Notes: generated from the sequence alone by a model not told the origin. A DNA stretch of 61,348 nt from a virus (IMGVR_UViG_3300033141_003975:1-61348); one strand, 5' to 3'. Shown: positions 1 to 61,348, counted from the stretch's first letter. Numbers and translations are program-made.

Positions 1-866
1 CACCACTCCCACTCCACTTCAATCCCAACCTTCTTCAGTATAGGCAAGTCATATAATGCATTATGAAACAACACTTCCCCTCTGTACCTTGCCATAACCC
101 CCCTCAACATTTCCATCACGTCTTCGTCTTCTACCAACACAACATACCCTCTCCCTGGCCCGGGACTCACGCTCAAACACCACGGCTCCCCTCGCAGACT
201 TGTTGTTTCAGTATCTATAGCTAATTTAGGATAATTCCTCAAAGACCGTATCAAATACTCATCCCCCACACCCAACCTTCTATAATCAACATTCTGTCCT
301 AATTCATCGACAAAATCCTCGGGCACCACTTCCTGATTGATCGTCTTCACGAGGCCGCGAAACCCGCGCCATACGGCACCGTAGGCTTCTGCGTTATGCA
401 AAGCTGAGGCGGGATGTTGCACCGGCACAACAACCCTCTCCTTCCCTGCCACAACGCACCGCTTCGGTATCCCATTGTGCGACTCCAGCCCCACCCCACT
501 GATTGTCCGCGTGGCTACAGCCCCTATCAACCCCAATACTTCAGGATCACATTGTTCAATAATTTTCATCAAATACGGTAAACAACACTCCACTTCCTCT
601 GGCCTCGGATTATCCCCTTTAGGCTTACACCTCATGACATTCTCAATACGGAAATCACGTCGAGAGAGACAATTCCTGCGCAGTAAATTATCAAGCTCCC
701 ACCCCGACGGCCCTACAAAGGGCTTCCCTTGCTCATCCTCTCTCTTCCCTGGTGCTTCTCCGATGAGCATCATTCGGCAGGGCTCTATTGGTTCAATCGG
801 AAGTGGGCCCTTACACCCCTTCCAAGCTCCACACTTCTTACAGCGGTTGCCAAGAATAGGTCTCAT
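1..866 (-). CDS. UDG-exonuclease-DNA polymerase I fusion, N-terminal part
   Basis: This is the first third of an 856-residue protein whose remainder lies at 59530-61348; the two parts join in frame over the circular closure (2571 nt in all). Residues 1-175 look like a family 4-type uracil-DNA glycosylase: cysteines C9, C12, C80 and C94/95 suited to a 4Fe-4S cluster, GEAPG at 36-40, PFVGPSG at 49-55, MRCKP at 78-82 and HPAS at 151-154. A 3'-5' exonuclease follows, with motif I AIDTETT (D218, E220) and motif II FHNALYD near 267-273. The ATG at 866 is chosen because the alignable protein begins there. The frame stays open up to the stop of the upstream nuclease gene, so GTG 875 or 878 is possible. 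UDG-like domains fused to phage polymerases are known from SPO1-type phages. Confidence 0.88.
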   Translation of the reverse strand, partial: MRPILGNRCKKCGAWKGCKGPLPIEPIEPCRMMLIGEAPGKREDEQGKPFVGPSGWELDNLLRRNCLSRRDFRIENVMRCKPKGDNPRPEEVECCLPYLMKIIEQCDPEVLGLIGAVATRTISGVGLESHNGIPKRCVVAGKERVVVPVQHPASALHNAEAYGAVWRGFRGLVKTINQEVVPEDFVDELGQNVDYRRLGVGDEYLIRSLRNYPKLAIDTETTSLRGEPWCLSVSPGPGRGYVVLVEDEDVMEMLRGVMARYRGEVLFHNALYDLPILKKVGIEVEWEW

Positions 867-929
867 TTGTTCCACCACGCAGCCAGTTCCAGAGACAGGA
901 ATAGTATGAGTAGTGCTACTACGCGGAGT

Positions 930-1646
930 TCATCGCCTACCAACATGATTCCGTCTCCCAAACACTCGTCTTGCGCTCTTCGCTATTGCTCTCCCCACAC
1001 CCTCTACTTCCATCCACTCCTCCTCACTTGCCGTCACCATATTCCAAACACAACCAAAATGCTTCGCCACCACCCTCGCCTTCTCAAAGCCAATCCCAGG
1101 TATCTGTGCCGCTATCCTCTCCTCAATAGACGACCTGTAAATGCGTCGGGTGTTACATTTCTGTTGTGGCAAACAGCTCCTATGCTTCTCAGGCGGCTTC
1201 CTCCACCACTTATACAACTCGCACAACACCCTCACCGTCCCCTTCACACCCTCGGTAAACAACAAATTCATCCCCCCGACAATCTGTGCCGTAGACAGCA
1301 TTTGCAGGAACTGTGAGTATCTAAACTTCCTTCCTTTCAGCTCCCACCATCCACCGCGTCTCGGCACCAGCAACACCCCACTTCTCCCTTCCTTATACCT
1401 CCCCTCAATCAACAAATAAGCTACATCATAATCCTCTTTCATCTTCACAAGCTGCTCCCCCAGCCGCCCTGACAGACACGAATTCACAAAATCACTCACC
1501 GTCTTCCTCTCAACACCAACCACACTTCCTTCCCCAACCCAGCACACGTCCCCCGCGTCCAGGTGAGACAGTTCCGCGCGAATACCCATATCATCGAAAT
1601 ACTTCACCAACTCCTTACTTCCGACTCTGTCATCCACAAATATCAC
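930..1646 (-). CDS. XPF/ERCC4-family structure-specific nuclease
   Basis: The 238-residue protein has an N-terminal ERCC4 nuclease domain (residues about 1-130) with the signature VGVERKTVSDF and the strand YDVAYLLIEG. A C-terminal helix-hairpin-helix pair follows (IPGIGFEKARVV and VEGVGRAIAKSA). This is the compact archaeal-XPF/Hef arrangement: a nuclease that cuts branched or flapped DNA, with HhH motifs for DNA binding. It begins with GTG, preceded by GAGG. It lies between a Sak4-like ATPase and the polymerase, which suggests a role in recombination-dependent replication or processing of forks and concatemers. Domain assignment is firm; the substrate is inferred. Confidence 0.85.
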   Translation of the reverse strand: MIFVDDRVGSKELVKYFDDMGIRAELSHLDAGDVCWVGEGSVVGVERKTVSDFVNSCLSGRLGEQLVKMKEDYDVAYLLIEGRYKEGRSGVLLVPRRGGWWELKGRKFRYSQFLQMLSTAQIVGGMNLLFTEGVKGTVRVLCELYKWWRKPPEKHRSCLPQQKCNTRRIYRSSIEERIAAQIPGIGFEKARVVAKHFGCVWNMVTASEEEWMEVEGVGRAIAKSARRVFGRRNHVGRR

Positions 1647-1650
1647 TTCA

Positions 1651-1728
1651 CTACCTCACGGTTAGCGTGACAAGAATGCCGATGATGAAGCAAAGCAGCT
1701 GTGTCACAACACCCAGCTCTTCCATCAT
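1651..1728 (-). CDS. 25-residue membrane peptide
   Basis: This small ORF starts at an ATG overlapping the stop of the Sak4-like gene (ATGATG overlap) and ends 5 nt before the nuclease start, filling the gap exactly. The peptide begins MMEELGVVTQ, followed by a single hydrophobic stretch (LLCFIIGILVTLTV) and a final Arg, as expected for one short membrane helix. Its position and translational coupling support expression. No function is recognised, and it could simply be a coupling device between neighbours. Confidence 0.45.
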   Translation of the reverse strand: MMEELGVVTQLLCFIIGILVTLTVR

Positions 1729-2414
1729 ATTTGCTCCAGTAATGTCTCAAACCCAATCTCATCACCTTCGAGTATCCAATCAACGAGATCGGGATCGTGT
1801 CGACTATCCAACACCCTCATCTTAAACACGCGGTCTTCTTGGTCGAACCACAAGTCGAGGTTCATCTGCACCACATAAGGCGTGTCCTTAAACCCCGCTC
1901 TCACCAGCTTCCCCGTATATCTGTCATTCACATACTCCCCAGACTTCTTGCTCAAAAACACCGCGTTTTTGTTAGAATCCTTTATTGTATTAAGCAGATT
2001 CCTCATCCTGCGATTCACGGGGCCATAATGATACGGTTGCACCTGCTCCAACTTCCCGAGCATTGCCATTCTCAACAGCTCCCACATCTCAGTCTCCGTA
2101 TCAAACACCAGCGACTTCACTTCCTTACACTCAACCGCCCTATACACTCGCTTCTCTAAATCATCCCACTCCGCTTCAGCTTCCCTCTGTGCCAACTCCA
2201 CCCCTCGCCTGAACTGTGCCACAAATATCTTCTTGTGTTTGAATTTCTTCGCGACACCTTCCAGACCGACGTCGATGTCGAAGTAGGCTATGGGGTCCGG
2301 TGCTGTCAGAGCAAAATGAGTCTTCCCTGACTTCTCACTCCCTGCCGCACACACAATCAGTCTATTGGTTGCCAAAGCCAACTCTTCCACTTTTACGAAA
2401 CCATCCAGGTTCAT
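1725..2414 (-). CDS. Sak4-like RecA-fold ATPase (phage AAA_24 type)
   Basis: The 229-residue protein has Walker A GSEKSGKTHFA near residue 26 and a Walker B-like strand LVFDTETEMWELL near 102. The overall pattern is that of phage nucleotide-binding proteins of the AAA_24/Sak4 group. Sak4 proteins are single-domain Rad51/RadA-like recombinases or annealing helpers that usually work with a phage ssDNA-binding protein. Here they could pair with the SSB-like tail of the nearby helicase. The ATG has a strong site (AAGGAGGTGGAAG), and the gene overlaps its upstream neighbour by ATGA. Family assignment rests on motifs and context. Confidence 0.72.
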   Translation of the reverse strand: MNLDGFVKVEELALATNRLIVCAAGSEKSGKTHFALTAPDPIAYFDIDVGLEGVAKKFKHKKIFVAQFRRGVELAQREAEAEWDDLEKRVYRAVECKEVKSLVFDTETEMWELLRMAMLGKLEQVQPYHYGPVNRRMRNLLNTIKDSNKNAVFLSKKSGEYVNDRYTGKLVRAGFKDTPYVVQMNLDLWFDQEDRVFKMRVLDSRHDPDLVDWILEGDEIGFETLLEQI

Positions 2415-2845
2415 CTTCCACCTCCTTGTATTTGGTGAATAGCATTCAATAGCGGCACCAACTTCATTTTGTCTTTGCGCTTCATCTCAACCTCAACAGC
2501 TCGTTCCAAGACTTCAGCTACCGAGTGTGGAACAACAATTGTCCTCACGTGGTTCGGGTCACAGTTGTGATGAGCAGCCACAATCACCCCGCCATTGGCC
2601 TTCCGAATCCCAACACAATTCCCACTCCATGTACACACGGGTCGGTAATTCCCGAGACGCAGTGCTCGCTTGCGTGCAATCTCCCTCCCCTCACTTGCAC
2701 TGAACTTGTTACCATTCCTACACAGCGACCACCCTGCCGACAGCCACCATTCCTCATTGAAGCGAAAACGGAGTAACAAAATCACCCCCCGTTTCTTCCG
2801 CTCGACTCCTTTTCGTATATAGACAAAGCGTTCCTCAGGTTCCAT
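2411..2845 (-). CDS. hypothetical protein, 144 aa
   Basis: I do not recognise a family. The protein is basic at both ends and contains a central segment with CTWSGNCVGIRK and AAHHNCDPNHVR; its His and Cys residues could bind metal, but no standard zinc motif is evident. It is tightly coupled: the stop overlaps the Sak4-like start and the start overlaps the end of the MazG-like gene. The SD AAGGAG precedes ATG. Because it sits between MazG-like and Sak4-like genes it is probably a replication or recombination accessory; this is inference only. Confidence 0.6.
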   Translation of the reverse strand: MEPEERFVYIRKGVERKKRGVILLLRFRFNEEWWLSAGWSLCRNGNKFSASEGREIARKRALRLGNYRPVCTWSGNCVGIRKANGGVIVAAHHNCDPNHVRTIVVPHSVAEVLERAVEVEMKRKDKMKLVPLLNAIHQIQGGGR

Positions 2846-3161
2846 TTTCGGGATTCTCCTTCCAATTTCTTTTCTTCACCAATTCCCACGTCTCATTCAA
2901 AACTTCCTCAGCCGAATATCCGCGTCTCGCGCAGAAATCCAGCAAGTAGATCATAATATCCCCCACAGCATCCCTCTCTTTCTCCCTCAAATCCTCCCCT
3001 TGTCTGATTCCCTGTATTTGTTTGAGCAGAGCATGCGCCAACTCCCCCACTTCCTCTACTATCCCTATGAACTGGTCAACCCCACACGCCCCCGACCTCG
3101 ATCCGAAATTGGCATACGACCACAGCCACACTTCCTCTTGAATCTTCGACAACGATTTCAT
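2835..3161 (-). CDS. MazG-like nucleotide pyrophosphohydrolase
   Basis: This 108-residue all-alpha protein carries the MazG signature: EEVGELAHALLKQ at about residues 35-47, then, after a charged linker, DAVGDIMIYLLDF. The glutamates and aspartates in these helices normally bind Mg2+ and a nucleoside triphosphate. Phage MazG-like enzymes hydrolyse dNTPs or (p)ppGpp-like nucleotides to adjust pools during infection. The length fits a single-domain MazG. It overlaps both neighbours by a few bases, so it is part of the replication operon. Confidence 0.8.
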   Translation of the reverse strand: MKSLSKIQEEVWLWSYANFGSRSGACGVDQFIGIVEEVGELAHALLKQIQGIRQGEDLREKERDAVGDIMIYLLDFCARRGYSAEEVLNETWELVKKRNWKENPENGT

Positions 3162-3706
3162 CCTTCCATTCTCCTTGCTACTTTCACTATCATTTCCCAG
3201 TTCTTCCTCAACTCGTCTTCATCGAAAATGAGTTCCCATTCCTCAGCGAAAGGCTCAGGTGGGTTCCAATTCCCACACACCCACAATATCAGCATGACGC
3301 ATCTGTCCACGCCAACCATCCAGCAATAGCTTTTGACTTGGGTCATCCAGTACCAATCGGTGGTGGGATCAAAGGCTTTCTTCCACTTCGCCTTACACTC
3401 AACCAACACAACACTTCCGTCTGGGCGGGTCTCCAATCCATCGGGACTGCCTATAATTCCATCACACTCAACCTCACCAGGGAGGTGCATAGACAATTGG
3501 CGATCCGCCCAGACCTTACTGACAACGTCTTCCCAAACGAACCCGACCTCAGCCCAGTTGCCGGAACCTATTTTTTTGGGGTATTGAGGTTGAATCCCCG
3601 CCAGCTTGGCACACTCGCGAATAACATCGGTCACGTGCAAGCCGGCGGATCTTTCCTGCCCACTTCCGGCAAGGCTTATCTTCCTGTCGAGTCGTTTGGC
3701 ATACAT
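3158..3706 (-). CDS. Cas4/RecB-like PD-(D/E)XK nuclease
   Basis: The 182-residue protein has a RecB-family nuclease core. An acidic residue lies in GFVWEDVV, then GIIGSPDGL (the PD motif), then VLVECKAKWKK (the E-x-K motif), and a later Gln/Tyr helix WMTQVKSYCWM. This order matches Cas4/YqaJ-type exonucleases. No Cys quartet typical of Fe-S Cas4 proteins is apparent. It lies next to the Sak4-like ATPase and the DinG-like helicase, as expected for an exonuclease-plus-annealase recombination set. ATG is preceded by GGAG. Confidence 0.75.
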   Translation of the reverse strand: MYAKRLDRKISLAGSGQERSAGLHVTDVIRECAKLAGIQPQYPKKIGSGNWAEVGFVWEDVVSKVWADRQLSMHLPGEVECDGIIGSPDGLETRPDGSVVLVECKAKWKKAFDPTTDWYWMTQVKSYCWMVGVDRCVMLILWVCGNWNPPEPFAEEWELIFDEDELRKNWEMIVKVARRMEG

Positions 3707-3710
3707 GCTT

Positions 3711-4463
3711 CTACTCCGCCAACTTCACGTCTCGACCATCCACTTCCACTCCATCCAAGCCCTGTAAATACGAGGACTTCATCACATCCTTCTGGGCTTG
3801 ACTGATAGCTGTTTTTGACGCACCGGCCTCTTCCAGTGCCCCGACTACAGCCTTCATCAGTTTGACTTTAGTCAGCGGGCCTTGCTCGGCGAGGATGCCA
3901 AGAATCACTTCCTCAACATCCACTTCCACTTCCGCTTCCTTCACCTTCTTGGGCCTCCCTCTCCCGCGCTTGGGCGCCTCCTGTTCCAGCAGGGCTGTGG
4001 GTACGAGGATTGTCCTTCCCTGAGCCCCATCCCCTTTCGGCAACCCAGGTCTCTCGGGTGCCGCCACTTGCTCTACATGGCAGCGAAGGCCAATGAGGAA
4101 TGAGCAATCATCGGTGATATCATCCTCGTTGAATCCGGCTTCTACGAGGTGGGAGAGAAAGAACACGAGGTTGGAGGACTTATTGATACTCCTCCCTTCC
4201 CGTCCCTTGCCCACGGGCACAATCTCTTTCCCGTTGGCGGACGGCTCCCAATCCCCGCGCTTCCCTACCGTGTAGTATTGCTCAAACTCACTTCCTTCCT
4301 CTGCACCTTCGAGCACTTTCATACCCACTCTCAGCGCAGGCACTCCATCCCGCAGGGTTCCCTGGTAGTCGCAGAAGGTGAATTCAGCTTCAGTGAACTC
4401 TACATCCGCGCGCTCCAGCACAGCCCCGCTTACAGCATCACTAGGCTTCAACGATGCTCCCAT
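3711..4463 (-). CDS. possible internal-start product: ssDNA-binding-like protein, 250 aa
   Basis: Inside the helicase ORF, in the same frame, the sequence AAAGGAAAGGAGAAGTATT directly precedes ATG GGA GCA. This is a near-ideal Shine-Dalgarno at good spacing. The product starts MGASLKPSDAV and includes the phage SSB-like region (EYEQ-type strand FEQYYTVGKRGDW, then SNLVFFLSHLVEAGF), the AT-hook-like GRGRPKK and a C-terminal winged-helix-like segment. Either the ORF is read as one fusion and also re-initiated here, or an ancestral stop codon was lost. A stand-alone SSB would be the natural partner of the Sak4-like ATPase. Confidence 0.55.
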   Translation of the reverse strand: MGASLKPSDAVSGAVLERADVEFTEAEFTFCDYQGTLRDGVPALRVGMKVLEGAEEGSEFEQYYTVGKRGDWEPSANGKEIVPVGKGREGRSINKSSNLVFFLSHLVEAGFNEDDITDDCSFLIGLRCHVEQVAAPERPGLPKGDGAQGRTILVPTALLEQEAPKRGRGRPKKVKEAEVEVDVEEVILGILAEQGPLTKVKLMKAVVGALEEAGASKTAISQAQKDVMKSSYLQGLDGVEVDGRDVKLAE

Positions 4464-5990
4464 AATACTTCTCCTTTCCTTTGGCAAATCGCCTATACGT
4501 TTTATCCGCTTTGCAAACCAATTAGGAGCAAAGTCGGAATAATTCTCAAACCATTTCTCTACAACATCATCCAAGATGTATGTTGTGCAGCGGTCAGTTT
4601 CAGTCCTCACCCCTCTCCCCACACTCTGAACCAGATTCTGCATGGTGATCCAATGGATATAGTCTTTGTCTTGCCTGGATTTGTATTGAATGAGAGGGTC
4701 CCCGAGGTTGGGGAAGGGGAGTTTCGCAATTATCTGATAATGGCATTGGTCGTGAGGGAAGTTGTGGCCTTGGGATACAGACGGCGACACAAGCACTGCG
4801 GGCGCTTCCGCTCGCTTAAAGACTTCGACTATCTCTTGCGCCCTACTCCCCCACCTATTGTAAAACAACCTCTCCCTATACCTACTCCTCTCCACTATAA
4901 GATTCTGCAACTTGTAACTTGTCGTATGAATTATCCCCTTCTCATTCCCTCTAGCCTCTATTATCCTGTCAATCTGCTCCGTCAATTTATTCGCATCCAA
5001 AAACAAACTATACCTACTCAACCTCGTTGTCGGCAAATACAATACTTCATTATTCTCGGGCGGAAACAGACTCGGAAACTCCCGCCAAATATAATCCTCC
5101 GCCCCAGCTTCCTCCAAATGCTTCGGTGTCAGATTCGCCGAGAACAACCCCTTGACCACACCCTTGGGGAATAGCGCTTCCTGAACCAAGTCCTTTTCCA
5201 GTGAGGGTGAGTAGAGAGTCACTGTGCCGTTTGTGCGGAAGCTCTTGAACACCGAGGCACGGTAAATAACACGGGTACTATCTCTCAGTCTCGTGAGTTT
5301 GGATATTGTACGCGCCCTATCCAGGGTGTAACAGTCCTTTGCATAGCGTGACAGGACGGCCAATCTCCTATCCAAACTCCTTGCCAACTTCTCTGCTCCT
5401 TTACGACTCAACCCGCCATTAACCGGAATATCACATTCCTTGAGCACAGTCACAGGCACTTCCACACACGCCATCCTCTCAAAGATACTATTTATCTGGT
5501 GAGCCTCATCACAGTAAATAGCCTCGAATTTGCCAAGTGGACTGTTGTCGGAAGCTTGGCATTGAGACCAATAGTGGTAATTCGCCACGACTATGTCACA
5601 GTCCCTAGCTCTAGCTATAGCTACTGAATAGGGACAGTCATTGTCTTTGTATTGACATTGCAACCCAAGAGTGCAAGGACCACAATCACAAGCTAGGCGT
5701 TTATCCCGCAGGCACTGGTACGAATTCCTTCCTGCGATATACCCGAGATTGAGTTCGGGAAAGTCCGTGAGCAGTTGTTGCTGTAGGGCTTTAGTCGCGG
5801 TGAGAATAAGAGTCCTTTTACGTCGAATACGCGCCGCTCCCATATACACCGCCGACTTCCCAGCTCCTGTGGGGAGAGTCTCGGCCACCGGTAATGTTGA
5901 GTTTGTTAATAGACTTTGTAAAGCTTCTTTTTGGGTTGGTCGCCAGGTATCGAAGGGGAGGTGTAATGCGCGTGGGGATTCGGGTATCAT
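3711..5990 (-). CDS. DinG/XPD-like Fe-S helicase fused to an ssDNA-binding-like domain
   Basis: This 759-residue ORF contains an SF2 DNA helicase: Walker A LPTGAGKS (about 39-46), six cysteines between motifs Ia and II (C93, C101, C103, C106, C112, C119) that can hold the XPD/DinG Fe-S cluster, motif II CDEAHQ (160-165) and motif VI QSVGRGVR. From residue 510 a second domain begins (MGASLKPSDAV). It resembles a phage family of putative ssDNA-binding proteins and ends in an AT-hook-like GRGRPKK and a small helical domain. A strong SD sits in frame just before residue 510 (see the separate entry). The ATG at 5990 is preferred; a TTG at 6065 would add 25 poorly conserved-looking residues. Confidence 0.82.
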   Translation of the reverse strand: MIPESPRALHLPFDTWRPTQKEALQSLLTNSTLPVAETLPTGAGKSAVYMGAARIRRKRTLILTATKALQQQLLTDFPELNLGYIAGRNSYQCLRDKRLACDCGPCTLGLQCQYKDNDCPYSVAIARARDCDIVVANYHYWSQCQASDNSPLGKFEAIYCDEAHQINSIFERMACVEVPVTVLKECDIPVNGGLSRKGAEKLARSLDRRLAVLSRYAKDCYTLDRARTISKLTRLRDSTRVIYRASVFKSFRTNGTVTLYSPSLEKDLVQEALFPKGVVKGLFSANLTPKHLEEAGAEDYIWREFPSLFPPENNEVLYLPTTRLSRYSLFLDANKLTEQIDRIIEARGNEKGIIHTTSYKLQNLIVERSRYRERLFYNRWGSRAQEIVEVFKRAEAPAVLVSPSVSQGHNFPHDQCHYQIIAKLPFPNLGDPLIQYKSRQDKDYIHWITMQNLVQSVGRGVRTETDRCTTYILDDVVEKWFENYSDFAPNWFAKRIKRIGDLPKERRSIMGASLKPSDAVSGAVLERADVEFTEAEFTFCDYQGTLRDGVPALRVGMKVLEGAEEGSEFEQYYTVGKRGDWEPSANGKEIVPVGKGREGRSINKSSNLVFFLSHLVEAGFNEDDITDDCSFLIGLRCHVEQVAAPERPGLPKGDGAQGRTILVPTALLEQEAPKRGRGRPKKVKEAEVEVDVEEVILGILAEQGPLTKVKLMKAVVGALEEAGASKTAISQAQKDVMKSSYLQGLDGVEVDGRDVKLAE

Positions 5991-6090
5991 TAGGCCCTGG
6001 GCGCTTGCCGGTCGAGGGTGGAAGTGCAAGGAGAACCCGGAGACAGCATTCCGACATACCGGCAAAGAGACAATACGTTATTGGGTTAAG

Positions 6091-7470
6091 TTAGTCAAGC
6101 TCTCCATCGAAAAAATGGACTATTGTGTCGAAGGCACCAGCGTCAAGCCCTGCCGCCAACAGACACTTTGGATCTTTCGGGTATTCAACAACGGGCTTCG
6201 GTCGTGTCAGCATCAAGACTGCGACACGCACTCTGCCATAATCTCTCAAAGTCCTACTCAATACTTCCCACCCTCGCACTGATTTATTATCCGTGAGTAT
6301 CAAGATATTGGCGTAGTCTCTTTTGGCAAACCGCAGTGGGAGGGTCAGGTCCATGCCACCGGTGAGATCACAACATTCGTGTATGGCCCTGGTCAGTGAG
6401 GGTTTATTGCCCAGATTCAACATCTTCATGCCTTTACGGTCGTGCCCTATCACAGTGAATGCCTCCCATTTCCGCGCTATGGCAGATAACAAAGCTGCGG
6501 CTGTGACACGGGGTTGACCAGGGTAGCAGTCCACAACCACCAATGTCCTATTCTTCGGGGCTGGCAACCTCGCTTCCGCTGTGACATGGAAAGCGTGTTC
6601 CAGAGCAGTCAGCAGGAATGGTGCAGCCTCCCACCCTTCCCCATTCCCATACTTATCCCAAGCTTCATACACTTGGACAGGGTGAATCTTACTCCTGACC
6701 AATACCCCATCATCGCATAGAAGGCTTGCTACGGGCTCACCAAGGTGATTTACAGCCCCACAGGCTGTTATGGTACCCAGATTCTGAATCAAGACCCCTG
6801 TGGGCGTTCTCTTGATCTGATGCTCCCAGAATCGCTTATCCCGCAGGTGTTTGGGCACGATCTCCAATGGCACGACAATCATGTCCTCTACTTTTTTACA
6901 GACTTCCAAGGCATTGGCTTTGGGATTCTGGAATGCCAAGTAAGTGTCAAGCAGAGGATCAACCCCAGTCTCCTGCGTAAACACCCACCGGACCAAGTCC
7001 CTATTCATGCAGGAATCCAACACTCTGGGGTGTGCCACGCGGAGAAGGTCTTTGTGTGTCCACCCATACCCCCTCGGGTACTTCACAAGTTGCAGTGCCA
7101 GTGCAGGGTGTTCTGTGTACCAGCGCGAGATCGCTCTACGTACGGAGCGAGGACAGGATTTCTTCCTTGACAGTTTCCGGTACTCGGCGAAGAACCGGAA
7201 CAGATCCCACCCAGTCTCCACCAAAGGGCAAAACGCATTGACAGATGCCTCTTTATTGGTGCCCCAGACAAACGAGGCCGCAAGCAGGACCACAGACGGA
7301 GTCCTCCTTACCAACCCTCGCTTTTTGAGCCTGAGTGCCAGATCCAATACTTCATTGGTATCCTTTGTCAAGTATTGTTTCAATTTGTCAACTTCTATTA
7401 CACTTAGCTCCACTTCGTTACAAAACCGCACTCTCTTGAGGTTACCGAGGGTCAAGTATTGTTTGAGCAT
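6091..7470 (-). CDS. Ro60/Rsr-like TROVE plus vWA protein
   Basis: The 459-residue protein matches Ro60 over its length. The HEAT-like TROVE half includes KYPRGYGWTHKDLLRVAHP (about 128-146), a hallmark of Ro proteins. The C-terminal half is a von Willebrand A fold with LVVVDCYPG (about 309-317), TGGMDLTLPL (about 369-378), ILILTDNKSVRG (about 390) and a final FDTIVHFFDGEL. Ro60 is a ring that binds misfolded RNAs and Y RNAs, in bacteria working with PNPase. The vWA metal site is degenerate: DxSxS is DCYPG, and the Thr of GGTD is Met. ATG 7470 is chosen because GGGAGG lies 8 nt upstream; it overlaps the methyltransferase stop as TGATG. Confidence 0.85.
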   Translation of the reverse strand: MLKQYLTLGNLKRVRFCNEVELSVIEVDKLKQYLTKDTNEVLDLALRLKKRGLVRRTPSVVLLAASFVWGTNKEASVNAFCPLVETGWDLFRFFAEYRKLSRKKSCPRSVRRAISRWYTEHPALALQLVKYPRGYGWTHKDLLRVAHPRVLDSCMNRDLVRWVFTQETGVDPLLDTYLAFQNPKANALEVCKKVEDMIVVPLEIVPKHLRDKRFWEHQIKRTPTGVLIQNLGTITACGAVNHLGEPVASLLCDDGVLVRSKIHPVQVYEAWDKYGNGEGWEAAPFLLTALEHAFHVTAEARLPAPKNRTLVVVDCYPGQPRVTAAALLSAIARKWEAFTVIGHDRKGMKMLNLGNKPSLTRAIHECCDLTGGMDLTLPLRFAKRDYANILILTDNKSVRGWEVLSRTLRDYGRVRVAVLMLTRPKPVVEYPKDPKCLLAAGLDAGAFDTIVHFFDGELD

Positions 7471-8393
7471 CACACACACCTCCCGTAGGTCTTGCGTTTA
7501 TGCTGCTTCTTCGCTTCCGATCCCCTGGTTTTACACTCTTTCAGCAACTCTTCCTTCCTGGGGTACTTCGGCCTCCCGACCATCAGGATCAATTTCTCAC
7601 TTGACTCCAGACGCTCTCGGGCCATCTCTATGTATTCCTCACAGATATCAATACCCAGATACCGTCGGTTCATGATCTTGGCCGCGACACAGGTTGTGCC
7701 CGTGCCACAGAAGGGATCGAGTACCAAATCCCCAGGGAAGTCCTTTACTCCGCCATAGGTATAGAGCCGGATCAATCTAGCTGGGAGTTTCAGCGGGAAC
7801 GGTGCCGGATGTTTACTTTTCCGAGACACGTTCTCGGGGTACATGAACCACACTTGCTGAGTGAGATCGAGCCACTCCTCCCGCGAAAGCTTATTTGCTT
7901 CCTTGACTTCCTTGGGATATTTCGGCGGGCTCCCGGGCTTCACAAACACATTGATAAACTCAATAGTGTTGTTCTCAAGCAAATTACCAGGGTAGGGGTA
8001 GCTGCCGAACATGAGCTTCGACGTCTGCTTCTGCCAGATGAACAAGCTATAGCGAAGCAACTCAGTCTCAGACATTATCATATACTCTATGTCATTATTG
8101 ATATTCTTGATATGCCGTGTGTGTTGGTCACCAATGATTGATTTTGGGATAGGTAGAATTGGAGTGTTAATGGCCAACTTCCCATTCGGACGTAAAACCC
8201 GCTCGCACTGTTGCCAGACTTCCAACAGCGACAATAAGTAACTCTCATACCCTCCGCTACACTGTTTTGTAGCTTTATTGTATACAACAGCTGACCAATA
8301 CGGGGGTGAGGTTACAACCAGGTCTATGCTTTCGGAAGGAAGAGATTTTAATAATTCAACAGCGTCACTACTAAATAATTCATTGGGGCTCAT
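7470..8393 (-). CDS. beta-class DNA methyltransferase (N4-cytosine or N6-adenine)
   Basis: The 307-residue protein has catalytic motif IV TSPPYW at residues 28-33 near the N terminus and the SAM-binding motif I LDPFCGTGTT near 222-231. This circular order defines beta-class amino-methyltransferases such as the N4-cytosine enzymes. No restriction endonuclease gene is next to it, so it is probably a solitary modification enzyme that shields phage DNA or marks promoters. It is the first gene after the large leftward intergenic region, hence first in the early operon. The SD AGGAG lies 8 nt before ATG. Confidence 0.88.
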   Translation of the reverse strand: MSPNELFSSDAVELLKSLPSESIDLVVTSPPYWSAVVYNKATKQCSGGYESYLLSLLEVWQQCERVLRPNGKLAINTPILPIPKSIIGDQHTRHIKNINNDIEYMIMSETELLRYSLFIWQKQTSKLMFGSYPYPGNLLENNTIEFINVFVKPGSPPKYPKEVKEANKLSREEWLDLTQQVWFMYPENVSRKSKHPAPFPLKLPARLIRLYTYGGVKDFPGDLVLDPFCGTGTTCVAAKIMNRRYLGIDICEEYIEMARERLESSEKLILMVGRPKYPRKEELLKECKTRGSEAKKQHKRKTYGRCV

Positions 8394-8709
8394 TGGGTTC
8401 TCCTATTTTTCTGGGGGGGAAGTCTGAAGGGGGGGTTCCCCGAAGTTGTTTTTAGTGATACGCAATTATCGTACCATTACCAAATTTCCGCCAAAAACCC
8501 ACTCTAACTCTAGTCAAATCAGTTTTTTTGAATTTATTTTTGAAAAAAACCACTGTGTCATAATGGCCTAGTGATTTTTTGAAATCGTGCCTAAATGGCC
8601 CAAAGTAATTTACTATTTTTGTCAGGTATTATCTTCAAAAAATTATTCGCGAGGTATTTTATTGTTGAAGTCTAGTATGTAACAAAACGTTACAATTCGT
8701 ATTATATTT
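8394..8709 (-). promoter_or_regulatory. early leftward promoter region
   Basis: This 316-nt AT-rich gap separates the endolysin (end of the late operon) from the first early gene. I see two leftward promoter candidates. One has -35 TTGTTA (8685-8680), an 18-nt spacer and -10 TAAAAT (8661-8656); its -35 lies inside a palindrome at 8678-8694. The other has TTGGCG (8494-8489), 18 nt and GATAAT (8470-8465). A short stem with GGCC at both ends lies around 8565-8600. There is no convincing ORF. The position next to a Ro60-containing operon makes this a place to look for a Y-like RNA, but none is recognisable by eye. Confidence 0.5.
8678..8694. promoter_or_regulatory. palindromic operator candidate TGTAAC-N5-GTTACA
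   Basis: A 17-bp site with perfect 6-bp arms, TGTAAC and GTTACA, and the centre AAAAC. It overlaps the -35 of the upstream candidate early promoter. A site with the same arms lies at 42877-42893 in front of the rightward block B promoter, so one regulator could control both early transcription units. Confidence 0.45.
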
Positions 8710-9264
8710 TTACGTAAGTGTAACACGTTTCAACCACCCTCGAAGTGTGCGTTCATGGATATTATTTTTTCGTGTGAGGGTGATATAATGGTGCCCCTGC
8801 TCCGCGTTCAATGCTGTCAAAAATGCTTCACGATCTCCAGTGTCAAGCAGTGTCAGGAGCGCTGCGAATGTCTGGTGCCCCCATATTCCATCCTCTACAA
8901 TATCCCTAAACAATTCTCCTTGGCGGTTGAGTGCGTTTGCGACAACCTGTACTGATCGAATAGCAATAGCATTTCCACAATTAACGGCAAATTCAAAAAT
9001 TTGAAAAGCCACTTCCTGATCCGGTTGCCGATCCCCCCACACGACCCGCCAGAACTCATTGTTGTAGAAATCGAGGACGAATTGCCAAAGGCGGGGACTG
9101 GACCCTATACTCTCTCCGCAGTCGACGCGCTTCCACCCAGGCCATTTCGGATGCAAGCGTCTGGAGATCCCACAATAAGTCTCACCACCAAAGTCTTTGG
9201 GGTCCCTGGAATATTCCCCTTCCAGTTCGAGTAACTTACTCAAGGCTTGAGACAGATCCGCCAT
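8710..9264 (-). CDS. endolysin, glycoside hydrolase family 108-like
   Basis: The 184-residue protein has the N-terminal GH108 lysozyme pattern: LELEGEYSRDP with the probable catalytic Glu15, then GGETYCGIS (26-34), then VAFQIFEFAVNCG. The C-terminal part resembles the peptidoglycan-binding module usually paired with it (WGHQTFAALL). It would cleave peptidoglycan at lysis and is the last gene of the late operon. There is no signal peptide, so it needs a holin. The SD AAGGAG is 6 nt before ATG. Confidence 0.85.
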   Translation of the reverse strand: MADLSQALSKLLELEGEYSRDPKDFGGETYCGISRRLHPKWPGWKRVDCGESIGSSPRLWQFVLDFYNNEFWRVVWGDRQPDQEVAFQIFEFAVNCGNAIAIRSVQVVANALNRQGELFRDIVEDGIWGHQTFAALLTLLDTGDREAFLTALNAEQGHHYITLTRKNNIHERTLRGWLKRVTLT

Positions 9265-9267
9265 GAC

Positions 9268-9555
9268 TCACTCCTTCAGCTTCTCATCTATTTCCCTTAG
9301 TTTCTCGTTTACATGCTTCAGCTCCTGCGTCACCTTTTCGACGAGGACGGCGTAACGTTTGTCTAATTCAGCTTGCATTGCCTGCAAGTCATTCAGTGTT
9401 GCTTTGTTGTAATTAAGTTGCGCTGCGACTGCATCCAGTTTGTCTGCATGTCTGACCTGTGTGGCCCATAATCCGGCAAGGAAGACTATTGCAAGAATAA
9501 GCGTTCTGATGTTCTCCATAAGCCAGCGCCCAAGTCCGTTCCCATTATTACGCAT
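9268..9555 (-). CDS. holin- or spanin-like membrane/coiled-coil protein
   Basis: The 95-residue protein has one transmembrane helix (LILAIVFLAGLWA, about 18-30), then a long heptad-like helix to the end (NDLQAMQAELDKRY, then KHVNEKLREIDEKLKE). This topology fits an inner-membrane spanin subunit or a single-span holin-like protein. It lies 3 nt upstream of the endolysin start, the classical place for a lysis partner. No family is certain. The SD is AAGGAGATAACA. Confidence 0.55.
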   Translation of the reverse strand: MRNNGNGLGRWLMENIRTLILAIVFLAGLWATQVRHADKLDAVAAQLNYNKATLNDLQAMQAELDKRYAVLVEKVTQELKHVNEKLREIDEKLKE

Positions 9556-9557
9556 TG

Positions 9558-11507
9558 TTATCTCCTTTCTGCCATGTATTTGATTTCTGCTTTCAATGCC
9601 TCAACTTCGGCCTCAAGCTCTGTAATCCTCTCCTCCTGCCACTTCGTCATCAGCACGGTCTCATGAAGCATGGCGGTATCTCTCCGTCCGATTGTCTTCA
9701 CAGTTACACTCCCATCAGTCGCGCTCACAATTGCATGCTTCGCTTTCCACCGCTCAGGAAAAGTGTCATCTACGATAAGCTCAAACTGACTCGGCGCAAG
9801 ATTCGCTTCCTCTTTAATCCTCTCAATACAATCAACTGTCGTGAGGACTGACTTTGCCTGCACAATTGGCAGTTTGATTTCGTATGAGATCTGGTTCGAG
9901 ATCTTCCTTGCTTTCCTCTTCTCAAACCCTTGCGGACGAATGGCCTGGAAAGCCGCCTTAATGGATGCTTTTTCATCCGCAGTTATCTCGTGCAGCCCAT
10001 CCTTATTTTCGGGGAAACAAGCATAGGTATCCCAGCCGTCGGCTATTGCATTCCCTCCGCCCTGCTTCACGGAGAGTATGTTTGGTGGGTCCGTCACCCC
10101 AATACCAAAATTCCCATCATTGTCTATTACCGCCCTTTGTTCAGCTCCAGTGCTTGCCGTTTTCCCCGTACTTGGAGCCGTGTAAAACTGAATCTCTGTT
10201 GCTGAGGTTTGGATTGACGATTTGCCTCCAACAACAACGATATTCTCACCGTTCTCATTATAGGCTGAAATCATTAACACTTCCTCTTCACTTGTGTCAT
10301 AGGCGGGAACGATAATACCTCCATGTTTTGCAGTATCATCAGCGTTGCTATCTGTAATTCTCAAAGGCCAATCGCCAAGAATATCTACGAGAGCTTTTGG
10401 ATTCGTCGTTCCAATACCAAAATAACCGTTACTGCCAATAACAGCCTTATCCGACGTCCCTATCTGAAAAGTATGCTTACCCCCACTCGGTGCTCTATGC
10501 ACAAGCCGATCATTACTATCTATCCAAAGCATAGACTCAACGGAACCTCCAGAATTTCTACCTTCAATTCGATCTGAATCATTCCTATTCAAAAGCACAT
10601 CACCAACAACCGTAAGTCTCCTATCCGCAGATGTCGTCCCGAGAGCGACGTAACTCTGCGTGCTGATGTCATTCCCATCATCAAACGTCCAATAAGTCGA
10701 TGAGGTACCAACACGTTTGTCATCTGAAAGAATAATATGGTCTGTCGATGTGATCCCATCAAACGTCGGCGTACTCGTCGTCAGCACGTTCTGATCCATA
10801 TCATATAACTCATTCGCTCCCTGCCCCGTATTCAATGTCGAAGCAGACAACCCTCCACTAACACTCATCCCTCCTTCCAGACTCAAATCCCCAGTATCGC
10901 CATTAAGAATCATAGCGTCGGGATTCGTGTCCGAGTGCCACTTGAAGTAAGCATCGGAAGTGAAGTCGAAGGCAAGTGACGAGACACCCAGCTTATAACT
11001 ACCACTATAGAGAGATATCTTGTCCCCAGTCAGATCTGGGAATTGAATCGGCGCCGAGGCAAAAATAAGGGTTCCTGGTGCCAACCCATTCCAGGTAGGG
11101 TCAATATAAATATCCCGCGCTGCCGTCCACATAGCATAGTCCCCGTTGTGGTGGAGCCAGAAATAATCATCAAGCGCTCCTCCAATCCTCACCCCACTAT
11201 ACCCTCCAAACCCATTCATCACGGCTACGGAATTACCAAACACGGCCCCAGACGGCGCCAATACTTCCGCCCCAGCCGGAACAGTCCCTATTCTGAGATC
11301 CTGAAACTCCCCTGTCGTGGATGAAATAGTCGTTGTCACCGACAACACACTCACAGATACTTCACCGGTACCAAAATTGATATCCTGATTTACAGGGATA
11401 GCCCCGTTGATATCCACCTCGGGATTGATACCGTAGGCCCTATCCCGTCCCTGTGCCCAACTAGTGCTTGCTACCAACAGCATTACTACCAGAATCTTCG
11501 CTCTCAT
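9558..11507 (-). CDS. tail fibre-like protein with signal peptide, 649 aa
   Basis: The protein starts with a Sec-type signal sequence (MRAKILVVMLLVASTSWAQG), then fibre-like beta modules including RDIYIDPTW, YKLGVSSLAFDFTSDAY and WHSDTNPDAMIL. These modules are shared with the larger fibre upstream. It ends in a charged coiled coil (ERITELEAEVEALKAEIK), probably a trimerisation element. The start at 11507 is set by GGAGG 8 nt upstream; it overlaps the preceding gene by 47 nt. A fibre or receptor-binding role is inferred from the repeats and position. A cleavable signal on a phage fibre is unusual. Confidence 0.68.
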   Translation of the reverse strand: MRAKILVVMLLVASTSWAQGRDRAYGINPEVDINGAIPVNQDINFGTGEVSVSVLSVTTTISSTTGEFQDLRIGTVPAGAEVLAPSGAVFGNSVAVMNGFGGYSGVRIGGALDDYFWLHHNGDYAMWTAARDIYIDPTWNGLAPGTLIFASAPIQFPDLTGDKISLYSGSYKLGVSSLAFDFTSDAYFKWHSDTNPDAMILNGDTGDLSLEGGMSVSGGLSASTLNTGQGANELYDMDQNVLTTSTPTFDGITSTDHIILSDDKRVGTSSTYWTFDDGNDISTQSYVALGTTSADRRLTVVGDVLLNRNDSDRIEGRNSGGSVESMLWIDSNDRLVHRAPSGGKHTFQIGTSDKAVIGSNGYFGIGTTNPKALVDILGDWPLRITDSNADDTAKHGGIIVPAYDTSEEEVLMISAYNENGENIVVVGGKSSIQTSATEIQFYTAPSTGKTASTGAEQRAVIDNDGNFGIGVTDPPNILSVKQGGGNAIADGWDTYACFPENKDGLHEITADEKASIKAAFQAIRPQGFEKRKARKISNQISYEIKLPIVQAKSVLTTVDCIERIKEEANLAPSQFELIVDDTFPERWKAKHAIVSATDGSVTVKTIGRRDTAMLHETVLMTKWQEERITELEAEVEALKAEIKYMAERR

Positions 11508-11853
11508 CTTGCAACCTCCGTATTTCCTTTTGTAGGCTTTGGATTCTACCCGACAATTCGCTTTGCTCGGCACTAAGCCTCGTAATTGCAGCATTCCTCC
11601 TCAACAACTCCAAATACAATTCATTCTTCAACAACTCCTCGTGAATACTATCCCGTTCAGCTCTCAGCAACAGTATCTGATTTAGGAGCTGCCGCACTTG
11701 CTCTTGCAATTGCTGCATATCCGCTCGTGCCTGTTGAAGCGCTTGTACGGGTACGGCATCAAATGTCCGCGTCGCATTCCGTACCAAACCCACGTCCTGT
11801 GCCACTGTTGTCAAGCCGAATGCCAAAATCAAACCCAACACATAATTCTTCAT
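11461..11853 (-). CDS. exported coiled-coil protein, 130 aa
   Basis: A signal peptide (MKNYVLGLILAFGLTTVAQD) is followed by an almost continuous coiled coil rich in Leu, Gln and Arg (ADMQQLQEQVRQLLNQIL and GRIQSLQKEIRRLQDE). No domain family is recognised. It lies between two fibre genes that also carry signal peptides, and its 3' end overlaps the next gene. It may be a periplasmic spanin-like or fibre-associated factor. The site AAGGAAATG is a weak but acceptable start. Confidence 0.55.
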   Translation of the reverse strand: MKNYVLGLILAFGLTTVAQDVGLVRNATRTFDAVPVQALQQARADMQQLQEQVRQLLNQILLLRAERDSIHEELLKNELYLELLRRNAAITRLSAEQSELSGRIQSLQKEIRRLQDESEDSGSNAVGSKH

Positions 11854-11869
11854 TTCCTTACCCTTTCTA

Positions 11870-14800
11870 TTATTGAAATTTGGTCAAGTTTACGTAATAA
11901 GTATTACCAGGATCGCTTGCAAACTCAATCAATAATCGCGGCGTTCCCTGCCCGTTGAAGTCCAACCACAATGCTCCAGATCCTGACGGGATAGGCAGAG
12001 AGTTGTTTGCTCCGTCTAAAAGAAACAAAGTCGCACAATAAACCCCGCGTTGGTTTGAGCCGAAATCCCCCACTTCAACACCACTGTATGGCACACTCAG
12101 GGTCGAGTTCATAACATGTGCACTGCTGGGGTTGGAGTCCAGCTTCAACAATGTGGTTCCAGCATTGGATTTGAAATAGATATCCCCGTTGGAGGTCCTT
12201 TCACGTATAGATTCTACACCCAAATATGTTCCGCCATTCATCGTGAAGCTATCGCGGTGATCCCCCCAACTAAATGCAGCATTCCAATTGTCCGCCTTTG
12301 CCAACCGTGCTTCGTCCAAGGTCCCTGATGTGATATTATCCGCACTTGTCCACGGTGTACTGCCATCGCTAAGCTTTTTATCACGCAAATAATTGACCTC
12401 GGTTTGAGTGAAGTCGTCAGCTGGCATCACCACATCCAACTCGCTTCCATCCCAGGTCAAAAACCCCCCAGCTATCTGACTCCCTCTCTCGGCATAGGCT
12501 GTATCCCAGTTACTGGAGTTGTCAGCAATCAGGGTATATGCAGGCCCTGTCGTTCTCACCATTATCCCCGTGCCGGATGAGTAGTGGAAATCCATTGCTG
12601 CTTTGACATTATCCCAATCAGTTACATCGGCACCGTCCTCAATTCCATCCAGCTTATTACCATCGCCTGAAATATCTCTACCATCTACAAGACCGCTTAC
12701 CGATATGTTGCCGGAAACCGTCACGTTACCAGACACACCCAAGCTCGAAAGACCGGAAATCGTCCCTCCCGATGCTGTGAGACTGTCAACGGTTATGTTA
12801 TCCACATCCAGGGTATTGGTGTTGTAGTCGTAAGTGAATGCGGCTTCTGACGACAACGTAACCGAGTCCACCCAGAAAGCCACTCTCTTATCCGCTCCAC
12901 TGCCTCCAACAGAGCCACTCCCACCCCCAGCTATACCATCCACATAACCCTTGGTAGCTGCGTCATCCGCAAGTGTGGGAGTATCGAGATTTGTGATTTT
13001 GTGACCACCAACGTCCAACTCCCCACCTATATTTAATCCTGCTTGGAATGTATAAGTCGAAGCCGACGCAAACACTCCTGCCGTGATGTCGCTCGCAGGG
13101 TGTGTGTGGTTGCCTTCCAGAGCATAGCGTCCGTCGAGATCCTCGAATTGGTCCGACGTGCCGCTCATGTGGGCAGTCAGGATGCCTGTGTTGGTATCAA
13201 AGGACAACCCTGTCAAGTAATAGTTTGGCTTGTTCGTCCACTGCAAACTATTCCCTGCTCCAGCTGTCAACACATACCCCGCATAACTCGTACCGGCATC
13301 CAATTCGTCATTTGTCACAGAATTACTTGGTACGTCTTGGAGAAAAGAACTTGAGTCTATGCCATCGAGGGTGTCGGCATTGACCGAGGTCAAGCTTGAG
13401 CCATTCCCCGAGAAATTATCGGCTGTGAGTGTGTTTGTGTTGTAGTTGTATGTGAAGGCTGCTTCCCCAGACAATGTCACGGAATCAATCCAATAGGCGA
13501 CTTGCTGATCTGAACCATACCCACCAACGGACCCGCTCCCGCCTCCGGCAGCTCCGTCAACATAAGCCTTTGTAGCAGCTTCATCAGAGAAAACCGGTGA
13601 TTGCAACCCCCTCAATCTCCCAGTACTTTGTAAATCAATACCAGTAAAGTATCCGGTTGCCTCGGCGATCACTTCCCCTGACAGAGCATCTATTTTGAAA
13701 GCATCAGTATTCTCGTTGGAATGGAACTTATGCCACCTGTCCGAATAATAGTCAACGTCCTCATAACTCACAGCAATCTTGTAGACACTCCCATAAAGGT
13801 AGATTTTGTCGTCGTAGGTATCAGCACCAAACTGAAACTGTCCATTCGCTGTCACATCGCCCCCGCCAATAATGTCATCCTTCACCGTGACGTCACCCTC
13901 AGTGCCGTCAATAACGAGCAAGTCACTCAGAGTGTCGGAATGGAATCTGTGATTCAGATCCGAGGTATAGTCAATATCATTCTCCGACACCCCTATTTTG
14001 TAATTAGCCCCATGCAGATACACTTTATCCCCGTATGCGTCGGGGGTAAAGCGCAAAGCCGCATCCGACAAAAACACATCAGACCCATCGGGGTCGAGAT
14101 ACAAATCCCCTGCTGTGCTCACATACCCATCCCCTCCGCTCTCATACATAGTCACTTTCCAAGGATTCCCTATCTGAAAACTCGCACCGAGAATTGTTGC
14201 ATTCGGGAACAACAACTTCGTAGCTCCTACTGACCCTTGCACTGTATGAGCAACACTTGTAGCCGTCATGACTTCCCCGCTCAGGGACCAATCCCCGTCA
14301 TTCCCAGTAATCCCACCCCCACCTCCTGTGGCTGTCAAATCATACGTAACCCCGTTCTGGTCCTCAAAATATAACTTGTCATCATCTGTGTCATAATAAA
14401 CCAACCCATACCCTGCTATATTCGTCGGGGTATTCGACTGCCCCTTTATTGCTTGATAACCTTCTATGGTCCAGGCTGCATCAGTTATTGCCCCCACTCC
14501 CCCTTTCTTATTTGATTGCAAATACAAAACCTCGGTGCCGTAGTCGAGGTTGCTGTCGCGGAGACCTATAGTGAGTCGTGTGTGTGCGGCACCTCCGGCA
14601 TGTGACCATCTGTCAAGCAAAAACTCGGCTGCCAAGTCAAAGATATAGGTGCCGTAATACCCACCCTCACGACCGAGTACAAGTGCTGGCTCGGGATCAT
14701 TCAATGTCCCGTCCGGTTCAGTGCTTCGACTATTGGTGCGGAAGAACCCTGGTACAGGTCCATATCCTCCAGCCGTGACACTATGCCAGTCGGATAACGA

Positions 14801-16162
14801 ATAATACCCCATAGCATATAAGGCTTCCCCAACCTGAAATCTCGCTTGCGCATCTTGGTCACTATCCGTAACCGAAACCCTCCCATTCCCTTCTATATTG
14901 ATTCTCACTTCATTACTCGTCTTGAATCCAAGCGCATAACTATCGGTATTCCCCAATGTCCTATCTGCTCCCCCAGCCTCCCCTCCATTCTGAAAGTCAG
15001 GCTCAATCACCGCGCTGTCTACGTAATTCTTCGTAGCTGCATCACTATTGGATTGAGGCTCACCAACAGATGTCAATCTATGCGAGCCAAAGCTCACACT
15101 GCCGTTGAATGACCCGCCGGAACCAAAATCCCCTCTACCCCCCACCTCTATATTCCCTTCAAGAGACGCGCTCCCAACATCAGCATTAAACACAACTCCA
15201 TTCAGGTTCTCGTCGCTGTGGAATCGAAAGTAGAGGTCGGAAGTGAGGTCGAAATCCTGTGGTGATATCCCGATTTTGTAAGTATCTGAATAGAACGACA
15301 CCTTGTCCTCAAACTCATCCTCAAACACGACTTCCGCCTGAGGCACAATAACCCCGCTTGCAACTCCGCCCCATGTTGGATCGAGATAGATATCCCGCCA
15401 TGAACTTAGTCGCACGTAAGCCCCGTCATGGTATAAACGAAAATAGTCTGTTGCGTCTTTGCCAATAAATATCCCACTTTGCGGGCCAGTCCCGTTCAAT
15501 ACAGCTATTCCATTACCGAAGATCGACCCTGTTGGTATTAAATTTTCTGCATTGTCCGGCACATCGCCCATACGCAGATCCGTCAGATATCCACTAGCCG
15601 CATGAATTGCTCGTGCCGCCGCGAAGTCCCGCTCGACCGTAGCATCCCCAACATCCGCATCCAACACCATTGCGTCATTGTTCGTGTCTGAGTGCCATTT
15701 AATATATTGCTCAGACGTAATGTCCAAGTCATACGGTGAGATACCAATCTTGTACATATCGGAGTAGAAGGTGATTTTGTCGCCAAGATAGTCTTCAAAC
15801 ACCACGGTCGCGCACGGCACAATAACTGCATTCACCGCACCCTCCCATGTAGGATCAATGTAAATATCACGTGCAGACATCCACCGCGCGTAACTCCCAT
15901 CATGGTAGATACGGAAATAATCCGACGACTTCCCTACCTTAATCCCAGCATCACTGCCAAACCCACCAAATATATGTACGGAAGTGGCGTCCAGGATATT
16001 GGCATGGAGTGTCCCCAAGATCCAATTATTGGCGAAGCGCGACAGGACCCTCGGGTCCCCAGGCCCAGGCTGCCCCTGCACACTATTTGGTCTGATAGTG
16101 CACCACAACAGCAGCACCATCAGGAGGTGTAATGCGAAATTCGATGTTCTTGAGTTTCCCAT
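11870..16162 (-). CDS. large repetitive tail fibre with signal peptide, 1430 aa
   Basis: This large fibre is built from recurring modules. A block of about 50 residues (type YKIGIS..D.D.TSD...WHSDTN.DAMVLD) occurs at least four times, each usually preceded by RDIY(I/L)DPTW. At least three copies of the tail-fibre motif DAATK(N/A/G)YVD are present, two followed by a GGGSGSVGG linker and a (V/A)AYW(I/V)DSVTLS segment. The N terminus has a hydrophobic signal-like stretch (LHLLMVLLLWCTI, then NSVQG before the mature part). ATG 16162 is preferred because GAGGGCGG lies upstream; two earlier in-frame ATGs lack an SD. It overlaps the upstream gene by 80 nt. Host recognition is the likely role. Confidence 0.72.
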   Translation of the reverse strand: MGNSRTSNFALHLLMVLLLWCTIRPNSVQGQPGPGDPRVLSRFANNWILGTLHANILDATSVHIFGGFGSDAGIKVGKSSDYFRIYHDGSYARWMSARDIYIDPTWEGAVNAVIVPCATVVFEDYLGDKITFYSDMYKIGISPYDLDITSEQYIKWHSDTNNDAMVLDADVGDATVERDFAAARAIHAASGYLTDLRMGDVPDNAENLIPTGSIFGNGIAVLNGTGPQSGIFIGKDATDYFRLYHDGAYVRLSSWRDIYLDPTWGGVASGVIVPQAEVVFEDEFEDKVSFYSDTYKIGISPQDFDLTSDLYFRFHSDENLNGVVFNADVGSASLEGNIEVGGRGDFGSGGSFNGSVSFGSHRLTSVGEPQSNSDAATKNYVDSAVIEPDFQNGGEAGGADRTLGNTDSYALGFKTSNEVRINIEGNGRVSVTDSDQDAQARFQVGEALYAMGYYSLSDWHSVTAGGYGPVPGFFRTNSRSTEPDGTLNDPEPALVLGREGGYYGTYIFDLAAEFLLDRWSHAGGAAHTRLTIGLRDSNLDYGTEVLYLQSNKKGGVGAITDAAWTIEGYQAIKGQSNTPTNIAGYGLVYYDTDDDKLYFEDQNGVTYDLTATGGGGGITGNDGDWSLSGEVMTATSVAHTVQGSVGATKLLFPNATILGASFQIGNPWKVTMYESGGDGYVSTAGDLYLDPDGSDVFLSDAALRFTPDAYGDKVYLHGANYKIGVSENDIDYTSDLNHRFHSDTLSDLLVIDGTEGDVTVKDDIIGGGDVTANGQFQFGADTYDDKIYLYGSVYKIAVSYEDVDYYSDRWHKFHSNENTDAFKIDALSGEVIAEATGYFTGIDLQSTGRLRGLQSPVFSDEAATKAYVDGAAGGGSGSVGGYGSDQQVAYWIDSVTLSGEAAFTYNYNTNTLTADNFSGNGSSLTSVNADTLDGIDSSSFLQDVPSNSVTNDELDAGTSYAGYVLTAGAGNSLQWTNKPNYYLTGLSFDTNTGILTAHMSGTSDQFEDLDGRYALEGNHTHPASDITAGVFASASTYTFQAGLNIGGELDVGGHKITNLDTPTLADDAATKGYVDGIAGGGSGSVGGSGADKRVAFWVDSVTLSSEAAFTYDYNTNTLDVDNITVDSLTASGGTISGLSSLGVSGNVTVSGNISVSGLVDGRDISGDGNKLDGIEDGADVTDWDNVKAAMDFHYSSGTGIMVRTTGPAYTLIADNSSNWDTAYAERGSQIAGGFLTWDGSELDVVMPADDFTQTEVNYLRDKKLSDGSTPWTSADNITSGTLDEARLAKADNWNAAFSWGDHRDSFTMNGGTYLGVESIRERTSNGDIYFKSNAGTTLLKLDSNPSSAHVMNSTLSVPYSGVEVGDFGSNQRGVYCATLFLLDGANNSLPIPSGSGALWLDFNGQGTPRLLIEFASDPGNTYYVNLTKFQ

Positions 16163-17255
16163 TAGTATCCGCCCTCTCGTAGTATTGCCCATAAGGGTTA
16201 GTGTCTGCGTCATAACGTGTCCAAGACTGCGTCCCCACAGTCACTCGCGTTGTTCCTGGCACAAACTCATCATCAAGCTCCACCACTCCGCCATAGCTCG
16301 CATGACTATACTCTACTCCATACACTTGCCATTGCCGCTGCCCACTAGCTAGGGCTCCTATTGGCAACAGATATCTGTGCTCGATAACGTCGGTGGCAGC
16401 TGGTGGTCCTTTTACAAAACGGTAATAGCGGTGGTTCCCGAGCTCTTCGTAAGACAGCCCAGGCATCTGCCTAAGCCTATTTACGTAAACCTGCAAAGTC
16501 CCTTCCGCGTATGGTTGCTGGGTGCTAAACAGATTAACCTCACCATCGGGGCTTATTGCCGGTCGTCTGTCCGAGGGACGATTAAGCATCCCATCCGAGC
16601 GAGGCTCGATATAGTCGTGCCATACGACATCAGTAGCGTAGGGTGTCCACGTGAACGTATACCCCTTCCGGTCCGAATCCTCCTCATAATCAATACCTCT
16701 GCGCATAATTCTACCATTTACAAACACGCATAGGGTCCCCGACGCAAAATTATACTTCGTACTGAAATGCTTCTGCCCGTCCCCTGTCCCCTCGCTGGGC
16801 ACTTCGCCCCAGTGATGCGAAACAAAGCCCCAAGACGTGTAGGGCTCGAAACGGTGCGTTACGACTTCCCCTTGTCTCGGGGCCACCATCATTGTGTAAT
16901 ACCCGCCTGACTCATCCACTGTGTAGTCTATGTCTTTGTATTGGAGCAAGCCATTCACCCAAACATCGACACTGTCGGGGTTGACGGAGTAGGGGAAGGT
17001 GAAGATAGTCCTGGAACCATCTGGTGTCTCCGGCGGCGACTCAGAGCCTCCATTTGAGGCAGGGAAGAGGTTCAGCCAGCTGCCTGTGGCGGGGTCGAGG
17101 ACTTGAAGCACATGCGTCCAGCAACCGTCCCTGAGTGTGGCATTATCTCTGAACCCAAACTCCCTCGGGTCTTTCTGCTCGGCACCATCAGGCAGAGGTT
17201 GCCGTACAATTACCTCATCCGCCACCAAATATCTGACTTCTTTGACCAGGCTCAT
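16083..17255 (-). CDS. tail/baseplate protein with repeated beta modules, 390 aa
   Basis: Three internal repeats share a pattern: DVWVNGLLQYKDIDYTV, CVFVNGRIMRRGIDYEE and QVYVNRLRQMPGLSYEE. Each closes a beta module that ends near a TDV(V/I) strand. Such VNG..DY modules occur in phage baseplate and fibre proteins and often link the tail tip to receptor-binding proteins. There is no signal peptide, unlike the fibres downstream. The gene lies between the DUF2793-like protein and the long fibre. Confidence 0.6.
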   Translation of the reverse strand: MSLVKEVRYLVADEVIVRQPLPDGAEQKDPREFGFRDNATLRDGCWTHVLQVLDPATGSWLNLFPASNGGSESPPETPDGSRTIFTFPYSVNPDSVDVWVNGLLQYKDIDYTVDESGGYYTMMVAPRQGEVVTHRFEPYTSWGFVSHHWGEVPSEGTGDGQKHFSTKYNFASGTLCVFVNGRIMRRGIDYEEDSDRKGYTFTWTPYATDVVWHDYIEPRSDGMLNRPSDRRPAISPDGEVNLFSTQQPYAEGTLQVYVNRLRQMPGLSYEELGNHRYYRFVKGPPAATDVIEHRYLLPIGALASGQRQWQVYGVEYSHASYGGVVELDDEFVPGTTRVTVGTQSWTRYDADTNPYGQYYERADTNGKLKNIEFRITPPDGAAVVVHYQTK

Positions 17256-17264
17256 CTGACTCTC

Positions 17265-17621
17265 TTAGGCTAATCCCACTTCCACCCAACTCGACTCATT
17301 CCACACCAACAACTTATTCTCATCCTCAACCCACTTAATCAATCCGGCAAAGGGTGAAAGAAATGACCAAAGTCCGTTGTGGAAATAGGCAAGATCGTTA
17401 TCCAAGGCTCTCTCGCCCCAACCATCCGAACCACCACCACCAGAGGCTACAATATACAAATCCCCTTCTGCGGGTGACGTCGGAGGAGAAGTCCTCGTCC
17501 TGTTCTTCACGGGTGTTAATAGAAAAGCTGCAAGAACAAACAGATTGGTGTTGTAGTGCTGGTAAGCAGCTGTCGTGTTGGAGCTGAGTAATGAAAGGAA
17601 ACCGTCTGGTGTCCTAGCCAT
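17265..17621 (-). CDS. DUF2793-like tail protein
   Basis: This 118-residue protein has the layout of DUF2793 proteins: an N-terminal helix with NTTAAYQHYN, the strand PPTSPAEGDLYIVAS, a Gly-rich turn, and WSFLSPFAGLIKWVED followed by a W-containing end. These proteins sit beside tail-tip genes in gene transfer agents and siphoviruses. GGAGGTAATT ATG is a clear start and overlaps the end of the tip gene. Function is unknown beyond being a probable virion component. Confidence 0.55.
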   Translation of the reverse strand: MARTPDGFLSLLSSNTTAAYQHYNTNLFVLAAFLLTPVKNRTRTSPPTSPAEGDLYIVASGGGGSDGWGERALDNDLAYFHNGLWSFLSPFAGLIKWVEDENKLLVWNESSWVEVGLA

Positions 17622-17623
17622 AA

Positions 17624-20600
17624 TTACCTCCGACGTATGGCAAATGGGTACGCATCACTTCGTCTTACCAAGTTACGGATATAGGCATTCAGTGTGATGC
17701 CATAACCTTGTGACCAGAGATAGAGTTTGTTGGTATTCAGATTGTGAACTATGTCGTAGAAGCTCAATGCGAAGTGAACTGTCCCGCCCACGTTTCCCGT
17801 GTCCGTAATATCCACACGCCACACTTTCTCTTCACCATCCGCCGTACTATCTGCCGGCAATACCATCTCCACCCACAAATGCGAATCAGAATACCTTGTC
17901 TGAAACTCATGCCATATCTCCGCAGGGACATTTGCACTGGTGTCAATGTATATGTCGAAACCTTTCTGTGACCCTATTGCCAAATCCTCACTATACTCCC
18001 ATTCAACACTGATTGGCGGATAAGGCGATATTGTGTTTCCGTAAAACGTGTGGACAATCATTTTCACGATATCGAGGCTATCATCCCTATCCGTTATCTT
18101 GAGCCTCTGCGAGACGCCTATAACACTCCTGTCCATAGGCACCCAACCCACACGTATTTCCCCGTCATTGTCCCGCAAACAAAACACACTCTCCCCAACA
18201 AGATGATCGCCAGTTTTCGTATTGGTACCAAACATCCCCCGCCACAACTTCGACAAGGTATAGGTACCATCACCATTATCCTCCACCCTCTCAGCCTGTA
18301 TTATTTCCGTCCCGACCAAATAAACATTCGCTTTCTTCTCCAACTGTTCTTGGCCAGACACTGATCGCGGCTCAACCAGATCTGTCGTATTAGGCTTTAT
18401 CACAACATCATTAACTTCATCCACCACTTCGCATGTTTCAACATCATCAAGAGCTGTCTCTGCTCGGGCCAAGAACGTCCCGAGGGATTCAAACTCACAA
18501 ATCATCTGCCAGCCGTCTGTCGGAGACGGATTACTCAGACTTGTCTTCCATACTTGCGCTCCACCACCCAAACCCGCTTGAATGGCATCCGCATTAGGAC
18601 ACACTGCTATATACATTCCTGGCCTGCGCGGGTCTGTGTGCTCAGGTGCTATAGCGGGTATTTCTAATATGTGGAATTCACGAGTGGGAACCAGTAATTG
18701 TGTTTGGGTTCGTCCCGAGGGGATGATGCCGGAGCGGTCCGAGTTATACACGGTTGGGTGGTCTCTGGCAACTTTGAGCTCCAACCTCCCCGCCGGATCA
18801 TAATTCGTGCTCACGACACGCAATCTATACGTTTGTGAATTCACTTCCACTTCCAGAATATCTGAAGGTTCATACTGGATGAGCGTGGGTTTGAGATACA
18901 GCTTCGCCGTCCTGTTACTCACCCAGCGCTCGGAAAGCAAAGTATCGGCTATTTGTGCTGCCTTATCGTGTTCCAGAGCCAGGGGCAGATTGACCGTCTC
19001 TGTCGTGAAGGAAGTTGACAGACCCTGGTTGCGCTGAGCAGCTTGCGTGGCTGTTTGATAATCAGAATTAGGATCTATGTAGGCAACTTCAACACGGTAG
19101 GGCACCCCAACTTCTTCTCCCCCCGTGGTTGTAATCCAATCAACAAACTCATCATACTCTTTCATCTTGGCATAACCCAGATCCTCCTCAGTCAAGTGCC
19201 CATCTGCCTCAATCTTACCCCTTGACACAAACTTGATCTTATCCCCACTCTGGTAATAGTCGAAGAAATAAGCCTGTCTCAACATAGCCAGCGTATCATT
19301 GACACTCTCGCGGTATGTCAGCTTCATACCTTCGACTTCAATTGAACCAAGGTTGGACTCCGAAAAGTCCAAGTCACTTTCCGACAACCCCACACTCTCA
19401 CACAGATCCGTAATCACACGTTGTACCGTCGGTTTGTTACGAACAATGGTGAAGTTGTCCAAATAATAAACCGTATTCACTTTACTTCCGCCTACTTCCC
19501 CGCCAATCAACCAACAACGTCCTCCTATGCTTATTGACGCGGGATAGTCTGTGTAATTCGGAGGTGCGAATATGGTTGGGAGTTGTTCCCAAACATTTCC
19601 ATTCGTACTTACCCAAGTCTCGACCGAACCCTGCTCTCCGTTAATCACAGCCACCAGCTTCCCCTCAAAGACATCAGGGTTGGTCGGGTCGTACTCCCCA
19701 GTCGGTTCCGTAGCATAAGCAGCCACAACCCTCTTGCTCAAATCAGGCCCGAGGTTGGACGCATTATTGATATTCTCGGTACAGGGACTGAAACACCAGG
19801 TGTACCATTGCTGCATGGCCCCTACCGTATGTCCCTGCTGGACTATTCCGGGAACGGGTTTGTAAAGCTCAAAGGTATGAGTCTGTGTGCTCTCATCCCA
19901 GATGTGGTCTTTGATATTGTAGGGTTGGTCTTTGACGACAAGAAAGCCGCCGTTGTAGTAACCGGAAACCTCGACAAGGTCCTCATTCGCCTCAACTATA
20001 ACCGTATAAGTACCCCCATAGTAATCGTCCGTGTCGGTTGCAACAGTACCGGAATGCAAATTACCGTCAGCTGCGGTCACACCCAATCGCCAACACGCAT
20101 TGCTCTTGTTGTAATTATTCAGATTCAAACCACCAATACAATAAATAGCACCTTTATAACCTACAAGGAAATGATCCATGTAAGCATCAGATCCCCAGCA
20201 TTCTTCACTCCAACACGTTGCGCAAGAGGAATAACTTTCAGGTCCGATAGCTACAATCTGTAGCGTCCACAGATCAGTCTTGGGAATGGTGCTATTGTAT
20301 AAACCCCCACAGAAAATAATTGCACAGTCCGGCACCTGTCCAGCATAAAACCCTCCCATTTGTTTCGTAGGAACAATGCCTATTGCACCAAGACCCTCCC
20401 TGTTTTCGAGATCTGGGGCATCACCATAACTTGGTACATCGAGAAGGGGACATGTTTGAAGTAAAGGCCGCCAGGTCCCGCTGCTTTCATGGACATTAGC
20501 TATCATAGCATAACAAGAATGCTCTGAAGAACTCCATAGACAATCAGAACCACCAGGGAACATAACTATACTGTGACTGCCAGAAAGAGCTGCTGCCTTG

Positions 20601-21499
20601 ACATTACAACCACCCAGAGCCCATTTTTCATCAATAGCAATATCGTGACCCCAATGCCCGTCAGATGTCCGCGTCCAACATTCTTTAGAGTTATAGTCAG
20701 AGGCAGTCACCCCCCCAATAATCTTGAACCCACCCTCTTTTGGCACACACCCTGCTCTACTCACAAGCGTCCCAGGGAAGACATCATCAGCCAGTACCCA
20801 AGAAGCTGATGCATTTACATTTTCATTTGTCACCTCAAAGGTTGCGATAGGAATATGTGCACCATAATTCGTGATCCTGTACCCCCGCCCTCTGACGGTC
20901 AGATGTGCATCGCAGGAGTCTTTGCCGCTCTGGAATACGGCGTAGGCAATTCCAGGCTCAGTCGGTACAAACGCCTCCTCCTCTATGACTTTTATTACAG
21001 ACGAAGCCGGCTGCGTAGTCTTCCCCAAATAGACCATAATCGTGCCGTCGTTGTTGGGGAATCTGATGTAAGTCGGACTTTCCAAATCATCAGGAATACA
21101 GGTTGGACCTCGTGGATTATCCCTGTCATAAACAAGCTTCCCGTCCAACCAAATTCTCTTGACATCGCGGATAGGGCCTTTACATATTGCTACGGCCCAG
21201 CGCGTGTAATAATCCGTAGGATGAGATCCCCGCGAACGCTTTACTATATTCCCGCTCCACCATATAATCTTTCCTGCAACTCTCATCCTCCCCCACACCC
21301 TCGGAATATCCTCACCATAACTCCCACCAGGTGTGTATAAGTCTGCATTCAGGGAACTTGTCTTGGGCTTAGCCCCAGGAGTCGCAGCTACGCCGAGCAA
21401 AAACCCTGCCTGAATGGCCCACCAAGCGCCTCCGGTGAGGAAGCCCAGGACCAGAGCGCCAAAAATACCGCCCAATAATTTTCCAAACGAACTGCCCAT
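17624..21499 (-). CDS. tail tip / central fibre protein (GTA-type) with Kelch-like insertion
   Basis: The 1291-residue protein has hydrophobic N-terminal helices, then a tip domain (GEDIPRVWGRMRVAGKIIWW; KRIWLDGKLVYD). A Phage-tail_3-like region follows at about 690-900 (VNDTLAMLRQAYFFDYYQ, GDKIKFVSRGK). Between them, at about 215-685, lies an extra region with Kelch-like repeats (for example GAIYCIGGLNLNN and RCWLIGGEVGGSKVNTVYYL). A beta-propeller here would project from the tip. It is the J/GTA gp15 analogue that organises the tip and contacts the host. SD GGAG precedes ATG. Confidence 0.78.
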   Translation of the reverse strand: MGSSFGKLLGGIFGALVLGFLTGGAWWAIQAGFLLGVAATPGAKPKTSSLNADLYTPGGSYGEDIPRVWGRMRVAGKIIWWSGNIVKRSRGSHPTDYYTRWAVAICKGPIRDVKRIWLDGKLVYDRDNPRGPTCIPDDLESPTYIRFPNNDGTIMVYLGKTTQPASSVIKVIEEEAFVPTEPGIAYAVFQSGKDSCDAHLTVRGRGYRITNYGAHIPIATFEVTNENVNASASWVLADDVFPGTLVSRAGCVPKEGGFKIIGGVTASDYNSKECWTRTSDGHWGHDIAIDEKWALGGCNVKAAALSGSHSIVMFPGGSDCLWSSSEHSCYAMIANVHESSGTWRPLLQTCPLLDVPSYGDAPDLENREGLGAIGIVPTKQMGGFYAGQVPDCAIIFCGGLYNSTIPKTDLWTLQIVAIGPESYSSCATCWSEECWGSDAYMDHFLVGYKGAIYCIGGLNLNNYNKSNACWRLGVTAADGNLHSGTVATDTDDYYGGTYTVIVEANEDLVEVSGYYNGGFLVVKDQPYNIKDHIWDESTQTHTFELYKPVPGIVQQGHTVGAMQQWYTWCFSPCTENINNASNLGPDLSKRVVAAYATEPTGEYDPTNPDVFEGKLVAVINGEQGSVETWVSTNGNVWEQLPTIFAPPNYTDYPASISIGGRCWLIGGEVGGSKVNTVYYLDNFTIVRNKPTVQRVITDLCESVGLSESDLDFSESNLGSIEVEGMKLTYRESVNDTLAMLRQAYFFDYYQSGDKIKFVSRGKIEADGHLTEEDLGYAKMKEYDEFVDWITTTGGEEVGVPYRVEVAYIDPNSDYQTATQAAQRNQGLSTSFTTETVNLPLALEHDKAAQIADTLLSERWVSNRTAKLYLKPTLIQYEPSDILEVEVNSQTYRLRVVSTNYDPAGRLELKVARDHPTVYNSDRSGIIPSGRTQTQLLVPTREFHILEIPAIAPEHTDPRRPGMYIAVCPNADAIQAGLGGGAQVWKTSLSNPSPTDGWQMICEFESLGTFLARAETALDDVETCEVVDEVNDVVIKPNTTDLVEPRSVSGQEQLEKKANVYLVGTEIIQAERVEDNGDGTYTLSKLWRGMFGTNTKTGDHLVGESVFCLRDNDGEIRVGWVPMDRSVIGVSQRLKITDRDDSLDIVKMIVHTFYGNTISPYPPISVEWEYSEDLAIGSQKGFDIYIDTSANVPAEIWHEFQTRYSDSHLWVEMVLPADSTADGEEKVWRVDITDTGNVGGTVHFALSFYDIVHNLNTNKLYLWSQGYGITLNAYIRNLVRRSDAYPFAIRRR

Positions 21500-21502
21500 G
21501 AA

Positions 21503-22390
21503 TCAGACTCCGTATTGAAGTGTTACATCCATCCCTGGACAATAAAGTTCCCCATTGAACTTGCTCGTGTTGGCAAACTTTGTGGCACACGTGGACCAGG
21601 ATAAGTCACAACCAGCCTGTACGGTGAAAATGTCTCCAGCGGAAATTGGTGCCCGTGTTGGTGTCAGTAAATAGAAGGTATGGGTGGTCCCCGTGTGATT
21701 ATGCTCGGGTATTTCCATTGATTGCCCCGCATTATCCCCCGTATTCCACGTAACCTTCCCCATTGTGAAGAAATTATCAGTATCGGGGTTGCCTCCAATA
21801 CAAGTACCTATTTCGCTGTCGTCACAAGCAAACACCATACAAGCATCCGACCCTACTCCAGACACAGTCCCTGTCGTCGTATAATCCGACAAATCCACTC
21901 CGCAAATATCATCCCCCAACGAATTCCTGCACGTGGCCTGAATAATCTCCCCCACTTCCTGATCCAGTTTCTTGATTAGAGGTGCCACATCGAATGACAC
22001 TTCGTTATCCAATGCTTTCCAATTATCAACGTAGCCTTTGAAAAACACACCGGAGTTACAGTTTGCAGCATTGCTATAGTCCGCTAGCACCATTGTCACA
22101 TCCGCATCGGCAAACTTTCCGGCGAGGACATCGCTCAATACTATATCATCGGTATTGTAAGGGACCGTGACATTAAACCCCGCTGTCTTCTCGCTGGTAC
22201 TGGTCGTCGCCAACGTTGTCATTGTGATAGGCGGGTTACTCACATAGGTATCAGTACCAATGGTGATTGAGTTGTGGTACGTCGTATAGAGATGTTCGGT
22301 CAAATCTCTGCGCACTATTTTCACGCAGAGCGCAAGTGTCAATGCGTCATTCTCCAAGAAGGCAGTAAAAGCATCTGAAAAGGTTTTCAT
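21503..22390 (-). CDS. DUF2163-like tail protein (GTA gp14 type)
   Basis: This 295-residue protein matches the two-part DUF2163 / phage BR0599 layout. The N-terminal half contains YHNSITIGTDTYVSNPPI; the C-terminal half ends with the cysteine-rich signature AGCDLSWSTCATKFANTS followed by YCPGMD. In gene transfer agents this protein lies between the DUF2460 protein and the tip protein, as it does here. It is probably part of the tail tip hub, related to cell-wall-peptidase-associated proteins. It overlaps the upstream gene by ATGA. Confidence 0.75.
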   Translation of the reverse strand: MKTFSDAFTAFLENDALTLALCVKIVRRDLTEHLYTTYHNSITIGTDTYVSNPPITMTTLATTSTSEKTAGFNVTVPYNTDDIVLSDVLAGKFADADVTMVLADYSNAANCNSGVFFKGYVDNWKALDNEVSFDVAPLIKKLDQEVGEIIQATCRNSLGDDICGVDLSDYTTTGTVSGVGSDACMVFACDDSEIGTCIGGNPDTDNFFTMGKVTWNTGDNAGQSMEIPEHNHTGTTHTFYLLTPTRAPISAGDIFTVQAGCDLSWSTCATKFANTSKFNGELYCPGMDVTLQYGV

Positions 22391-23256
22391 TCTCTTACCT
22401 CAACAATTCGCGTATCACATTCGACAAATTCAATGTTTGAATAACGCGAGTCCAGCGCGTATTCCTCAAACTGTACCACTTTGTCGTATTGGAAAGATGC
22501 TCGCAGAAACTCCCCAGTTGATAATGAGGAGGATAAGGTCACGATACCTGTGTCGTAGTCCACGGTGTAATCGGTATCTTCGGTAAGTGCACTCCAGCTC
22601 CCGCTGCTGTATTTATCAACCAACACGGTCACATTACTTCCATCACGTCCTACTTGGGCAGGGTGTTTGACAGTGCGAGTTCGCTCAAACCACAAACTCC
22701 CTCCACCACCATAGTTATCAGGCACGGGTCTCGCATCAGTATCCACAGTCAGAATCGTAAGTCCCCCAGCGTAATCAACACTTGATAATAGATACCAACC
22801 AGCGCAGTTTCCCAGCATAACATCCGTCACCTCAAACAAATCTCCTGAGGAAAATAGCCAACTATAATCTCCCTCAATGGTAAATGTGTCTGTAGCCGCA
22901 TTGGAGGACTCAATCTCGAAACTCGCTCGGTAATCATCATAGCGTTTGAGCAACTGATACTCGTCATCCTCCGCAGGCCCAACCCCAAACACCTCATCCT
23001 CACCAATATAGTCATAGTAATCCATGAGGAAGAAGCTGTTGGTCGCGCCCTGTACCAGACGGAAGAATGCGTCCAGTTCTTGAAACTCAGCAAGCGTGAG
23101 TTTGTGTGCCAACTTCCACACACCAAGGGGCTCATCCCAGAACGCCGCAGCAATCCTATACCCACTCTTCCCCTCGCTCACATACCCCTCGAATGTCTCC
23201 TCCCTACGGAGCTTATACGTGATCTTTGACGGAAACCTCTTCTTTAACAAACTCAT
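22387..23256 (-). CDS. DUF2460-like distal tail protein
   Basis: The 289-residue protein starts with a pattern seen in DUF2460 (FPSKITYKLRREETFEGYV, then SGYRIAAAFWDEPLGVWKL). It continues with FFRLVQGATNSFFLMDYYDY, which is typical of the distal tail/hub component next to the tape measure in GTA-like tails. The C-terminal half holds a beta module ending in VVQFEEYALDSRYSNIEF. It is followed directly by the DUF2163-like gene. Confidence 0.72.
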   Translation of the reverse strand: MSLLKKRFPSKITYKLRREETFEGYVSEGKSGYRIAAAFWDEPLGVWKLAHKLTLAEFQELDAFFRLVQGATNSFFLMDYYDYIGEDEVFGVGPAEDDEYQLLKRYDDYRASFEIESSNAATDTFTIEGDYSWLFSSGDLFEVTDVMLGNCAGWYLLSSVDYAGGLTILTVDTDARPVPDNYGGGGSLWFERTRTVKHPAQVGRDGSNVTVLVDKYSSGSWSALTEDTDYTVDYDTGIVTLSSSLSTGEFLRASFQYDKVVQFEEYALDSRYSNIEFVECDTRIVEVRE

Positions 23257-23257
23257 T

Positions 23258-26200
23258 TCACACCCCTGCGAAAGCCTCCTGCATCTCTTGTTTCACGAAT
23301 GGTATATGACGACGGAAGCCTTTACCTGTAGCCGCACCAGGCGGCATGATGATATTCACGTTCTCGACCGTAACCGTCTTCCCGAAGTCAGACTCAATCC
23401 TCCCTGACACACGCGGCGTGAAGAGTTCCGGCCCCCTCTCCCCTACGATATAAGACAAACCCTTACGTACCGCACCCCCAGCCTGCCTAAACCCCCCGAA
23501 CCCTTCCGACATGACCCCTTGCAACCAAGAAGTCAGTGGTCCGGTAATCACCCCGCGCACGGCTACTCGTGTGAGGTCGGCAATGATGGCATCAATCAAG
23601 CCGGACCAGTTGAACTTCATCGTCTGAACCATTTGAACAAACGCATCCTCTATATTCTGAAATGTACTGGACAAGGCCGTGTACATATTCTGTGCGGCAT
23701 CCATCGCACTCTGAGCATAGTCCTGCATGGCCACAACCACTCCGGCAGTCCATTCCTTCGTGAGCATCATATTCTCACGCATGGCGTCCTGGATCTGCTC
23801 CTGAAGCATGGTCTGTAGTAACAAAAACTCTTCTTGCGTGATTTTGTTTTCTTCAGTAGCTTGCTTGAGTATTTTCAAGTCGGAGGTCAGTTGCTGCACA
23901 GATCGTATTTGTGCGGTATAATTCCTGAGGACATCAGCGGCATGCATCCGCTCCGCAGATTCCATCCACGCATCGAAAGCCTCTGCCATTCCTTCCAAGG
24001 GTTCCAAGGTCTCCCCGATCAATTTGTTGGAATATGCAGCTTCCATTGCAGAGACTTTCCACTGCTCCCATCCCTCGGATATAGCCCTGATGACAACCTC
24101 GGTCTGCTCCAGCTCCTTACGCAGATCATCTATACGCGACTCCCTCACCCACTCCTGCTGTTTCTTTATCAAGTCATCCACATAACCTGCGTATTCTTCG
24201 AGATGGGGACGGAGCTTCAAATCTTCGCCTATAACACCGAGGTCGTATAAAGACTCGTAAGCTTTCTGCGCTCCTTCATCCAACCCCGTCCATAATAAGT
24301 TTAGCTGGAAGTCCAGTTTCTTTACTTCATCTGTTATTTGGACAATTTCTTCAGGAAGGGCTTTGAATCCTTCCTCAGCTTCCTTAAATTTCTCTCGCGG
24401 AAAGAACTTCCCCGCAAGCAAGGCAGCAACTTGTCCACCACCATAATAAACAGCAGCTGCCCCAGATAATATCTTCGCGGCATCCTTAGGGCTGAGTTTC
24501 GCAAAAGACCCTGCCATAGTCTTTGCCAAATCCTTACGCTCGAAAGCATCCAGTATCTCGTTCTTGAGTCGACTGAATAAGCTATTGGGATCTCTCAGAC
24601 CAAGTATATCAGTAGTTATTCCCCCCCACATTGTATCAACTTCCTCAGCCCATTCCTGCAATGCGCCATAAAGCGACTTTTTGAGTTCATCTTTGTAAGC
24701 CGAAGCTGCCCCTGCAACCCTTGCCGCACGTCCTACAGTTCCCAATACAGGTATTTTATCAATAAAGGAAAGAATCCCTGATTCAGGCTTGGCCGCTGCT
24801 TCCGCGACCTCTGGGCGTTTGAGTAAATCAACAACAATCTTTAATACATCAGCAAGTAGTATAAATGACCGCGCGATAATTCTTACACTAGTAGCAAGGC
24901 CTGATACAAATTTATTAAGGCGTTCCCACATGTCTGTTAAAAGATCAGGAATTTCCTTCAGAAACTCCTTGAACTGCTTCCCCAACCAAGAAGGCACAGC
25001 CTTTGGTGCAATGCCAGTATAAAAATCAACAACAGCGTCCTTCACTGCAACAACCATATCCCGCAACTTTGACCAAATGGCAAGAATGAGCGAGCCTACA
25101 GTACCAACTCTCCCGCCTAAGTGAATCACGGTATCCCACTGAGATATGATATAAGCTGTGATTATCGAAATTAGAGAGCCAAGTCCTGAAAGCGGTGACC
25201 GGATAAAATCAACAATTACTTTCCTCAGCCCCACAGTCCATAGCTTCATTGACTTGAAAATTTTTGGTAAAAACCCCGTGTATAGGAATAAGAACGACAT
25301 CCCTACCATTTCAATGGCGTCCGCCAGTCGTTTGAAATAAGTCAATGTCCCTTCAGCTTTCAACTTCTCGGTCATCCCCGACCAGATCCTCAATATCCCT
25401 GTTATATGCCGAATAATCCCGCGCAGGAACTTACTCAACCCCCTATCCCCCACCTGCAATATAATCTCATTAAACACAGATGTCATCTCCTTAAATGCCC
25501 CCCACAGGTTATCGGTCATCCGCTTCATCATAGTCGCGGCTTGCCCTGACCCACGCCTAATTTCATCAAAAATATCCTTGATTTTCCCTTGCACACGGAC
25601 CAGGATCGCCGCAGCAGACGCCGCCCTGATATCCAACCCCCTGAACAAATACTTCACATCCACCTCACTCAGCTCCTGTATAGTTTTCAACAACCCCTGC
25701 TCCATAATATCAATGTCCTGCACGGTCTTCCCTGCCGTTGCAAGCGAGCGCTTCAACTCATCCGTATTGGACATAATCTTTGCCAGCACGGACCTCAACC
25801 CCGTACCAGCACGTTCCGCCCGCACACCGGCATCACCGAATGCTGCCAGAGTTGCCGTGACCAAACGGAAGTCCAGGCCCAACTGAGCCGCAACGGGCGC
25901 GGCATACGATAGGGCTTCCCCAAGCTGCTCTACTGTGGTGTTGGCGCTTGTAGCAGCCACAGCCAGGGCATCAGCTACAGCTGCTGTATCAGAAGCTTTC
26001 AAGCCAAAAGCCGTTACGACATTGGAGGCAATATCAGCCGCCTTCCCCAAATCTATCATGCCAACAGCCGCAAGCTGCAACATCCCTGGCATAGCCTGAA
26101 CAATCTCCGTCGTCTTATACCCCGCCATTGCCAACCAGCGCATACCCTCAGCGGCTTGCTGCGCGGAGAATACCGTTTGAGCTCCGAGCCTACGAGCTTC

Positions 26201-26470
26201 GTCTTCCAGCACCTTCATCTCTGCGGCAGTTGCCTTCGACACCGCCCCTACAACAGCCAAAGCCCGCTCAAAGTCAGCTATAGACCGCACTGCCGCCGTT
26301 ATGGCAATTCCCGACGCCAATCCCGAGAATGCCCCCGTTACAAGGTTCAGCGACCGCCTCATAGCCATAGACGTAGTATTGAGCTGCTTCCCCATTTTCC
26401 GCATCTCCCCATAGAACTGGGTTGTGCGGGCTACGAAGTCTACGAGTACGGTTCCAACCAGACCTTTCAT
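23258..26470 (-). CDS. tail tape measure protein (TP901 type)
   Basis: This 1070-residue protein is mostly helical. The TP901-family tape measure core lies at about 60-260: FERALAVVGAVSKA, QTVFSAQQAAEGMRWLAMAG and VTATLAAFGDAGVRAERAG. Hydrophobic segments in the middle (SFLFLYTGFLPKIF and GSLISIITAYIIS) are usual in tape measures. The length would predict a tail of roughly 150-170 nm using about 0.15 nm per residue; this is an estimate from general knowledge. The gene lies between chaperones and hub genes as expected. Confidence 0.88.
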   Translation of the reverse strand: MKGLVGTVLVDFVARTTQFYGEMRKMGKQLNTTSMAMRRSLNLVTGAFSGLASGIAITAAVRSIADFERALAVVGAVSKATAAEMKVLEDEARRLGAQTVFSAQQAAEGMRWLAMAGYKTTEIVQAMPGMLQLAAVGMIDLGKAADIASNVVTAFGLKASDTAAVADALAVAATSANTTVEQLGEALSYAAPVAAQLGLDFRLVTATLAAFGDAGVRAERAGTGLRSVLAKIMSNTDELKRSLATAGKTVQDIDIMEQGLLKTIQELSEVDVKYLFRGLDIRAASAAAILVRVQGKIKDIFDEIRRGSGQAATMMKRMTDNLWGAFKEMTSVFNEIILQVGDRGLSKFLRGIIRHITGILRIWSGMTEKLKAEGTLTYFKRLADAIEMVGMSFLFLYTGFLPKIFKSMKLWTVGLRKVIVDFIRSPLSGLGSLISIITAYIISQWDTVIHLGGRVGTVGSLILAIWSKLRDMVVAVKDAVVDFYTGIAPKAVPSWLGKQFKEFLKEIPDLLTDMWERLNKFVSGLATSVRIIARSFILLADVLKIVVDLLKRPEVAEAAAKPESGILSFIDKIPVLGTVGRAARVAGAASAYKDELKKSLYGALQEWAEEVDTMWGGITTDILGLRDPNSLFSRLKNEILDAFERKDLAKTMAGSFAKLSPKDAAKILSGAAAVYYGGGQVAALLAGKFFPREKFKEAEEGFKALPEEIVQITDEVKKLDFQLNLLWTGLDEGAQKAYESLYDLGVIGEDLKLRPHLEEYAGYVDDLIKKQQEWVRESRIDDLRKELEQTEVVIRAISEGWEQWKVSAMEAAYSNKLIGETLEPLEGMAEAFDAWMESAERMHAADVLRNYTAQIRSVQQLTSDLKILKQATEENKITQEEFLLLQTMLQEQIQDAMRENMMLTKEWTAGVVVAMQDYAQSAMDAAQNMYTALSSTFQNIEDAFVQMVQTMKFNWSGLIDAIIADLTRVAVRGVITGPLTSWLQGVMSEGFGGFRQAGGAVRKGLSYIVGERGPELFTPRVSGRIESDFGKTVTVENVNIIMPPGAATGKGFRRHIPFVKQEMQEAFAGV

Positions 26471-26898
26471 TATTTCATCCTTCGCAACTGTGGGGTGTTG
26501 GCGACCAACTTCTCCAACTTACTCTCTCGCTTCTTCTTCGGACTCTCCTTCATCTTCTTCTTGGACGCTCTTGTGATACCAAGAGAAGATTCCAGCTTCA
26601 CAGCCAGAAGCAAGTTTTGGTTGCGGATATTTACGGCTGGGTGTTGGATTGGAAAGCCCGTACGGGGGGATATTGTGATAAGACCTTCTTCGGCCAATAT
26701 CGTTTCACAATGCTCAGCTACTGCCAAACAGCGACAGTATTGGGCCAATACATGCCGCTCCAGGGGTAGCAAATTGGGGAGCTCAGCAACGTGTTCTTCA
26801 AACAGCTCCTGAGTCCGTTCTTGTGCGAATGCGTGTACAGTCTCCGGCTTAACATGCTCGTCTGCTACCGCATCCCGTGGTTTCAGCGACGTACCCAT
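26470..26898 (-). CDS. terS: small terminase subunit-like protein (P27 family)
   Basis: The 142-residue protein matches the P27 terminase small subunit pattern. It has LLPLERHVLAQYCRCLAVAE, then AEEGLITISPRTGFPIQHPA (Gly-x-hydrophobic, then HPA), then a helix AVKLESSLGITRASKKK, corresponding to the GLTPxSR-like end. It is followed by a Lys-rich tail. P27 proteins recognise the packaging site and load the HK97-type large terminase. Its place between the tail chaperones and the tape measure is unusual, about 9 kb from the large subunit. An alternative is a tail-assembly protein that resembles P27 by chance. Confidence 0.65.
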   Translation of the reverse strand: MGTSLKPRDAVADEHVKPETVHAFAQERTQELFEEHVAELPNLLPLERHVLAQYCRCLAVAEHCETILAEEGLITISPRTGFPIQHPAVNIRNQNLLLAVKLESSLGITRASKKKMKESPKKKRESKLEKLVANTPQLRRMK

Positions 26899-27263
26899 TA
26901 TACAACCTTCTCTCCACGGAACGGTTTTTGTGGTTCAGATGCTGTCTCCAGCATAGCGCGTATGTCTGCGATCTGCTTCTCAATCAAATCCTCCGAACTA
27001 TACTTCCATTCATCCTTCTCCCACTTCGGCATAAAGTCTTCCAGCTTCGGTGTGGTACCTTTCTTTGCATGGATACAGGCCAAGGTATAACATACCAATG
27101 CCGCGCCAATATCCTGTCGCATCAAACCAAAGGGATCAATCCTCTCGTACACGGCCCACTCGGACAATTCCTTACTGCTCATACTGTCGAGCAGTTGACT
27201 GATACTCATGCCGAGGGCAAGAGCTAGTCTGTGGAGGAATCGTCTCCAGTGGTTCCTTGCGAG
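26898..27263 (-). CDS. tail assembly chaperone, frameshift-extension part
   Basis: This -1 frame segment (121 aa) would be joined to the chaperone below by ribosomal slippage. Its sequence fits a gpT-like chaperone extension (DUF4035-like): HRLALALGMSISQLLDSM, then SSKELSEWAVYERIDPFG. The part before Met-27209 (WRRFLHRLALALG) looks conserved in this family. The ATG at 27209 has no SD (CTTGCCCTCGGC), so independent initiation is unlikely. The predicted fusion is 240 residues. Confidence 0.75.
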   Translation of the reverse strand, partial: LARNHWRRFLHRLALALGMSISQLLDSMSSKELSEWAVYERIDPFGLMRQDIGAALVCYTLACIHAKKGTTPKLEDFMPKWEKDEWKYSSEDLIEKQIADIRAMLETASEPQKPFRGEKVV

Positions 27264-27619
27264 TTTTTTACCAACTCGTCCTCTTCCTCACGAGAGATTC
27301 CAGACAGTTCACGAGCTTTCGATGCCAAGAAGTCGACGGCTTTGGCTGACTTCTTCGTCAAAATCTCGGCTTCGTTGTCCTTGAACAGCCTATTCCCCTT
27401 CTCATCAATCAAACACTTCACCACGAGGCTTGCGCGGACGTCCTTGAGCTTCGCATTCACCTTCCCGTCCTTGTCAATAAAGGACATTTCGTAGGCGTCT
27501 CGCTCTCGCGCCGTCAAGCCCCTCACCCGTGCCTTACCCCCAGGCCAGCCTGGAACCTCTCCTTCCCATATTTCAATATCGTTCATCTCAAGAATGGCTT
27601 CTCTGGTCAAATACTCCAT
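27224..27619 (-). CDS. tail assembly chaperone, short form (131 aa)
   Basis: This gpG-like chaperone keeps the tape measure soluble and recruits tail tube protein. It starts MEYLTREAILEMNDIEIWEG and includes RGLTARERDAYEMSF, common in phage tail chaperones. The start at ATG 27619 is set by AAAGGAG 9 nt upstream. A canonical slippery heptamer A AAA AAC lies in the correct frame 13 codons before the stop, giving a long form in the -1 frame. The gene lies between the tail tube and the tape measure, as in lambda. Confidence 0.8.
   Translation of the reverse strand: MEYLTREAILEMNDIEIWEGEVPGWPGGKARVRGLTARERDAYEMSFIDKDGKVNAKLKDVRASLVVKCLIDEKGNRLFKDNEAEILTKKSAKAVDFLASKARELSGISREEEDELVKNSQGTTGDDSSTD
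27263..27269 (-). promoter_or_regulatory. -1 ribosomal frameshift site A AAA AAC
   Basis: On the minus strand the zero frame reads GTA AAA AAC TCG, so the heptamer A-AAA-AAC is in the phase needed for tandem tRNA slippage. Slipping back one base joins the 119 upstream codons to the 121-codon extension in the overlapping frame, up to 26898. Downstream stimulatory structure was not worked out. Confidence 0.8.
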
Positions 27620-27643
27620 CGCTATATCTCCTTTCAAGATTTA

Positions 27644-28069
27644 TCATGTCACGGTCACAGCACCTGAAATTCGCAAGGTGAATGTGCCACCAAGCAATTC
27701 CTTAACCGAAACGTCAATAGACAATCCAGTGATATACGCGGAAAATGTCATCTCGGTCTCGGCGGTATTGGGGAATACGATTTTGAAATCGGTCAATTCC
27801 CGATTATCCATCTTCGTTTTCAGGGCCTGATGCGTCGTGTTATCAGGAATATACCCGACCTCAATCGTCACTTCCCCACCCGTCTTGATGCCAGGCAACA
27901 ACTCCTCATACCCATTCGGGCTGTCCATGTGGGTGCAGTCGATAATTTCAGCTGTGATATTCGGCCCTGAAATGGAATGGACCTCGGCGATATCGACGAA
28001 CGATCCCTCCCCTTGATCGTATTTAATCAGGGTCCCCAGCCCGATCATTGCTTGTGATGTTGTACCCAT
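27644..28069 (-). CDS. major tail tube protein
   Basis: This 141-residue beta-rich protein has the layout of phage tail tube subunits: GLGTLIKYDQG, then ITAEIIDCTHMDSPNGYEE, PGIKTGGEVTIEVGYIP and the final GLSIDVSVKELLGGTFTLRI. It lies directly upstream of the chaperone pair and downstream of tail completion genes, as expected for the abundant tube protein. SD AAAGGAG is 8 nt before ATG. Confidence 0.82.
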   Translation of the reverse strand: MGTTSQAMIGLGTLIKYDQGEGSFVDIAEVHSISGPNITAEIIDCTHMDSPNGYEELLPGIKTGGEVTIEVGYIPDNTTHQALKTKMDNRELTDFKIVFPNTAETEMTFSAYITGLSIDVSVKELLGGTFTLRISGAVTVT

Positions 28070-28088
28070 CTTGCAACTCCTTTCTCGG

Positions 28089-28550
28089 TTAATATCTAAT
28101 TACGGCGAAAATCAACGCCGTGGCGCTGGATGGAGTGACGGAAGCTATATACTGCCCTGACTCCAAATACCCCAAACCAGCAACAGCCCCAAAATGAAAA
28201 CAAGCTACTTCACTCGCACTCAGAACATAATCTGTAATATGAGCTGTTCGATTATTCAGTGGGGTTGTATTGATTGTGAAGGTAGCAGTTGCCGTATCAC
28301 TGCTATAATCGCGATTCCGCACAAGCAAAAACTCCTTTCCTGTAATCGCGAATGTAGCCCCTGTCGTAGGACTTGCCACAGTCCAGTTCAGATCGAGACT
28401 ATCCGCGTCAACAGGAACGGATACATACGGCCCCAAGGGTTCTTGTACGTCAACTTCCGTAGCCCAAGCATTGAGCCAGCATATAGGCAAAATCACAATA
28501 GCGGTAATTGCCATACTCAGAATACTGTGTTTGATTGCTCTCACTCTCAT
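28089..28550 (-). CDS. exported beta-rich protein in the tail region, 153 aa
   Basis: The N terminus is a signal sequence (ILSMAITAIVILPICWLNAW, then cleavage near AWA-TEV). The mature part is Thr/Ser/Ala-rich with beta character (TATATFTINTTPLNNRTAHI). No family is recognised. It sits between the tail terminator and the tail tube genes, where one expects a virion protein, yet it is predicted to leave the cytoplasm. SD GGAGGTGAAAC is strong. It may be a decoration protein or a periplasmic factor. Confidence 0.55.
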   Translation of the reverse strand: MRVRAIKHSILSMAITAIVILPICWLNAWATEVDVQEPLGPYVSVPVDADSLDLNWTVASPTTGATFAITGKEFLLVRNRDYSSDTATATFTINTTPLNNRTAHITDYVLSASEVACFHFGAVAGLGYLESGQYIASVTPSSATALIFAVIRY

Positions 28551-28553
28551 GTT

Positions 28554-28940
28554 TCACCTCCAGATAACGGTTATGGATACAGCCCCATACGGCACGTGAA
28601 TGGATGTATCAAGCTGATCCGAGATTCCATCGACGAATAAACCCAACACTTCACTCCCTCCCATTACCCCCGATAAGAAACTCTCACAGGAACTCCTGAT
28701 CCCTGTCATAATTGTTTCGACGTCTTCCTTGCACGTGCCGAAGACGTGGAGCAGGAAGGTGCTCTCAGTTATTTCAGAAGCTCCCGCCGTCAAATACTCC
28801 CTGTACTCATACTTCCGTTGTACCGTGACAGCAGGAGGATCTTCACCTCGCAAGCGCAGACCGTGGGGACGAACCCGACCGCCACACAGCGAGGCAATAA
28901 CGGGTACTGTTTTCAGCCACTGAACGAGATCCGCAAACAT
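28554..28940 (-). CDS. tail terminator/completion protein (DUF3168-like)
   Basis: The 128-residue protein starts MFADLVQWLKTVPVIASLCG and continues with GRVRPHGLRL, PAVTVQRKYEY and a helix EDVETIMTGIRSSCESFLS. This is the short alpha/beta fold of DUF3168-like tail terminators that cap the tail tube and join it to the head. The start at 28940 overlaps the stop of the upstream gene (TGATG) and follows GGAGAG. Its position before the tail tube gene supports the call. Confidence 0.6.
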   Translation of the reverse strand: MFADLVQWLKTVPVIASLCGGRVRPHGLRLRGEDPPAVTVQRKYEYREYLTAGASEITESTFLLHVFGTCKEDVETIMTGIRSSCESFLSGVMGGSEVLGLFVDGISDQLDTSIHVPYGAVSITVIWR

Positions 28941-29233
28941 CAAATCTCTCCGTGGTATACGCCGACGAATGCTTCACCGGCGGCTGTCTTAAACCTGACC
29001 CTCGCGACAATACAATCTCCGGTCACCAACGTGAACAAACAGAAATCCTCACCATATTTGTCTTTCTGTTCCGGCAGTTCCTGTATACAAAGGACTTTGT
29101 CGGGACTGAAAGCTATTTGCGGGAAACCCTCAGCCAGACCGGTCTGGACCGCGTGTTCAATAAAGTTCCATTCATTACTCTGTAGGAACATACCATATAC
29201 AATCATTTCCAATGCCCCCTTTGGATCATCCAT
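28940..29233 (-). CDS. hypothetical protein in the head-tail joining cluster, 97 aa
   Basis: I do not recognise a family. The protein has an amphipathic N-terminal helix (GALEMIVYGMFLQSNEWNF) and a beta-rich C-terminal part (CIVARVRFKTAAGEAFVGVY). Its start lies inside the end of the HK97 gp10-like gene and its stop overlaps the next start, so translation is coupled. A small head-tail joining or tail completion protein is likely from position. Confidence 0.5.
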   Translation of the reverse strand: MDDPKGALEMIVYGMFLQSNEWNFIEHAVQTGLAEGFPQIAFSPDKVLCIQELPEQKDKYGEDFCLFTLVTGDCIVARVRFKTAAGEAFVGVYHGEI

Positions 29234-29631
29234 TTTCTGAGTTGCGCCATAATCGCGGCGAAACTCTGCGGGAATGTTTCTTCCAGGGACAGCAGCATCG
29301 TGTGGAAAGCGGGCATCATGCCACGGGAAGCACCTGATTGTGTATAGCGCATACGGGTGCCGAGCTCTATGAGATGAGATTGGTAGGCATTCATGCGAAC
29401 CGATATCGTAATACCTCTGTGCTCATAAGGTTTCCGCATGTGTACCTTCACATTCTCTCTCGTATACCCTGTGTCTTCGGGCACAGTTTCTCGCACACGC
29501 CGACGTAGTACCTGAGCTCCGGCTCGCAACCCCGACCTGGAAGCATTTGTTGCCAGACGCTTCCCGAGTTTATTGATGTTCATAATAACCTCGTGGGTAT
29601 TGCGAAAGCGTATGTCTAACGAAGACTTCAT
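29203..29631 (-). CDS. HK97 gp10-like tail completion protein
   Basis: The 142-residue protein shows the gp10-like pattern: KLGKRLATNASRSGLRAGAQ, then RRRVRETVPEDTGYTRENVK (the PxxTGxLxxS-like element), a beta hairpin, and HLIELGTRMRYTQSGA (the E-x-GT element). These proteins act at the head-tail interface or in tail completion. It overlaps the upstream head closure gene by ATGA. Confidence 0.75.
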   Translation of the reverse strand: MKSSLDIRFRNTHEVIMNINKLGKRLATNASRSGLRAGAQVLRRRVRETVPEDTGYTRENVKVHMRKPYEHRGITISVRMNAYQSHLIELGTRMRYTQSGASRGMMPAFHTMLLSLEETFPQSFAAIMAQLRKWMIQRGHWK

Positions 29632-29981
29632 AACAACGATCCTTCGCGTTGCGTTGGGTATGATCCCGTCAGGACCAAGCCTTCCCGAGGAGCACCATAT
29701 TCTGTTATCCCCTCGATAATGTACTTTTTGTCATCCATCTCCACGGCCCAGGATAAGGCAATATCATCCCGATGCCGTATCAGGAACAACTTCCTCACCC
29801 TCGTCCCCGTTTGATCTTGTGCGTATAAATCCTCCGGCTTCTCTTTCAGCACCGCCGCCCAGACTTCATCAACTTCTTCCCAAGCCGAATCACGCTGCAA
29901 GTTGGGGTCTCCATAAATATCCTCAGCCCCTGTCGGTTTGAGGAGCTTTATACGTATGCGCAGTGTGCCAGCTTGTATCAT
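29628..29981 (-). CDS. head closure protein (phage head-tail joining family)
   Basis: The 117-residue small beta-barrel protein starts with the typical strand MIQAGTLRIRIKLLKP, then a loop with EDIYGDP, EEVDEVWAAVLKEKPEDLY and YIIEGITEYGAPREGLVLTG. This matches the SPP1 gp16 / HK97 gp7-like joining family, which plugs the connector after DNA packaging. It is coupled to both neighbours by ATGA overlaps. Confidence 0.75.
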   Translation of the reverse strand: MIQAGTLRIRIKLLKPTGAEDIYGDPNLQRDSAWEEVDEVWAAVLKEKPEDLYAQDQTGTRVRKLFLIRHRDDIALSWAVEMDDKKYIIEGITEYGAPREGLVLTGSYPTQREGSLL

Positions 29982-30559
29982 GAGAACACCCCACCTACGC
30001 GGTACATATTCAGGATGGACATTGGACCGAGAGGGATTGAGGCCTGCGCTGTGGCATACCCCGTAACCTCTCTATTGGAAAATAAATGCCCGCATATTTG
30101 CAATATCGCGTGTTTGATATCCTCAGGTACATCACCGGCGCCACCGTAGCCACAGACGAAAGTCACCGTGACCGCGTTCATCTCGTTGTAGGTTGCAGGC
30201 CACACATAATTAGCCTTGGGTGCGATCCTCCCTGGTTCCCGCTTCGTGTCAACCTGATATTCCGAAACCGACCAAGTTGTCTCCACGTTATTCGCGTCGT
30301 AATACACGATGCCGGGGACGGACTGTAGTGGTGGCCTCGGTACCCAGATGTAGTCGGGAGGGAACGTGTCCAGGTACAAATCCCAAGTCTGCGTGACAAA
30401 TGCTCGACGAGTGTATTCCTCTGCAATACGCCGTGCAGACGTAATCAACTTCGTGAGCAAAGTGTCTTCGGAGGAGCCGTCCTCTCGGATGTGGCTCTTC
30501 ACCTCAGCCAAGGTTACCGGCTCCTCCGCTGGCGCGCTGATAAGTCTGGCCGTCACCAT
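29978..30559 (-). CDS. head-tail connector (HK97 gp6-like adaptor)
   Basis: The 193-residue protein begins SAPAEEPVTLAEVKSHIR and continues with DTLLTKLITSARRIAEEYTR, the gp6-like helical adaptor pattern. A beta region (PPLQSVPGIVYYD) and a C-terminal helix with PEDIKHAILQICGHLFSNRE follow. It would form the ring beneath the portal. It lies two genes downstream of the capsid. Confidence 0.78.
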   Translation of the reverse strand: MVTARLISAPAEEPVTLAEVKSHIREDGSSEDTLLTKLITSARRIAEEYTRRAFVTQTWDLYLDTFPPDYIWVPRPPLQSVPGIVYYDANNVETTWSVSEYQVDTKREPGRIAPKANYVWPATYNEMNAVTVTFVCGYGGAGDVPEDIKHAILQICGHLFSNREVTGYATAQASIPLGPMSILNMYRVGGVFS

Positions 30560-30568
30560 CTCATCCCT

Positions 30569-31387
30569 CTACCATCCTTGTCTGTTGGACCAGACGCGGA
30601 TGTAGTCGATGTGAAATTGTCGCGTTCCGGCAGCTCTGTTCTGAATGCCGAAATACGGACAATAGAAAACACCCGTGTTAATTGCTGATGCTACTGGGGC
30701 ATTGACCAGATTGCCGTCGAAGTAGAATGTGACGGTCCCGTCAACACCCAACTCCACACGTAGCGTATGCCACGTCTGGGCCAAAGCAGCTGTGGTAATT
30801 GCCGTGTCGGTTGCTTCATAGGCTGTGCTCTTCGTGCCATCTTTGACACAAACAGTCCGAATGTGATCTGTCGTTGTGTCCGCGTCAAAGAAAAACACGG
30901 CACAGTTACTGGCAGCTGCCGTAATAGTCAGAGCACCCGAACCTACAATAGGAAGAGTGGAACTCTCTGCTTGTGCATCCGAGAACCCTACGTTCCAGGC
31001 GCAGGTTGGGTTGTCAAACCGCACCCGAGCTTCAAGAGCAGCTGCCATATCCGCACGCCATGCCACTTGACCCGCAAATTGACCGAGGTCGTTGTCGGCA
31101 GCAGCAGTGTGTATTGCCCAAGTTCCGCAACTCACCTGGCAAGAACTCGCCCCTACCGTTGCAAAGGCAAAGCCTCCAGGAGTTGCATGGCCAATTTCCC
31201 CGACTGCACCCTGTGGCACATCGAGGAACTCCAATTCCAAGTACTGGGGGTAGAATGGGTGAATGGTTTCCTGAGACGCGGAGTCTATGTACAAGAACCG
31301 CATATCACGATTCCGCGCCTCCGTACCCCCGAACACCACCCCGACGGTCAAAGCCATCAGGACTACGAGAAAGCTAAAACGCTTCAT
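30569..31387 (-). CDS. exported lectin-like (LamG/ConA-fold) protein, 272 aa
   Basis: A signal peptide (MKRFSFLVVLMALTVGVVFG) precedes a beta-sandwich resembling concanavalin A-like domains: VAWRADMAAALEARVRFD, then HTLRVELGVDGTVTFYFDGN, ending FHIDYIRVWSNRQGW. Such folds bind glycans and are common in virion decoration proteins. The ATG at 31387 is preceded by AGGGAGGATAATC. It lies between the capsid-adjacent gene and the connector, a head position, which makes the signal peptide puzzling. Confidence 0.6.
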   Translation of the reverse strand: MKRFSFLVVLMALTVGVVFGGTEARNRDMRFLYIDSASQETIHPFYPQYLELEFLDVPQGAVGEIGHATPGGFAFATVGASSCQVSCGTWAIHTAAADNDLGQFAGQVAWRADMAAALEARVRFDNPTCAWNVGFSDAQAESSTLPIVGSGALTITAAASNCAVFFFDADTTTDHIRTVCVKDGTKSTAYEATDTAITTAALAQTWHTLRVELGVDGTVTFYFDGNLVNAPVASAINTGVFYCPYFGIQNRAAGTRQFHIDYIRVWSNRQGW

Positions 31388-31403
31388 GATTATCCTCCCT
31401 TTA

Positions 31404-31886
31404 TTAGGCAAGTGCCGTCGGAGGCGCATCGCCTGCGTACTTCAGGTCGAAGAGTTGGGCGAGCACTGCTCCAGTGCACGGGTCATCATTCTCGTCCTCG
31501 ACCATAGTCAGCTCCACCCATTCCTCACCATCCTCGAGCTCGCTAGCTTCAATCGAGACCTGGTAGGTCTGATTCGATCCCGCCGTCATATCGAATCCAG
31601 TTGCGGCACACTCGGTCCAATTGCCTTGTGTGTCGTCAGAAGTACAGACTCGATAGCGGAATGGGATTGCCGTGCGGGAGCTCGGCGTGTCATCGGGACA
31701 AGAATTCAGCGTGACAGTAGATACCCCCGTACCGCCGGTACTTGTGCCTCGGAGGATTGTAAAGATAATCGTCTCGGCATTTGCCAATTTGATGACTTTG
31801 GTCCGTACGGTTCCTGCGAAAGCATCCGCCGCAGGCGCTAAGGCAAGGATCGGATGCTGATTCTGTATTGCGTTAGATGCACTCAT
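31404..31886 (-). CDS. putative head decoration protein, 160 aa
   Basis: The protein is Thr/Ala/Ser-rich and beta-like, with segments TKVIKLANAETIIFTILRGT and QTYQVSIEASELEDGEEWVE. No family is recognised. It has no signal peptide and lies just downstream of the major capsid gene, where decoration or capsid-stabilising proteins are usually encoded. SD AAAGGAGAGAAAAG precedes ATG. Confidence 0.5.
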   Translation of the reverse strand: MSASNAIQNQHPILALAPAADAFAGTVRTKVIKLANAETIIFTILRGTSTGGTGVSTVTLNSCPDDTPSSRTAIPFRYRVCTSDDTQGNWTECAATGFDMTAGSNQTYQVSIEASELEDGEEWVELTMVEDENDDPCTGAVLAQLFDLKYAGDAPPTALA

Positions 31887-31907
31887 CTTTTCTCTCCTTT
31901 TCTCGAA

Positions 31908-33365
31908 TTATCGCGCCTCTAGGACGACGAATGGGCTCAGGGTGTCGGTTCCATACGCAGGGGTGAGGGCTGACTTCCACCACGTTCCGCCATTGATTCG
32001 CAAGACAAACCTGAATACGGATTCGTCGTTCACGAAGCGGACATGGATTGAGGATGCCGACTGCAACCCACCTTTCCGAATCAACACATACTCATCGAAT
32101 GCAGCGAGAATGACATCCCCCACATCTCCCAAGGCACTAGCCTGTTCGATTGGGAGTACGGGTCTGCCAAACAGCGTTGCGTAAGGCGCTTGTGACCAAC
32201 CTCCAGGCGGTAAATATACGGGGTAGCCGCTCGTACCGGACATCACGCTCAATAGCATGAGCTGAGGTTCGACTGATTGATTTATCAGCCACACGGCCTT
32301 CTCGCGGGAGCGGGTATAACACCTCCCCCACATCTTCGCCAAGTTCTCGGCCACGACCGTATCCGCAGACTGTCCGGCTTCTTTGGAGACGGTGACAAGT
32401 GCGGAGCTGTTGAGGATACCGAGGGGTTCGCCAGCTCCTGTACCTCGGATAATCCGGTCGTCCAGCTCGAAAGCCAGTTCCTCAGGTACAGCCTGCTGTA
32501 CAACAGACTCCAGGAATACCGAGTCCTGGAGCATCTCGTTGGAGCTGTAAACCAGGGCTGCCAGCTTCTCCAGCTCCAAACCGAATTGGCGAAACTTCGG
32601 CTGACTGGCCGTGATAGCAGCAGCTTCCGCTGTCCAGTAACCTCGTACACCACCAAGGCGAGATCCCCGTACTCGCGAAGTCTCATCAAAGACGGGGAGT
32701 TTGATGCCATTGGAGTTGGGGCCAATCGGGAGAGAGCGGCAATAACTCGCCAATCGCGACTGTTCATACGTGGACTTCAACAGAGACGTGGAGTAGTCTG
32801 GGTTCAACAGGTATCCGCCGTCGGAAGGCACTGTCTCGCCAAGACCCGTAGCTGCACGCAGCTCCCTGTTGTAGTTATTCAGCTGAACCAGCATTTGAGG
32901 GTCAGCCTGGTCTGGATTAGCTGCCGCGTGAATGGCCCGTAATTGCTCACCAAGGGAAGAGAATGGGGAGCTTGGGCCACGAACATCAGTGACTTCCGAA
33001 CTGGGCTGTGTAGCGGTCTCCACATTACCCACACGCGCACGCTTCTCCTCTTCCTCTTTAGCCTTACGCTCGGACTCCGCCTTCATGAGCTCTTCAATCT
33101 GGGTTGCATGCTCGGTTGCGCGAGCTTCAGCTGCTTCCTTCTCCTCAACCGCTTGGAGAAGTTCTTCCTGATGCTCAATCCGAACTTCAAGCCCGGTCAC
33201 ATCCTTGCTGTACTCGTTGATCTTCCGTCGCTCTTCATCATTCAGCGGGCGACGGTTGCCGTCTTGGTCCACGCAGCTCTCGTCGAGGATCAGCATCTTC
33301 TGCCGTACGTCTCGAAGCTTTGCGCGGAGCTCCTTAATCAGGGCACGTATTTCTTTGGAATTCAT
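31908..33365 (-). CDS. major capsid protein, HK97 fold
   Basis: The 485-residue protein has an N-terminal coiled-coil scaffolding (delta) region of about 120 residues (IRALIKELRAKLRDVRQKM; EEKEAAEARATEHATQIEEL). The HK97 capsid core follows: GGYLLNPDYSTSLLKSTYE, ELEKLAALVYSSNEMLQDS, FELDDRIIRGTGAGEPLGIL and WLINQSVEPQL. The delta domain would be removed by the protease encoded directly upstream. SD CGGAGG is 7 nt before ATG. Confidence 0.9.
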   Translation of the reverse strand: MNSKEIRALIKELRAKLRDVRQKMLILDESCVDQDGNRRPLNDEERRKINEYSKDVTGLEVRIEHQEELLQAVEEKEAAEARATEHATQIEELMKAESERKAKEEEEKRARVGNVETATQPSSEVTDVRGPSSPFSSLGEQLRAIHAAANPDQADPQMLVQLNNYNRELRAATGLGETVPSDGGYLLNPDYSTSLLKSTYEQSRLASYCRSLPIGPNSNGIKLPVFDETSRVRGSRLGGVRGYWTAEAAAITASQPKFRQFGLELEKLAALVYSSNEMLQDSVFLESVVQQAVPEELAFELDDRIIRGTGAGEPLGILNSSALVTVSKEAGQSADTVVAENLAKMWGRCYTRSREKAVWLINQSVEPQLMLLSVMSGTSGYPVYLPPGGWSQAPYATLFGRPVLPIEQASALGDVGDVILAAFDEYVLIRKGGLQSASSIHVRFVNDESVFRFVLRINGGTWWKSALTPAYGTDTLSPFVVLEAR

Positions 33366-33366
33366 G

Positions 33367-34275
33367 TTAGAACCTCCGTCCTATGATTGCTGCTCGCAGG
33401 AGTTCGTAGCTTCGCAAATCTTCGTCTGAGAGTTCTGCGAGGCGCGGCGTGTCTTCCACGTGCTCCTCGGGAGGCTCCTCGTCATACTCAACATCGGCGT
33501 GTGCCAATTCGTATACTCCGCGAGCGTCCAGAACAAACGTTCCAGGAAAGGCCGGCTCAGTGACCAAAGCCACCTCAAACAACCTCGCCTGTCGAACGGT
33601 TCTTAATGGCGGTTTTTTGTTGTTATCCCAAACCTCGTCCATCGCAACAAATGTCATGGACATCCCATCGACATAAGAGTCGCGGACAAGGGATAAGACA
33701 TCACGTCCGAGGGTGGTGTCAGGGAGTGTTATTTCTGCGCGTAAACCCACTTCGTCTTCGTGGAGACTCAGTGTTTCATTGTCGGTACGGCCCAGTAGAT
33801 TGGACGGGTTGTGATTCCAAGTTGCTATTTGTTGAGATTCTTTTATTGTTTTTTTGAAAGCTCCACGTTTGAATTGTTCCTGAAACCAATCCCCTATTAC
33901 CGCAATGTCATCAAATATATTTGCGTAACCCACAACAACAGACCTGTCCCTTTCTTCTTTTAGTTCAATATCAAGTGACACGGTCCGCGACTCCCTCACA
34001 TTGTAATTCCTGTCCACTTCCCTCTTATGCTCCGCTACCCACGCCTTCGCCTCAGCCATCGTCCACCCCTTCGGATTCTCCTCAGACTTCTTCTGAAACA
34101 AATACTTCTGAATCTTCATCTTCCCATTCCCGTTCTTCAGCTTCCCTACGACAGCCAGTATCTTTCTGCCGGAAGTCTTGAGGAGAGTTATCGTGCGGAA
34201 GGTGCTGGAGATAAACTCACTCCTATCCCGTATTGGGATATGATGGTACTCGCCGGTCGGTGGTGTCTCAGGCAT
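33367..34275 (-). CDS. prohead protease (peptidase S78)
   Basis: The 302-residue protein has an N-terminal extension often seen in phage proteases (KIQKYLFQKKSEENPKGWT, then AEAKAWVAEHK). The S78 domain has VVVGYANIFDDIAVIGD, the His motif IATWNHNPSNLLG and the Ser motif DSYVDGMSMTF, completed by RLFEVALVTEPAFPG. It would cleave the capsid delta domain during maturation. It overlaps the portal gene by 8 nt. Confidence 0.88.
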   Translation of the reverse strand: MPETPPTGEYHHIPIRDRSEFISSTFRTITLLKTSGRKILAVVGKLKNGNGKMKIQKYLFQKKSEENPKGWTMAEAKAWVAEHKREVDRNYNVRESRTVSLDIELKEERDRSVVVGYANIFDDIAVIGDWFQEQFKRGAFKKTIKESQQIATWNHNPSNLLGRTDNETLSLHEDEVGLRAEITLPDTTLGRDVLSLVRDSYVDGMSMTFVAMDEVWDNNKKPPLRTVRQARLFEVALVTEPAFPGTFVLDARGVYELAHADVEYDEEPPEEHVEDTPRLAELSDEDLRSYELLRAAIIGRRF

Positions 34276-35545
34276 CGTCCTTGTCCTCTTCTTTGGTTTT
34301 CTGGTTGGTACTCTCCATGTTCAAAGGATGGAAGAAAGCGTCGCCGTCGGGGTCTTTGCGTCGCGGACGATTTTCCATCGCACGGACCTCGTTAGCTGAA
34401 AGAAACCCGCGATCCCAAGCTTCGGCATACGCTCTGTACCTCGTACGAATATCCCCCTTGAGCAGAGCATCGACTTTGAATTCCACAAGCATTCGCCGAC
34501 GTTGTTCTTCGGGGGATAGTAGCTGGCAGAAACAGGCTGATTGCCACATGCCGAGGATGTTTCCGAGGGAGTAGGTGACGAAGTCAATAGAGGCTTGCTC
34601 GACATTCGCAAACGTCGCCCTCTCCCAATCCCCGACCTTTGTCGGCGGGACATTGAAGGACCGCGCCGCCTCCGTATTCTGATGCTTGCGACACTCGGTC
34701 ATTTGACTCTCTTGTGGCGCAAACATTCCGAGCGGCTTGATATCTGCGCGTTCCTCAAGCACCCCAGGAATATGCCAATTACTACTCCCGCTATAATTCT
34801 TCGACCATCTCCGACGCAGCTCCTCGTGACGTTCGTCACTCAATATCCCCTCCACCTGGATTGCATAAGGAGCTGTCGCCCCCTGCCGGAAGAAACGGGC
34901 TGCATATTCCTCGGCAGCTAAGCTTAGTGCTATGGAATTACTATGCAGCTCGGCTTTACATAGACCAGTCAGGCCGTCCAAGGAGAACAGTCGGAGGTGG
35001 AAAATATCTCGGGATGTTTTTGTTACGGTCTGATTCCCCTTTGCACGAAGCTTGTATAGGATGTCAAATCCATCCCGTTCCAGAGTGACATGAGTCATTG
35101 GCCAGCCATATATTCCAACAATCATCTCCCCTTCCCGCTCCAACACAGCAACAGCATTCCCATAGAGAAGGGCATTCGCAGTCATCATGCCTTTGAAATC
35201 GTAAGCAGACTGGTGTGGGTTCGGTTTCTCATGAAGTAGGGTGTAGAGAGGGTGATCGTAAGCCACCTTCTTTTCGGAAGGGTCATCTGTTCCGCGTTCA
35301 TATATAAACAGGGGGAGGTAGGCAATAATCCCCGAGAGTAGTTCGACGGCGTTACAATGGGCTGTGGAACGGAGGATATCGGCGGGAGTGATAGCAAAGC
35401 CCGCGTCGGTATGGAAAGCGGGACCGCTGTCCATAGCCTCGGCGAAGGCAGCTAAGTTCTGGAACGGTGGGTAGATACGTCCGGCGATCCTTGCTCGCAA
35501 GTCACGCCAGCGTCCTCTCAAGCTCTTATTGCGCTGTTGCTTCAA
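34268..35545 (-). CDS. portal protein, HK97 family
   Basis: The 425-residue protein shows the HK97 portal pattern: ADILRSTAHCNAVELLSGII, HPLYTLLHEKPNPHQSAYDF, MTANALLYGNAVAVLER and GDWERATFANVEQASIDFVT. It ends with a helical stem and crown region (FLSANEVRAMENRPRRKDPD). It forms the dodecameric DNA channel and the terminase docking site. It overlaps the large terminase gene by 20 nt. Confidence 0.9.
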   Translation of the reverse strand: MKQQRNKSLRGRWRDLRARIAGRIYPPFQNLAAFAEAMDSGPAFHTDAGFAITPADILRSTAHCNAVELLSGIIAYLPLFIYERGTDDPSEKKVAYDHPLYTLLHEKPNPHQSAYDFKGMMTANALLYGNAVAVLEREGEMIVGIYGWPMTHVTLERDGFDILYKLRAKGNQTVTKTSRDIFHLRLFSLDGLTGLCKAELHSNSIALSLAAEEYAARFFRQGATAPYAIQVEGILSDERHEELRRRWSKNYSGSSNWHIPGVLEERADIKPLGMFAPQESQMTECRKHQNTEAARSFNVPPTKVGDWERATFANVEQASIDFVTYSLGNILGMWQSACFCQLLSPEEQRRRMLVEFKVDALLKGDIRTRYRAYAEAWDRGFLSANEVRAMENRPRRKDPDGDAFFHPLNMESTNQKTKEEDKDDA

Positions 35546-37229
35546 CTTCCTTGGTAAAGGGAGTCAAAAAACGGATATCACGGGTTTCATATATGCATCG
35601 TTTCCCTTGTCCTTTCCTCGTCCAGCAGTCTATGGCGATGATGGTCGCCACTATCCCATCTATTTTATACACACTTCGCTTTTTGTCAACCTTAATGTTG
35701 TCGTTGGAGTCTCTGGCCACGACTGCGTTTCCAGCCATCCAACGCAGTATAGGATTCCCACCATGTCTGATCTTCCCTTCCAGGTACAGCCGCTCGAACT
35801 CTTTTGTGGGGATCGCCATCTGCATAAAGGACTGGGATACGAGAACTACTTCGCACAGTCCCGACAGTTCGGATTCCAGCATCATGCCGGTCTCATACCC
35901 CTGGAATAATCTGTCGATCCCCAGCACCCTGAGATTAAACTTCCTCGCATCCTCTTCGATGGCTTTGCGGATGACAGCGTAGTCAATGGCGTTGCCTTCG
36001 GTAGTGCGCAACCAGCCGTGGCTTTTCCATTGCCTATACCTCTCACGATTCTTGTTATTCTCATCCCACAAGCGGGCTTCGGGGCACCAACAGCGTACAA
36101 GGAGTTGTATCCCGCCGTCGTCCTCAGGGAATACGAGGGCAAAGGCCGTGATGTCCTGGGTTGATGCCAGGTCCAGGCCCCCATAGCACAACCTCCCGTA
36201 CAACTCCTCCTCCCTCACTTCCCTTCCGGCTTGCTGATCCCAAGTAATGATATCCAGCCAGGACTCGGAGCGTTGTACCCACTCGTTCAGGTGCTTCTGC
36301 CTAAATGCTATCCTCTCAGACGGGAGCTTCTCACTCCGCTTCCACTTCGTCCTGAGATCATCCAGTTTCACGATGGAGCCCAATCCTGGGTTGGCTTTGT
36401 GCCAAATGGATTCGTCAGCGGGGTCGTCGTTCTCGTCCAGCTCGAATATGAAGGGGAGGAAGGTGTCGTCGGAGCCGAATTCGTCGAGGCAGGAGCAGCC
36501 GTAATCATACTTGTCACGGCAAACGTGGCCAATGTCGTCACCAGCTGTTGTTGTAATCAGCAGTAAGGGCTGTCTACGGGCCGCTGTGGACGTTTCTAGG
36601 CTGTTCCATACATCTGATGCCTGATGAGCGTGTAATTCGTCTACGAGGCCGCAATGGACGTTTAGGCCGTCCATGCGTTTGGCATCGGAGCTGAGGGGGA
36701 TGAAGGTGGAGCCATTCTCGCTGTGAACTATCTCGTTCTTCATGATGTTGATGCCGACATCTGTGAGGTTAGAGCGTAAAGCTATCTGTCGGGCGCAGTC
36801 GAATATGATCCTGGCCTGATCCCGTTTGGTTGCCGCACTCACAACCTCGGCCCCGCTCTCACCGTCGCATAGTAAGCAATACAATCCTATGCCTGCTGCG
36901 AAGTGGCTCTTGCCATTTTTTCTGGCAACTTGTAGGTACGCGACCTTATATACCCTTTCCCCTGAGGTACGGTGCCATCCGAATAGCATCCAAAGGAAAG
37001 CTTTCTGCCAGGGTTCTAACTCAAACTTCCTTCCTGCCCATTCTCCTTTCCAATGGCGGAGTTCGCCGAAGAACTCGATAATGTGTCGGGCTTTGTCTTC
37101 CATAAACACATACCCTCTCTCGTCTGCATTAACTTCCATCCAGTAGTGGAGTTCGCAAACTTGCCTTATCCTTCTACAAGCTTCTATCTCTCCTACAGCT
37201 ACAGCTTCTATCCAAGACTTAGCTCTCAT
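35526..37229 (-). CDS. terL: large terminase subunit
   Basis: The 567-residue HK97-type (Terminase_1) protein has the Walker A-like LQVARKNGKSHFAAGIG (about 92-108), a motor-domain strand PLLLITTTAGDD and the RNase H-like nuclease start YGGLDLASTQDITAFALV (about 348). It pumps DNA into proheads and cuts concatemers; its closest partners are usually P27-type small subunits. It is the first gene of the late operon. The start has a full SD, AAGGAGGTGTTAGT ATG, immediately below a long palindrome. Confidence 0.92.
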   Translation of the reverse strand: MRAKSWIEAVAVGEIEACRRIRQVCELHYWMEVNADERGYVFMEDKARHIIEFFGELRHWKGEWAGRKFELEPWQKAFLWMLFGWHRTSGERVYKVAYLQVARKNGKSHFAAGIGLYCLLCDGESGAEVVSAATKRDQARIIFDCARQIALRSNLTDVGINIMKNEIVHSENGSTFIPLSSDAKRMDGLNVHCGLVDELHAHQASDVWNSLETSTAARRQPLLLITTTAGDDIGHVCRDKYDYGCSCLDEFGSDDTFLPFIFELDENDDPADESIWHKANPGLGSIVKLDDLRTKWKRSEKLPSERIAFRQKHLNEWVQRSESWLDIITWDQQAGREVREEELYGRLCYGGLDLASTQDITAFALVFPEDDGGIQLLVRCWCPEARLWDENNKNRERYRQWKSHGWLRTTEGNAIDYAVIRKAIEEDARKFNLRVLGIDRLFQGYETGMMLESELSGLCEVVLVSQSFMQMAIPTKEFERLYLEGKIRHGGNPILRWMAGNAVVARDSNDNIKVDKKRSVYKIDGIVATIIAIDCWTRKGQGKRCIYETRDIRFLTPFTKEVEATAQ

Positions 37230-37240
37230 ACTAACACCTC

Positions 37241-37289
37241 CTTTAATACTAATATAGGTATTATACCAATACCTATATTAGTATTAAAG
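37241..37289. repeat. 49-bp inverted repeat, 22-bp perfect arms
   Basis: Arms 37241-37262 and 37268-37289 are perfect inverse complements separated by the 5-bp centre ATACC. The arm sequence begins CTTTAATACTAATATAGG. It lies 11 bp upstream of the large terminase ATG; its inner part contains an extended -10 promoter for the late operon. It therefore looks like an operator or architectural site for the late promoter more than an RNA hairpin. Confidence 0.7.
37253..37268 (-). promoter_or_regulatory. late leftward promoter with extended -10
   Basis: On the minus strand TGG TATAAT (37268-37260) is a consensus extended -10. The candidate -35 at 17 nt (TTTAAT) is weak, which suits an activated phage late promoter. 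Transcription would start near 37253 and give a leader of about 25 nt ending in the terminase SD. The -10 sits at the centre of the 49-bp palindrome. Confidence 0.5.
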
Positions 37290-37293
37290 CTAA

Positions 37294-37321
37294 AGCAATA
37301 GCTATTGGCATAGCTATTGCT
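37294..37321. promoter_or_regulatory. second palindrome with CAATAGCTATTG
   Basis: Perfect 11-bp arms, AGCAATAGCTA (37294-37304) and its complement (37311-37321), flank TTGGCA. The left side holds the 12-bp palindrome CAATAGCTATTG (37296-37307), which recurs exactly at 42965-42976 over the -35 of the block B promoter. Relative to the late start site the palindrome is centred near -54, a usual activator position. An outer TTAAAGCT/AGCTTTAA pair surrounds it. Confidence 0.45.
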
Positions 37322-37367
37322 ATTTAAGAGCTTTAATTAAAGGGAGTAGCTATTTGTTGTACCTATT

Positions 37368-37398
37368 AAAAAGAAAAATAAGCAGCGAAGCTGCTTAT
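37368..37398 (-). terminator. leftward intrinsic terminator
   Basis: Read on the minus strand, a 9-bp stem (ATAAGCAGC / GCTGCTTAT) with loop TTC is followed by TTTTCTTTTT. It would stop leftward RNA arriving from 37400-37900, upstream of the late promoter. No leftward gene is visible there, so it either insulates the late operon or ends a small RNA. Confidence 0.7.
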
Positions 37399-37768
37399 AC
37401 AAAGAAAAGAAATCCCAGCCAGCCTTTCCAGCAAAATCATTCCCAAACTCCCCCCGCTGTCCCTGTTCCAGAACAATGGCTCGGTGTGAAAAAAGTTCCA
37501 AACTGTCCTAGGGCTGTTGGAGCCCTCCGAAACGGCCTCCGAGTTCGTAAAGTTGACCAATGCAGTCAGGTACCCCCGATTGCACCGAGATTGCACTACC
37601 CTACCTACCCGATAGGGTGTATCGACTATTACTTTTCGGTTGCCCTAACTTTTCACGATCAAACTTGGACTTCTGTAATGGGCACTTTCCTACATTGAAG
37701 CGCGAATTGACAGACTTTGGGACAGTGCAGGAATTACGGGGAGATATTTCCCATATATATATAAGAGA
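37399..37768. other. intergenic region between divergent operons
   Basis: I see no convincing gene in this stretch. It contains two ATTGCAC boxes 11 bp apart (37579-37585 and 37590-37596); the first lies in a 13-mer, CCCCGATTGCACC, whose complement occurs in the GTGCA cluster at 42694-42706. It also has a short GGGCT/AGCCC hairpin near 37510. It probably carries regulatory or replication sites. Confidence 0.4.
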
Positions 37769-37846
37769 TTGACAGAAGAGCTCAAGAGACATTATATGGG
37801 AAAACTGCCGGAGACTATTGCCGCCGACGAAAAACTAATATATACT
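37769..37846 (+). promoter_or_regulatory. rightward promoters for block A
   Basis: Two candidates lie close together. The first has TTGACA (37769-37774), a 17-nt spacer and TTATAT (37792-37797), or TATATG with 18 nt. The second has TTGCCG (37818-37823), 17 nt and TATACT (37841-37846). Both point to the gene at 37900, which begins about 50 nt downstream of the second. Confidence 0.55.
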
Positions 37847-37899
37847 CTCAGTAGCCTACGGGCACAATCTCAAATACAGGATAAGAAGGGAGAACCACC

Positions 37900-38127
37900 A
37901 TGAATCGCAGAGGAAAGATCAGCGGAGAAGACTACGAGAGACTACGAGGCATCAGGGAAGACATTGATATTCATATTGAATTAAATGGTTGTTTGCCGCC
38001 TATGGGGAAATATACAGAAGACAACCCGTTGACTTGCGTTGTTCTGGCAAACCGCAAGCTCACTTTCAAAGGTCCTGATTATTTTGGCGCTTTACGTTTG
38101 TTCGATCTTGCGAAAGAATTAGCTTAA
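37900..38127 (+). CDS. hypothetical protein, 75 aa
   Basis: This is the first gene of block A. It is a small charged protein with an N-terminal helix (GEDYERLRGIREDIDIHI) and the segment NPLTCVVLANRKLTFKGPDY. No family is recognised. It has a good site, AAGGGAGAACCACC ATG. First-in-operon small proteins of this kind in phages are often early host-takeover or regulatory factors; that is inference. Confidence 0.6.
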   Translation: MNRRGKISGEDYERLRGIREDIDIHIELNGCLPPMGKYTEDNPLTCVVLANRKLTFKGPDYFGALRLFDLAKELA

Positions 38128-38156
38128 AACAAAAACAAAAGAAAGAAGGTGATGAT

Positions 38157-38294
38157 ATGAGATTATTCCAAGTGAGGAAACTCGGTATCGAAGGAAATAT
38201 ATACTTCTTTTCTTCATATCGAGAAGCTGTGGAGTACGGCATCAGGGTTTTGGGTTGTCCCTTTGCCGTCGAAGAATTAAAGATTAAGGAATAG
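38157..38294 (+). CDS. small hypothetical protein, 45 aa
   Basis: The ORF starts MRLFQVRKLGIEGNIYFF and ends EELKIKE. It is preceded by GAAGGTGAT and followed directly by an intrinsic terminator, so it is a plausible small gene. The composition (aromatic N-terminal half, charged end) suggests a compact alpha/beta fold. No family is recognised. Confidence 0.55.
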   Translation: MRLFQVRKLGIEGNIYFFSSYREAVEYGIRVLGCPFAVEELKIKE

Positions 38295-38300
38295 GGTCAG

Positions 38301-38333
38301 AGGCCGTGATTAAATTCACGGCCTTAATTTTTT
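38301..38333 (+). terminator. rightward intrinsic terminator inside block A
   Basis: The stem AGGCCGTGA / TCACGGCCT (9 bp, loop TTAAAT) is followed by TAATTTTTTA. The next gene's SD (AAGGGAG) follows at once, so this may attenuate rather than stop the operon. Confidence 0.75.
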
Positions 38334-38352
38334 ACAGAAGGGAGTGATAAAT

Positions 38353-38550
38353 ATGAGGATTACAACAAAGAAGGAACTGCGGCGATATTTCTTTGAGACA
38401 CACCCTGAAGTCTCAAAGAAAAGAGTAAAGCTAGCTGAAGGTCATATCGAATATGTTTGTGACACTCGACTGGCTTTCAGTAACTTCGTAGACCAACTCT
38501 ACGAAGACGGGATTATTACGGAAGAGCTAGCCAAAATTGCTAGCCTTTAA
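38353..38550 (+). CDS. hypothetical protein, 65 aa
   Basis: A small basic protein starting MRITTKKELRRYFFETHPEV and ending EDGIITEELAKIASL. No family is recognised; the N-terminal helix could bind nucleic acid. ATG 38353 is preferred over GTG 38344 because AAGGGAG lies at better spacing. The last codons include the inverted repeat GCTAGC-N7-GCTAGC. Confidence 0.55.
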   Translation: MRITTKKELRRYFFETHPEVSKKRVKLAEGHIEYVCDTRLAFSNFVDQLYEDGIITEELAKIASL

Positions 38551-38574
38551 TTTATAGGAAAAGGAGAAGGAATT

Positions 38575-39786
38575 ATGAGCAGCTTCACTTGTGCCGGTTG
38601 TGAGCAAGAGTTTGAAGGTCTCTCCGCAGAAATGTTGGAAAACAGATACGGGGAGTATTTTTATTTCTGCGCAGAGTGCGCAGGCAAGTTCTCTATATGC
38701 TATGAGTGTGGGGAGCCGAATAAAGAAGTTTTTGAAATTGACGACATTGTAATGTGTCGGAATTGCAGATCGGAATACTGTATCAGGTGTTCCGATTGTG
38801 GCACTTGGGTATATTCGGAGACCAGCTACTGTGTGGGAGACAATAGATTGGTCTGTGCGGAGTGTTTTGAGGATTATTATTATTGTGAGGGTTGCGGGGA
38901 GTACGTGCCTGAAGATCACGTATGTCCTTATGTTTCGATCCACAATTATAATGCGAAATTTTGGGATATATTTCCAAATTTCGCAGCTGCGAATAATGGT
39001 CCGTTATTCGGAATGGAATTCGAGCTCGAAGTTAATTCCGAATATAAGGATGAAGCAGCAGTTGACTTCTGTGATCTATTCAAAGTCCCGTGTTTCGCCA
39101 AAGAGGATGGGAGTTTGGGCAGTGGCGGAATTGAAATAAATTTCGCACCTTTATCATTTCAAGAAGTCGAAGAGAAATTACTTTCAGTTTTTGAGTCTGA
39201 AAGTATGAATGAGTGGGTGAGTGATTATTCTGCGACTTCTTGGGATAACGGCAGGTGTGGGATACATATCCACGTATCCCGTGACCAGCTGGATGAGAGT
39301 GACATTACTCTCATCCAAAGCATAATTTTCTCTGAATATAATTATGAATATATTCGGAGATTATCAGGACGCGATAGCGGGTACGGGTATATTCGTAGTG
39401 GACGTCCAACAACTTATTTTGGAGAATTCGCGAACACGTACGGAGACGTGTCGCAAGAGTTTGTTCAGAAATATCTGGATAAATTCTCAAGGGTATTATG
39501 TACTTGGCTGAGTCCGACAGCGATTCATGATAGGTACGAAGGCGTGAACCTGATACCGCGAAATACAATTGAGTTCCGTTTATTTCGTGGTACCTTTTAC
39601 ACGAAAAGGGTCAGAGCGTATTTCCAGTTTTTACGTACTCTGATTGAGTATGTAAAAGGGTTTTCCGGTTTCGGGCGGAGTATTGGCGAATACGCTGATG
39701 CTTTCGAGATAGCTAAAATTGAGAATATCCGAGATAAAGCTAATCAGCTTGGTTTCTCGGAAGTCACAGACTTTATTTCAGAGTGA
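38575..39786 (+). CDS. amidoligase-like enzyme with N-terminal zinc ribbons
   Basis: The 403-residue protein has a Cys-rich N-terminal third with repeated CxxC pairs (CAGC, CAEC, CYEC, CRNC, CSDC, CAEC, CEGC), probably several treble-clef or zinc-ribbon units. The rest matches the putative amidoligase family (glutamine synthetase-like fold): GMEFELEV (about 145), GSGGIEINFAPL (about 181), GIHIHVSR (about 228) and NTIEFRLFRG (about 330). Such enzymes are predicted to form amide or peptide bonds with ATP. The next gene is a class II glutamine amidotransferase, a pairing known from phage amidoligase loci. It may modify peptides, proteins or peptidoglycan precursors. Confidence 0.78.
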   Translation: MSSFTCAGCEQEFEGLSAEMLENRYGEYFYFCAECAGKFSICYECGEPNKEVFEIDDIVMCRNCRSEYCIRCSDCGTWVYSETSYCVGDNRLVCAECFEDYYYCEGCGEYVPEDHVCPYVSIHNYNAKFWDIFPNFAAANNGPLFGMEFELEVNSEYKDEAAVDFCDLFKVPCFAKEDGSLGSGGIEINFAPLSFQEVEEKLLSVFESESMNEWVSDYSATSWDNGRCGIHIHVSRDQLDESDITLIQSIIFSEYNYEYIRRLSGRDSGYGYIRSGRPTTYFGEFANTYGDVSQEFVQKYLDKFSRVLCTWLSPTAIHDRYEGVNLIPRNTIEFRLFRGTFYTKRVRAYFQFLRTLIEYVKGFSGFGRSIGEYADAFEIAKIENIRDKANQLGFSEVTDFISE

Positions 39787-39801
39787 AAAGGAGAAGAGAC
39801 T

Positions 39802-40515
39802 ATGTGTGTGATAATCGTGTTAGAGCCTCATGTCGAATTTTCGAGTAATTATATCCAGCAGTGTGCGCTGGATAATCCACATGGAGTCGGAATTTTAATC
39901 GAGAACGGAAAGAAGGCTGTGGTCCGAAAGAATTTAGACTCGGATTCACGCTGGGCACAGGAAGTACTTGAGCGGCACCAGGATAAGAGAAGAATTATCC
40001 ACTTCCGCCTGAGTACCGGCGGAGAGTTATGCCGAAAGAATATCCATCCCTTCAGTATTGGGGATCAGATATTCTTATTTCATAATGGGGTAATTCCAGT
40101 TTCGGAATTACCGGTAAAGAAGGACGCAAGCGGAAGCGATACCTATAATTTATGTCGTTACACGCTCAAGCCAATTCTGAAATATCATTCCTTGGACTCT
40201 CCATTAGTCCAGGGCCTAATCCGCGTACTCACTTCCGGTTCGCGGATATTGATTTGGGAGAAGGGTAATTTGCATTATTTTGGAAATTGGGAACTCTTTG
40301 ACAAACGTATTCCCGTTTCCAACTTAAACTTCCTATGGAATAATTTATTCCCTAGGAAGCATGGAAAGAAAGTGAGGAATTTATGCGGTATGGAGTGTGA
40401 ATTATGTGGGGATGAACACAATACCTTGATTCAATGGGATTCAGGATATGGTTTTATGCAAGTATGCTCGGATTGCTTTGATTACTTAGAGCATACGGAA
40501 AGGAGGAAGTCATGA
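39802..40515 (+). CDS. class II glutamine amidotransferase-like protein
   Basis: The 237-residue protein starts MCVIIV; Cys2 would be the Ntn nucleophile after Met removal. Further class II motifs are NPHGVGILIENG (about 26-37), IIHFRLSTGGELC (about 65-77) and FLFHNGVIPVSELP (about 91-104). The C terminus adds a probable zinc ribbon (CGMECELCGD, then CSDCFDYL). It could release ammonia from glutamine, or act as an amidohydrolase, for the neighbouring amidoligase. It overlaps the next gene by ATGA. Confidence 0.78.
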   Translation: MCVIIVLEPHVEFSSNYIQQCALDNPHGVGILIENGKKAVVRKNLDSDSRWAQEVLERHQDKRRIIHFRLSTGGELCRKNIHPFSIGDQIFLFHNGVIPVSELPVKKDASGSDTYNLCRYTLKPILKYHSLDSPLVQGLIRVLTSGSRILIWEKGNLHYFGNWELFDKRIPVSNLNFLWNNLFPRKHGKKVRNLCGMECELCGDEHNTLIQWDSGYGFMQVCSDCFDYLEHTERRKS

Positions 40516-40751
40516 AGAAATACGAACGCGGTTGTTCAGCTATATTGTGTGGGATAATTGGCTTTATTGGTGGCCAGTTTTTTGGCACAGTATTAGGGAT
40601 AGTAGCTTCGAGCTGGATAGGGATTGATATTGCTGATTCAGCTTGTGTGATTATTGGCGTAGTAGCGGCAATTTATTTCTTCTTTGCCGCTCTGCTCTCG
40701 AAGGATGAAGAGGATGAGATTAAGCGGATTATCCGCAGAGATAAATTTTGA
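40512..40751 (+). CDS. two-span membrane protein, 79 aa
   Basis: Two hydrophobic helices (AILCGIIGFIGGQFFGTVLG and CVIIGVVAAIYFFFAALL) are separated by a short acidic turn and followed by a charged tail (KDEEDEIKRIIRRDKF). No family is recognised. It is translationally coupled to the amidotransferase. It could be a membrane partner of that pair or a holin-like or exclusion protein. Confidence 0.6.
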   Translation: MKKYERGCSAILCGIIGFIGGQFFGTVLGIVASSWIGIDIADSACVIIGVVAAIYFFFAALLSKDEEDEIKRIIRRDKF

Positions 40752-40772
40752 ATATAAGGAATTCCTTATATT
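40751..40772. repeat. 22-bp perfect palindrome
   Basis: The half-site AATATAAGGAA is followed by its exact complement with no spacer. It begins at the stop codon of the membrane protein gene and ends 7 bp before the SD (AAGGGAG) of the next gene. In RNA it would form an 8-9 bp hairpin; in DNA it could be an operator. Confidence 0.55.
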
Positions 40773-40789
40773 CAGAAGGGAGAAAGCGT

Positions 40790-41176
40790 ATGAGCGAATT
40801 ACGGAACTGGATTGAGGAACGGAATAAGGACTTCGACGAAGCCTTATTTCAAAAAGTGGAGAAGGCTATCGCTGGTCACAGCGTAAGCTTGCGCAAGTGG
40901 CTAAAAACCGAAGGCGTTGAGTTTTCGGATGAAGTCGAAGCCACATTAAAAGCTATGGGATATCTGGCAAAGATATCCTATTTGGAAATTTGCGCTATCC
41001 GTGACGAAAGCGCAAATTGGGATAGCTATTATTGCGACATAATAGCTGAATATCTGAACGTGGGAGAGACTTACGAACCTACAGTGATATACGATGTAGA
41101 GGAGTGTGAGTACTTAATTTCGAGCGTAGGCGACTACGTTGAAAACTACCAAATTGAGAAGGGAGAATTATTATGA
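40790..41176 (+). CDS. hypothetical acidic protein, 128 aa
   Basis: It starts MSELRNWIEERNKDFDEAL and contains a basic middle (HSVSLRKWLKTEGVEF) and a long acidic C-terminal part (YDVEECEYLISSVGDYVENY). No family is recognised. ATG 40790 is set by AAGGGAG 9 nt upstream. It overlaps the following gene by ATGA and belongs to block A. Confidence 0.6.
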   Translation: MSELRNWIEERNKDFDEALFQKVEKAIAGHSVSLRKWLKTEGVEFSDEVEATLKAMGYLAKISYLEICAIRDESANWDSYYCDIIAEYLNVGETYEPTVIYDVEECEYLISSVGDYVENYQIEKGELL

Positions 41177-41631
41177 AAACGTATGACGTAGTGAGGCTGG
41201 ACAAAGACGGACTGGAAGAGCTTGTCTCTTCCTGGACTAACCGAGAGACTGCGGAATTAGAAGTCGAAGAATTGAATATCGAAGATAAAGGCTACGGCTT
41301 TCGGTATTTTGTCCGCAGCCGCGAATTGCCGGAAATTAAAGGTCTGGCTACGACAGTCAAACCAGTTTCCTGGTACAAGTTTTTAGGGTTATTTCCGGCA
41401 CAAACCGCCGAATTGATCGAGCGAAATACCTCAAGACTCAACGCTTCACACGCAGTCTGTTTTGAGGTATTGGATATGTCTTCTAGTTTATTCGGGGAGC
41501 GTTCTTGTTTATTTGTGGGTTCTCATGAAAAGGGGTTCGGCTGTACGCTGGATGAGGCCTGTACCGGCAGACTTGGTGACGTTCCAAGCCAGTTTGCGTA
41601 CCCCGTCTACTATTCGGAGATAATCCTGTAG
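41173..41631 (+). CDS. hypothetical protein, 152 aa
   Basis: The protein starts MKTYDVVRLDKDGLEELVSS and contains GLATTVKPVSWYKFLGLFPA and the Cys-bearing region SCLFVGSHEKGFGCTLDEAC. No family is recognised. The N-terminal part (WTNRETAELEVEELN) resembles the small phage domains that begin with a strand-helix unit. It is the last gene of block A and is followed by an intrinsic terminator. Confidence 0.55.
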   Translation: MKTYDVVRLDKDGLEELVSSWTNRETAELEVEELNIEDKGYGFRYFVRSRELPEIKGLATTVKPVSWYKFLGLFPAQTAELIERNTSRLNASHAVCFEVLDMSSSLFGERSCLFVGSHEKGFGCTLDEACTGRLGDVPSQFAYPVYYSEIIL

Positions 41632-41657
41632 TCGCTCGCTCTAAGTCAATCCGCTTG

Positions 41658-41689
41658 CCCCAAAGGTTCTCTCTTTGGGGTTTTCTTTT
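41658..41689 (+). terminator. rightward intrinsic terminator ending block A
   Basis: The stem CCCCAAAG / CTTTGGGG (8 bp, 7-nt loop) is followed by TTTTCTTTT. It lies 27 nt after the last stop codon of block A. Confidence 0.88.
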
Positions 41690-42640
41690 GCCTCAATCTC
41701 GAAGAGTATCCTTATTTGCCCAATAAGCTCGCTTTCGTCAGAAAGCCTCTACTTTCGCTCTCAGTGAGTTTTTTGGCTTCAAGCCAATCTTCCCTACCGC
41801 TCTGATCCAAAGTCTTCGTCACGCGCGTTTATGGCCACTTTCCGGCGAAAGCTTACTTCTTTGATAAAGAAAGTAACCTACGGGATTCAGTAGAGGATAA
41901 GAGTGAGATATTCTCCTTTATATGTATTCTTTAGTAGTAGTGGTTGAGTATCAGTGTATGATTCAATCACTTCCGTTCTTGCTCAATCCCACTTTCGTCC
42001 TTTATTCCCAAGGTGTTTGTCAGTGTGGTGCAAAAGCCGTGATTCAAGCGGGTCTGAAAGCCTGGTTTTATGCTGTATTTCGCATTGATATTCGCTCAAA
42101 GTTAGCTATAGCTACAGACACTAACTCACTGATATTATTAAGCTTAGGTACTGTGCTAGCCACAACTGGTGGAAGTGCATGACTTGCGACATATCTAAAC
42201 TCCGGCAGTAATTCAGGCAGTAATTATTTAGTGAAAGCGGAATATCAGTATGGGTATTTGTTTGAGAAATTGACTTCACACAAACAGAGAATATCCTTTA
42301 TTCTCAATGGTTCTCACACTCTCACTGGTATTCAATAATAGGGAGTTTCAAAGTCAAGTCTATATCCTGAATCCGTCACAGTGTGAGGTAGTTTCTGTTC
42401 CAATTTCTGCTTTAATTTGCTGAAGCCAAGGCTTAATACTATCCTTATATAAGTATTCTATTATATAATAGAGTACTTGAGCTGCTAATTCTTACGGACT
42501 TTACCTGCTGGCGTTAGGTTCTGGAATTGTAAAAAATTGTAAAATTTTCGCTACTCATAGTCTGTCAGCCCCTGATACCCCAACTCCGCAAAGCTACCCT
42601 CACACTTGCATTACTTCAGTTGGTGAAGTGTCAGTCTCTC
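41690..42640. other. AT-rich intergenic region without clear genes
   Basis: About 950 bp with no ORF that has an SD. The longest frame, 41922-42182, lacks a start site and any recognisable motif. Features seen are a tandem near-repeat GGCAGTAATTCA/GGCAGTAATTAT around 42202-42226, and a 28-bp imperfect palindrome at 42451-42478 (outer AAGTA/TACTT, inner TCTATTATATAATAGA). It may hold decayed genes, a non-coding RNA or replication sites. Confidence 0.5.
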
Positions 42641-42675
42641 ACTTTCCGATGCAATAGAATCGGTTGCAGACCCCG

Positions 42676-42780
42676 TGTGCAGTCTCATGAGAAGGTGCAA
42701 TCGGGGTGGTGCAGTGCAACTGCATTGCACACAAAGGGGGGCAAAAGTGCAATTTCGGCGGTGCATTGCACCCCTGCACC
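42676..42780. repeat. cluster of nine GTGCA/TGCAC boxes
   Basis: Six GTGCA (starting 42677, 42695, 42709, 42714, 42747 and 42761) and three TGCAC (42726, 42767 and 42775) lie within 105 bp, several as GTGCAAT. GGTGCATTGCACC (42760-42772) is a perfect palindrome around its centre. Two more copies of ATTGCAC lie at 37579-37596. This is iteron-like and suggests binding sites for an initiator or regulator. Confidence 0.55.
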
Positions 42781-42783
42781 CGA

Positions 42784-42798
42784 GGGGGGGTCCCCCCC
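42784..42798. repeat. G7-T-C7 hairpin
   Basis: Seven G, one T and seven C form a perfect hairpin next to the GTGCA cluster. A second palindrome, TTTCGCGCGAAA, follows at 42843-42854. No T-run follows, so it does not look like an intrinsic terminator. Confidence 0.6.
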
Positions 42799-42876
42799 AT
42801 CCCCAGGGGGTCTATCCGAAACCGGGTCGCCCAGCAAACTTTTTTCGCGCGAAACGTTGTGGCCCTCCAATCAATT

Positions 42877-42893
42877 TGTAACATTTTGTTACA
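42877..42893. promoter_or_regulatory. palindromic operator candidate TGTAAC-N5-GTTACA
   Basis: It has the same 6-bp arms as the site at 8678-8694, here with centre ATTTT. Further half-sites (GTTACA at 42900-42905, and ACATTTTGTTACA at 42913-42925) follow downstream. It lies about 80 bp upstream of the block B promoter. Confidence 0.45.
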
Positions 42894-42962
42894 AAACCCG
42901 TTACACTTCGCCACATTTTGTTACATTACCAATCTGGTCAAGATTTATCTTCAAAAAAATTC

Positions 42963-43002
42963 GTCAATAGCTATTGACAAGGGTGTTGCCGTGAGTTAAA
43001 CT
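42963..43002 (+). promoter_or_regulatory. block B promoter with overlapping palindrome
   Basis: TTGACA (42974-42979), a 17-nt spacer and TAAACT (42997-43002) form a good sigma-70-type promoter. The perfect 16-bp palindrome GTCAATAGCTATTGAC (42963-42978) covers the -35; its core CAATAGCTATTG also occurs at 37296-37307. The first gene starts about 55 nt after the predicted start point. Confidence 0.7.
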
Positions 43003-43063
43003 CCGAATGTAGGTGAAGGGAGAACCCAAACAAATTACCCTCCCACCAAAGGAGACAGCTATT

Positions 43064-43636
43064 ATGGAGCACATAATCACCCGCGACAGTAAGTTCAAAT
43101 GGGGTCAGTGGCTGGAGTTTGAGAGTGAGCACTCCAGGTACTCCCTCGGGTATCACCAAATCCTCTGGAGGGGCGAGCTCCTTCATTGTGGCTGGAACTG
43201 GGGAGATCTGAGCGAGGAAGAGACGAAGAAGGCAATCCTCGAAGCCCGAGAGGCTTACGGGGATATCGTGAAGCCCTACACGCGCGAGTGTATGGAGACT
43301 GACAAATACGCACCCGTGAAGCTCCCCGACCATCGCGGCGAGGAGAATTATATTGACTGCTACTTCCTTCCTGTAGGAGCAGTCAAAGAGATTGTAATTT
43401 CCAATTATGCTCGCTGCCACCTTGACCGGTCCAGCGCGACAGCTCTCTGGGCCTCCCACCCTCCTTACATCCTGGATATAAGTGATGATTGTTTTCGTGG
43501 TCATGGTCGTATGACTGCGAGGGTGCAGATTCTGGAAGAGCAAGCATTGTACAACTATGTACAGGATTCAGCTGGGTGTATTGAGAGGCGGGCGCTGTAT
43601 TTGGCAATCCCTTCCTGGGTGAATCATAATGTATAG
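43064..43636 (+). CDS. block B paralogue family A protein, 190 aa
   Basis: It starts MEHIITRDSKFKWGQWLEFE and contains GYHQILWRGELLHCG. Its C-terminal half (ATALWASHPPYILDI, ARVQILEEQALYNYVQDSAG, RRALYLAIP) is shared with the protein at 46673 (TTLWAGCPPFILKV, VRMSPKQALYAYVREASG, RYQMLLTLP) and more weakly with that at 50719. No known domain is recognised. It is the first gene after the block B promoter, with AAAGGAGACAGCTATT before ATG. Repeated copies suggest selection for divergent versions of one function. Confidence 0.6.
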   Translation: MEHIITRDSKFKWGQWLEFESEHSRYSLGYHQILWRGELLHCGWNWGDLSEEETKKAILEAREAYGDIVKPYTRECMETDKYAPVKLPDHRGEENYIDCYFLPVGAVKEIVISNYARCHLDRSSATALWASHPPYILDISDDCFRGHGRMTARVQILEEQALYNYVQDSAGCIERRALYLAIPSWVNHNV

Positions 43637-43829
43637 ACGATACGATATCTACAAAAAACCCAATGGGCTAATTCTTACTCACCCGCGCCCTGACGATGAC
43701 TGGAGACTCGACGTGAGGGAAGTCCGAGCCTTCGAGTCGAAATATGATTGCTCATGGGTCTGTGTGATAGATGCCCCGACAGCTGCTGAGGCTGTTTGGA
43801 AATACAGACAGATAGGAGAACCACAATGA
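43629..43829 (+). CDS. small hypothetical protein, 66 aa (family C)
   Basis: It starts MYRRYDIYKKPNGLILTHPR and continues PDDDWRLDVREV. The N terminus is like that of the gene at 47762 (MYDVFKEGNEFVAYPRPDDE), so the two are probable paralogues. The C-terminal half (CVIDAPTAAEAVWKYRQIG) resembles small strand-helix domains. It overlaps both neighbours. Confidence 0.5.
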   Translation: MYRRYDIYKKPNGLILTHPRPDDDWRLDVREVRAFESKYDCSWVCVIDAPTAAEAVWKYRQIGEPQ

Positions 43830-44485
43830 ACATCAAGGTATGGACGGTAATAAGCCCAGAGGACGACTTGGCCACAACGAAACTGTGGCACAAAGTTGAG
43901 CAGAACGGTTGTGTCGTAGAGGATCAAATCCCTAGAACTCAAATGCGCTACTCGCCTCGGATATACGAGTGCGAGTACACAGCCGGTTCGGGCCTTCTTC
44001 CGATTTTATTTAGGGATCTCATTAGGGACAAAATGTCCCTTGATCCCTATGAGAGGATTCTCGGAATTCGCATGTATTCCGATTTGAGGAAGATCCTCTA
44101 TTTGGAACAAGAAGAGACGGTGCGGGTTTATGGCCCAGTCCGTGATATAGATCCGGCGGGGGCACAAAACCTGGCAGAAGATCCCACCTTTCCAAATGGG
44201 ATCTATATTCACGGTAAGGAATCCTCTGGGGATCGACCCTTCGATCTCCCCCATACGGTAGTTGGCCTGGACTATGACATAGTTCCAGACGCCGACTACA
44301 CCGTCGTACCTCTCCTCTCCCCTTGGTTTTATCGCCGATATGGCGAATGGACTCTCATGAAGAAAGAGGAAATTACCTCTCTTGTAGCACTCAATAACGA
44401 ACCCGAGTGCCATAGGGATTTCCAGTGGTATTTGCGAACTACACTGATGCCCGTGAGTGCCTGTAGAGATCTTCAGACCACCTAA
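43826..44485 (+). CDS. block B paralogue family B protein, copy 1 (219 aa)
   Basis: It is a tandem paralogue of the next gene. Shared stretches are LWHKVEQNGCVVEDQ, RIYECEYT, RDLIRDKMSLDPYERILGIR, MYSDLRKILYLEQEE, GIYIHG and VPLLSPWFYRRYGEWTLMKK. No known family is recognised. The ATG has AGGAGAACCACA upstream. The pair indicates a duplication followed by strong divergence, with the length differing at the C terminus. Confidence 0.6.
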   Translation: MNIKVWTVISPEDDLATTKLWHKVEQNGCVVEDQIPRTQMRYSPRIYECEYTAGSGLLPILFRDLIRDKMSLDPYERILGIRMYSDLRKILYLEQEETVRVYGPVRDIDPAGAQNLAEDPTFPNGIYIHGKESSGDRPFDLPHTVVGLDYDIVPDADYTVVPLLSPWFYRRYGEWTLMKKEEITSLVALNNEPECHRDFQWYLRTTLMPVSACRDLQTT

Positions 44486-44504
44486 TCTGAGAAAGGAAAT
44501 GATG

Positions 44505-45392
44505 ATGAAAATCCAAGTAGAGACTTATGTTGAACCTAAGAGTAGCGAGTATCGGTACTGGGTGTGTGCCACTGATATGTGGCACAAAATCACACGGGAT
44601 GGGGAAGTCGTGGTGGACCAAACTGTCGAGACCGGAAATAGATTTCTCGACGTGACAAAACGCAAGTTCCCGCCTCGCATCTACGAATGCGAGTGTGAGG
44701 AACAGGATCTGCTCAAAGTTCTTTTCAAAGATTTAATCGGCAGTAAAGAAGATCTTGATGACCCGTATGAGCGAATCATCGGGATCAGGATGTATTCCGA
44801 GTTAAGGAAACTCCTTAACCTGGAACATCAGGAGGTAGTCAAGATCTTCGGATACTACGACTCGTGGTGCCTGAACGATTGGGTTCCTCCACATTCCCCA
44901 CCCGGGATTTATATTCATTCCAGTTGTCCTTCCCGGGTCCGGTATTTCGATCTTGTCCATGCGATCAAAGGATTACGGTACGAGATCGTACCCGACCCTT
45001 TGTACGACGGGGAAGTCACAATCGCCCCGTTACTTGCCCCATGGTTCCAATATAAGAAATGCAGGTGGGTATTACTAACCCAGAACGAGATCGCGAAGCT
45101 TGTGGCCCGCAACTACGGGCCGGACTATCCGACGAAAAGAATCCTCTGGAAACTCAGGGCGATCATGACGCCGGAGTCAGTCTACTCGGAGATTCTGCGA
45201 GGCCCTGGGGCTATTAAAGAAGAGTTACGTCGGATCAATTCCGACATCGAACTCTATGAAGCTGATAATGGTCAGCTCTATCTAGAGGAAGGGCCCTATT
45301 TCAAAGACCTGAGTCCGAATGCCATCGACAATCTGCGCCGGTTGTCGCCTGGCGCAGAAAATAAAGAGATCAGGGAAGCCTTGCTTTCTTGA
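44505..45392 (+). CDS. block B paralogue family B protein, copy 2 (295 aa)
   Basis: Tandem duplicate of the previous gene: MWHKITRDGEVVVDQ, RIYECECE, DDPYERIIGIRMYSELRKLL, GIYIHS and APLLAPWFQYKKCRWVLLTQ. It carries about 75 extra C-terminal residues rich in Glu and Leu (KEELRRINSDIELYEADNG). ATG 44505 is preferred because AAAGGA lies 7 nt upstream; ATG 44502 is also possible. Function unknown. Confidence 0.6.
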   Translation: MKIQVETYVEPKSSEYRYWVCATDMWHKITRDGEVVVDQTVETGNRFLDVTKRKFPPRIYECECEEQDLLKVLFKDLIGSKEDLDDPYERIIGIRMYSELRKLLNLEHQEVVKIFGYYDSWCLNDWVPPHSPPGIYIHSSCPSRVRYFDLVHAIKGLRYEIVPDPLYDGEVTIAPLLAPWFQYKKCRWVLLTQNEIAKLVARNYGPDYPTKRILWKLRAIMTPESVYSEILRGPGAIKEELRRINSDIELYEADNGQLYLEEGPYFKDLSPNAIDNLRRLSPGAENKEIREALLS

Positions 45393-45403
45393 GAATAATC
45401 CAA

Positions 45404-45435
45404 CGGCGAGCCGGAGCCGAACAATCCGGTAGGAG
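45404..45435 (+). ncRNA. leader pseudoknot, copy 1
   Basis: Proposed H-type pseudoknot. Stem 1 is CGGC (45404-45407) with GCCG (45416-45419); stem 2 is CCGGA (45411-45415) with TCCGG (45425-45429). Loop 1 is GAG, loop 2 is zero, loop 3 is AACAA. The SD AGGAG begins 2 nt after stem 2. It has the same layout as copies at 46035 and 51156, with compensatory changes, and probably regulates translation of the gene at 45441. Confidence 0.6.
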
Positions 45436-45440
45436 ACATT

Positions 45441-45986
45441 ATGAGTTACTATCGAGCCACAGCAAGCGAAGACGGAGTAATCTTCGAGTACGCCCTTCCA
45501 GATGGAAGAGGCTGGAGAAAGAGTGATGTCCTCGCTGATGTCACTCTTGAAAAACTCGAAAATTTCATCGAGGGCCGCCTCCCAAACAGAGGACTTCCAG
45601 AACCACTAATCCGCCAATCCGCAGACTGGTGGATTCGCATCGAAGGTACAAGATGCCGAATCTACCTCCAGCAAGAGGATGCTCGCGGCGGTCGGGCATA
45701 CTACGCCAGACCGTCAGAGATCTCATCTGAGGTCGTCAAAGATATTCTTCGGGCTATTGCAAACGATATTGATCTCGACTTCCAAGATTCGGAAGTCAAG
45801 GAAGACGATGTCGCCTGTTTCAGTATAGGGGATAAAGCGGAATTGATCGCGGACCTCATCCGCGAGGAGACCCGTGGACTTTACGAGGTTTCAACTGACA
45901 GAGGCCTCGTAAAGATCACTCCAGCGGAAAATCATGAAGAGTTCTTCGCTGGATTTATCGCCGGAGTGCGACGAATGCTCCAATAG
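45441..45986 (+). CDS. block B family D protein with leader pseudoknot, 181 aa
   Basis: It starts MSYYRATASEDGVIFEYALP. The C-terminal region (ADLIREETRGLYEVSTDRG, VKITPAENHEEFFAGFIAGV) is shared with the gene at 51192 (AKMIRKEFNSLIEVTADSG, DYFLGFICGAAVAL). Both genes are preceded by the same pseudoknot-like leader, which suggests a co-duplicated regulatory unit. The fold is unknown, probably alpha/beta. SD AGGAGACATT precedes ATG. Confidence 0.6.
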   Translation: MSYYRATASEDGVIFEYALPDGRGWRKSDVLADVTLEKLENFIEGRLPNRGLPEPLIRQSADWWIRIEGTRCRIYLQQEDARGGRAYYARPSEISSEVVKDILRAIANDIDLDFQDSEVKEDDVACFSIGDKAELIADLIREETRGLYEVSTDRGLVKITPAENHEEFFAGFIAGVRRMLQ

Positions 45987-46000
45987 GTTCCCATCACTTC

Positions 46001-46022
46001 CCTGAGCCGCATGATGCTCAGG
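46001..46022 (+). other. hairpin in the leader of the next gene
   Basis: CCTGAGC / GCTCAGG, a 7-bp stem with an 8-nt loop, lies directly after the stop of the family D gene and upstream of pseudoknot copy 2. No T-run follows. It may be a processing or stabilising hairpin. Confidence 0.45.
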
Positions 46023-46034
46023 CAGTGAATCCAA

Positions 46035-46065
46035 AGGCAGACCGAAGCCTGAATTCGGCAAGGAA
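46035..46065 (+). ncRNA. leader pseudoknot, copy 2
   Basis: Stem 1 is AGGC (46035-46038) with GCCT (46047-46050); stem 2 is CCGAA (46042-46046) with TTCGG (46054-46058). Loop 1 is AGA, loop 2 zero, loop 3 GAA. The SD AAGGAA follows at once. Compared with copy 1, stem 1 changes C:G to A:U and stem 2 changes G:C to A:U, both pairs being kept. Confidence 0.6.
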
Positions 46066-46070
46066 ATAAA

Positions 46071-46673
46071 ATGGACATGGTAGCCCATTTCAGAAAGAAA
46101 CTGGAGCAGGAAGTCCTGCTCCGTGTATACTCAAGCCCCGTGTCGCCAAAGGGTGATATCATTTGGGGTACTGCTTCATATCCCAAATACTTCAACGATG
46201 ATATTGCTATTGTTTCCAAAGGCGTGTGTAAGGGCTATGTGACACCCATAGCACGCAGCGGCCATCCTGCTGATGGCGACTTTATCTTGCATGGGGAGAT
46301 TTTTGGACCAGAGGAAAATGTCTCATTCCTCGATGCTTACTTGGCCATTGAGAGACAGGTCCTCTGCAAGGAAAACATCGAGGCGGCTCGCAACGACTTC
46401 CTTACACGGAATTACTACAAAGAGGATTTGGATGATTTGGTCTATAACCTTGTAGATGAGAGTGACCTCGACATTGAGATCGTCTGGGGGAATGAAAAAA
46501 CAACACAGCTTCAATCCCTCTTGCGCCATGCAGCACAATATGGGTTCTACTGGGGGCCCCAGACCACTGCGCAAGTGCGGAAGGATGGGAAGTTGTTTTT
46601 TGGCGGCTTCAAGACAAGAAGCCCCGGGCAGTTATTCAGCCTCATTGTGATGGCTATCCTGGAGGGAGAGTGA
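46071..46673 (+). CDS. block B family F protein, 200 aa
   Basis: It starts MDMVAHFRKKLEQEVLLRVY. The C-terminal part (LVDESDLDIEIVWGNEKTTQ, then RSPGQLFSLIVMAILEGE) resembles the gene at 48642 (IVRDVDIEIHWDTGD, then NPQEMLMLIIVSMLATQ), so these are probable paralogues of different length. No known domain is recognised. It is preceded by leader pseudoknot copy 2 and overlaps the next gene by TGATG. Confidence 0.58.
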   Translation: MDMVAHFRKKLEQEVLLRVYSSPVSPKGDIIWGTASYPKYFNDDIAIVSKGVCKGYVTPIARSGHPADGDFILHGEIFGPEENVSFLDAYLAIERQVLCKENIEAARNDFLTRNYYKEDLDDLVYNLVDESDLDIEIVWGNEKTTQLQSLLRHAAQYGFYWGPQTTAQVRKDGKLFFGGFKTRSPGQLFSLIVMAILEGE

Positions 46674-47467
46674 TGGCTACCACAACCCGCATCAAAAAAG
46701 ATGCTTCTTGGCTTTTCTTTGAAAGCAACGGGGCCAAACACCCGCTCGGGTACTATCAATTATTGTGCCAAAGTGGATTATTCTACACCCCCAAATCCCT
46801 CAGCTCCCTTCCCGAGGAGGAGCTTGTTCAGGTCCTGGACAGCATCGACTTCTCTCGCCTCACCCCACCCGACGTGAATGAAGCCTTGGCTACCGGCGAC
46901 GCCTTGATAGGGAAGGCGGCGTTTCATCTTGACTTAACAAAGAGCGAAAATGCCGTCTACACCATCTGCCATCCTGGGGACGTCGTCGAGATCCCCCTGG
47001 CCCAACACCCGGGCATGACGACGACCCTCTGGGCAGGCTGCCCCCCATTCATTCTGAAAGTGAAGAATGTGAGTTCTCCTAGCTGCTGGAATGACACAGC
47101 AATAGTCAGGATGTCTCCCAAACAGGCCCTCTATGCTTATGTTCGCGAGGCATCTGGCATTTGCAAACGATATCAAATGCTCCTCACTCTGCCTCAAAGC
47201 GAAGAATGCACACTCGTGTGTGGGTTTGAGAATGGGCGCTCGTGGGCATTCGCGCAGGGTTGGAGTGAAGGCTACACCGACGGTGGGGGCCGTCTTCACT
47301 ACGGGGAGATGCCTTCGCAGAGTGCACAATGCTTCCCTTGTGCTTACACGCAAGCAAACAGACAGATCCTTGACGAGCTATGGGCAATAGAGCCATTCGA
47401 CATCAGCCCTTCCCCATGCCGTCAAGAAGGAGTGCAGTTCGTGCACTTCTATAATCGAATACCTTGA
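46673..47467 (+). CDS. block B paralogue family A protein, 264 aa
   Basis: It starts MATTTRIKKDASWLFFESNG and contains HPLGYYQLLCQSGLF, parallel to GYHQILWRGEL in the gene at 43064. The middle region (PGDVVEIPLAQHPG, TTLWAGCPPFILKV, SPKQALYAYVREASG) is the family A core. A C-terminal extension of about 85 residues (SWAFAQGWSEGYTDGGG, QANRQILDELWAI) is unique to this copy. GGAGGGAGAGTG precedes ATG. Confidence 0.6.
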   Translation: MATTTRIKKDASWLFFESNGAKHPLGYYQLLCQSGLFYTPKSLSSLPEEELVQVLDSIDFSRLTPPDVNEALATGDALIGKAAFHLDLTKSENAVYTICHPGDVVEIPLAQHPGMTTTLWAGCPPFILKVKNVSSPSCWNDTAIVRMSPKQALYAYVREASGICKRYQMLLTLPQSEECTLVCGFENGRSWAFAQGWSEGYTDGGGRLHYGEMPSQSAQCFPCAYTQANRQILDELWAIEPFDISPSPCRQEGVQFVHFYNRIP

Positions 47468-47479
47468 AAGGAGTTAGCC

Positions 47480-47752
47480 ATGAATTACGCACTGAGACAC
47501 AACAGTCATTGGCAAGGCGAGGGCCTCGGCCCCGTCATCGACGTGTTTGCGACAAGGCGGGAAGCTGAAGCCCTCGAAGACTTCATGTCAACGTGTTCTT
47601 TCTGCTTCCCTGGTCGGTCATCCGGTTACTCAGCAGGTGTTTGCTACAAAGTCAAACCCACCCGTCGTCCAGTTACAGCCGAGGTCGACCCCACGGATGA
47701 AATCTCACTACAAGACTACATGGACGCTCTTTGCGAGCGCGAATATGCTTAG
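47480..47752 (+). CDS. hypothetical protein, 90 aa
   Basis: It starts MNYALRHNSHWQGEGLGPVI, with a helix TRREAEALEDFMSTCSF and an acidic end (DPTDEISLQDYMDALCERE). No family is recognised. SD AAAGGAG lies 7 nt before ATG and the next gene follows after 9 nt, so it is clearly part of the operon. Confidence 0.55.
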   Translation: MNYALRHNSHWQGEGLGPVIDVFATRREAEALEDFMSTCSFCFPGRSSGYSAGVCYKVKPTRRPVTAEVDPTDEISLQDYMDALCEREYA

Positions 47753-47761
47753 GAGGAAATC

Positions 47762-48199
47762 ATGTACGACGTATTCAAGGAAGGTAACGAGTTTGTGGCT
47801 TATCCTCGCCCCGATGATGAACCGAGATTGACAGCAAGATGGCGCGATCCTGATTTGTGGATGTTGGATCGCAGCAAATTCCCGAGGAATCCCGAGGAAT
47901 TGGAAGCCATGCTTGTTGCGGAAGACATCTTCTCTTCTGCAATGGACCCCAGTGACATTCCGAAGATCACCGATTCCTGGGATGACAATCCCGACGGGTA
48001 TGTTTCGATCCCGTTTGAGTGCAATGGCGGCTTCATTCCTGTTGCAGTGCCCTACTGGTACTGCCTCTCACCTTTGGACGCAGCCCAAGAAGTAGGATAT
48101 TACGACTCGACCACAAGTAGGGAGTACTGTGGCGAGTTTGAGGCTTTCGATGAAGAGGAAGCAATTGAAGCGGCAAAGAAATTGGAGGGAGTGTCATGA
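47762..48199 (+). CDS. hypothetical acidic protein, 145 aa (family C)
   Basis: The start MYDVFKEGNEFVAYPRPDDE parallels the 66-residue protein at 43629. It continues with an acidic middle (ILSS-like region AEDIFSSAMDPSDIPKITDS) and ends with FDEEEAIEAAKKLEG, a strand-helix unit. No known function. AGGAGGAAATC precedes ATG; it overlaps the next gene by ATGA. Confidence 0.55.
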   Translation: MYDVFKEGNEFVAYPRPDDEPRLTARWRDPDLWMLDRSKFPRNPEELEAMLVAEDIFSSAMDPSDIPKITDSWDDNPDGYVSIPFECNGGFIPVAVPYWYCLSPLDAAQEVGYYDSTTSREYCGEFEAFDEEEAIEAAKKLEGVS

Positions 48200-48627
48200 G
48201 AGAGTTCAAATTGGTTGGTGATTGTCTCGCAGAATGGGGCGGAAGCGGGCGGAATACCGGAGAGGCTACTATTATTGCAGGCCCATCTGGAGAGAGGAAG
48301 CCTGCGCGCTGGATCAATCGCATGGGACACTTGTCCAATGGAGAACATGCTTTGATCCCTGTTGAACCTGGTGACCTCGTAATTCATACAAATCACCATT
48401 GCAGGGACCACATCCTGTCAGTGTCAGTCATAGAGAAGATGACGCTCAGAGGTACTGCTGAGGCTCTTGAGGTATTCACTGGGCGCGCGATGCTCGACGA
48501 CGACAGACTGGTGGTGGAGCCCCATCCCGACTCCTGCCAACTCCCTGACACCTGGTATGAGGCCTGTATCGCTGTACTGAGAAAGGCTGAGACATACCAC
48601 TGTCGGGAAGCAGTGTATGTTGCATAG
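48196..48627 (+). CDS. hypothetical protein, 143 aa
   Basis: It starts MREFKLVGDCLAEWGGSGRN and contains PVEPGDLVIHTNHHCRDH, which echoes the PGD element of family A, and a C-terminal helix DTWYEACIAVLRKAETYH. No family is recognised. The His/Cys-rich TNHHCRDH segment could bind metal. GGAGGGAGTGTC precedes ATG. Confidence 0.5.
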   Translation: MREFKLVGDCLAEWGGSGRNTGEATIIAGPSGERKPARWINRMGHLSNGEHALIPVEPGDLVIHTNHHCRDHILSVSVIEKMTLRGTAEALEVFTGRAMLDDDRLVVEPHPDSCQLPDTWYEACIAVLRKAETYHCREAVYVA

Positions 48628-48641
48628 AAAAGGAGGAAGCG

Positions 48642-48932
48642 ATGCTTGACACAACAAACAATAATTCCTCTTTGGATTTGGTTGACATAGTCCGAGATGT
48701 TGATATCGAAATCCATTGGGATACAGGAGACCCCTCTCCACTCCCCGACATTATCTCCTACATCGAGCTCTACAAGGAGATGAGTTGGGATAACATCCAG
48801 TGGGCGGAAGTATGGGTTAAGGGCACTCGCCCATTGGATTTGCGAGCTGAAAACCCGCAAGAGATGCTCATGCTCATCATCGTGAGTATGCTTGCCACAC
48901 AAGGAGGCCCATCGTGTTCACGTAATTCATGA
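48642..48932 (+). CDS. block B family F protein, short copy (96 aa)
   Basis: It starts MLDTTNNNSSLDLVDIVRDV, then DIEIHWDTGD, and ends near MLIIVSMLATQGGPS. It corresponds to the C-terminal 80-90 residues of the protein at 46071, so that segment behaves as an independent domain. AAAAGGAGGAAGCG gives a strong start. The stop overlaps the start of the membrane-anchored HicB-like gene. Confidence 0.5.
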   Translation: MLDTTNNNSSLDLVDIVRDVDIEIHWDTGDPSPLPDIISYIELYKEMSWDNIQWAEVWVKGTRPLDLRAENPQEMLMLIIVSMLATQGGPSCSRNS

Positions 48933-49249
48933 CAGTTTCTTTCCTGGCAGGATTTGGTCTTGGCGTTCTGCTCATTGTTGGCCTTACACGTATACGCTTG
49001 CCTGGGCGTAATCCCGAACTGGAGCGTTACTTGGGATTGAGGTACAGAATTGTTATTGAACCTTTCTCTGAGGAAGAGGGTGGTGGGTACGAGGCATTCA
49101 TCCCGACATTGGGCAAGTCAACGTGTGTCGCAGTCGGAGATACAGAGGAAGAGGCCCTCGACAATCTCCTGAGCGTGAAAAGAGATGTTATGGAGTCTTG
49201 GTACAAGGAGGGGCTTCCAATTCCATTACCGAAAGGAGAAAGGGAATGA
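48929..49249 (+). CDS. membrane-anchored HicB-like protein, 106 aa
   Basis: Residues 4-22 form one transmembrane helix (SFLAGFGLGVLLIVGLTRI). The rest matches the HicB fold: YRIVIEPFSEEEGGGYEAFI, then VAVGDTEEEALDNLLSVKRD and GLPIPLP. HicB proteins are antitoxins that neutralise HicA RNases. There is no HicA-like gene nearby and no C-terminal DNA-binding domain, so this may be an orphan decoy antitoxin or a membrane-tethered adaptor. The SD is weak; coupling to the upstream gene is likely. Confidence 0.65.
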   Translation: MTVSFLAGFGLGVLLIVGLTRIRLPGRNPELERYLGLRYRIVIEPFSEEEGGGYEAFIPTLGKSTCVAVGDTEEEALDNLLSVKRDVMESWYKEGLPIPLPKGERE

Positions 49250-49638
49250 AAACCAAACGACTCACACTACTCGGCGATTCACTCCTATATGAAGCCTTTG
49301 CCAGTGAATATACAGCAATTGGTGAAGGTTGGCACGTTATGACAAAAGTTCGTTTAGGCAAACGCATCAGAGCGAAGAAGCTTATACAAATCTTGGAAGA
49401 ATCTATTGTCGCGACTAAAGATGAAGAGATTGTGGATGTGGACCGCTACCGAATGCTTATCTTGAAGGACCACGGGGGCTGCCATATTGATCTCCAATGC
49501 GCAGGCAGTCTTTTTTACGAATCCTACGATCCTTGCAAGAAACTGAAGAGATCAATAGCTCTTGCGTTCATAGAGGCCCTTGCGCGCAAAGGTCTACTTG
49601 AATTCCATAAGGAGAATGAGAATGAAATCTGTATGTAG
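49246..49638 (+). CDS. block B family E protein, 130 aa
   Basis: It starts MKTKRLTLLGDSLLYEAFAS, then IGEGWHVMTKVRLGKR. This N-terminal pattern (LGD.LL.E....GEGW) also begins the gene at 51192, so the two share an N-terminal domain with different C-terminal parts. No family is recognised. Its start overlaps the HicB-like stop and its end overlaps the clamp start. Confidence 0.52.
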   Translation: MKTKRLTLLGDSLLYEAFASEYTAIGEGWHVMTKVRLGKRIRAKKLIQILEESIVATKDEEIVDVDRYRMLILKDHGGCHIDLQCAGSLFYESYDPCKKLKRSIALAFIEALARKGLLEFHKENENEICM

Positions 49639-50722
49639 ACGAAACGATCTGTTACAAACAGTCCGACGACTGCGCTCAATCAGCAGCTGGGTTACAGTCT
49701 CGTCCAACCTCGATTCCGAGTCCATTTCTTTGACAGCGCAAGACAATAGCCGTGTGCTGACCGCTAAACTCTCTACCAACGGTGTCAGCAAATGCCTTCT
49801 GCTTCTGGACTTAGAGGTTCTGCAAAAGAAACTTGCAGCCTTGACCGTACCCGAGGTCGCCCTATGTTGCGAGTTAGGCACCCTGATTCTGAGAGCGAGC
49901 AAGTTCCAATTTCAACTAAACACTTGCCAGACTCTCAACCCCCCGAGTACACTATTCACCACCCCCTCCCACACAAGCGACTTCCCCTTACACAAATTCC
50001 GCCTCCTCCTTGCTTCCATACTTCCTTATACCTCAACCGAGAAGGGGCAGTATGAACTTGATGCACTTGCGTATAGACGCGGTGTCTGGTACTCAACAGA
50101 CGGAAGGCGTGTTGGGGTATACCACTTCCCATTATCCCACGTCCCCGACGAATTCACTCTACCCGACTCTTCCTACCTCGACATAATCCGACGCAGTCTA
50201 CCCCGAGGTAAGAAAGGGACAGGGACTATTTCTTTCGACAAGGAGTATAGTTGTGAGATAGCCTGGGGGAAGTGGAGGTTCCAGACCCGTTTACTGGCAG
50301 GACCCTTCCCGCCATACCAAAACTTAATTCCCGACAACCAAAATAGTATTGTCGTGAATAAGGATGAGATCTGCGCAGGACTGCTGGATGCACAAAACCG
50401 CGTGGACCCCAGCACGGAGTATATAGGCTTGGACATAGACAGCGGATCAGAGATTGCCTTTGTAGTTCCTGAAGGCGACATAATCTCAAAGACACAAGCG
50501 CTGCAACTGTATGAGCCGCGCGAGAGGGTTATGTGGCTGAACAGGGCCCTACTCCTCCAAGGCATCAAACCCGTAACCTCCGAGACGGTCGTGCTCAAAA
50601 TAGGGCCTTGCTTGAAACCCTGTTACGGAGCCCCCGACTATGGTCCTATTATGATCCACGGCGAGGACCCCTGTTACCAATACGTCCTCATGCCCAAAAT
50701 CCCGCCTGGAGAACTATCATGA
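49622..50722 (+). CDS. dnaN: DnaN-like sliding clamp
   Basis: The 366-residue product has the length of a bacterial beta clamp, though the sequence is divergent. Clamp-like elements are ELDALAYRRGVWYSTDGRRV (domain 2), RLLAGPFPPYQNLIPDNQNS (the RxxxGxFPxYxxxIP signature of domain 2-3), NKDEICAGLLDAQNRVDP (domain 3 helix) and the ending PCYQYVLMPKIPP, close to the yVvMPM end of clamps. It would tether the phage polymerase to DNA. ATG 49622 follows AAGGAG at 7 nt. Its place among small accessory genes, not the replication operon, is unusual. Confidence 0.78.
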   Translation: MKSVCRRNDLLQTVRRLRSISSWVTVSSNLDSESISLTAQDNSRVLTAKLSTNGVSKCLLLLDLEVLQKKLAALTVPEVALCCELGTLILRASKFQFQLNTCQTLNPPSTLFTTPSHTSDFPLHKFRLLLASILPYTSTEKGQYELDALAYRRGVWYSTDGRRVGVYHFPLSHVPDEFTLPDSSYLDIIRRSLPRGKKGTGTISFDKEYSCEIAWGKWRFQTRLLAGPFPPYQNLIPDNQNSIVVNKDEICAGLLDAQNRVDPSTEYIGLDIDSGSEIAFVVPEGDIISKTQALQLYEPRERVMWLNRALLLQGIKPVTSETVVLKIGPCLKPCYGAPDYGPIMIHGEDPCYQYVLMPKIPPGELS

Positions 50723-51135
50723 GATTTGAACAAGACAAGGCATCGTATTGGGCATTCCTCCGTGAGATATCATGCTACTCCGATATCGCTTGCGAGGTGT
50801 TGAAAAACCACTGGTCGAATTCCTTTATTGGCATTGGTTTTTACCCGTGGGCATCTCCGTTCAGACACCTCCCTGCGCGAGTGCCTGACACTGAGGACGA
50901 ATGGGGTGAGTATTTCGTCAAGTTCCCTGGAGACATCGTGCCCATCCCCCTCGACGCTTCCTGGGCAGGAGCGCCTCCGAAAGTAACGGAGGTGGATGAG
51001 GAGCACGGGTTTGCAAAGGTCGAGATGCTCCCGAGCCAAGCGCTCAATTGCCACTACCCCCCTTTACTTCATGAGATATTGTGGTCAACAGACTGCTTGT
51101 ATCTAGCCAGGAGGATTTTCATCACGCTTCCTTGA
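50719..51135 (+). CDS. block B family A-like protein, 138 aa
   Basis: It starts MRFEQDKASYWAFLREISCY. The middle (KFPGDIVPIPLDASWAGAPP, then VEMLPSQALNCHYPPLLHEI, YLARRIFITLP) follows the family A order of PGD, PP, AL and a final hydrophobic-LP. The similarity is weaker than between the copies at 43064 and 46673. GGAGAACTATC precedes ATG, which overlaps the clamp stop. Confidence 0.52.
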   Translation: MRFEQDKASYWAFLREISCYSDIACEVLKNHWSNSFIGIGFYPWASPFRHLPARVPDTEDEWGEYFVKFPGDIVPIPLDASWAGAPPKVTEVDEEHGFAKVEMLPSQALNCHYPPLLHEILWSTDCLYLARRIFITLP

Positions 51136-51155
51136 GGCTCGATATCAGAAATTAA

Positions 51156-51185
51156 AGGCCCGCTGAAGCCTTGATTCAGTAGGAG
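51156..51185 (+). ncRNA. leader pseudoknot, copy 3
   Basis: Stem 1 is AGGC (51156-51159) with GCCT (51168-51171), extendable to 5 bp; stem 2 is CTGAA (51163-51167) with TTCAG (51175-51179). Loop 1 is CCG, loop 2 zero, loop 3 TGA. The SD AGGAG follows 2 nt later. Against copy 2, stem 2 changes C:G to U:A with pairing kept. Confidence 0.6.
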
Positions 51186-51191
51186 ACAACC

Positions 51192-51737
51192 ATGCACAGA
51201 ATCACGAAGCTCGGAGATCGTTTGTTATTGGAGAAATACCGAAACTCATCCCTTGGAGAGGGTTGGTTCATCGTCAAGGAACTAACCCCTGCCACCCCAG
51301 TCACAGAGTTCCTGGCCCCCGCCGTGAACCCTTTGACACACAGTGCCTCGGTCCAGCTCGAAGGTTACAAACTCATCTTCACGTCGCACAAATCAGTACA
51401 CCTGCTTCGACCAGGCACTGACACTCGCGGCTCCTCCCGCTGGGAACCCACAGAGACAATCCCCTTTGACAAACTCCTCGGTCTACTTCGCTGGACTGAC
51501 GAGAATGGGGTTATTGACTTTGCCGAAGTCGATATTTGTGATGAATCCATTCACACAGATGTTGGCAAACACGCAGAGGATGTCGCAAAGATGATCCGCA
51601 AGGAATTTAATTCTTTGATTGAGGTAACAGCAGACAGTGGTATTGTGCAAATATCCCAGACCTTTGGCAAGCGGGACTACTTCCTTGGGTTTATCTGTGG
51701 TGCCGCTGTAGCATTGGAACAGAAAGGAGAAGTGTGA
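51192..51737 (+). CDS. block B mosaic family E/D protein with leader pseudoknot, 181 aa
   Basis: The N terminus (MHRITKLGDRLLLEKYRNSS, LGEGWFIVKEL) is family E; the C terminus (AKMIRKEFNSLIEVTADSGI, FLGFICGAAVALEQKG) is family D. It thus joins parts found in separate proteins at 49246 and 45441. It is preceded by leader pseudoknot copy 3, like the other family D gene. Function unknown. AGGAGACAACC precedes ATG. Confidence 0.58.
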   Translation: MHRITKLGDRLLLEKYRNSSLGEGWFIVKELTPATPVTEFLAPAVNPLTHSASVQLEGYKLIFTSHKSVHLLRPGTDTRGSSRWEPTETIPFDKLLGLLRWTDENGVIDFAEVDICDESIHTDVGKHAEDVAKMIRKEFNSLIEVTADSGIVQISQTFGKRDYFLGFICGAAVALEQKGEV

Positions 51738-52105
51738 TGTCCGTGTTCGTGAATTGCTCAAACCATATCATTGACACGTGGTCAGCCGAGCAAAGGGAAG
51801 CAGCTCATGCTTTGGGTTGTGAGCATTTGGTGGACCGCCCGTTCCCGAATGTAGATCCCGAGGCTGATGAGGAAACAATAGGTGAATTAGCCTGGGGGCT
51901 CGCCCAATCCCTCAGATACATCCTCGACAGCGACCCGCCTGGTGTAGTCATGATCCAAGGCGAATCAACCCTTGTGTTTCGCACGGTATCCATACTCAAG
52001 AGTTTGGGTATTGTGTGTGTGGCAGCAACAACAAAGCGCGAAGTCGAAGAGCGTGATGGGAAGAAAATCTCAATCTTTCGTTTTGTTCAACTTCGCCAAT
52101 ACTGA
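51737..52105 (+). CDS. Csx20-like protein (putative cyclic-oligonucleotide-binding)
   Basis: The 122-residue protein starts MSVFVNCSNHIIDTWSAEQR and contains PPGVVMIQGESTLVFRTVSI, GIVCVAATTKREVEERDG and the ending FRFVQLRQY. This series (NH..T..Q, LVQGE/D, A/YATTxR, a basic aromatic end) is that of a small Rossmann-like family annotated as CRISPR-associated Csx20 in type III loci and proposed to act on cyclic oligoadenylates. In a phage it could be a counter-defence protein that binds or degrades such signals. The match is from memory of the family; a generic Rossmann protein is the alternative. AAGGAG lies 7 nt before ATG. Confidence 0.5.
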   Translation: MSVFVNCSNHIIDTWSAEQREAAHALGCEHLVDRPFPNVDPEADEETIGELAWGLAQSLRYILDSDPPGVVMIQGESTLVFRTVSILKSLGIVCVAATTKREVEERDGKKISIFRFVQLRQY

Positions 52106-52116
52106 GGAGATGGAAT

Positions 52117-52473
52117 ATGATAAATGTGCCAGAGGATCTTGAAGACTACATCGAGGATGCGCATGAAGCTCTGTTGCAGTACTTCAATTACGACGTCCTC
52201 GCTTTCATGCTTGACGATCTGACCCGACTCGCAGATTACTGTCTCGGCCAGTCTCAAGCGCGGGCTTGGGAAGACGAAGCCGCGCGTGCTATTGCGAAAG
52301 ACTTACTCCGTAGACTTACAAGCGATGGGCGCTTTACTTACGAAACGGACAGCGTATTGGCAATCGACCTCGCTTGTTTCTTTCGCGTAACACTCCAGGC
52401 CGTCTCCGCCGTAATCGCAACAATGGCAATCTCGGGCGAAACAATACAGGTGGTGTCCAAACGAGATATATAG
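52117..52473 (+). CDS. hypothetical helical protein, 118 aa
   Basis: It starts MINVPEDLEDYIEDAHEALL. The protein is almost entirely helical and acidic, with SQARAWEDEAARAIAKDLLR and an Ala/Val-rich C-terminal helix (FFRVTLQAVSAVIATMAI) that could be a membrane segment or a buried helix. No family is recognised. GAGGAGATGGAAT precedes ATG. Confidence 0.52.
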   Translation: MINVPEDLEDYIEDAHEALLQYFNYDVLAFMLDDLTRLADYCLGQSQARAWEDEAARAIAKDLLRRLTSDGRFTYETDSVLAIDLACFFRVTLQAVSAVIATMAISGETIQVVSKRDI

Positions 52474-52488
52474 AAAGGATGAGTCACT

Positions 52489-53163
52489 ATGCCTCAAGTA
52501 TTATACGTAATGGGTAAGTCGGAAGGAGAGCTCCAGTATAAGGAGAAGCTTCCAATACGGAAACGGAGTCAGGAATGGACCCTTACCACCCACCCTGACA
52601 CGGTTTTTGTCGGAGACAGCGGGCGCGTGATATTCCGCCGCGATCTCCCGTTCTGGTCCACCCCTAATGGAGAAGCTCTACTAAAACGAGCCCCTCACCC
52701 TTGGATGGAGGAGGAGATGTTGGAGGCTTGGGATAAACTCGAACTCGCCCTCTGCACCGCCTCCCCCGTCTCCGGTTACTACACCCTCCCGTATGGCAAA
52801 GACACTGCCATAGCCCCAGTCTCTCCCAACCGCCCTACCCCCTTCTACCCTCTAGGCAAAGTGGAGCTTTGTGTCTGGATCACGCGAATGCAGCCTACGC
52901 ATATAGGGGTGTGGAACGGGAAGTTGGGTGCCTTGCTGTGGACGGATGAGGACGGGCTCGTAGGTGCGACGCTCAGCTTCAAACCCAACCCCAGCTTCTA
53001 TGCATGGCTAGTGCCGGATGAGTGCACTTGGTGGGATATTGTTCTTGAGAAAGGGAAGTTCAGGGCGGTACCTGCCATTGGACGGGATGATTCCTTGGGC
53101 TGTGTCCATGCTGATTCAGCCAGAGCAGCTGTGGAACAATTCCTTGAGGATGAGTCAGAGTAG
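52489..53163 (+). CDS. hypothetical protein, 224 aa
   Basis: The last rightward gene. It starts MPQVLYVMGKSEGELQYKEK and contains TVFVGDSGRVIFRRDLPFWS, VELCVWITRMQPTHIGVWNG and the C-terminal unit HADSARAAVEQFLEDE. The PLGKVELCVWI/HIGVWNGKLGALLW region vaguely resembles the family A core. No known function. Its last 9 bases overlap the convergent methyltransferase gene, with no terminator between them. Confidence 0.5.
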   Translation: MPQVLYVMGKSEGELQYKEKLPIRKRSQEWTLTTHPDTVFVGDSGRVIFRRDLPFWSTPNGEALLKRAPHPWMEEEMLEAWDKLELALCTASPVSGYYTLPYGKDTAIAPVSPNRPTPFYPLGKVELCVWITRMQPTHIGVWNGKLGALLWTDEDGLVGATLSFKPNPSFYAWLVPDECTWWDIVLEKGKFRAVPAIGRDDSLGCVHADSARAAVEQFLEDESE

Positions 53164-54003
53164 TGAGTCTTGTGTGAGGAAGGGCACCTTAATCCAGTTG
53201 GCCATGAGTTGCCCTTCCCGCATCCCAATTGGCGTATGAACAAACTCTCGGGCCCTCTCCACATAATACACTTGCTCATCATACCCAATCCCCTTCCTCC
53301 CCAAATACTCAGCCACTTTCACGGTCGTCCCTATCCCGCAGAACGGGTCCAGCACATACTCCCCCTTCTCTGAATAGAGCTGTATCACACGATAAGGTAT
53401 TTCCTCGGGGAATGGGCACGGATGCGGGAGTGCGTGAGGCGGCACGGGCGGTATATGCCACACATCATTGGCCACTTCCTTCAAAAACAAATCATCCACT
53501 TCCAATTCCTCCTCCATCTCCCACACCCTATTCCCGGGCTTCCGATACACCTGCACCCTCTCAGTCATTATATTCGGATAATACTTCCCAGGATAAGGCT
53601 TTTGAATAAACACTCCTGCCCGCTTCACACCCCCCGTCACCTTGTGCCACACAATCTCCTCATGGAAATCCCATCCCACTTCCTTGACCATCTTCACCAG
53701 GAACTCCTGTGGGAAAGGTATCCTCATCCCCCCAACCAGTATTGTCCCGATCACTACGGCACAAAACCCGCCAGGTACAGTCACACGCTGCACTTCCCCA
53801 AAACACTCCACAGTAAGTGTATGCAAGAACTCATAATACTCATCCATATTTCCTGCGCGGGTACGGTACCAGGTATTCGGATTCTCGATATGCTTCGCGT
53901 AGTCAATCGAGTTCCAATACGGGGGACTGGTGACAGTCAACGCCACCTGGTTGTCCTTGAGAGGCAGGTTGCGACAGTCGCATTGTTCAAGTATTGGTGT
54001 CAT
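53155..54003 (-). CDS. second beta-class DNA methyltransferase
   Basis: The 282-residue protein has motif IV VTSPPYW (24-30) and motif I VLDPFCGIGTTVKV (about 217-230), the beta-class order. It differs from the methyltransferase at 7470 in its central target-recognition region (HKVTGGVKRAGVFIQKPYPG), so the target is probably different. No restriction partner is present. It is the distal gene of the early leftward operon and converges with block B. GGAGATGAAAG precedes ATG. Confidence 0.87.
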   Translation of the reverse strand: MTPILEQCDCRNLPLKDNQVALTVTSPPYWNSIDYAKHIENPNTWYRTRAGNMDEYYEFLHTLTVECFGEVQRVTVPGGFCAVVIGTILVGGMRIPFPQEFLVKMVKEVGWDFHEEIVWHKVTGGVKRAGVFIQKPYPGKYYPNIMTERVQVYRKPGNRVWEMEEELEVDDLFLKEVANDVWHIPPVPPHALPHPCPFPEEIPYRVIQLYSEKGEYVLDPFCGIGTTVKVAEYLGRKGIGYDEQVYYVERAREFVHTPIGMREGQLMANWIKVPFLTQDSLL

Positions 54004-54099
54004 CTTTCATCTCCATAATACACTTCCGGGCTGGGGCAAACACTCTAAAACCGTCAGCCTGGTGGTGGGCAAGCTTGGCGGGACCCCAGCCCAGAATCT
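54004..54099 (-). other. structured intergenic segment
   Basis: A 9-bp inverted repeat, GGGCTGGGG (54028-54036) and CCCCAGCCC (54084-54092), encloses 47 nt containing GCCAAGCTTGCC-like smaller pairings. It lies between the lipoprotein stop and the methyltransferase SD. No T-run follows on either strand. It may be a leader structure or a processed RNA; nothing matches a class I know. Confidence 0.4.
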
Positions 54100-54513
54100 T
54101 CAATTCGTATAAGCGGATCGAAACTCAGTGGGCAAGACAACCGGTTCCACCCACCGTGTGGCACTCTCGATGATTTCATAACTCAGTGACGGTAACGCAC
54201 GCAACACCTCTGCCAGATCCTCCACAGACCCTCCCTGCGTCGTCACGTTTATCTCATACAGATTCCCTTTTATGGTTCCGTAGTGGATGCGCTGAGACTG
54301 ATACAACCCAGTCCCGTGCACGTGGCTTTGTACTGGAACTGCATCCACAACAGCTGACACTTTGACAGACGTTGCAGCTCCAGGTTCAGCTTGTAACTGC
54401 TCCCACGAAAACCTCACAACATTCTGCTCAATACAATCAGCTTCCCATTTCGAGACTTGCGAGCCTGCACACCCGAGCAACGCCACAAGCAAAACTCCTG
54501 CCAACACTTTCAT
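54100..54513 (-). CDS. predicted lipoprotein, 137 aa
   Basis: The N terminus MKVLAGVLLVALLGCAGS is a signal peptide with a lipobox (ALLGC), so Cys15 would be lipidated. The mature part has beta-like segments (TSVKVSAVVDAVPVQSHVHG, NLYEINVTTQGG) and no recognised domain. Phage lipoproteins often act in superinfection exclusion or as outer-membrane spanins, but this one is long for the latter. It is expressed from the early operon, which favours exclusion. GGAGGTGGAGA precedes ATG. Confidence 0.68.
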   Translation of the reverse strand: MKVLAGVLLVALLGCAGSQVSKWEADCIEQNVVRFSWEQLQAEPGAATSVKVSAVVDAVPVQSHVHGTGLYQSQRIHYGTIKGNLYEINVTTQGGSVEDLAEVLRALPSLSYEIIESATRWVEPVVLPTEFRSAYTN

Positions 54514-55436
54514 TCTCCACCTCCTGTGAACAGTTTCCCTTGCTCATATCGCGACACCCTCATCCACCCCCCACGCACGCCTTCGGGGCTGAAGGTATCC
54601 GTTCGCGCGGAGATCCGTACCAGAAGCTCCGCCCCCTCGCCTATTGTGACGCCAGGATTCGACCCTGGTGCCTTTCTCAACACCCCCACAGCCCCATCCC
54701 GCAACACGAAGCTTGCCTCTGCCTCGCGTGCGAAGTTCCAAATCATCGACCCCCCTGACAGATTCCCCGTCAACAAGCTCCCACTTCCTTGCTCCACAAC
54801 AACTTCCCCTCCAACAGCCTCTATATTCACCAGAGCTTTCGCCTCAGGTTCACTCCGCAACATCACTACACTATTCCTCCCTTTCACACACAATCCCCCA
54901 TTTGATACCAGGGCCAAAACACGCGCTCCTTCACCTGCAAACACTTCCGCTTTCCCTCCTCCGTCCAGTTCAAGTGTGACGCTCTGCTCGGCAGGCAAAC
55001 GCACTTGTGCGAAACTCCCTTCCCCATACACTTGTACAAGCGGTGGCTTTGCCTCAGCTTCCTGCACTTCCACTTCCACCCCCCCTTTCCTGCACACATA
55101 CAACTCCCCCTGCGGGTACAACACGACGTCCTTCATCTTCGTGTTCGGGTAGGTCGCGATATACGGCCTGTCGACGCAGACATACGTGCCGTCTTGCAAC
55201 AGCCACCATTTCTGCCACTCTGCCAAAGCCTTCATCAGTGCTTTCTTCTTCTTTGCCGTCAGATCAATCGAGCAGGACAGAAACCACTGCTGCGGATTCG
55301 CCGCGAAATGCTTCCCCGTGTCCGGCGGTGTAGCCACTACACGCACTTCATCCTCTACCACAGGATCTAAAGTATCCCGCCACCACATAGCCTCGTCATC
55401 AGGCAGCAACGCCAGTACCACTTCCTCTTGAAACAT
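54510..55436 (-). CDS. hypothetical protein with beta-repeat C-terminal part, 308 aa
   Basis: The N-terminal 120 residues hold a helix with a Lys run (DLTAKKKKALMKALAEWQKW). From about 125 on, short beta strands repeat (SVTLELDGGGKAEVFAGEGA, ALVNIEAVGGEVVVEQGSGS, LLTGNLSGGSMIWNF), resembling a beta-helix or adhesin-like stack. No family is recognised. There is no signal peptide, although the neighbours downstream and upstream include exported proteins. Confidence 0.5.
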   Translation of the reverse strand: MFQEEVVLALLPDDEAMWWRDTLDPVVEDEVRVVATPPDTGKHFAANPQQWFLSCSIDLTAKKKKALMKALAEWQKWWLLQDGTYVCVDRPYIATYPNTKMKDVVLYPQGELYVCRKGGVEVEVQEAEAKPPLVQVYGEGSFAQVRLPAEQSVTLELDGGGKAEVFAGEGARVLALVSNGGLCVKGRNSVVMLRSEPEAKALVNIEAVGGEVVVEQGSGSLLTGNLSGGSMIWNFAREAEASFVLRDGAVGVLRKAPGSNPGVTIGEGAELLVRISARTDTFSPEGVRGGWMRVSRYEQGKLFTGGGE

Positions 55437-55974
55437 AATCCTTTTCCTTTCTCATTAACTTTTGTAAATACGTGCGTGAAACATACAGGTCGTAATTCTC
55501 CGCCAACATCTCAACACACATCATCCACGAACACCCGCACTTCCGCCACTTCCTCACACAGTCAAGACACTCCCTCGGCACTTCCTGCACCATACTTCTA
55601 CTCCTCCTCCGCCACCGATCATGGCAGGATCGCGAACAAAACATCCTCCACGAATTACTCTCAAACAGCCTCCCACACTGTTTGCATTTGTGCCTATACT
55701 TCCTCCGCCTCTTTGCTAAATAACACTCTCTGGAACAAAACAGCTTCTTACTCTTCGGTCCTACAATCATTGTCTTCCCACAATACCTACACTTCCTTCG
55801 CACTTTTGGAGGAAAGCGGGAGCATCCGCATGACTTCTTATTCCCATTGAGTATTGCAGAGTAGGATATGGTACAGGTCTTCCCACAGTCACAAATTGCA
55901 CTCAAATACTGCTTACTTGCTATCCCCGTAATCACCAACTTCCCCACTCTCATTCCCTTATATTTCGTTCCCAT
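55399..55974 (-). CDS. zinc-finger protein, homing-endonuclease-like DNA-binding type
   Basis: The 191-residue protein starts MGTKYKGMRVGKLVITGIAS, then CDCGKTCTISYSAIL and KKSCGCSRFPP. This is the N-terminal pattern of phage HNH/AP2 homing endonuclease-like proteins that end this unit with SCGC. Two further treble-clef-like zinc units follow (CRYCGKTMIVG...FCSREC and CKQCGRLFESN...FCSRSC), and then CLDCVRKWRKCGC. No catalytic HNH residues are evident, so DNA binding is more likely than cleavage. ATG 55974 follows AAGGAGTGGAAG. Confidence 0.6.
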   Translation of the reverse strand: MGTKYKGMRVGKLVITGIASKQYLSAICDCGKTCTISYSAILNGNKKSCGCSRFPPKVRRKCRYCGKTMIVGPKSKKLFCSRECYLAKRRRKYRHKCKQCGRLFESNSWRMFCSRSCHDRWRRRSRSMVQEVPRECLDCVRKWRKCGCSWMMCVEMLAENYDLYVSRTYLQKLMRKEKDYVSRGSGTGVAA

Positions 55975-56554
55975 CTTCCACTCCTTGCACACTCATCTTC
56001 GACACCAAATCCCATTTCTTCAGTGTGCCGAAGTCCAGCGTTCCCAACCACCCCCCGATACACCGCCTGCGCTCGAAAACCCCGTCGCCGAATTCTTTAT
56101 AGGGTGTCACGATATTGGCGCGCAACTCCTCCGGCCATTCCTTCGGCCATTCCCTTGCTCCCTGAAACAGCGGGGTTCCTTCGATGCAGATGAGATTTTG
56201 GTGAGAGACGAGATAGCCCAGCCTTCGCCACGTCCGGCAGAAGCAGCCTTTGGCCCCAACCCAGTGTCCAACATACGTGGACTGGATGAGCAAATTACTT
56301 CCTTGGAACACGAACGAGACTGGTGAACAATTCTCGGACTTCTCCACTTCTCGACACAAAGCCACAATCTCCGACTCCGGTATTTCCTCTCGGACATATA
56401 TCGCCAGAAATCCCTTGCGGTGATTGAGATACGCTAACGGATACAGCGCCTCTCCATCCTCCCCTGTCTTGACATACAACTCCTTGCCGGAGAAGGATCG
56501 TGGGAATATATGGAAGCGGACATGCGGGAATTTCGTACTGGCCAGCTTATACAT
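55958..56554 (-). CDS. hypothetical protein, 198 aa
   Basis: It starts MYKLASTKFPHVRFHIFPRS and contains GFLAIYVREEIPESEIVALC, SPVSFVFQGSNLLIQSTYVG and the segment GHWVGAKGCFCRTW. No family is recognised. ATG 56554 follows AAGGAG. It overlaps the zinc-finger gene and stands directly downstream of the holin-like gene. Confidence 0.5.
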   Translation of the reverse strand: MYKLASTKFPHVRFHIFPRSFSGKELYVKTGEDGEALYPLAYLNHRKGFLAIYVREEIPESEIVALCREVEKSENCSPVSFVFQGSNLLIQSTYVGHWVGAKGCFCRTWRRLGYLVSHQNLICIEGTPLFQGAREWPKEWPEELRANIVTPYKEFGDGVFERRRCIGGWLGTLDFGTLKKWDLVSKMSVQGVEDGNEI

Positions 56555-56556
56555 AC

Positions 56557-56811
56557 TCACTCCTTCGGCAAATCAAGCTTCTGTTTCTTTTTCACGATGT
56601 GTAGAGGTTTCTCAGCCTTCACCCCACCCCATATCTGCGTCAGGACGCCAATAATGGCCATAGCTGCGGCTATCAGGGACGAGATATCCTGTGTGAGCGT
56701 GGCAATCTGTTCCTCACTCAAATCCACCCCCCACACTCCTACAATCATAGCCACTACGGTAAGTATGGCTCCAATCCCTCGACGACTCTGCAAGAAATGC
56801 TTCGATTCCAT
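56557..56811 (-). CDS. holin-like two-span membrane protein, 84 aa
   Basis: It starts MESKHFLQSRRGIGAILTVV. Two transmembrane helices (GAILTVVAMIVGVWGV and LIAAAMAIIGVLTQIWGGV) are separated by a short acidic segment, with a basic tail (VKKKQKLDLPKE). This matches small phage holin-like proteins that begin with xSKxxxxS and end with G(R/G)VKA. It is transcribed with the early leftward operon, not next to the endolysin, so either timing or function differs from a classical holin. AAAGGAGGAAGTAAA is a strong SD. Confidence 0.62.
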   Translation of the reverse strand: MESKHFLQSRRGIGAILTVVAMIVGVWGVDLSEEQIATLTQDISSLIAAAMAIIGVLTQIWGGVKAEKPLHIVKKKQKLDLPKE

Positions 56812-56824
56812 TTTACTTCCTCCT

Positions 56825-57370
56825 TTAGAATCTCGGATTACCTCCAATGTTCGTCGGACTGAGCAAAATCACTAACTCAATACTCCCCCAACTCATCTTC
56901 CCTGTGTCAGTGGTATATAGCATCAATGTGAAGGATTCCATTGTGCTTAGATCCACCTTGTACACCCCCCAGTTCACAATACCGCCACTCCCTGGATCAC
57001 TAACTCCTTCTGTCATCGATGTCACATTGAGCTGCACCATATCAGGTGTGGCTGCTCCTTGTAGTGCTGATCCCAGCGCGCAGAAACTCGCATTCGATAT
57101 TGACCCTTCCGCCATAACGAACCTGCCATTAGACATTCCAGAGGCGAGTTGTATTACAGCACTGTCTGCACTCCAAGTACGTATTGGCTTCATTGCCAAT
57201 CTGTAATTCGTACTCGCAGCTTCCACTGTGCTGCTTGCAATACTTGCTCTGAAATAATCTGGCCACCCAGACATCAACCCGCGCCTTTGCGCCAAATCAT
57301 ACTCAATCTCCCCAAATACATTTCCTGTCAGGACCAGGACCAGAATTGTTGGTAGTAACACTTTCTTCAT
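56825..57370 (-). CDS. exported protein of unknown function, 181 aa
   Basis: A signal peptide (MKKVLLPTILVLVLTGNVFG) precedes a beta-rich mature part (NYRLAMKPIRTWSADSAVIQ, SFTLMLYTTDTGKMSWGSIE). No family is recognised. It lies between the HNH nuclease and the holin-like gene and has a strong SD (CGGAGGTAAGAA). It would act in the periplasm or outside the cell. Confidence 0.6.
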   Translation of the reverse strand: MKKVLLPTILVLVLTGNVFGEIEYDLAQRRGLMSGWPDYFRASIASSTVEAASTNYRLAMKPIRTWSADSAVIQLASGMSNGRFVMAEGSISNASFCALGSALQGAATPDMVQLNVTSMTEGVSDPGSGGIVNWGVYKVDLSTMESFTLMLYTTDTGKMSWGSIELVILLSPTNIGGNPRF

Positions 57371-57723
57371 TTCTTACCTCCGAAAACCTCTCTTGCGGTT
57401 TTTTTGTTATGGCAACTCGCACACAACGGTTGCCAATTACTCCTTCGCCAGAACAACTTCAAATCCCCCTTGTGAGGTATAATGTGGTCCACAACCTCGG
57501 ACGGCTTCCCACATATAGCACACACGGGATGTCTTTTCAAAAACACCTTTCTCGCCTCTCTCCACTTGTGCCCATACCCTCGCTTCGGTGCCGAGGGTCT
57601 CCGCTCATCAATACACTCCCTCTCTTGCTGACGCTTGATCCTCTCGTGCTCAGGGCAGCGTCTACCCGAGGTTATCACTCTACCACACCCTGGTACGCAA
57701 CAGAACTTTTTCACAGTCGGCAT
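57367..57723 (-). CDS. HNH endonuclease
   Basis: The 118-residue protein has an N-terminal zinc unit (CCVPGCGRVITSGRRCPEH), then KWREARKVFLKRHPVCAICG and VVDHIIPHKGDLKLFWRRSN, and finally WQPLCASCHNKKT. This gives the DH...N...H HNH active site with two CxxC zinc ligand pairs. Phage HNH proteins of this size often assist terminase in DNA packaging when next to it. Here the gene lies next to the UvrD-like helicase, so repair, replication or homing is more likely. AGGAGTGTGAAAG precedes ATG. Confidence 0.87.
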   Translation of the reverse strand: MPTVKKFCCVPGCGRVITSGRRCPEHERIKRQQERECIDERRPSAPKRGYGHKWREARKVFLKRHPVCAICGKPSEVVDHIIPHKGDLKLFWRRSNWQPLCASCHNKKTAREVFGGKK

Positions 57724-59201
57724 CTTTCACACTCCTCACTCTGCACGAAATACAACTCTTTCCGTGCGCGTGTCACAGCCACATATACCAAATTCCTCTC
57801 TTGCTGTTGCGCCCAGCTCGGGAGCTTCGGTGTCCAGAATGGGGGCAATAGCTGGTTCGCGTCCAACAAATACACCCTATCCCACTCAAGCCCCTTCGCT
57901 CGGTGCACAGTTGATAACACCACCGCCCCCTGTTTCTGCGTGAATAACTGTGCAAGAAACTCAAGCAGAGACTCTTTGGTGCTTATCTTTGTATTATAGT
58001 CTAATATAGCATCGAGGCAAGTGATTTTGTCTCGCAAGGACTCAATGGCACTGATTTTCCCCGACCGTTGCCATGCCAAAGACTTCTCCAAGAAGTACTT
58101 ATGCAGGTTCTTACGCCAAACCTCTAACTCACTCCCTGCGATTTTCTTTGTGAGGGAAGCAAGAGATGTGCCAATATCCCTCCCGACCATGTTGCAGGGG
58201 ATACCGGCAGCCAAGAATGCAAGGGCCAGGCGCACCAATGGGGCATTCGTGCGGCACAGGATCGCGGAATTCCCATCCAACACGGGCACCCATCCCCCTT
58301 CCACTTCCACCACTTCCCCTTCAGGCGCACCCTCGGCATATTCTATCTCAGGCACTTCCTCTTGCGCTCTGAGGACAATGGATTTGGCACAGCGGTAGCA
58401 TATAGACAGTGGCAGTAACTCCGCTTTGGTGGAGGTTTGTATTGTGTCAAAGGCATCAACCCCAGCCCCGCGAAAGCCATAGATAGCTTGTCTTGGATCA
58501 CCAATAGCCACCATCCTGCCTCGCAACAATTTCAGCAGTAGCGCAAGCTGCACACTATTCACATCTTGTGCTTCATCCACAAACACCCAGTCGTATTGAG
58601 GAGGGTTGAGTTTGAGCTTGAGAGGGAGGTAAAGCATGTCATCAAAGTCAATAACTCCGCTTTCGGCGTATACCAGCGACTTCTCGAATACCTGTTTGGC
58701 CAACCCAATACTCCTCTCACACACATCCAGGTCGAAACTGTCGGCAACAGCAGCGAAGTTTTCTTCATCACACCGACTCACAATCCCGACACCATAATTT
58801 TTGGCAAGACTGACCAATTTCAGGACGTCAGTTGTGTCCCTGTTCCCCGCAATTTCCATCAATATCCCACGATTCTTACTTCCGCTGCCGTCAACCTCAT
58901 AGCTATTATTCCTGGCCCTGATTAAGGTGCGGAAACCAACGGAGTGAAGCGTCTTACACTCTACTTCCCTTCCTATCCGTCTCTGCAACTCGTTTGCGAT
59001 AGACTTGTTGAAAGCCACGAACAACGCCGACCCTCCCGACACAAACTCCGTTGCCATACAGGCAGTCGTCGTCTTCCCGCTTCCGGCTACGGCATTCACA
59101 CACGCATTCCCTTCCCCTTTGCTTATCCAGTCGAATATCCTCCTCTGGTACACACTCGGCTTCAACTTTGGCTTACGTACACAATCAGACAAAACTCCCA
59201 T
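57711..59201 (-). CDS. UvrD/Rep-like SF1 DNA helicase
   Basis: The 496-residue protein has motif I AVAGSGKTTTACMA (about 39-52), motif II WVFVDEAQDVNSVQLALLL, motif III GDPRQAIYGFRGAGVDAF and motif V STVHRAKGLEWDRVYLLD, plus a final VYVAVTRARKELYF. It is a compact 3'-5' SF1A-type helicase, shorter than UvrD (about 720 aa), lacking much of the 1B/2B insertions. It probably serves replication restart or recombination together with the polymerase encoded just upstream. Confidence 0.9.
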   Translation of the reverse strand: MGVLSDCVRKPKLKPSVYQRRIFDWISKGEGNACVNAVAGSGKTTTACMATEFVSGGSALFVAFNKSIANELQRRIGREVECKTLHSVGFRTLIRARNNSYEVDGSGSKNRGILMEIAGNRDTTDVLKLVSLAKNYGVGIVSRCDEENFAAVADSFDLDVCERSIGLAKQVFEKSLVYAESGVIDFDDMLYLPLKLKLNPPQYDWVFVDEAQDVNSVQLALLLKLLRGRMVAIGDPRQAIYGFRGAGVDAFDTIQTSTKAELLPLSICYRCAKSIVLRAQEEVPEIEYAEGAPEGEVVEVEGGWVPVLDGNSAILCRTNAPLVRLALAFLAAGIPCNMVGRDIGTSLASLTKKIAGSELEVWRKNLHKYFLEKSLAWQRSGKISAIESLRDKITCLDAILDYNTKISTKESLLEFLAQLFTQKQGAVVLSTVHRAKGLEWDRVYLLDANQLLPPFWTPKLPSWAQQQERNLVYVAVTRARKELYFVQSEECERCRL

Positions 59202-59205
59202 ACCC

Positions 59206-59520
59206 CTACTCCATTCTCACGTCTATATACCGCGACTTACTCTCCCTCGTATTCTCACTAAACGCCTCCCCTACAGTCGCAGGAGCTACCCCCACCCCCA
59301 CGAGATACTTCCTCACCCCATCATAATCAATAGACTTCCTCACACTCTCCTTAACCCGCGCTTTGCCAACCCCAGGCAGTGACACCACCACAATCTTTTC
59401 TTGCTCCATCAACCTCAACATCTCCCCCTTATACTTCCCCACCATCTCCTTTGCCTCAGCTTCCTTCTTCTTCCACTGCACGATTTCCTTCAACAACTCC
59501 ATGACTTCCTCACTCATCAT
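59206..59520 (-). CDS. hypothetical coiled-coil protein, 104 aa
   Basis: An N-terminal helix (ELLKEIVQWKKKEAEAKEMV) is followed by VVVSLPGVGKARVKESVRKS and a C-terminal SRYIDVRME. The first part is typical of small phage proteins adjacent to replication enzymes. No family is recognised. It sits 9 nt after the polymerase stop with AAAGGAGATA before tandem ATGs (59520 and 59517). Confidence 0.55.
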   Translation of the reverse strand: MMSEEVMELLKEIVQWKKKEAEAKEMVGKYKGEMLRLMEQEKIVVVSLPGVGKARVKESVRKSIDYDGVRKYLVGVGVAPATVGEAFSENTRESKSRYIDVRME

Positions 59521-59529
59521 TATCTCCTT

Positions 59530-61348
59530 TCACTCGTAGTCCACCATCTCCCCCCAAGAGTCCCCTACGCTCAAACCAACTTCCAGCGGGACACTCAGAG
59601 GGTAGGCGTTTTCCAGTACGTCCTGCAGCTCGGATATAAACTCATCGACACACTCCACACTCACTTCCCACAGCAAGTCGTCGTGTATCTGTAACAAAGG
59701 CTCACACACAAACCCCTCCCGTCGATATTGCATATACACTTCCGGCATCATTCCCATAGCCATCTTCATAATCCCTTGCGCCCCAGACTGAATAACCGTC
59801 GCTCGTGATTTCACTTCCGCCTTCCTGCGCATATACTTATCTTGCATCCACACCCCCTCAAGTCGCCGTATTCGCCCAAACATATCTCTCACACACCCTG
59901 TCCTTCGGGCCTCAGACAATAACTGATCCAAACGCTTTCGTACCGCAGGGAAGACTTTGAACCATTCCTCAATCAATTTCCGACACTCGTCCACCGTCCA
60001 CCCCGTACACCCTTCCTGACTCAAATTATCCGACAATCCCTCGGGTGTCAGACCATAAACCATACCAAAATTCACACGCTTCGCGGGATACCGATGTTTC
60101 ATTTTGTCCAAGTCCTCAACAGGCAGACCAAACAATATCGACGCTGTCCGTGCATGAATATCCTCCCCTGTACGGAAACACTCCAGCATCGTCTCATCCT
60201 GAGCTTCATGTGCCAACACGCGCAACTCAATCTGAGAATAATCCCCTGACACAAACACACAATCCGGCCTGGCCTGGAAACAACATCTTAACCTCTTCCC
60301 TTCCTCGGTCCGTACCGGTATGGCCAACATGTTCGGGTCCTTGGACGCCAACCTCCCCGTCACTGCTCTTGTCATTGAAATATCCGCATGGATTCTGCCA
60401 TCCTCCTGTAAATGCCTCGTCAACACAGGCTCAATAAACGTTGATAGTCGTTTGTGGTAGTCCCTGTATGTGAGCACCGTGTCAACAATAGGATGACTCC
60501 CTCGCATCTTCTCCAACACTTCTCTATCGAGAGCCAACCGCTTCGTCTTCTTAGTCCGCTTGGGCCCCTTCTGCCTCTCGGACGCGGGCGGCAACAGCCC
60601 CATTTTGTCGAAGAACAAGTCAACAAGAAACTGTGTTGATTTGATATTTATTTGCTCGGGCTCAAACCCATACTTCTTCGCAAACCCCTCCACTTCCTCT
60701 TCCGCCTCAGCCATACTCATTAAACACTCTTCAGCTTGCTCCTCCATCATCTCTTTATTCACAAACATCCCCACTTCCATCATATCTGCCACTATCGGAA
60801 CACAATTACAGTCAATGCGTAACATCTCCCAAACACCCTCTGCCTCAATCCTGGGGACCAGTTTCTCCCAAATCCTGTACGTGGCATCAGCATCCCGCGC
60901 TGCATAATGGACAGCCTCGTCTACGTCAACATCCAAGATATTCCCTTGCGGCAACGGTACCGACACTTCCAACCCAAGCTTCCTCCACCTTGCTTCCATA
61001 TCAGCGTGGGTGGCTGCCGGATGTGACAATCTCTTACAAAAGTTCAACAGTTTCTTACTTGCCACCTCCCCCACTTCCTCCCAAGCCTGTGTTGCTATCC
61101 AATCCCATTTATCCATACAAGCCCCCTCCACCAAACTCCTGAAACTCTTCATCTCCATCCCACACAGCCCCGACGCAAGAGACTTCAGGTTCAGAGGGAG
61201 GTCTTGCAGAATGTGAGCCGCGAGCATCGAATCCCACCACTCCCACTCCACTTCAATCCCAACCTTCTTCAGTATAGGCAAGTCATATAATGCATTATGA
61301 AACAACACTTCCCCTCTGTACCTTGCCATAACCCCCCTCAACATTTCC
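59530..61348 (-). CDS. UDG-exonuclease-DNA polymerase I fusion, C-terminal part
   Basis: This continues the gene at 1-866 across the circular join and encodes residues from about 252 to 856. It holds exonuclease motif III (YAARDADATYRIW) and a complete family A polymerase domain: motif A SGDYSQIELRVLAH, motif B with the finger helix AKRVNFGMVYG, and motif C IHDDLLWEV. The palm is followed by a normal polymerase end. It is the replicative or gap-filling polymerase of the phage. The last 114 bases of the window repeat the first 114. Confidence 0.92.
   Translation of the reverse strand, partial: EMLRGVMARYRGEVLFHNALYDLPILKKVGIEVEWEWWDSMLAAHILQDLPLNLKSLASGLCGMEMKSFRSLVEGACMDKWDWIATQAWEEVGEVASKKLLNFCKRLSHPAATHADMEARWRKLGLEVSVPLPQGNILDVDVDEAVHYAARDADATYRIWEKLVPRIEAEGVWEMLRIDCNCVPIVADMMEVGMFVNKEMMEEQAEECLMSMAEAEEEVEGFAKKYGFEPEQINIKSTQFLVDLFFDKMGLLPPASERQKGPKRTKKTKRLALDREVLEKMRGSHPIVDTVLTYRDYHKRLSTFIEPVLTRHLQEDGRIHADISMTRAVTGRLASKDPNMLAIPVRTEEGKRLRCCFQARPDCVFVSGDYSQIELRVLAHEAQDETMLECFRTGEDIHARTASILFGLPVEDLDKMKHRYPAKRVNFGMVYGLTPEGLSDNLSQEGCTGWTVDECRKLIEEWFKVFPAVRKRLDQLLSEARRTGCVRDMFGRIRRLEGVWMQDKYMRRKAEVKSRATVIQSGAQGIMKMAMGMMPEVYMQYRREGFVCEPLLQIHDDLLWEVSVECVDEFISELQDVLENAYPLSVPLEVGLSVGDSWGEMVDYE
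61235..61348. repeat. 114-bp terminal repeat identical to 1-114
   Basis: Bases 61235-61348 equal bases 1-114 without a mismatch. Because the polymerase gene reads through in frame, the repeat marks a circular map (a circularly permuted or circular genome closed in assembly) rather than two separate ends. The non-redundant length is 61,234 bp. Confidence 0.93.

Follow-up and report, generated by a model that had tools for sequence, protein, structure and literature searches.

A possible uncatalogued family of minimal H-type RNA pseudoknots abutting Shine-Dalgarno sequences in phage mRNAs

The window analyzed here (IMGVR_UViG_3300033141_003975:1-61348), meaning the whole stretch of 61,348 nucleotides, is a linear and probably incomplete IMG/VR virus sequence. 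It encodes a phrog_9 terminase, a portal, a capsid, a DNA polymerase and helicases, and relatives of its terminase were found only at about 40% identity or less. A + strand operon (approximately 43064-53163) encodes proteins that are orphans, except for one sliding-clamp-like protein (phrog_947). Searches of IMG/VR and INPHARED with the proteins of this block revealed no relatives of the phage, and no block protein occurred in any collection searched. The operon is tightly packed, with junctions of -17 to +16 nt (counting the small ORF 43629-43829) everywhere except at three places, where gaps of 48, 84 and 56 nt are the only ones exceeding 20 nt. The three sites described below fill all of these gaps, in agreement with the earlier note, which had placed them in the longer ones. 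The distance from the upstream stop codon to the pseudoknot varies among the sites (11, 20 or 48 nt).

The genes that follow the three sites, all on the + strand and with no assigned function, are 45441-45986 (181 aa), 46071-46673 (200 aa) and 51192-51737 (181 aa). Several operon proteins are ancient paralogues of each other, including those after sites 1 and 3, which are distant paralogues (29% over 103 aa, about 25-29% identical); the protein after site 2 is not paralogous to the other two. The AlphaFold model of the 51192-51737 product was poor (pLDDT 56) and gave no usable fold match. Because the proteins downstream of sites 1 and 3 are distant paralogues, the pseudoknots preceding them may come from a single duplication. 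Since the site 2 gene is unrelated, and since a further paralogue that overlaps its upstream neighbor (49246-49638) carries no pseudoknot, the element follows uncoupled starts and not one protein family.

Pseudoknot 1 (45404-45429, + strand) is predicted to pair 45404-45407 with 45416-45419 in stem 1 and 45411-45415 with 45425-45429 in stem 2, with loop 1 at 45408-45410 and loop 3 at 45420-45424. Its sequence, CGGC-GAG-CCGGA-GCCG-AACAA-TCCGG-T-AGGAG, runs into the Shine-Dalgarno (SD) sequence AGGAG at 45431-45435 (+), which serves gene 45441-45986. Pseudoknot 2 (46035-46058, +) has stem 1 at 46035-46038/46047-46050, stem 2 at 46042-46046/46054-46058, loop 1 at 46039-46041 and loop 3 at 46051-46053. 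It reads AGGC-AGA-CCGAA-GCCT-GAA-TTCGG-C-AAGGA, where the SD AAGGA (46060-46064, +) serves gene 46071-46673. Sites 1 and 2 flank one gene and have similar sequence. Pseudoknot 3 (51156-51179, +), of sequence AGGC-CCG-CTGAA-GCCT-TGA-TTCAG-T-AGGAG, has stem 1 at 51156-51159/51168-51171, stem 2 at 51163-51167/51175-51179, loop 1 at 51160-51162 and loop 3 at 51172-51174; the SD AGGAG (51181-51185, +) serves gene 51192-51737. An A/T-rich stretch lies directly 5' of each window pseudoknot.

All three copies are of the H type, with a 4-bp stem 1, a 3-nt loop 1, no inter-stem loop, a 5-bp stem 2 and a loop 3 of 3-5 nt. The SD begins after a 1-nt spacer in 3/3 sites, the ATG follows the pseudoknot by 11-12 nt, and the SD lies outside both stems in every copy. 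The sequence, coordinates and geometry given in the earlier note, with its zero inter-stem loop and 3-nt loop 1, proved correct, and its 1-2 nt between stem 2 and the SD narrows to 1 nt. The copies share a GGC/GCC and CYGRA/TYCRG core, with six of the nine stem pairs invariant. Three base pairs differ (C-G to A-T in stem 1; C-G to T-A and G-C to A-T in stem 2) and pairing is kept in every case, so that each difference between copies is compensated in both stems, as had been claimed. The loops vary (loop 1 GAG, AGA or CCG; loop 3 AACAA, GAA or TGA).

The pattern common to the three sites had three matches in the window, and 100 shuffles gave none. For each pseudoknot, all 1000 dinucleotide shuffles of the 42-nt leader in question scored worse under a simple stacking-plus-penalty energy, which is a crude model for pseudoknots. 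A scan on geometry only, which allowed 4 in stem 1, 4-5 in stem 2, 3-4 in loop 1 and 3-5 in loop 3 and required the pseudoknot to be flush with an SD and an ATG, picked out these three sites and no others on the + strand, and no pseudoknot in this arrangement on the - strand of the window; the same scan of whole-window shuffles gave 0-4 unrelated matches. Under looser scoring, a lone SD-adjacent pseudoknot occurs at 1-2% of random positions and is not rare. The strength of the case is that three matching pseudoknots stand at gene starts, and not any single one of them.

A broad pattern derived from the window sites (GGC-N3-CYGRA-GCC-N4-6-TYCRG-SD) matched in 12 viral contigs and had 119 cellular matches. 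Checks of pairing, start codon and frame on the 12 viral contigs left two, IMGVR_UViG_3300028590_000093 and IMGVR_UViG_3300033148_005663, both with the match at an intergenic start; the other viral matches, and those cellular matches that were inspected, were inside open frames or unpaired. IMGVR_UViG_3300033148_005663 probably carries a single copy, located between genes, whose stem 1 is down to 3 bp, the outer pair being missing. In IMGVR_UViG_3300028590_000093 (22.4 kb, hereafter the second phage), a scan free of the stem-2 constraint identified four copies in all, each in the forward direction, at 3885 (CGGC-GGGT-CGGGG-GCCG-AGCAA-TCCCG), 9589 (CGGC-GAA-CGGA-GCCG-AGCAA-TCCG), 10374 (CGGC-GAA-CCCCG-GCCG-AGCAA-CGGGG) and 12546 (CGGC-GCA-CCGGA-GCCG-AGCAA-TCCGG). 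All four abut an SD, and the ATG follows 11-15 nt on. Neither stem 1 (CGGC/GCCG) nor loop 3 (AGCAA) varies, while stem 2 is different in each copy and still pairs. The geometry-only scan of this contig returned exactly these four, all forward, compared with 0-3 in shuffles. The searches were adaptive and the second phage was picked from 12 contigs; its three further copies, found without the stem-2 constraint, constitute the independent check.

Window site 1 and the 12546 copy are identical at 23/26 positions, and yet a comparison of their DNA revealed only a weak capsid match in common between the two phages. Only these two contigs carry several copies. In the second phage each copy belongs to a cassette consisting of the palindrome AATCTGATATCRRATT, a TTGAC-17-GATA promoter-like sequence, a short leader with a possible 5' hairpin, the pseudoknot and the SD, which places the pseudoknot near the inferred mRNA 5' end. 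This palindromic operator is absent from the window, whose copies are intercistronic. What both phages have in common is the position relative to the SD at a start needing its own initiation. Other searches returned background: a narrow motif pattern had no match in IMG/VR; a pattern with flanking A's had one, rejected as lying within a coding frame; a search of phage records for the pseudoknot sequence gave matches inside genes or without an SD, judged to be chance; and CGGC..GCCGARCAA..GGAG in 396 genomes of one phylum gave 15 matches against about 27 in the reversed control. The earlier note would have given up its proposal had homologues been lacking; copies do exist in other viral contigs, though no close phage relatives were found.

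The covariation set comprised eight copies: three from the window, four from the second phage and one from IMGVR_UViG_3300033148_005663. Over these, 97.2% of cells were paired, and both sides had changed in five of the nine pairs (one in stem 1, four in stem 2). The covariation score was 0.413, compared with 0.161 in shuffled sets, and was reached in none of 500 shuffles. Sliding the partner strands by one base brought pairing down to about 46%, and permuting whole 3' strands among copies reached the observed pairing in 13 of 100,000 trials. Compensatory changes are present in both of the interleaved helices, as expected of an H-type pseudoknot. This covariation argues strongly for the fold; it is not final, because the copies are few and those of the second phage are mutually related.

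Other folds compete with the pseudoknot in part of the set. At site 2 the nearest-neighbor estimate is -6.7 kcal/mol for the pseudoknot and -8.0 kcal/mol for a nested fold, and in the GC-rich leaders of the second phage nested folds are lower in estimated energy than the pseudoknot alone. Some of the competing hairpins overlap the stem strands (for example GGGGUUC/GAACCCC at 10374 in the second phage; UCAGGC/GCCUGA at window site 2) and could form a switch; no common version recurs across the copies, and window sites 1 and 3 have none. Because the estimated energies favor these hairpins in the second phage, a two-state element is possible there.

The earlier note could name no class for the element, and Rfam likewise holds none that matches: no hit at the gathering threshold was obtained in the window, in the sequences L177 and L178 or in IMGVR_UViG_3300033148_005663, and at E<=10 nothing relevant was found over the sites. 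Several known systems resemble it in part. The T4/RB69 gene 32 operator is also a small H-type pseudoknot (about 28 nt) in a phage mRNA, 5' of the start. That operator serves one gene and sits well upstream; it includes UUAAA repeats, and a long region of lesser structure precedes the start (PMC535899), whereas here several genes are involved and the pseudoknot is flush with the SD, 11-12 nt from the ATG in the window, with no UUAAA/UAAA repeats. In placement, the nearest phenomenon is that of the start-associated sequences (SAS/ESAS) of Cluster K and EF actinophages and the inverted repeats of Cluster EG (PMC3203893, PMC7302621), which are short repeated elements at many non-structural phage gene starts. 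The SAS, however, is 13 nt of linear sequence, GGGATAGGAGCCC, preceded by an imperfect inverted repeat. Allowing up to two mismatches, it was absent from the window + strand and occurred once in the second phage, away from the pseudoknots; CrimD, a Cluster K genome, has no such pseudoknot at its SAS sites. STAXI (RF01728) likewise consists of repeated pseudoknot units near phage-type genes (PMC2864571), but its units are tandem and carry UUCG tetraloops while the copies here are single, and its covariance model found nothing in the three contigs at E<=10. The class I preQ1 riboswitch is another very small H-type pseudoknot that controls expression and has an A-rich loop 3. Its translational form occludes the SD to varying degrees and requires conserved pocket bases (PMC11625349), and no match to it was found here.

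Read from the sequences, the element is a pseudoknot with compensatory variation, placed flush with the SD at starts that have no overlapping upstream gene, and recurring in an unrelated phage. The reading of the sites as genuine RNA pseudoknots linked to the start of translation is now well supported by that recurrence, by the abutment on the SD and by the compensatory changes in stem 2. We regard the RNA pseudoknot as very probably real and an action on translation initiation as probable. Tentatively, we propose that the sites belong to a family, as yet uncatalogued, in which a minimal H-type RNA pseudoknot stands immediately before the SD of phage mRNAs.

How such an element would act can be sketched as follows. 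RNA directly 5' of the SD lies at the mRNA exit side and the platform of the 30S subunit, the site of action of protein S1. The pseudoknot would operate in cis on initiation. As the SD is in neither stem of the window copies, the fold does not hide it; once folded, the RNA would leave the SD single-stranded, with a compact structure just 5' of it that could meet the 30S platform and S1. Such docking would raise or fix the independent initiation of genes unable to use translational coupling. The element is found only at uncoupled junctions in the window and after a repeated promoter in the second phage, so both uses would be at de novo starts. S1 binds H-type pseudoknots (SELEX ligands, tmRNA, preQ1, rpsO), and the tisB mRNA needs its pseudoknot to bind 30S and S1, function being recovered when stem-2 mutations are compensated (PMC7708055). 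We therefore prefer 30S/S1 docking, also tentatively, over a regulator's operator or a stability element. The S1-binding pseudoknots (rpsO, tisB, SELEX ligands) share with the present ones the H type, the vicinity of a translation start and the compensatory stem-2 logic. The tisB pseudoknot, for which a stem 2 of 5 nt and a loop 3 of 3 nt are given (PMC7708055), is part of a standby site that precedes a sequestered RBS by about 100 nt, whereas here the SD is open and adjacent. As nothing beyond a weak capsid match was found in common between the two phages, the shared fold is better explained by a host factor, such as S1 or the 30S subunit, than by a phage protein. Counting against docking, the six of nine fixed pairs in the window exceed what a purely structural role needs.

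It is rather doubtful that these sites belong to a widespread, sparsely sampled class of phage translation-start RNAs, in which a pseudoknot of ~24-27 nt abutting the SD either recruits the 30S subunit of the host or alternates with a hairpin upstream of it. If true, unrelated phages would set the initiation of selected genes with one common module. The element itself would be a new RNA family, present in several copies per phage and compact enough to serve as a portable translation element. It provides a concrete case for the effect of folded RNA just 5' of the SD on 30S recruitment, and a testable structural idea for the unexplained start-associated repeats of other phage genomes.

The main rival to docking is the operator of a regulator, which we consider unlikely: a phage or host protein would bind the pseudoknot and block or license the 30S subunit at the adjoining SD, creating a post-transcriptional regulon. 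The GGC/GCC and CYGRA/TYCRG core is kept even though the site 1 and site 3 proteins are only about 25-29% identical, and this conservation despite divergent downstream proteins suggests sequence-specific recognition. There is also a precedent in the T4/RB69 gene 32 pseudoknot, through which gp32 acts on its own mRNA (PMC535899), although its UUAAA repeats and the long unstructured stretch between pseudoknot and start are absent here. No candidate regulator was found, and none common to the two phages. The earlier note had suggested a translational riboregulator, either a small riboswitch or the binding site of a phage protein. Its link to translation starts stands, and the protein-binding variant is possible, yet no regulator shared by the two phages was detected; the riboswitch variant is weakly supported, as the window loops are unconserved, no shared expression platform was found and the downstream genes have no assigned function.

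Next comes an mRNA stabilizer, processing end or insulator, in which the stable fold would shield the downstream cistron against 5' decay or prevent upstream sequence from pairing with the SD, and affect initiation indirectly. The 11-48 nt between upstream stop codon and window sites, the A/T-rich stretch preceding each window pseudoknot and the location near the inferred mRNA 5' end in the second phage are consistent with it. It leaves unexplained why stem 2 abuts the SD in every copy and why the AGCAA loop of the second phage is fixed, and we judge it improbable. That same fixed loop 3, in 4/4 copies, would suit a ligand-responsive or two-state switch between pseudoknot and upstream hairpin, shifted by a small molecule, temperature or a protein, as would the competing hairpins that overlap stem strands at window site 2 and in the leaders of the second phage. 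Against this, the window loops vary, the hairpins are inconsistent among copies and two of the window sites (1 and 3) have none, the downstream genes include no metabolic one, and the Rfam preQ1 and SAM classes are unmatched. We consider a switch more improbable still, and a metabolite riboswitch in the window unlikely.

Two interleaved inverted repeats would look alike in DNA, and the similar sequence of sites 1 and 2, on either side of one gene, could fit an operator, recombination or replication site. The exact SD register of the eight copies, which all lie on the coding strand, the compensatory stem-2 changes, and the fact that the second phage has its DNA operator elsewhere, in a palindrome preceding the promoter, make a DNA-level element very improbable. 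Hardly credible is a functionless chance likeness or trivial duplication: lone SD-adjacent pseudoknots are not rare and sites 1 and 3 precede paralogues, but the shuffle tests and the independent recurrence with covariation, above all in the second phage, strongly disfavor it.

A frameshift or readthrough signal was rejected, as the distance from the upstream stop varies (11, 20, 48 nt), and so was an intrinsic terminator on either strand, as there is no proper T run and the weak minus-strand matches face no minus-strand genes. A strong hairpin (TCACT-CCTGAGC/GCTCAGG-AGTGA; 45994-46028, +), itself ruled out as an intrinsic terminator by its lack of a T run, lies just 5' of pseudoknot 2.

The + strand operon of orphan genes that contains all three pseudoknots is made up, between 43064 and 51737, of several ancient paralogous protein families. 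Genes 43064, 46673 and 50719 form one such family, genes 43826 and 44505 another, and genes 45441, 51192 and 49246 a third, while genes 46071 and 48642 share a weak likeness. No relatives of these families were found in phage or viral collections. Mid-way along the operon, 49622-50722 encodes a divergent DNA polymerase sliding clamp (phrog_947).

Immediately 5' of pseudoknot 2 (46035-46058), we observed an interrupted hairpin of 12 bp (45994-46028), which lacks a T run and whose 3' arm can alternatively pair with the stem-1 3' strand of the pseudoknot. The operon is preceded by 1.4 kb without convincing genes (41632-43063), a candidate regulatory or replication region, within which lie a good sigma-70-like promoter (42974-43002) and G and C runs near 42780-42810. 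The first gene of the + strand block encodes an amidoligase-like protein (PF12224; 38575-39786) with a cysteine-rich N-terminal part.

In the second phage carrying SD-adjoining pseudoknots, contig IMGVR_UViG_3300028590_000093, a cassette that looks like a phage repressor operator-promoter is repeated on the + strand at four genes (3809, 9516, 10299 and 12472): the palindrome AATCTGATATCRRATT comes first, then a sequence resembling a promoter (TTGAC-17-GATA), then a short leader. Two extra copies of the palindrome lie on the other strand (9947 and 18614, reverse-complement coordinates). Finally, the GGCGGGCTGAAGCCCGCGCTCCGG element, present in three copies across two contigs of a Verrucomicrobia MAG (L056, 806-972; L088, 1186-1215), is probably an unrelated intergenic repeat.
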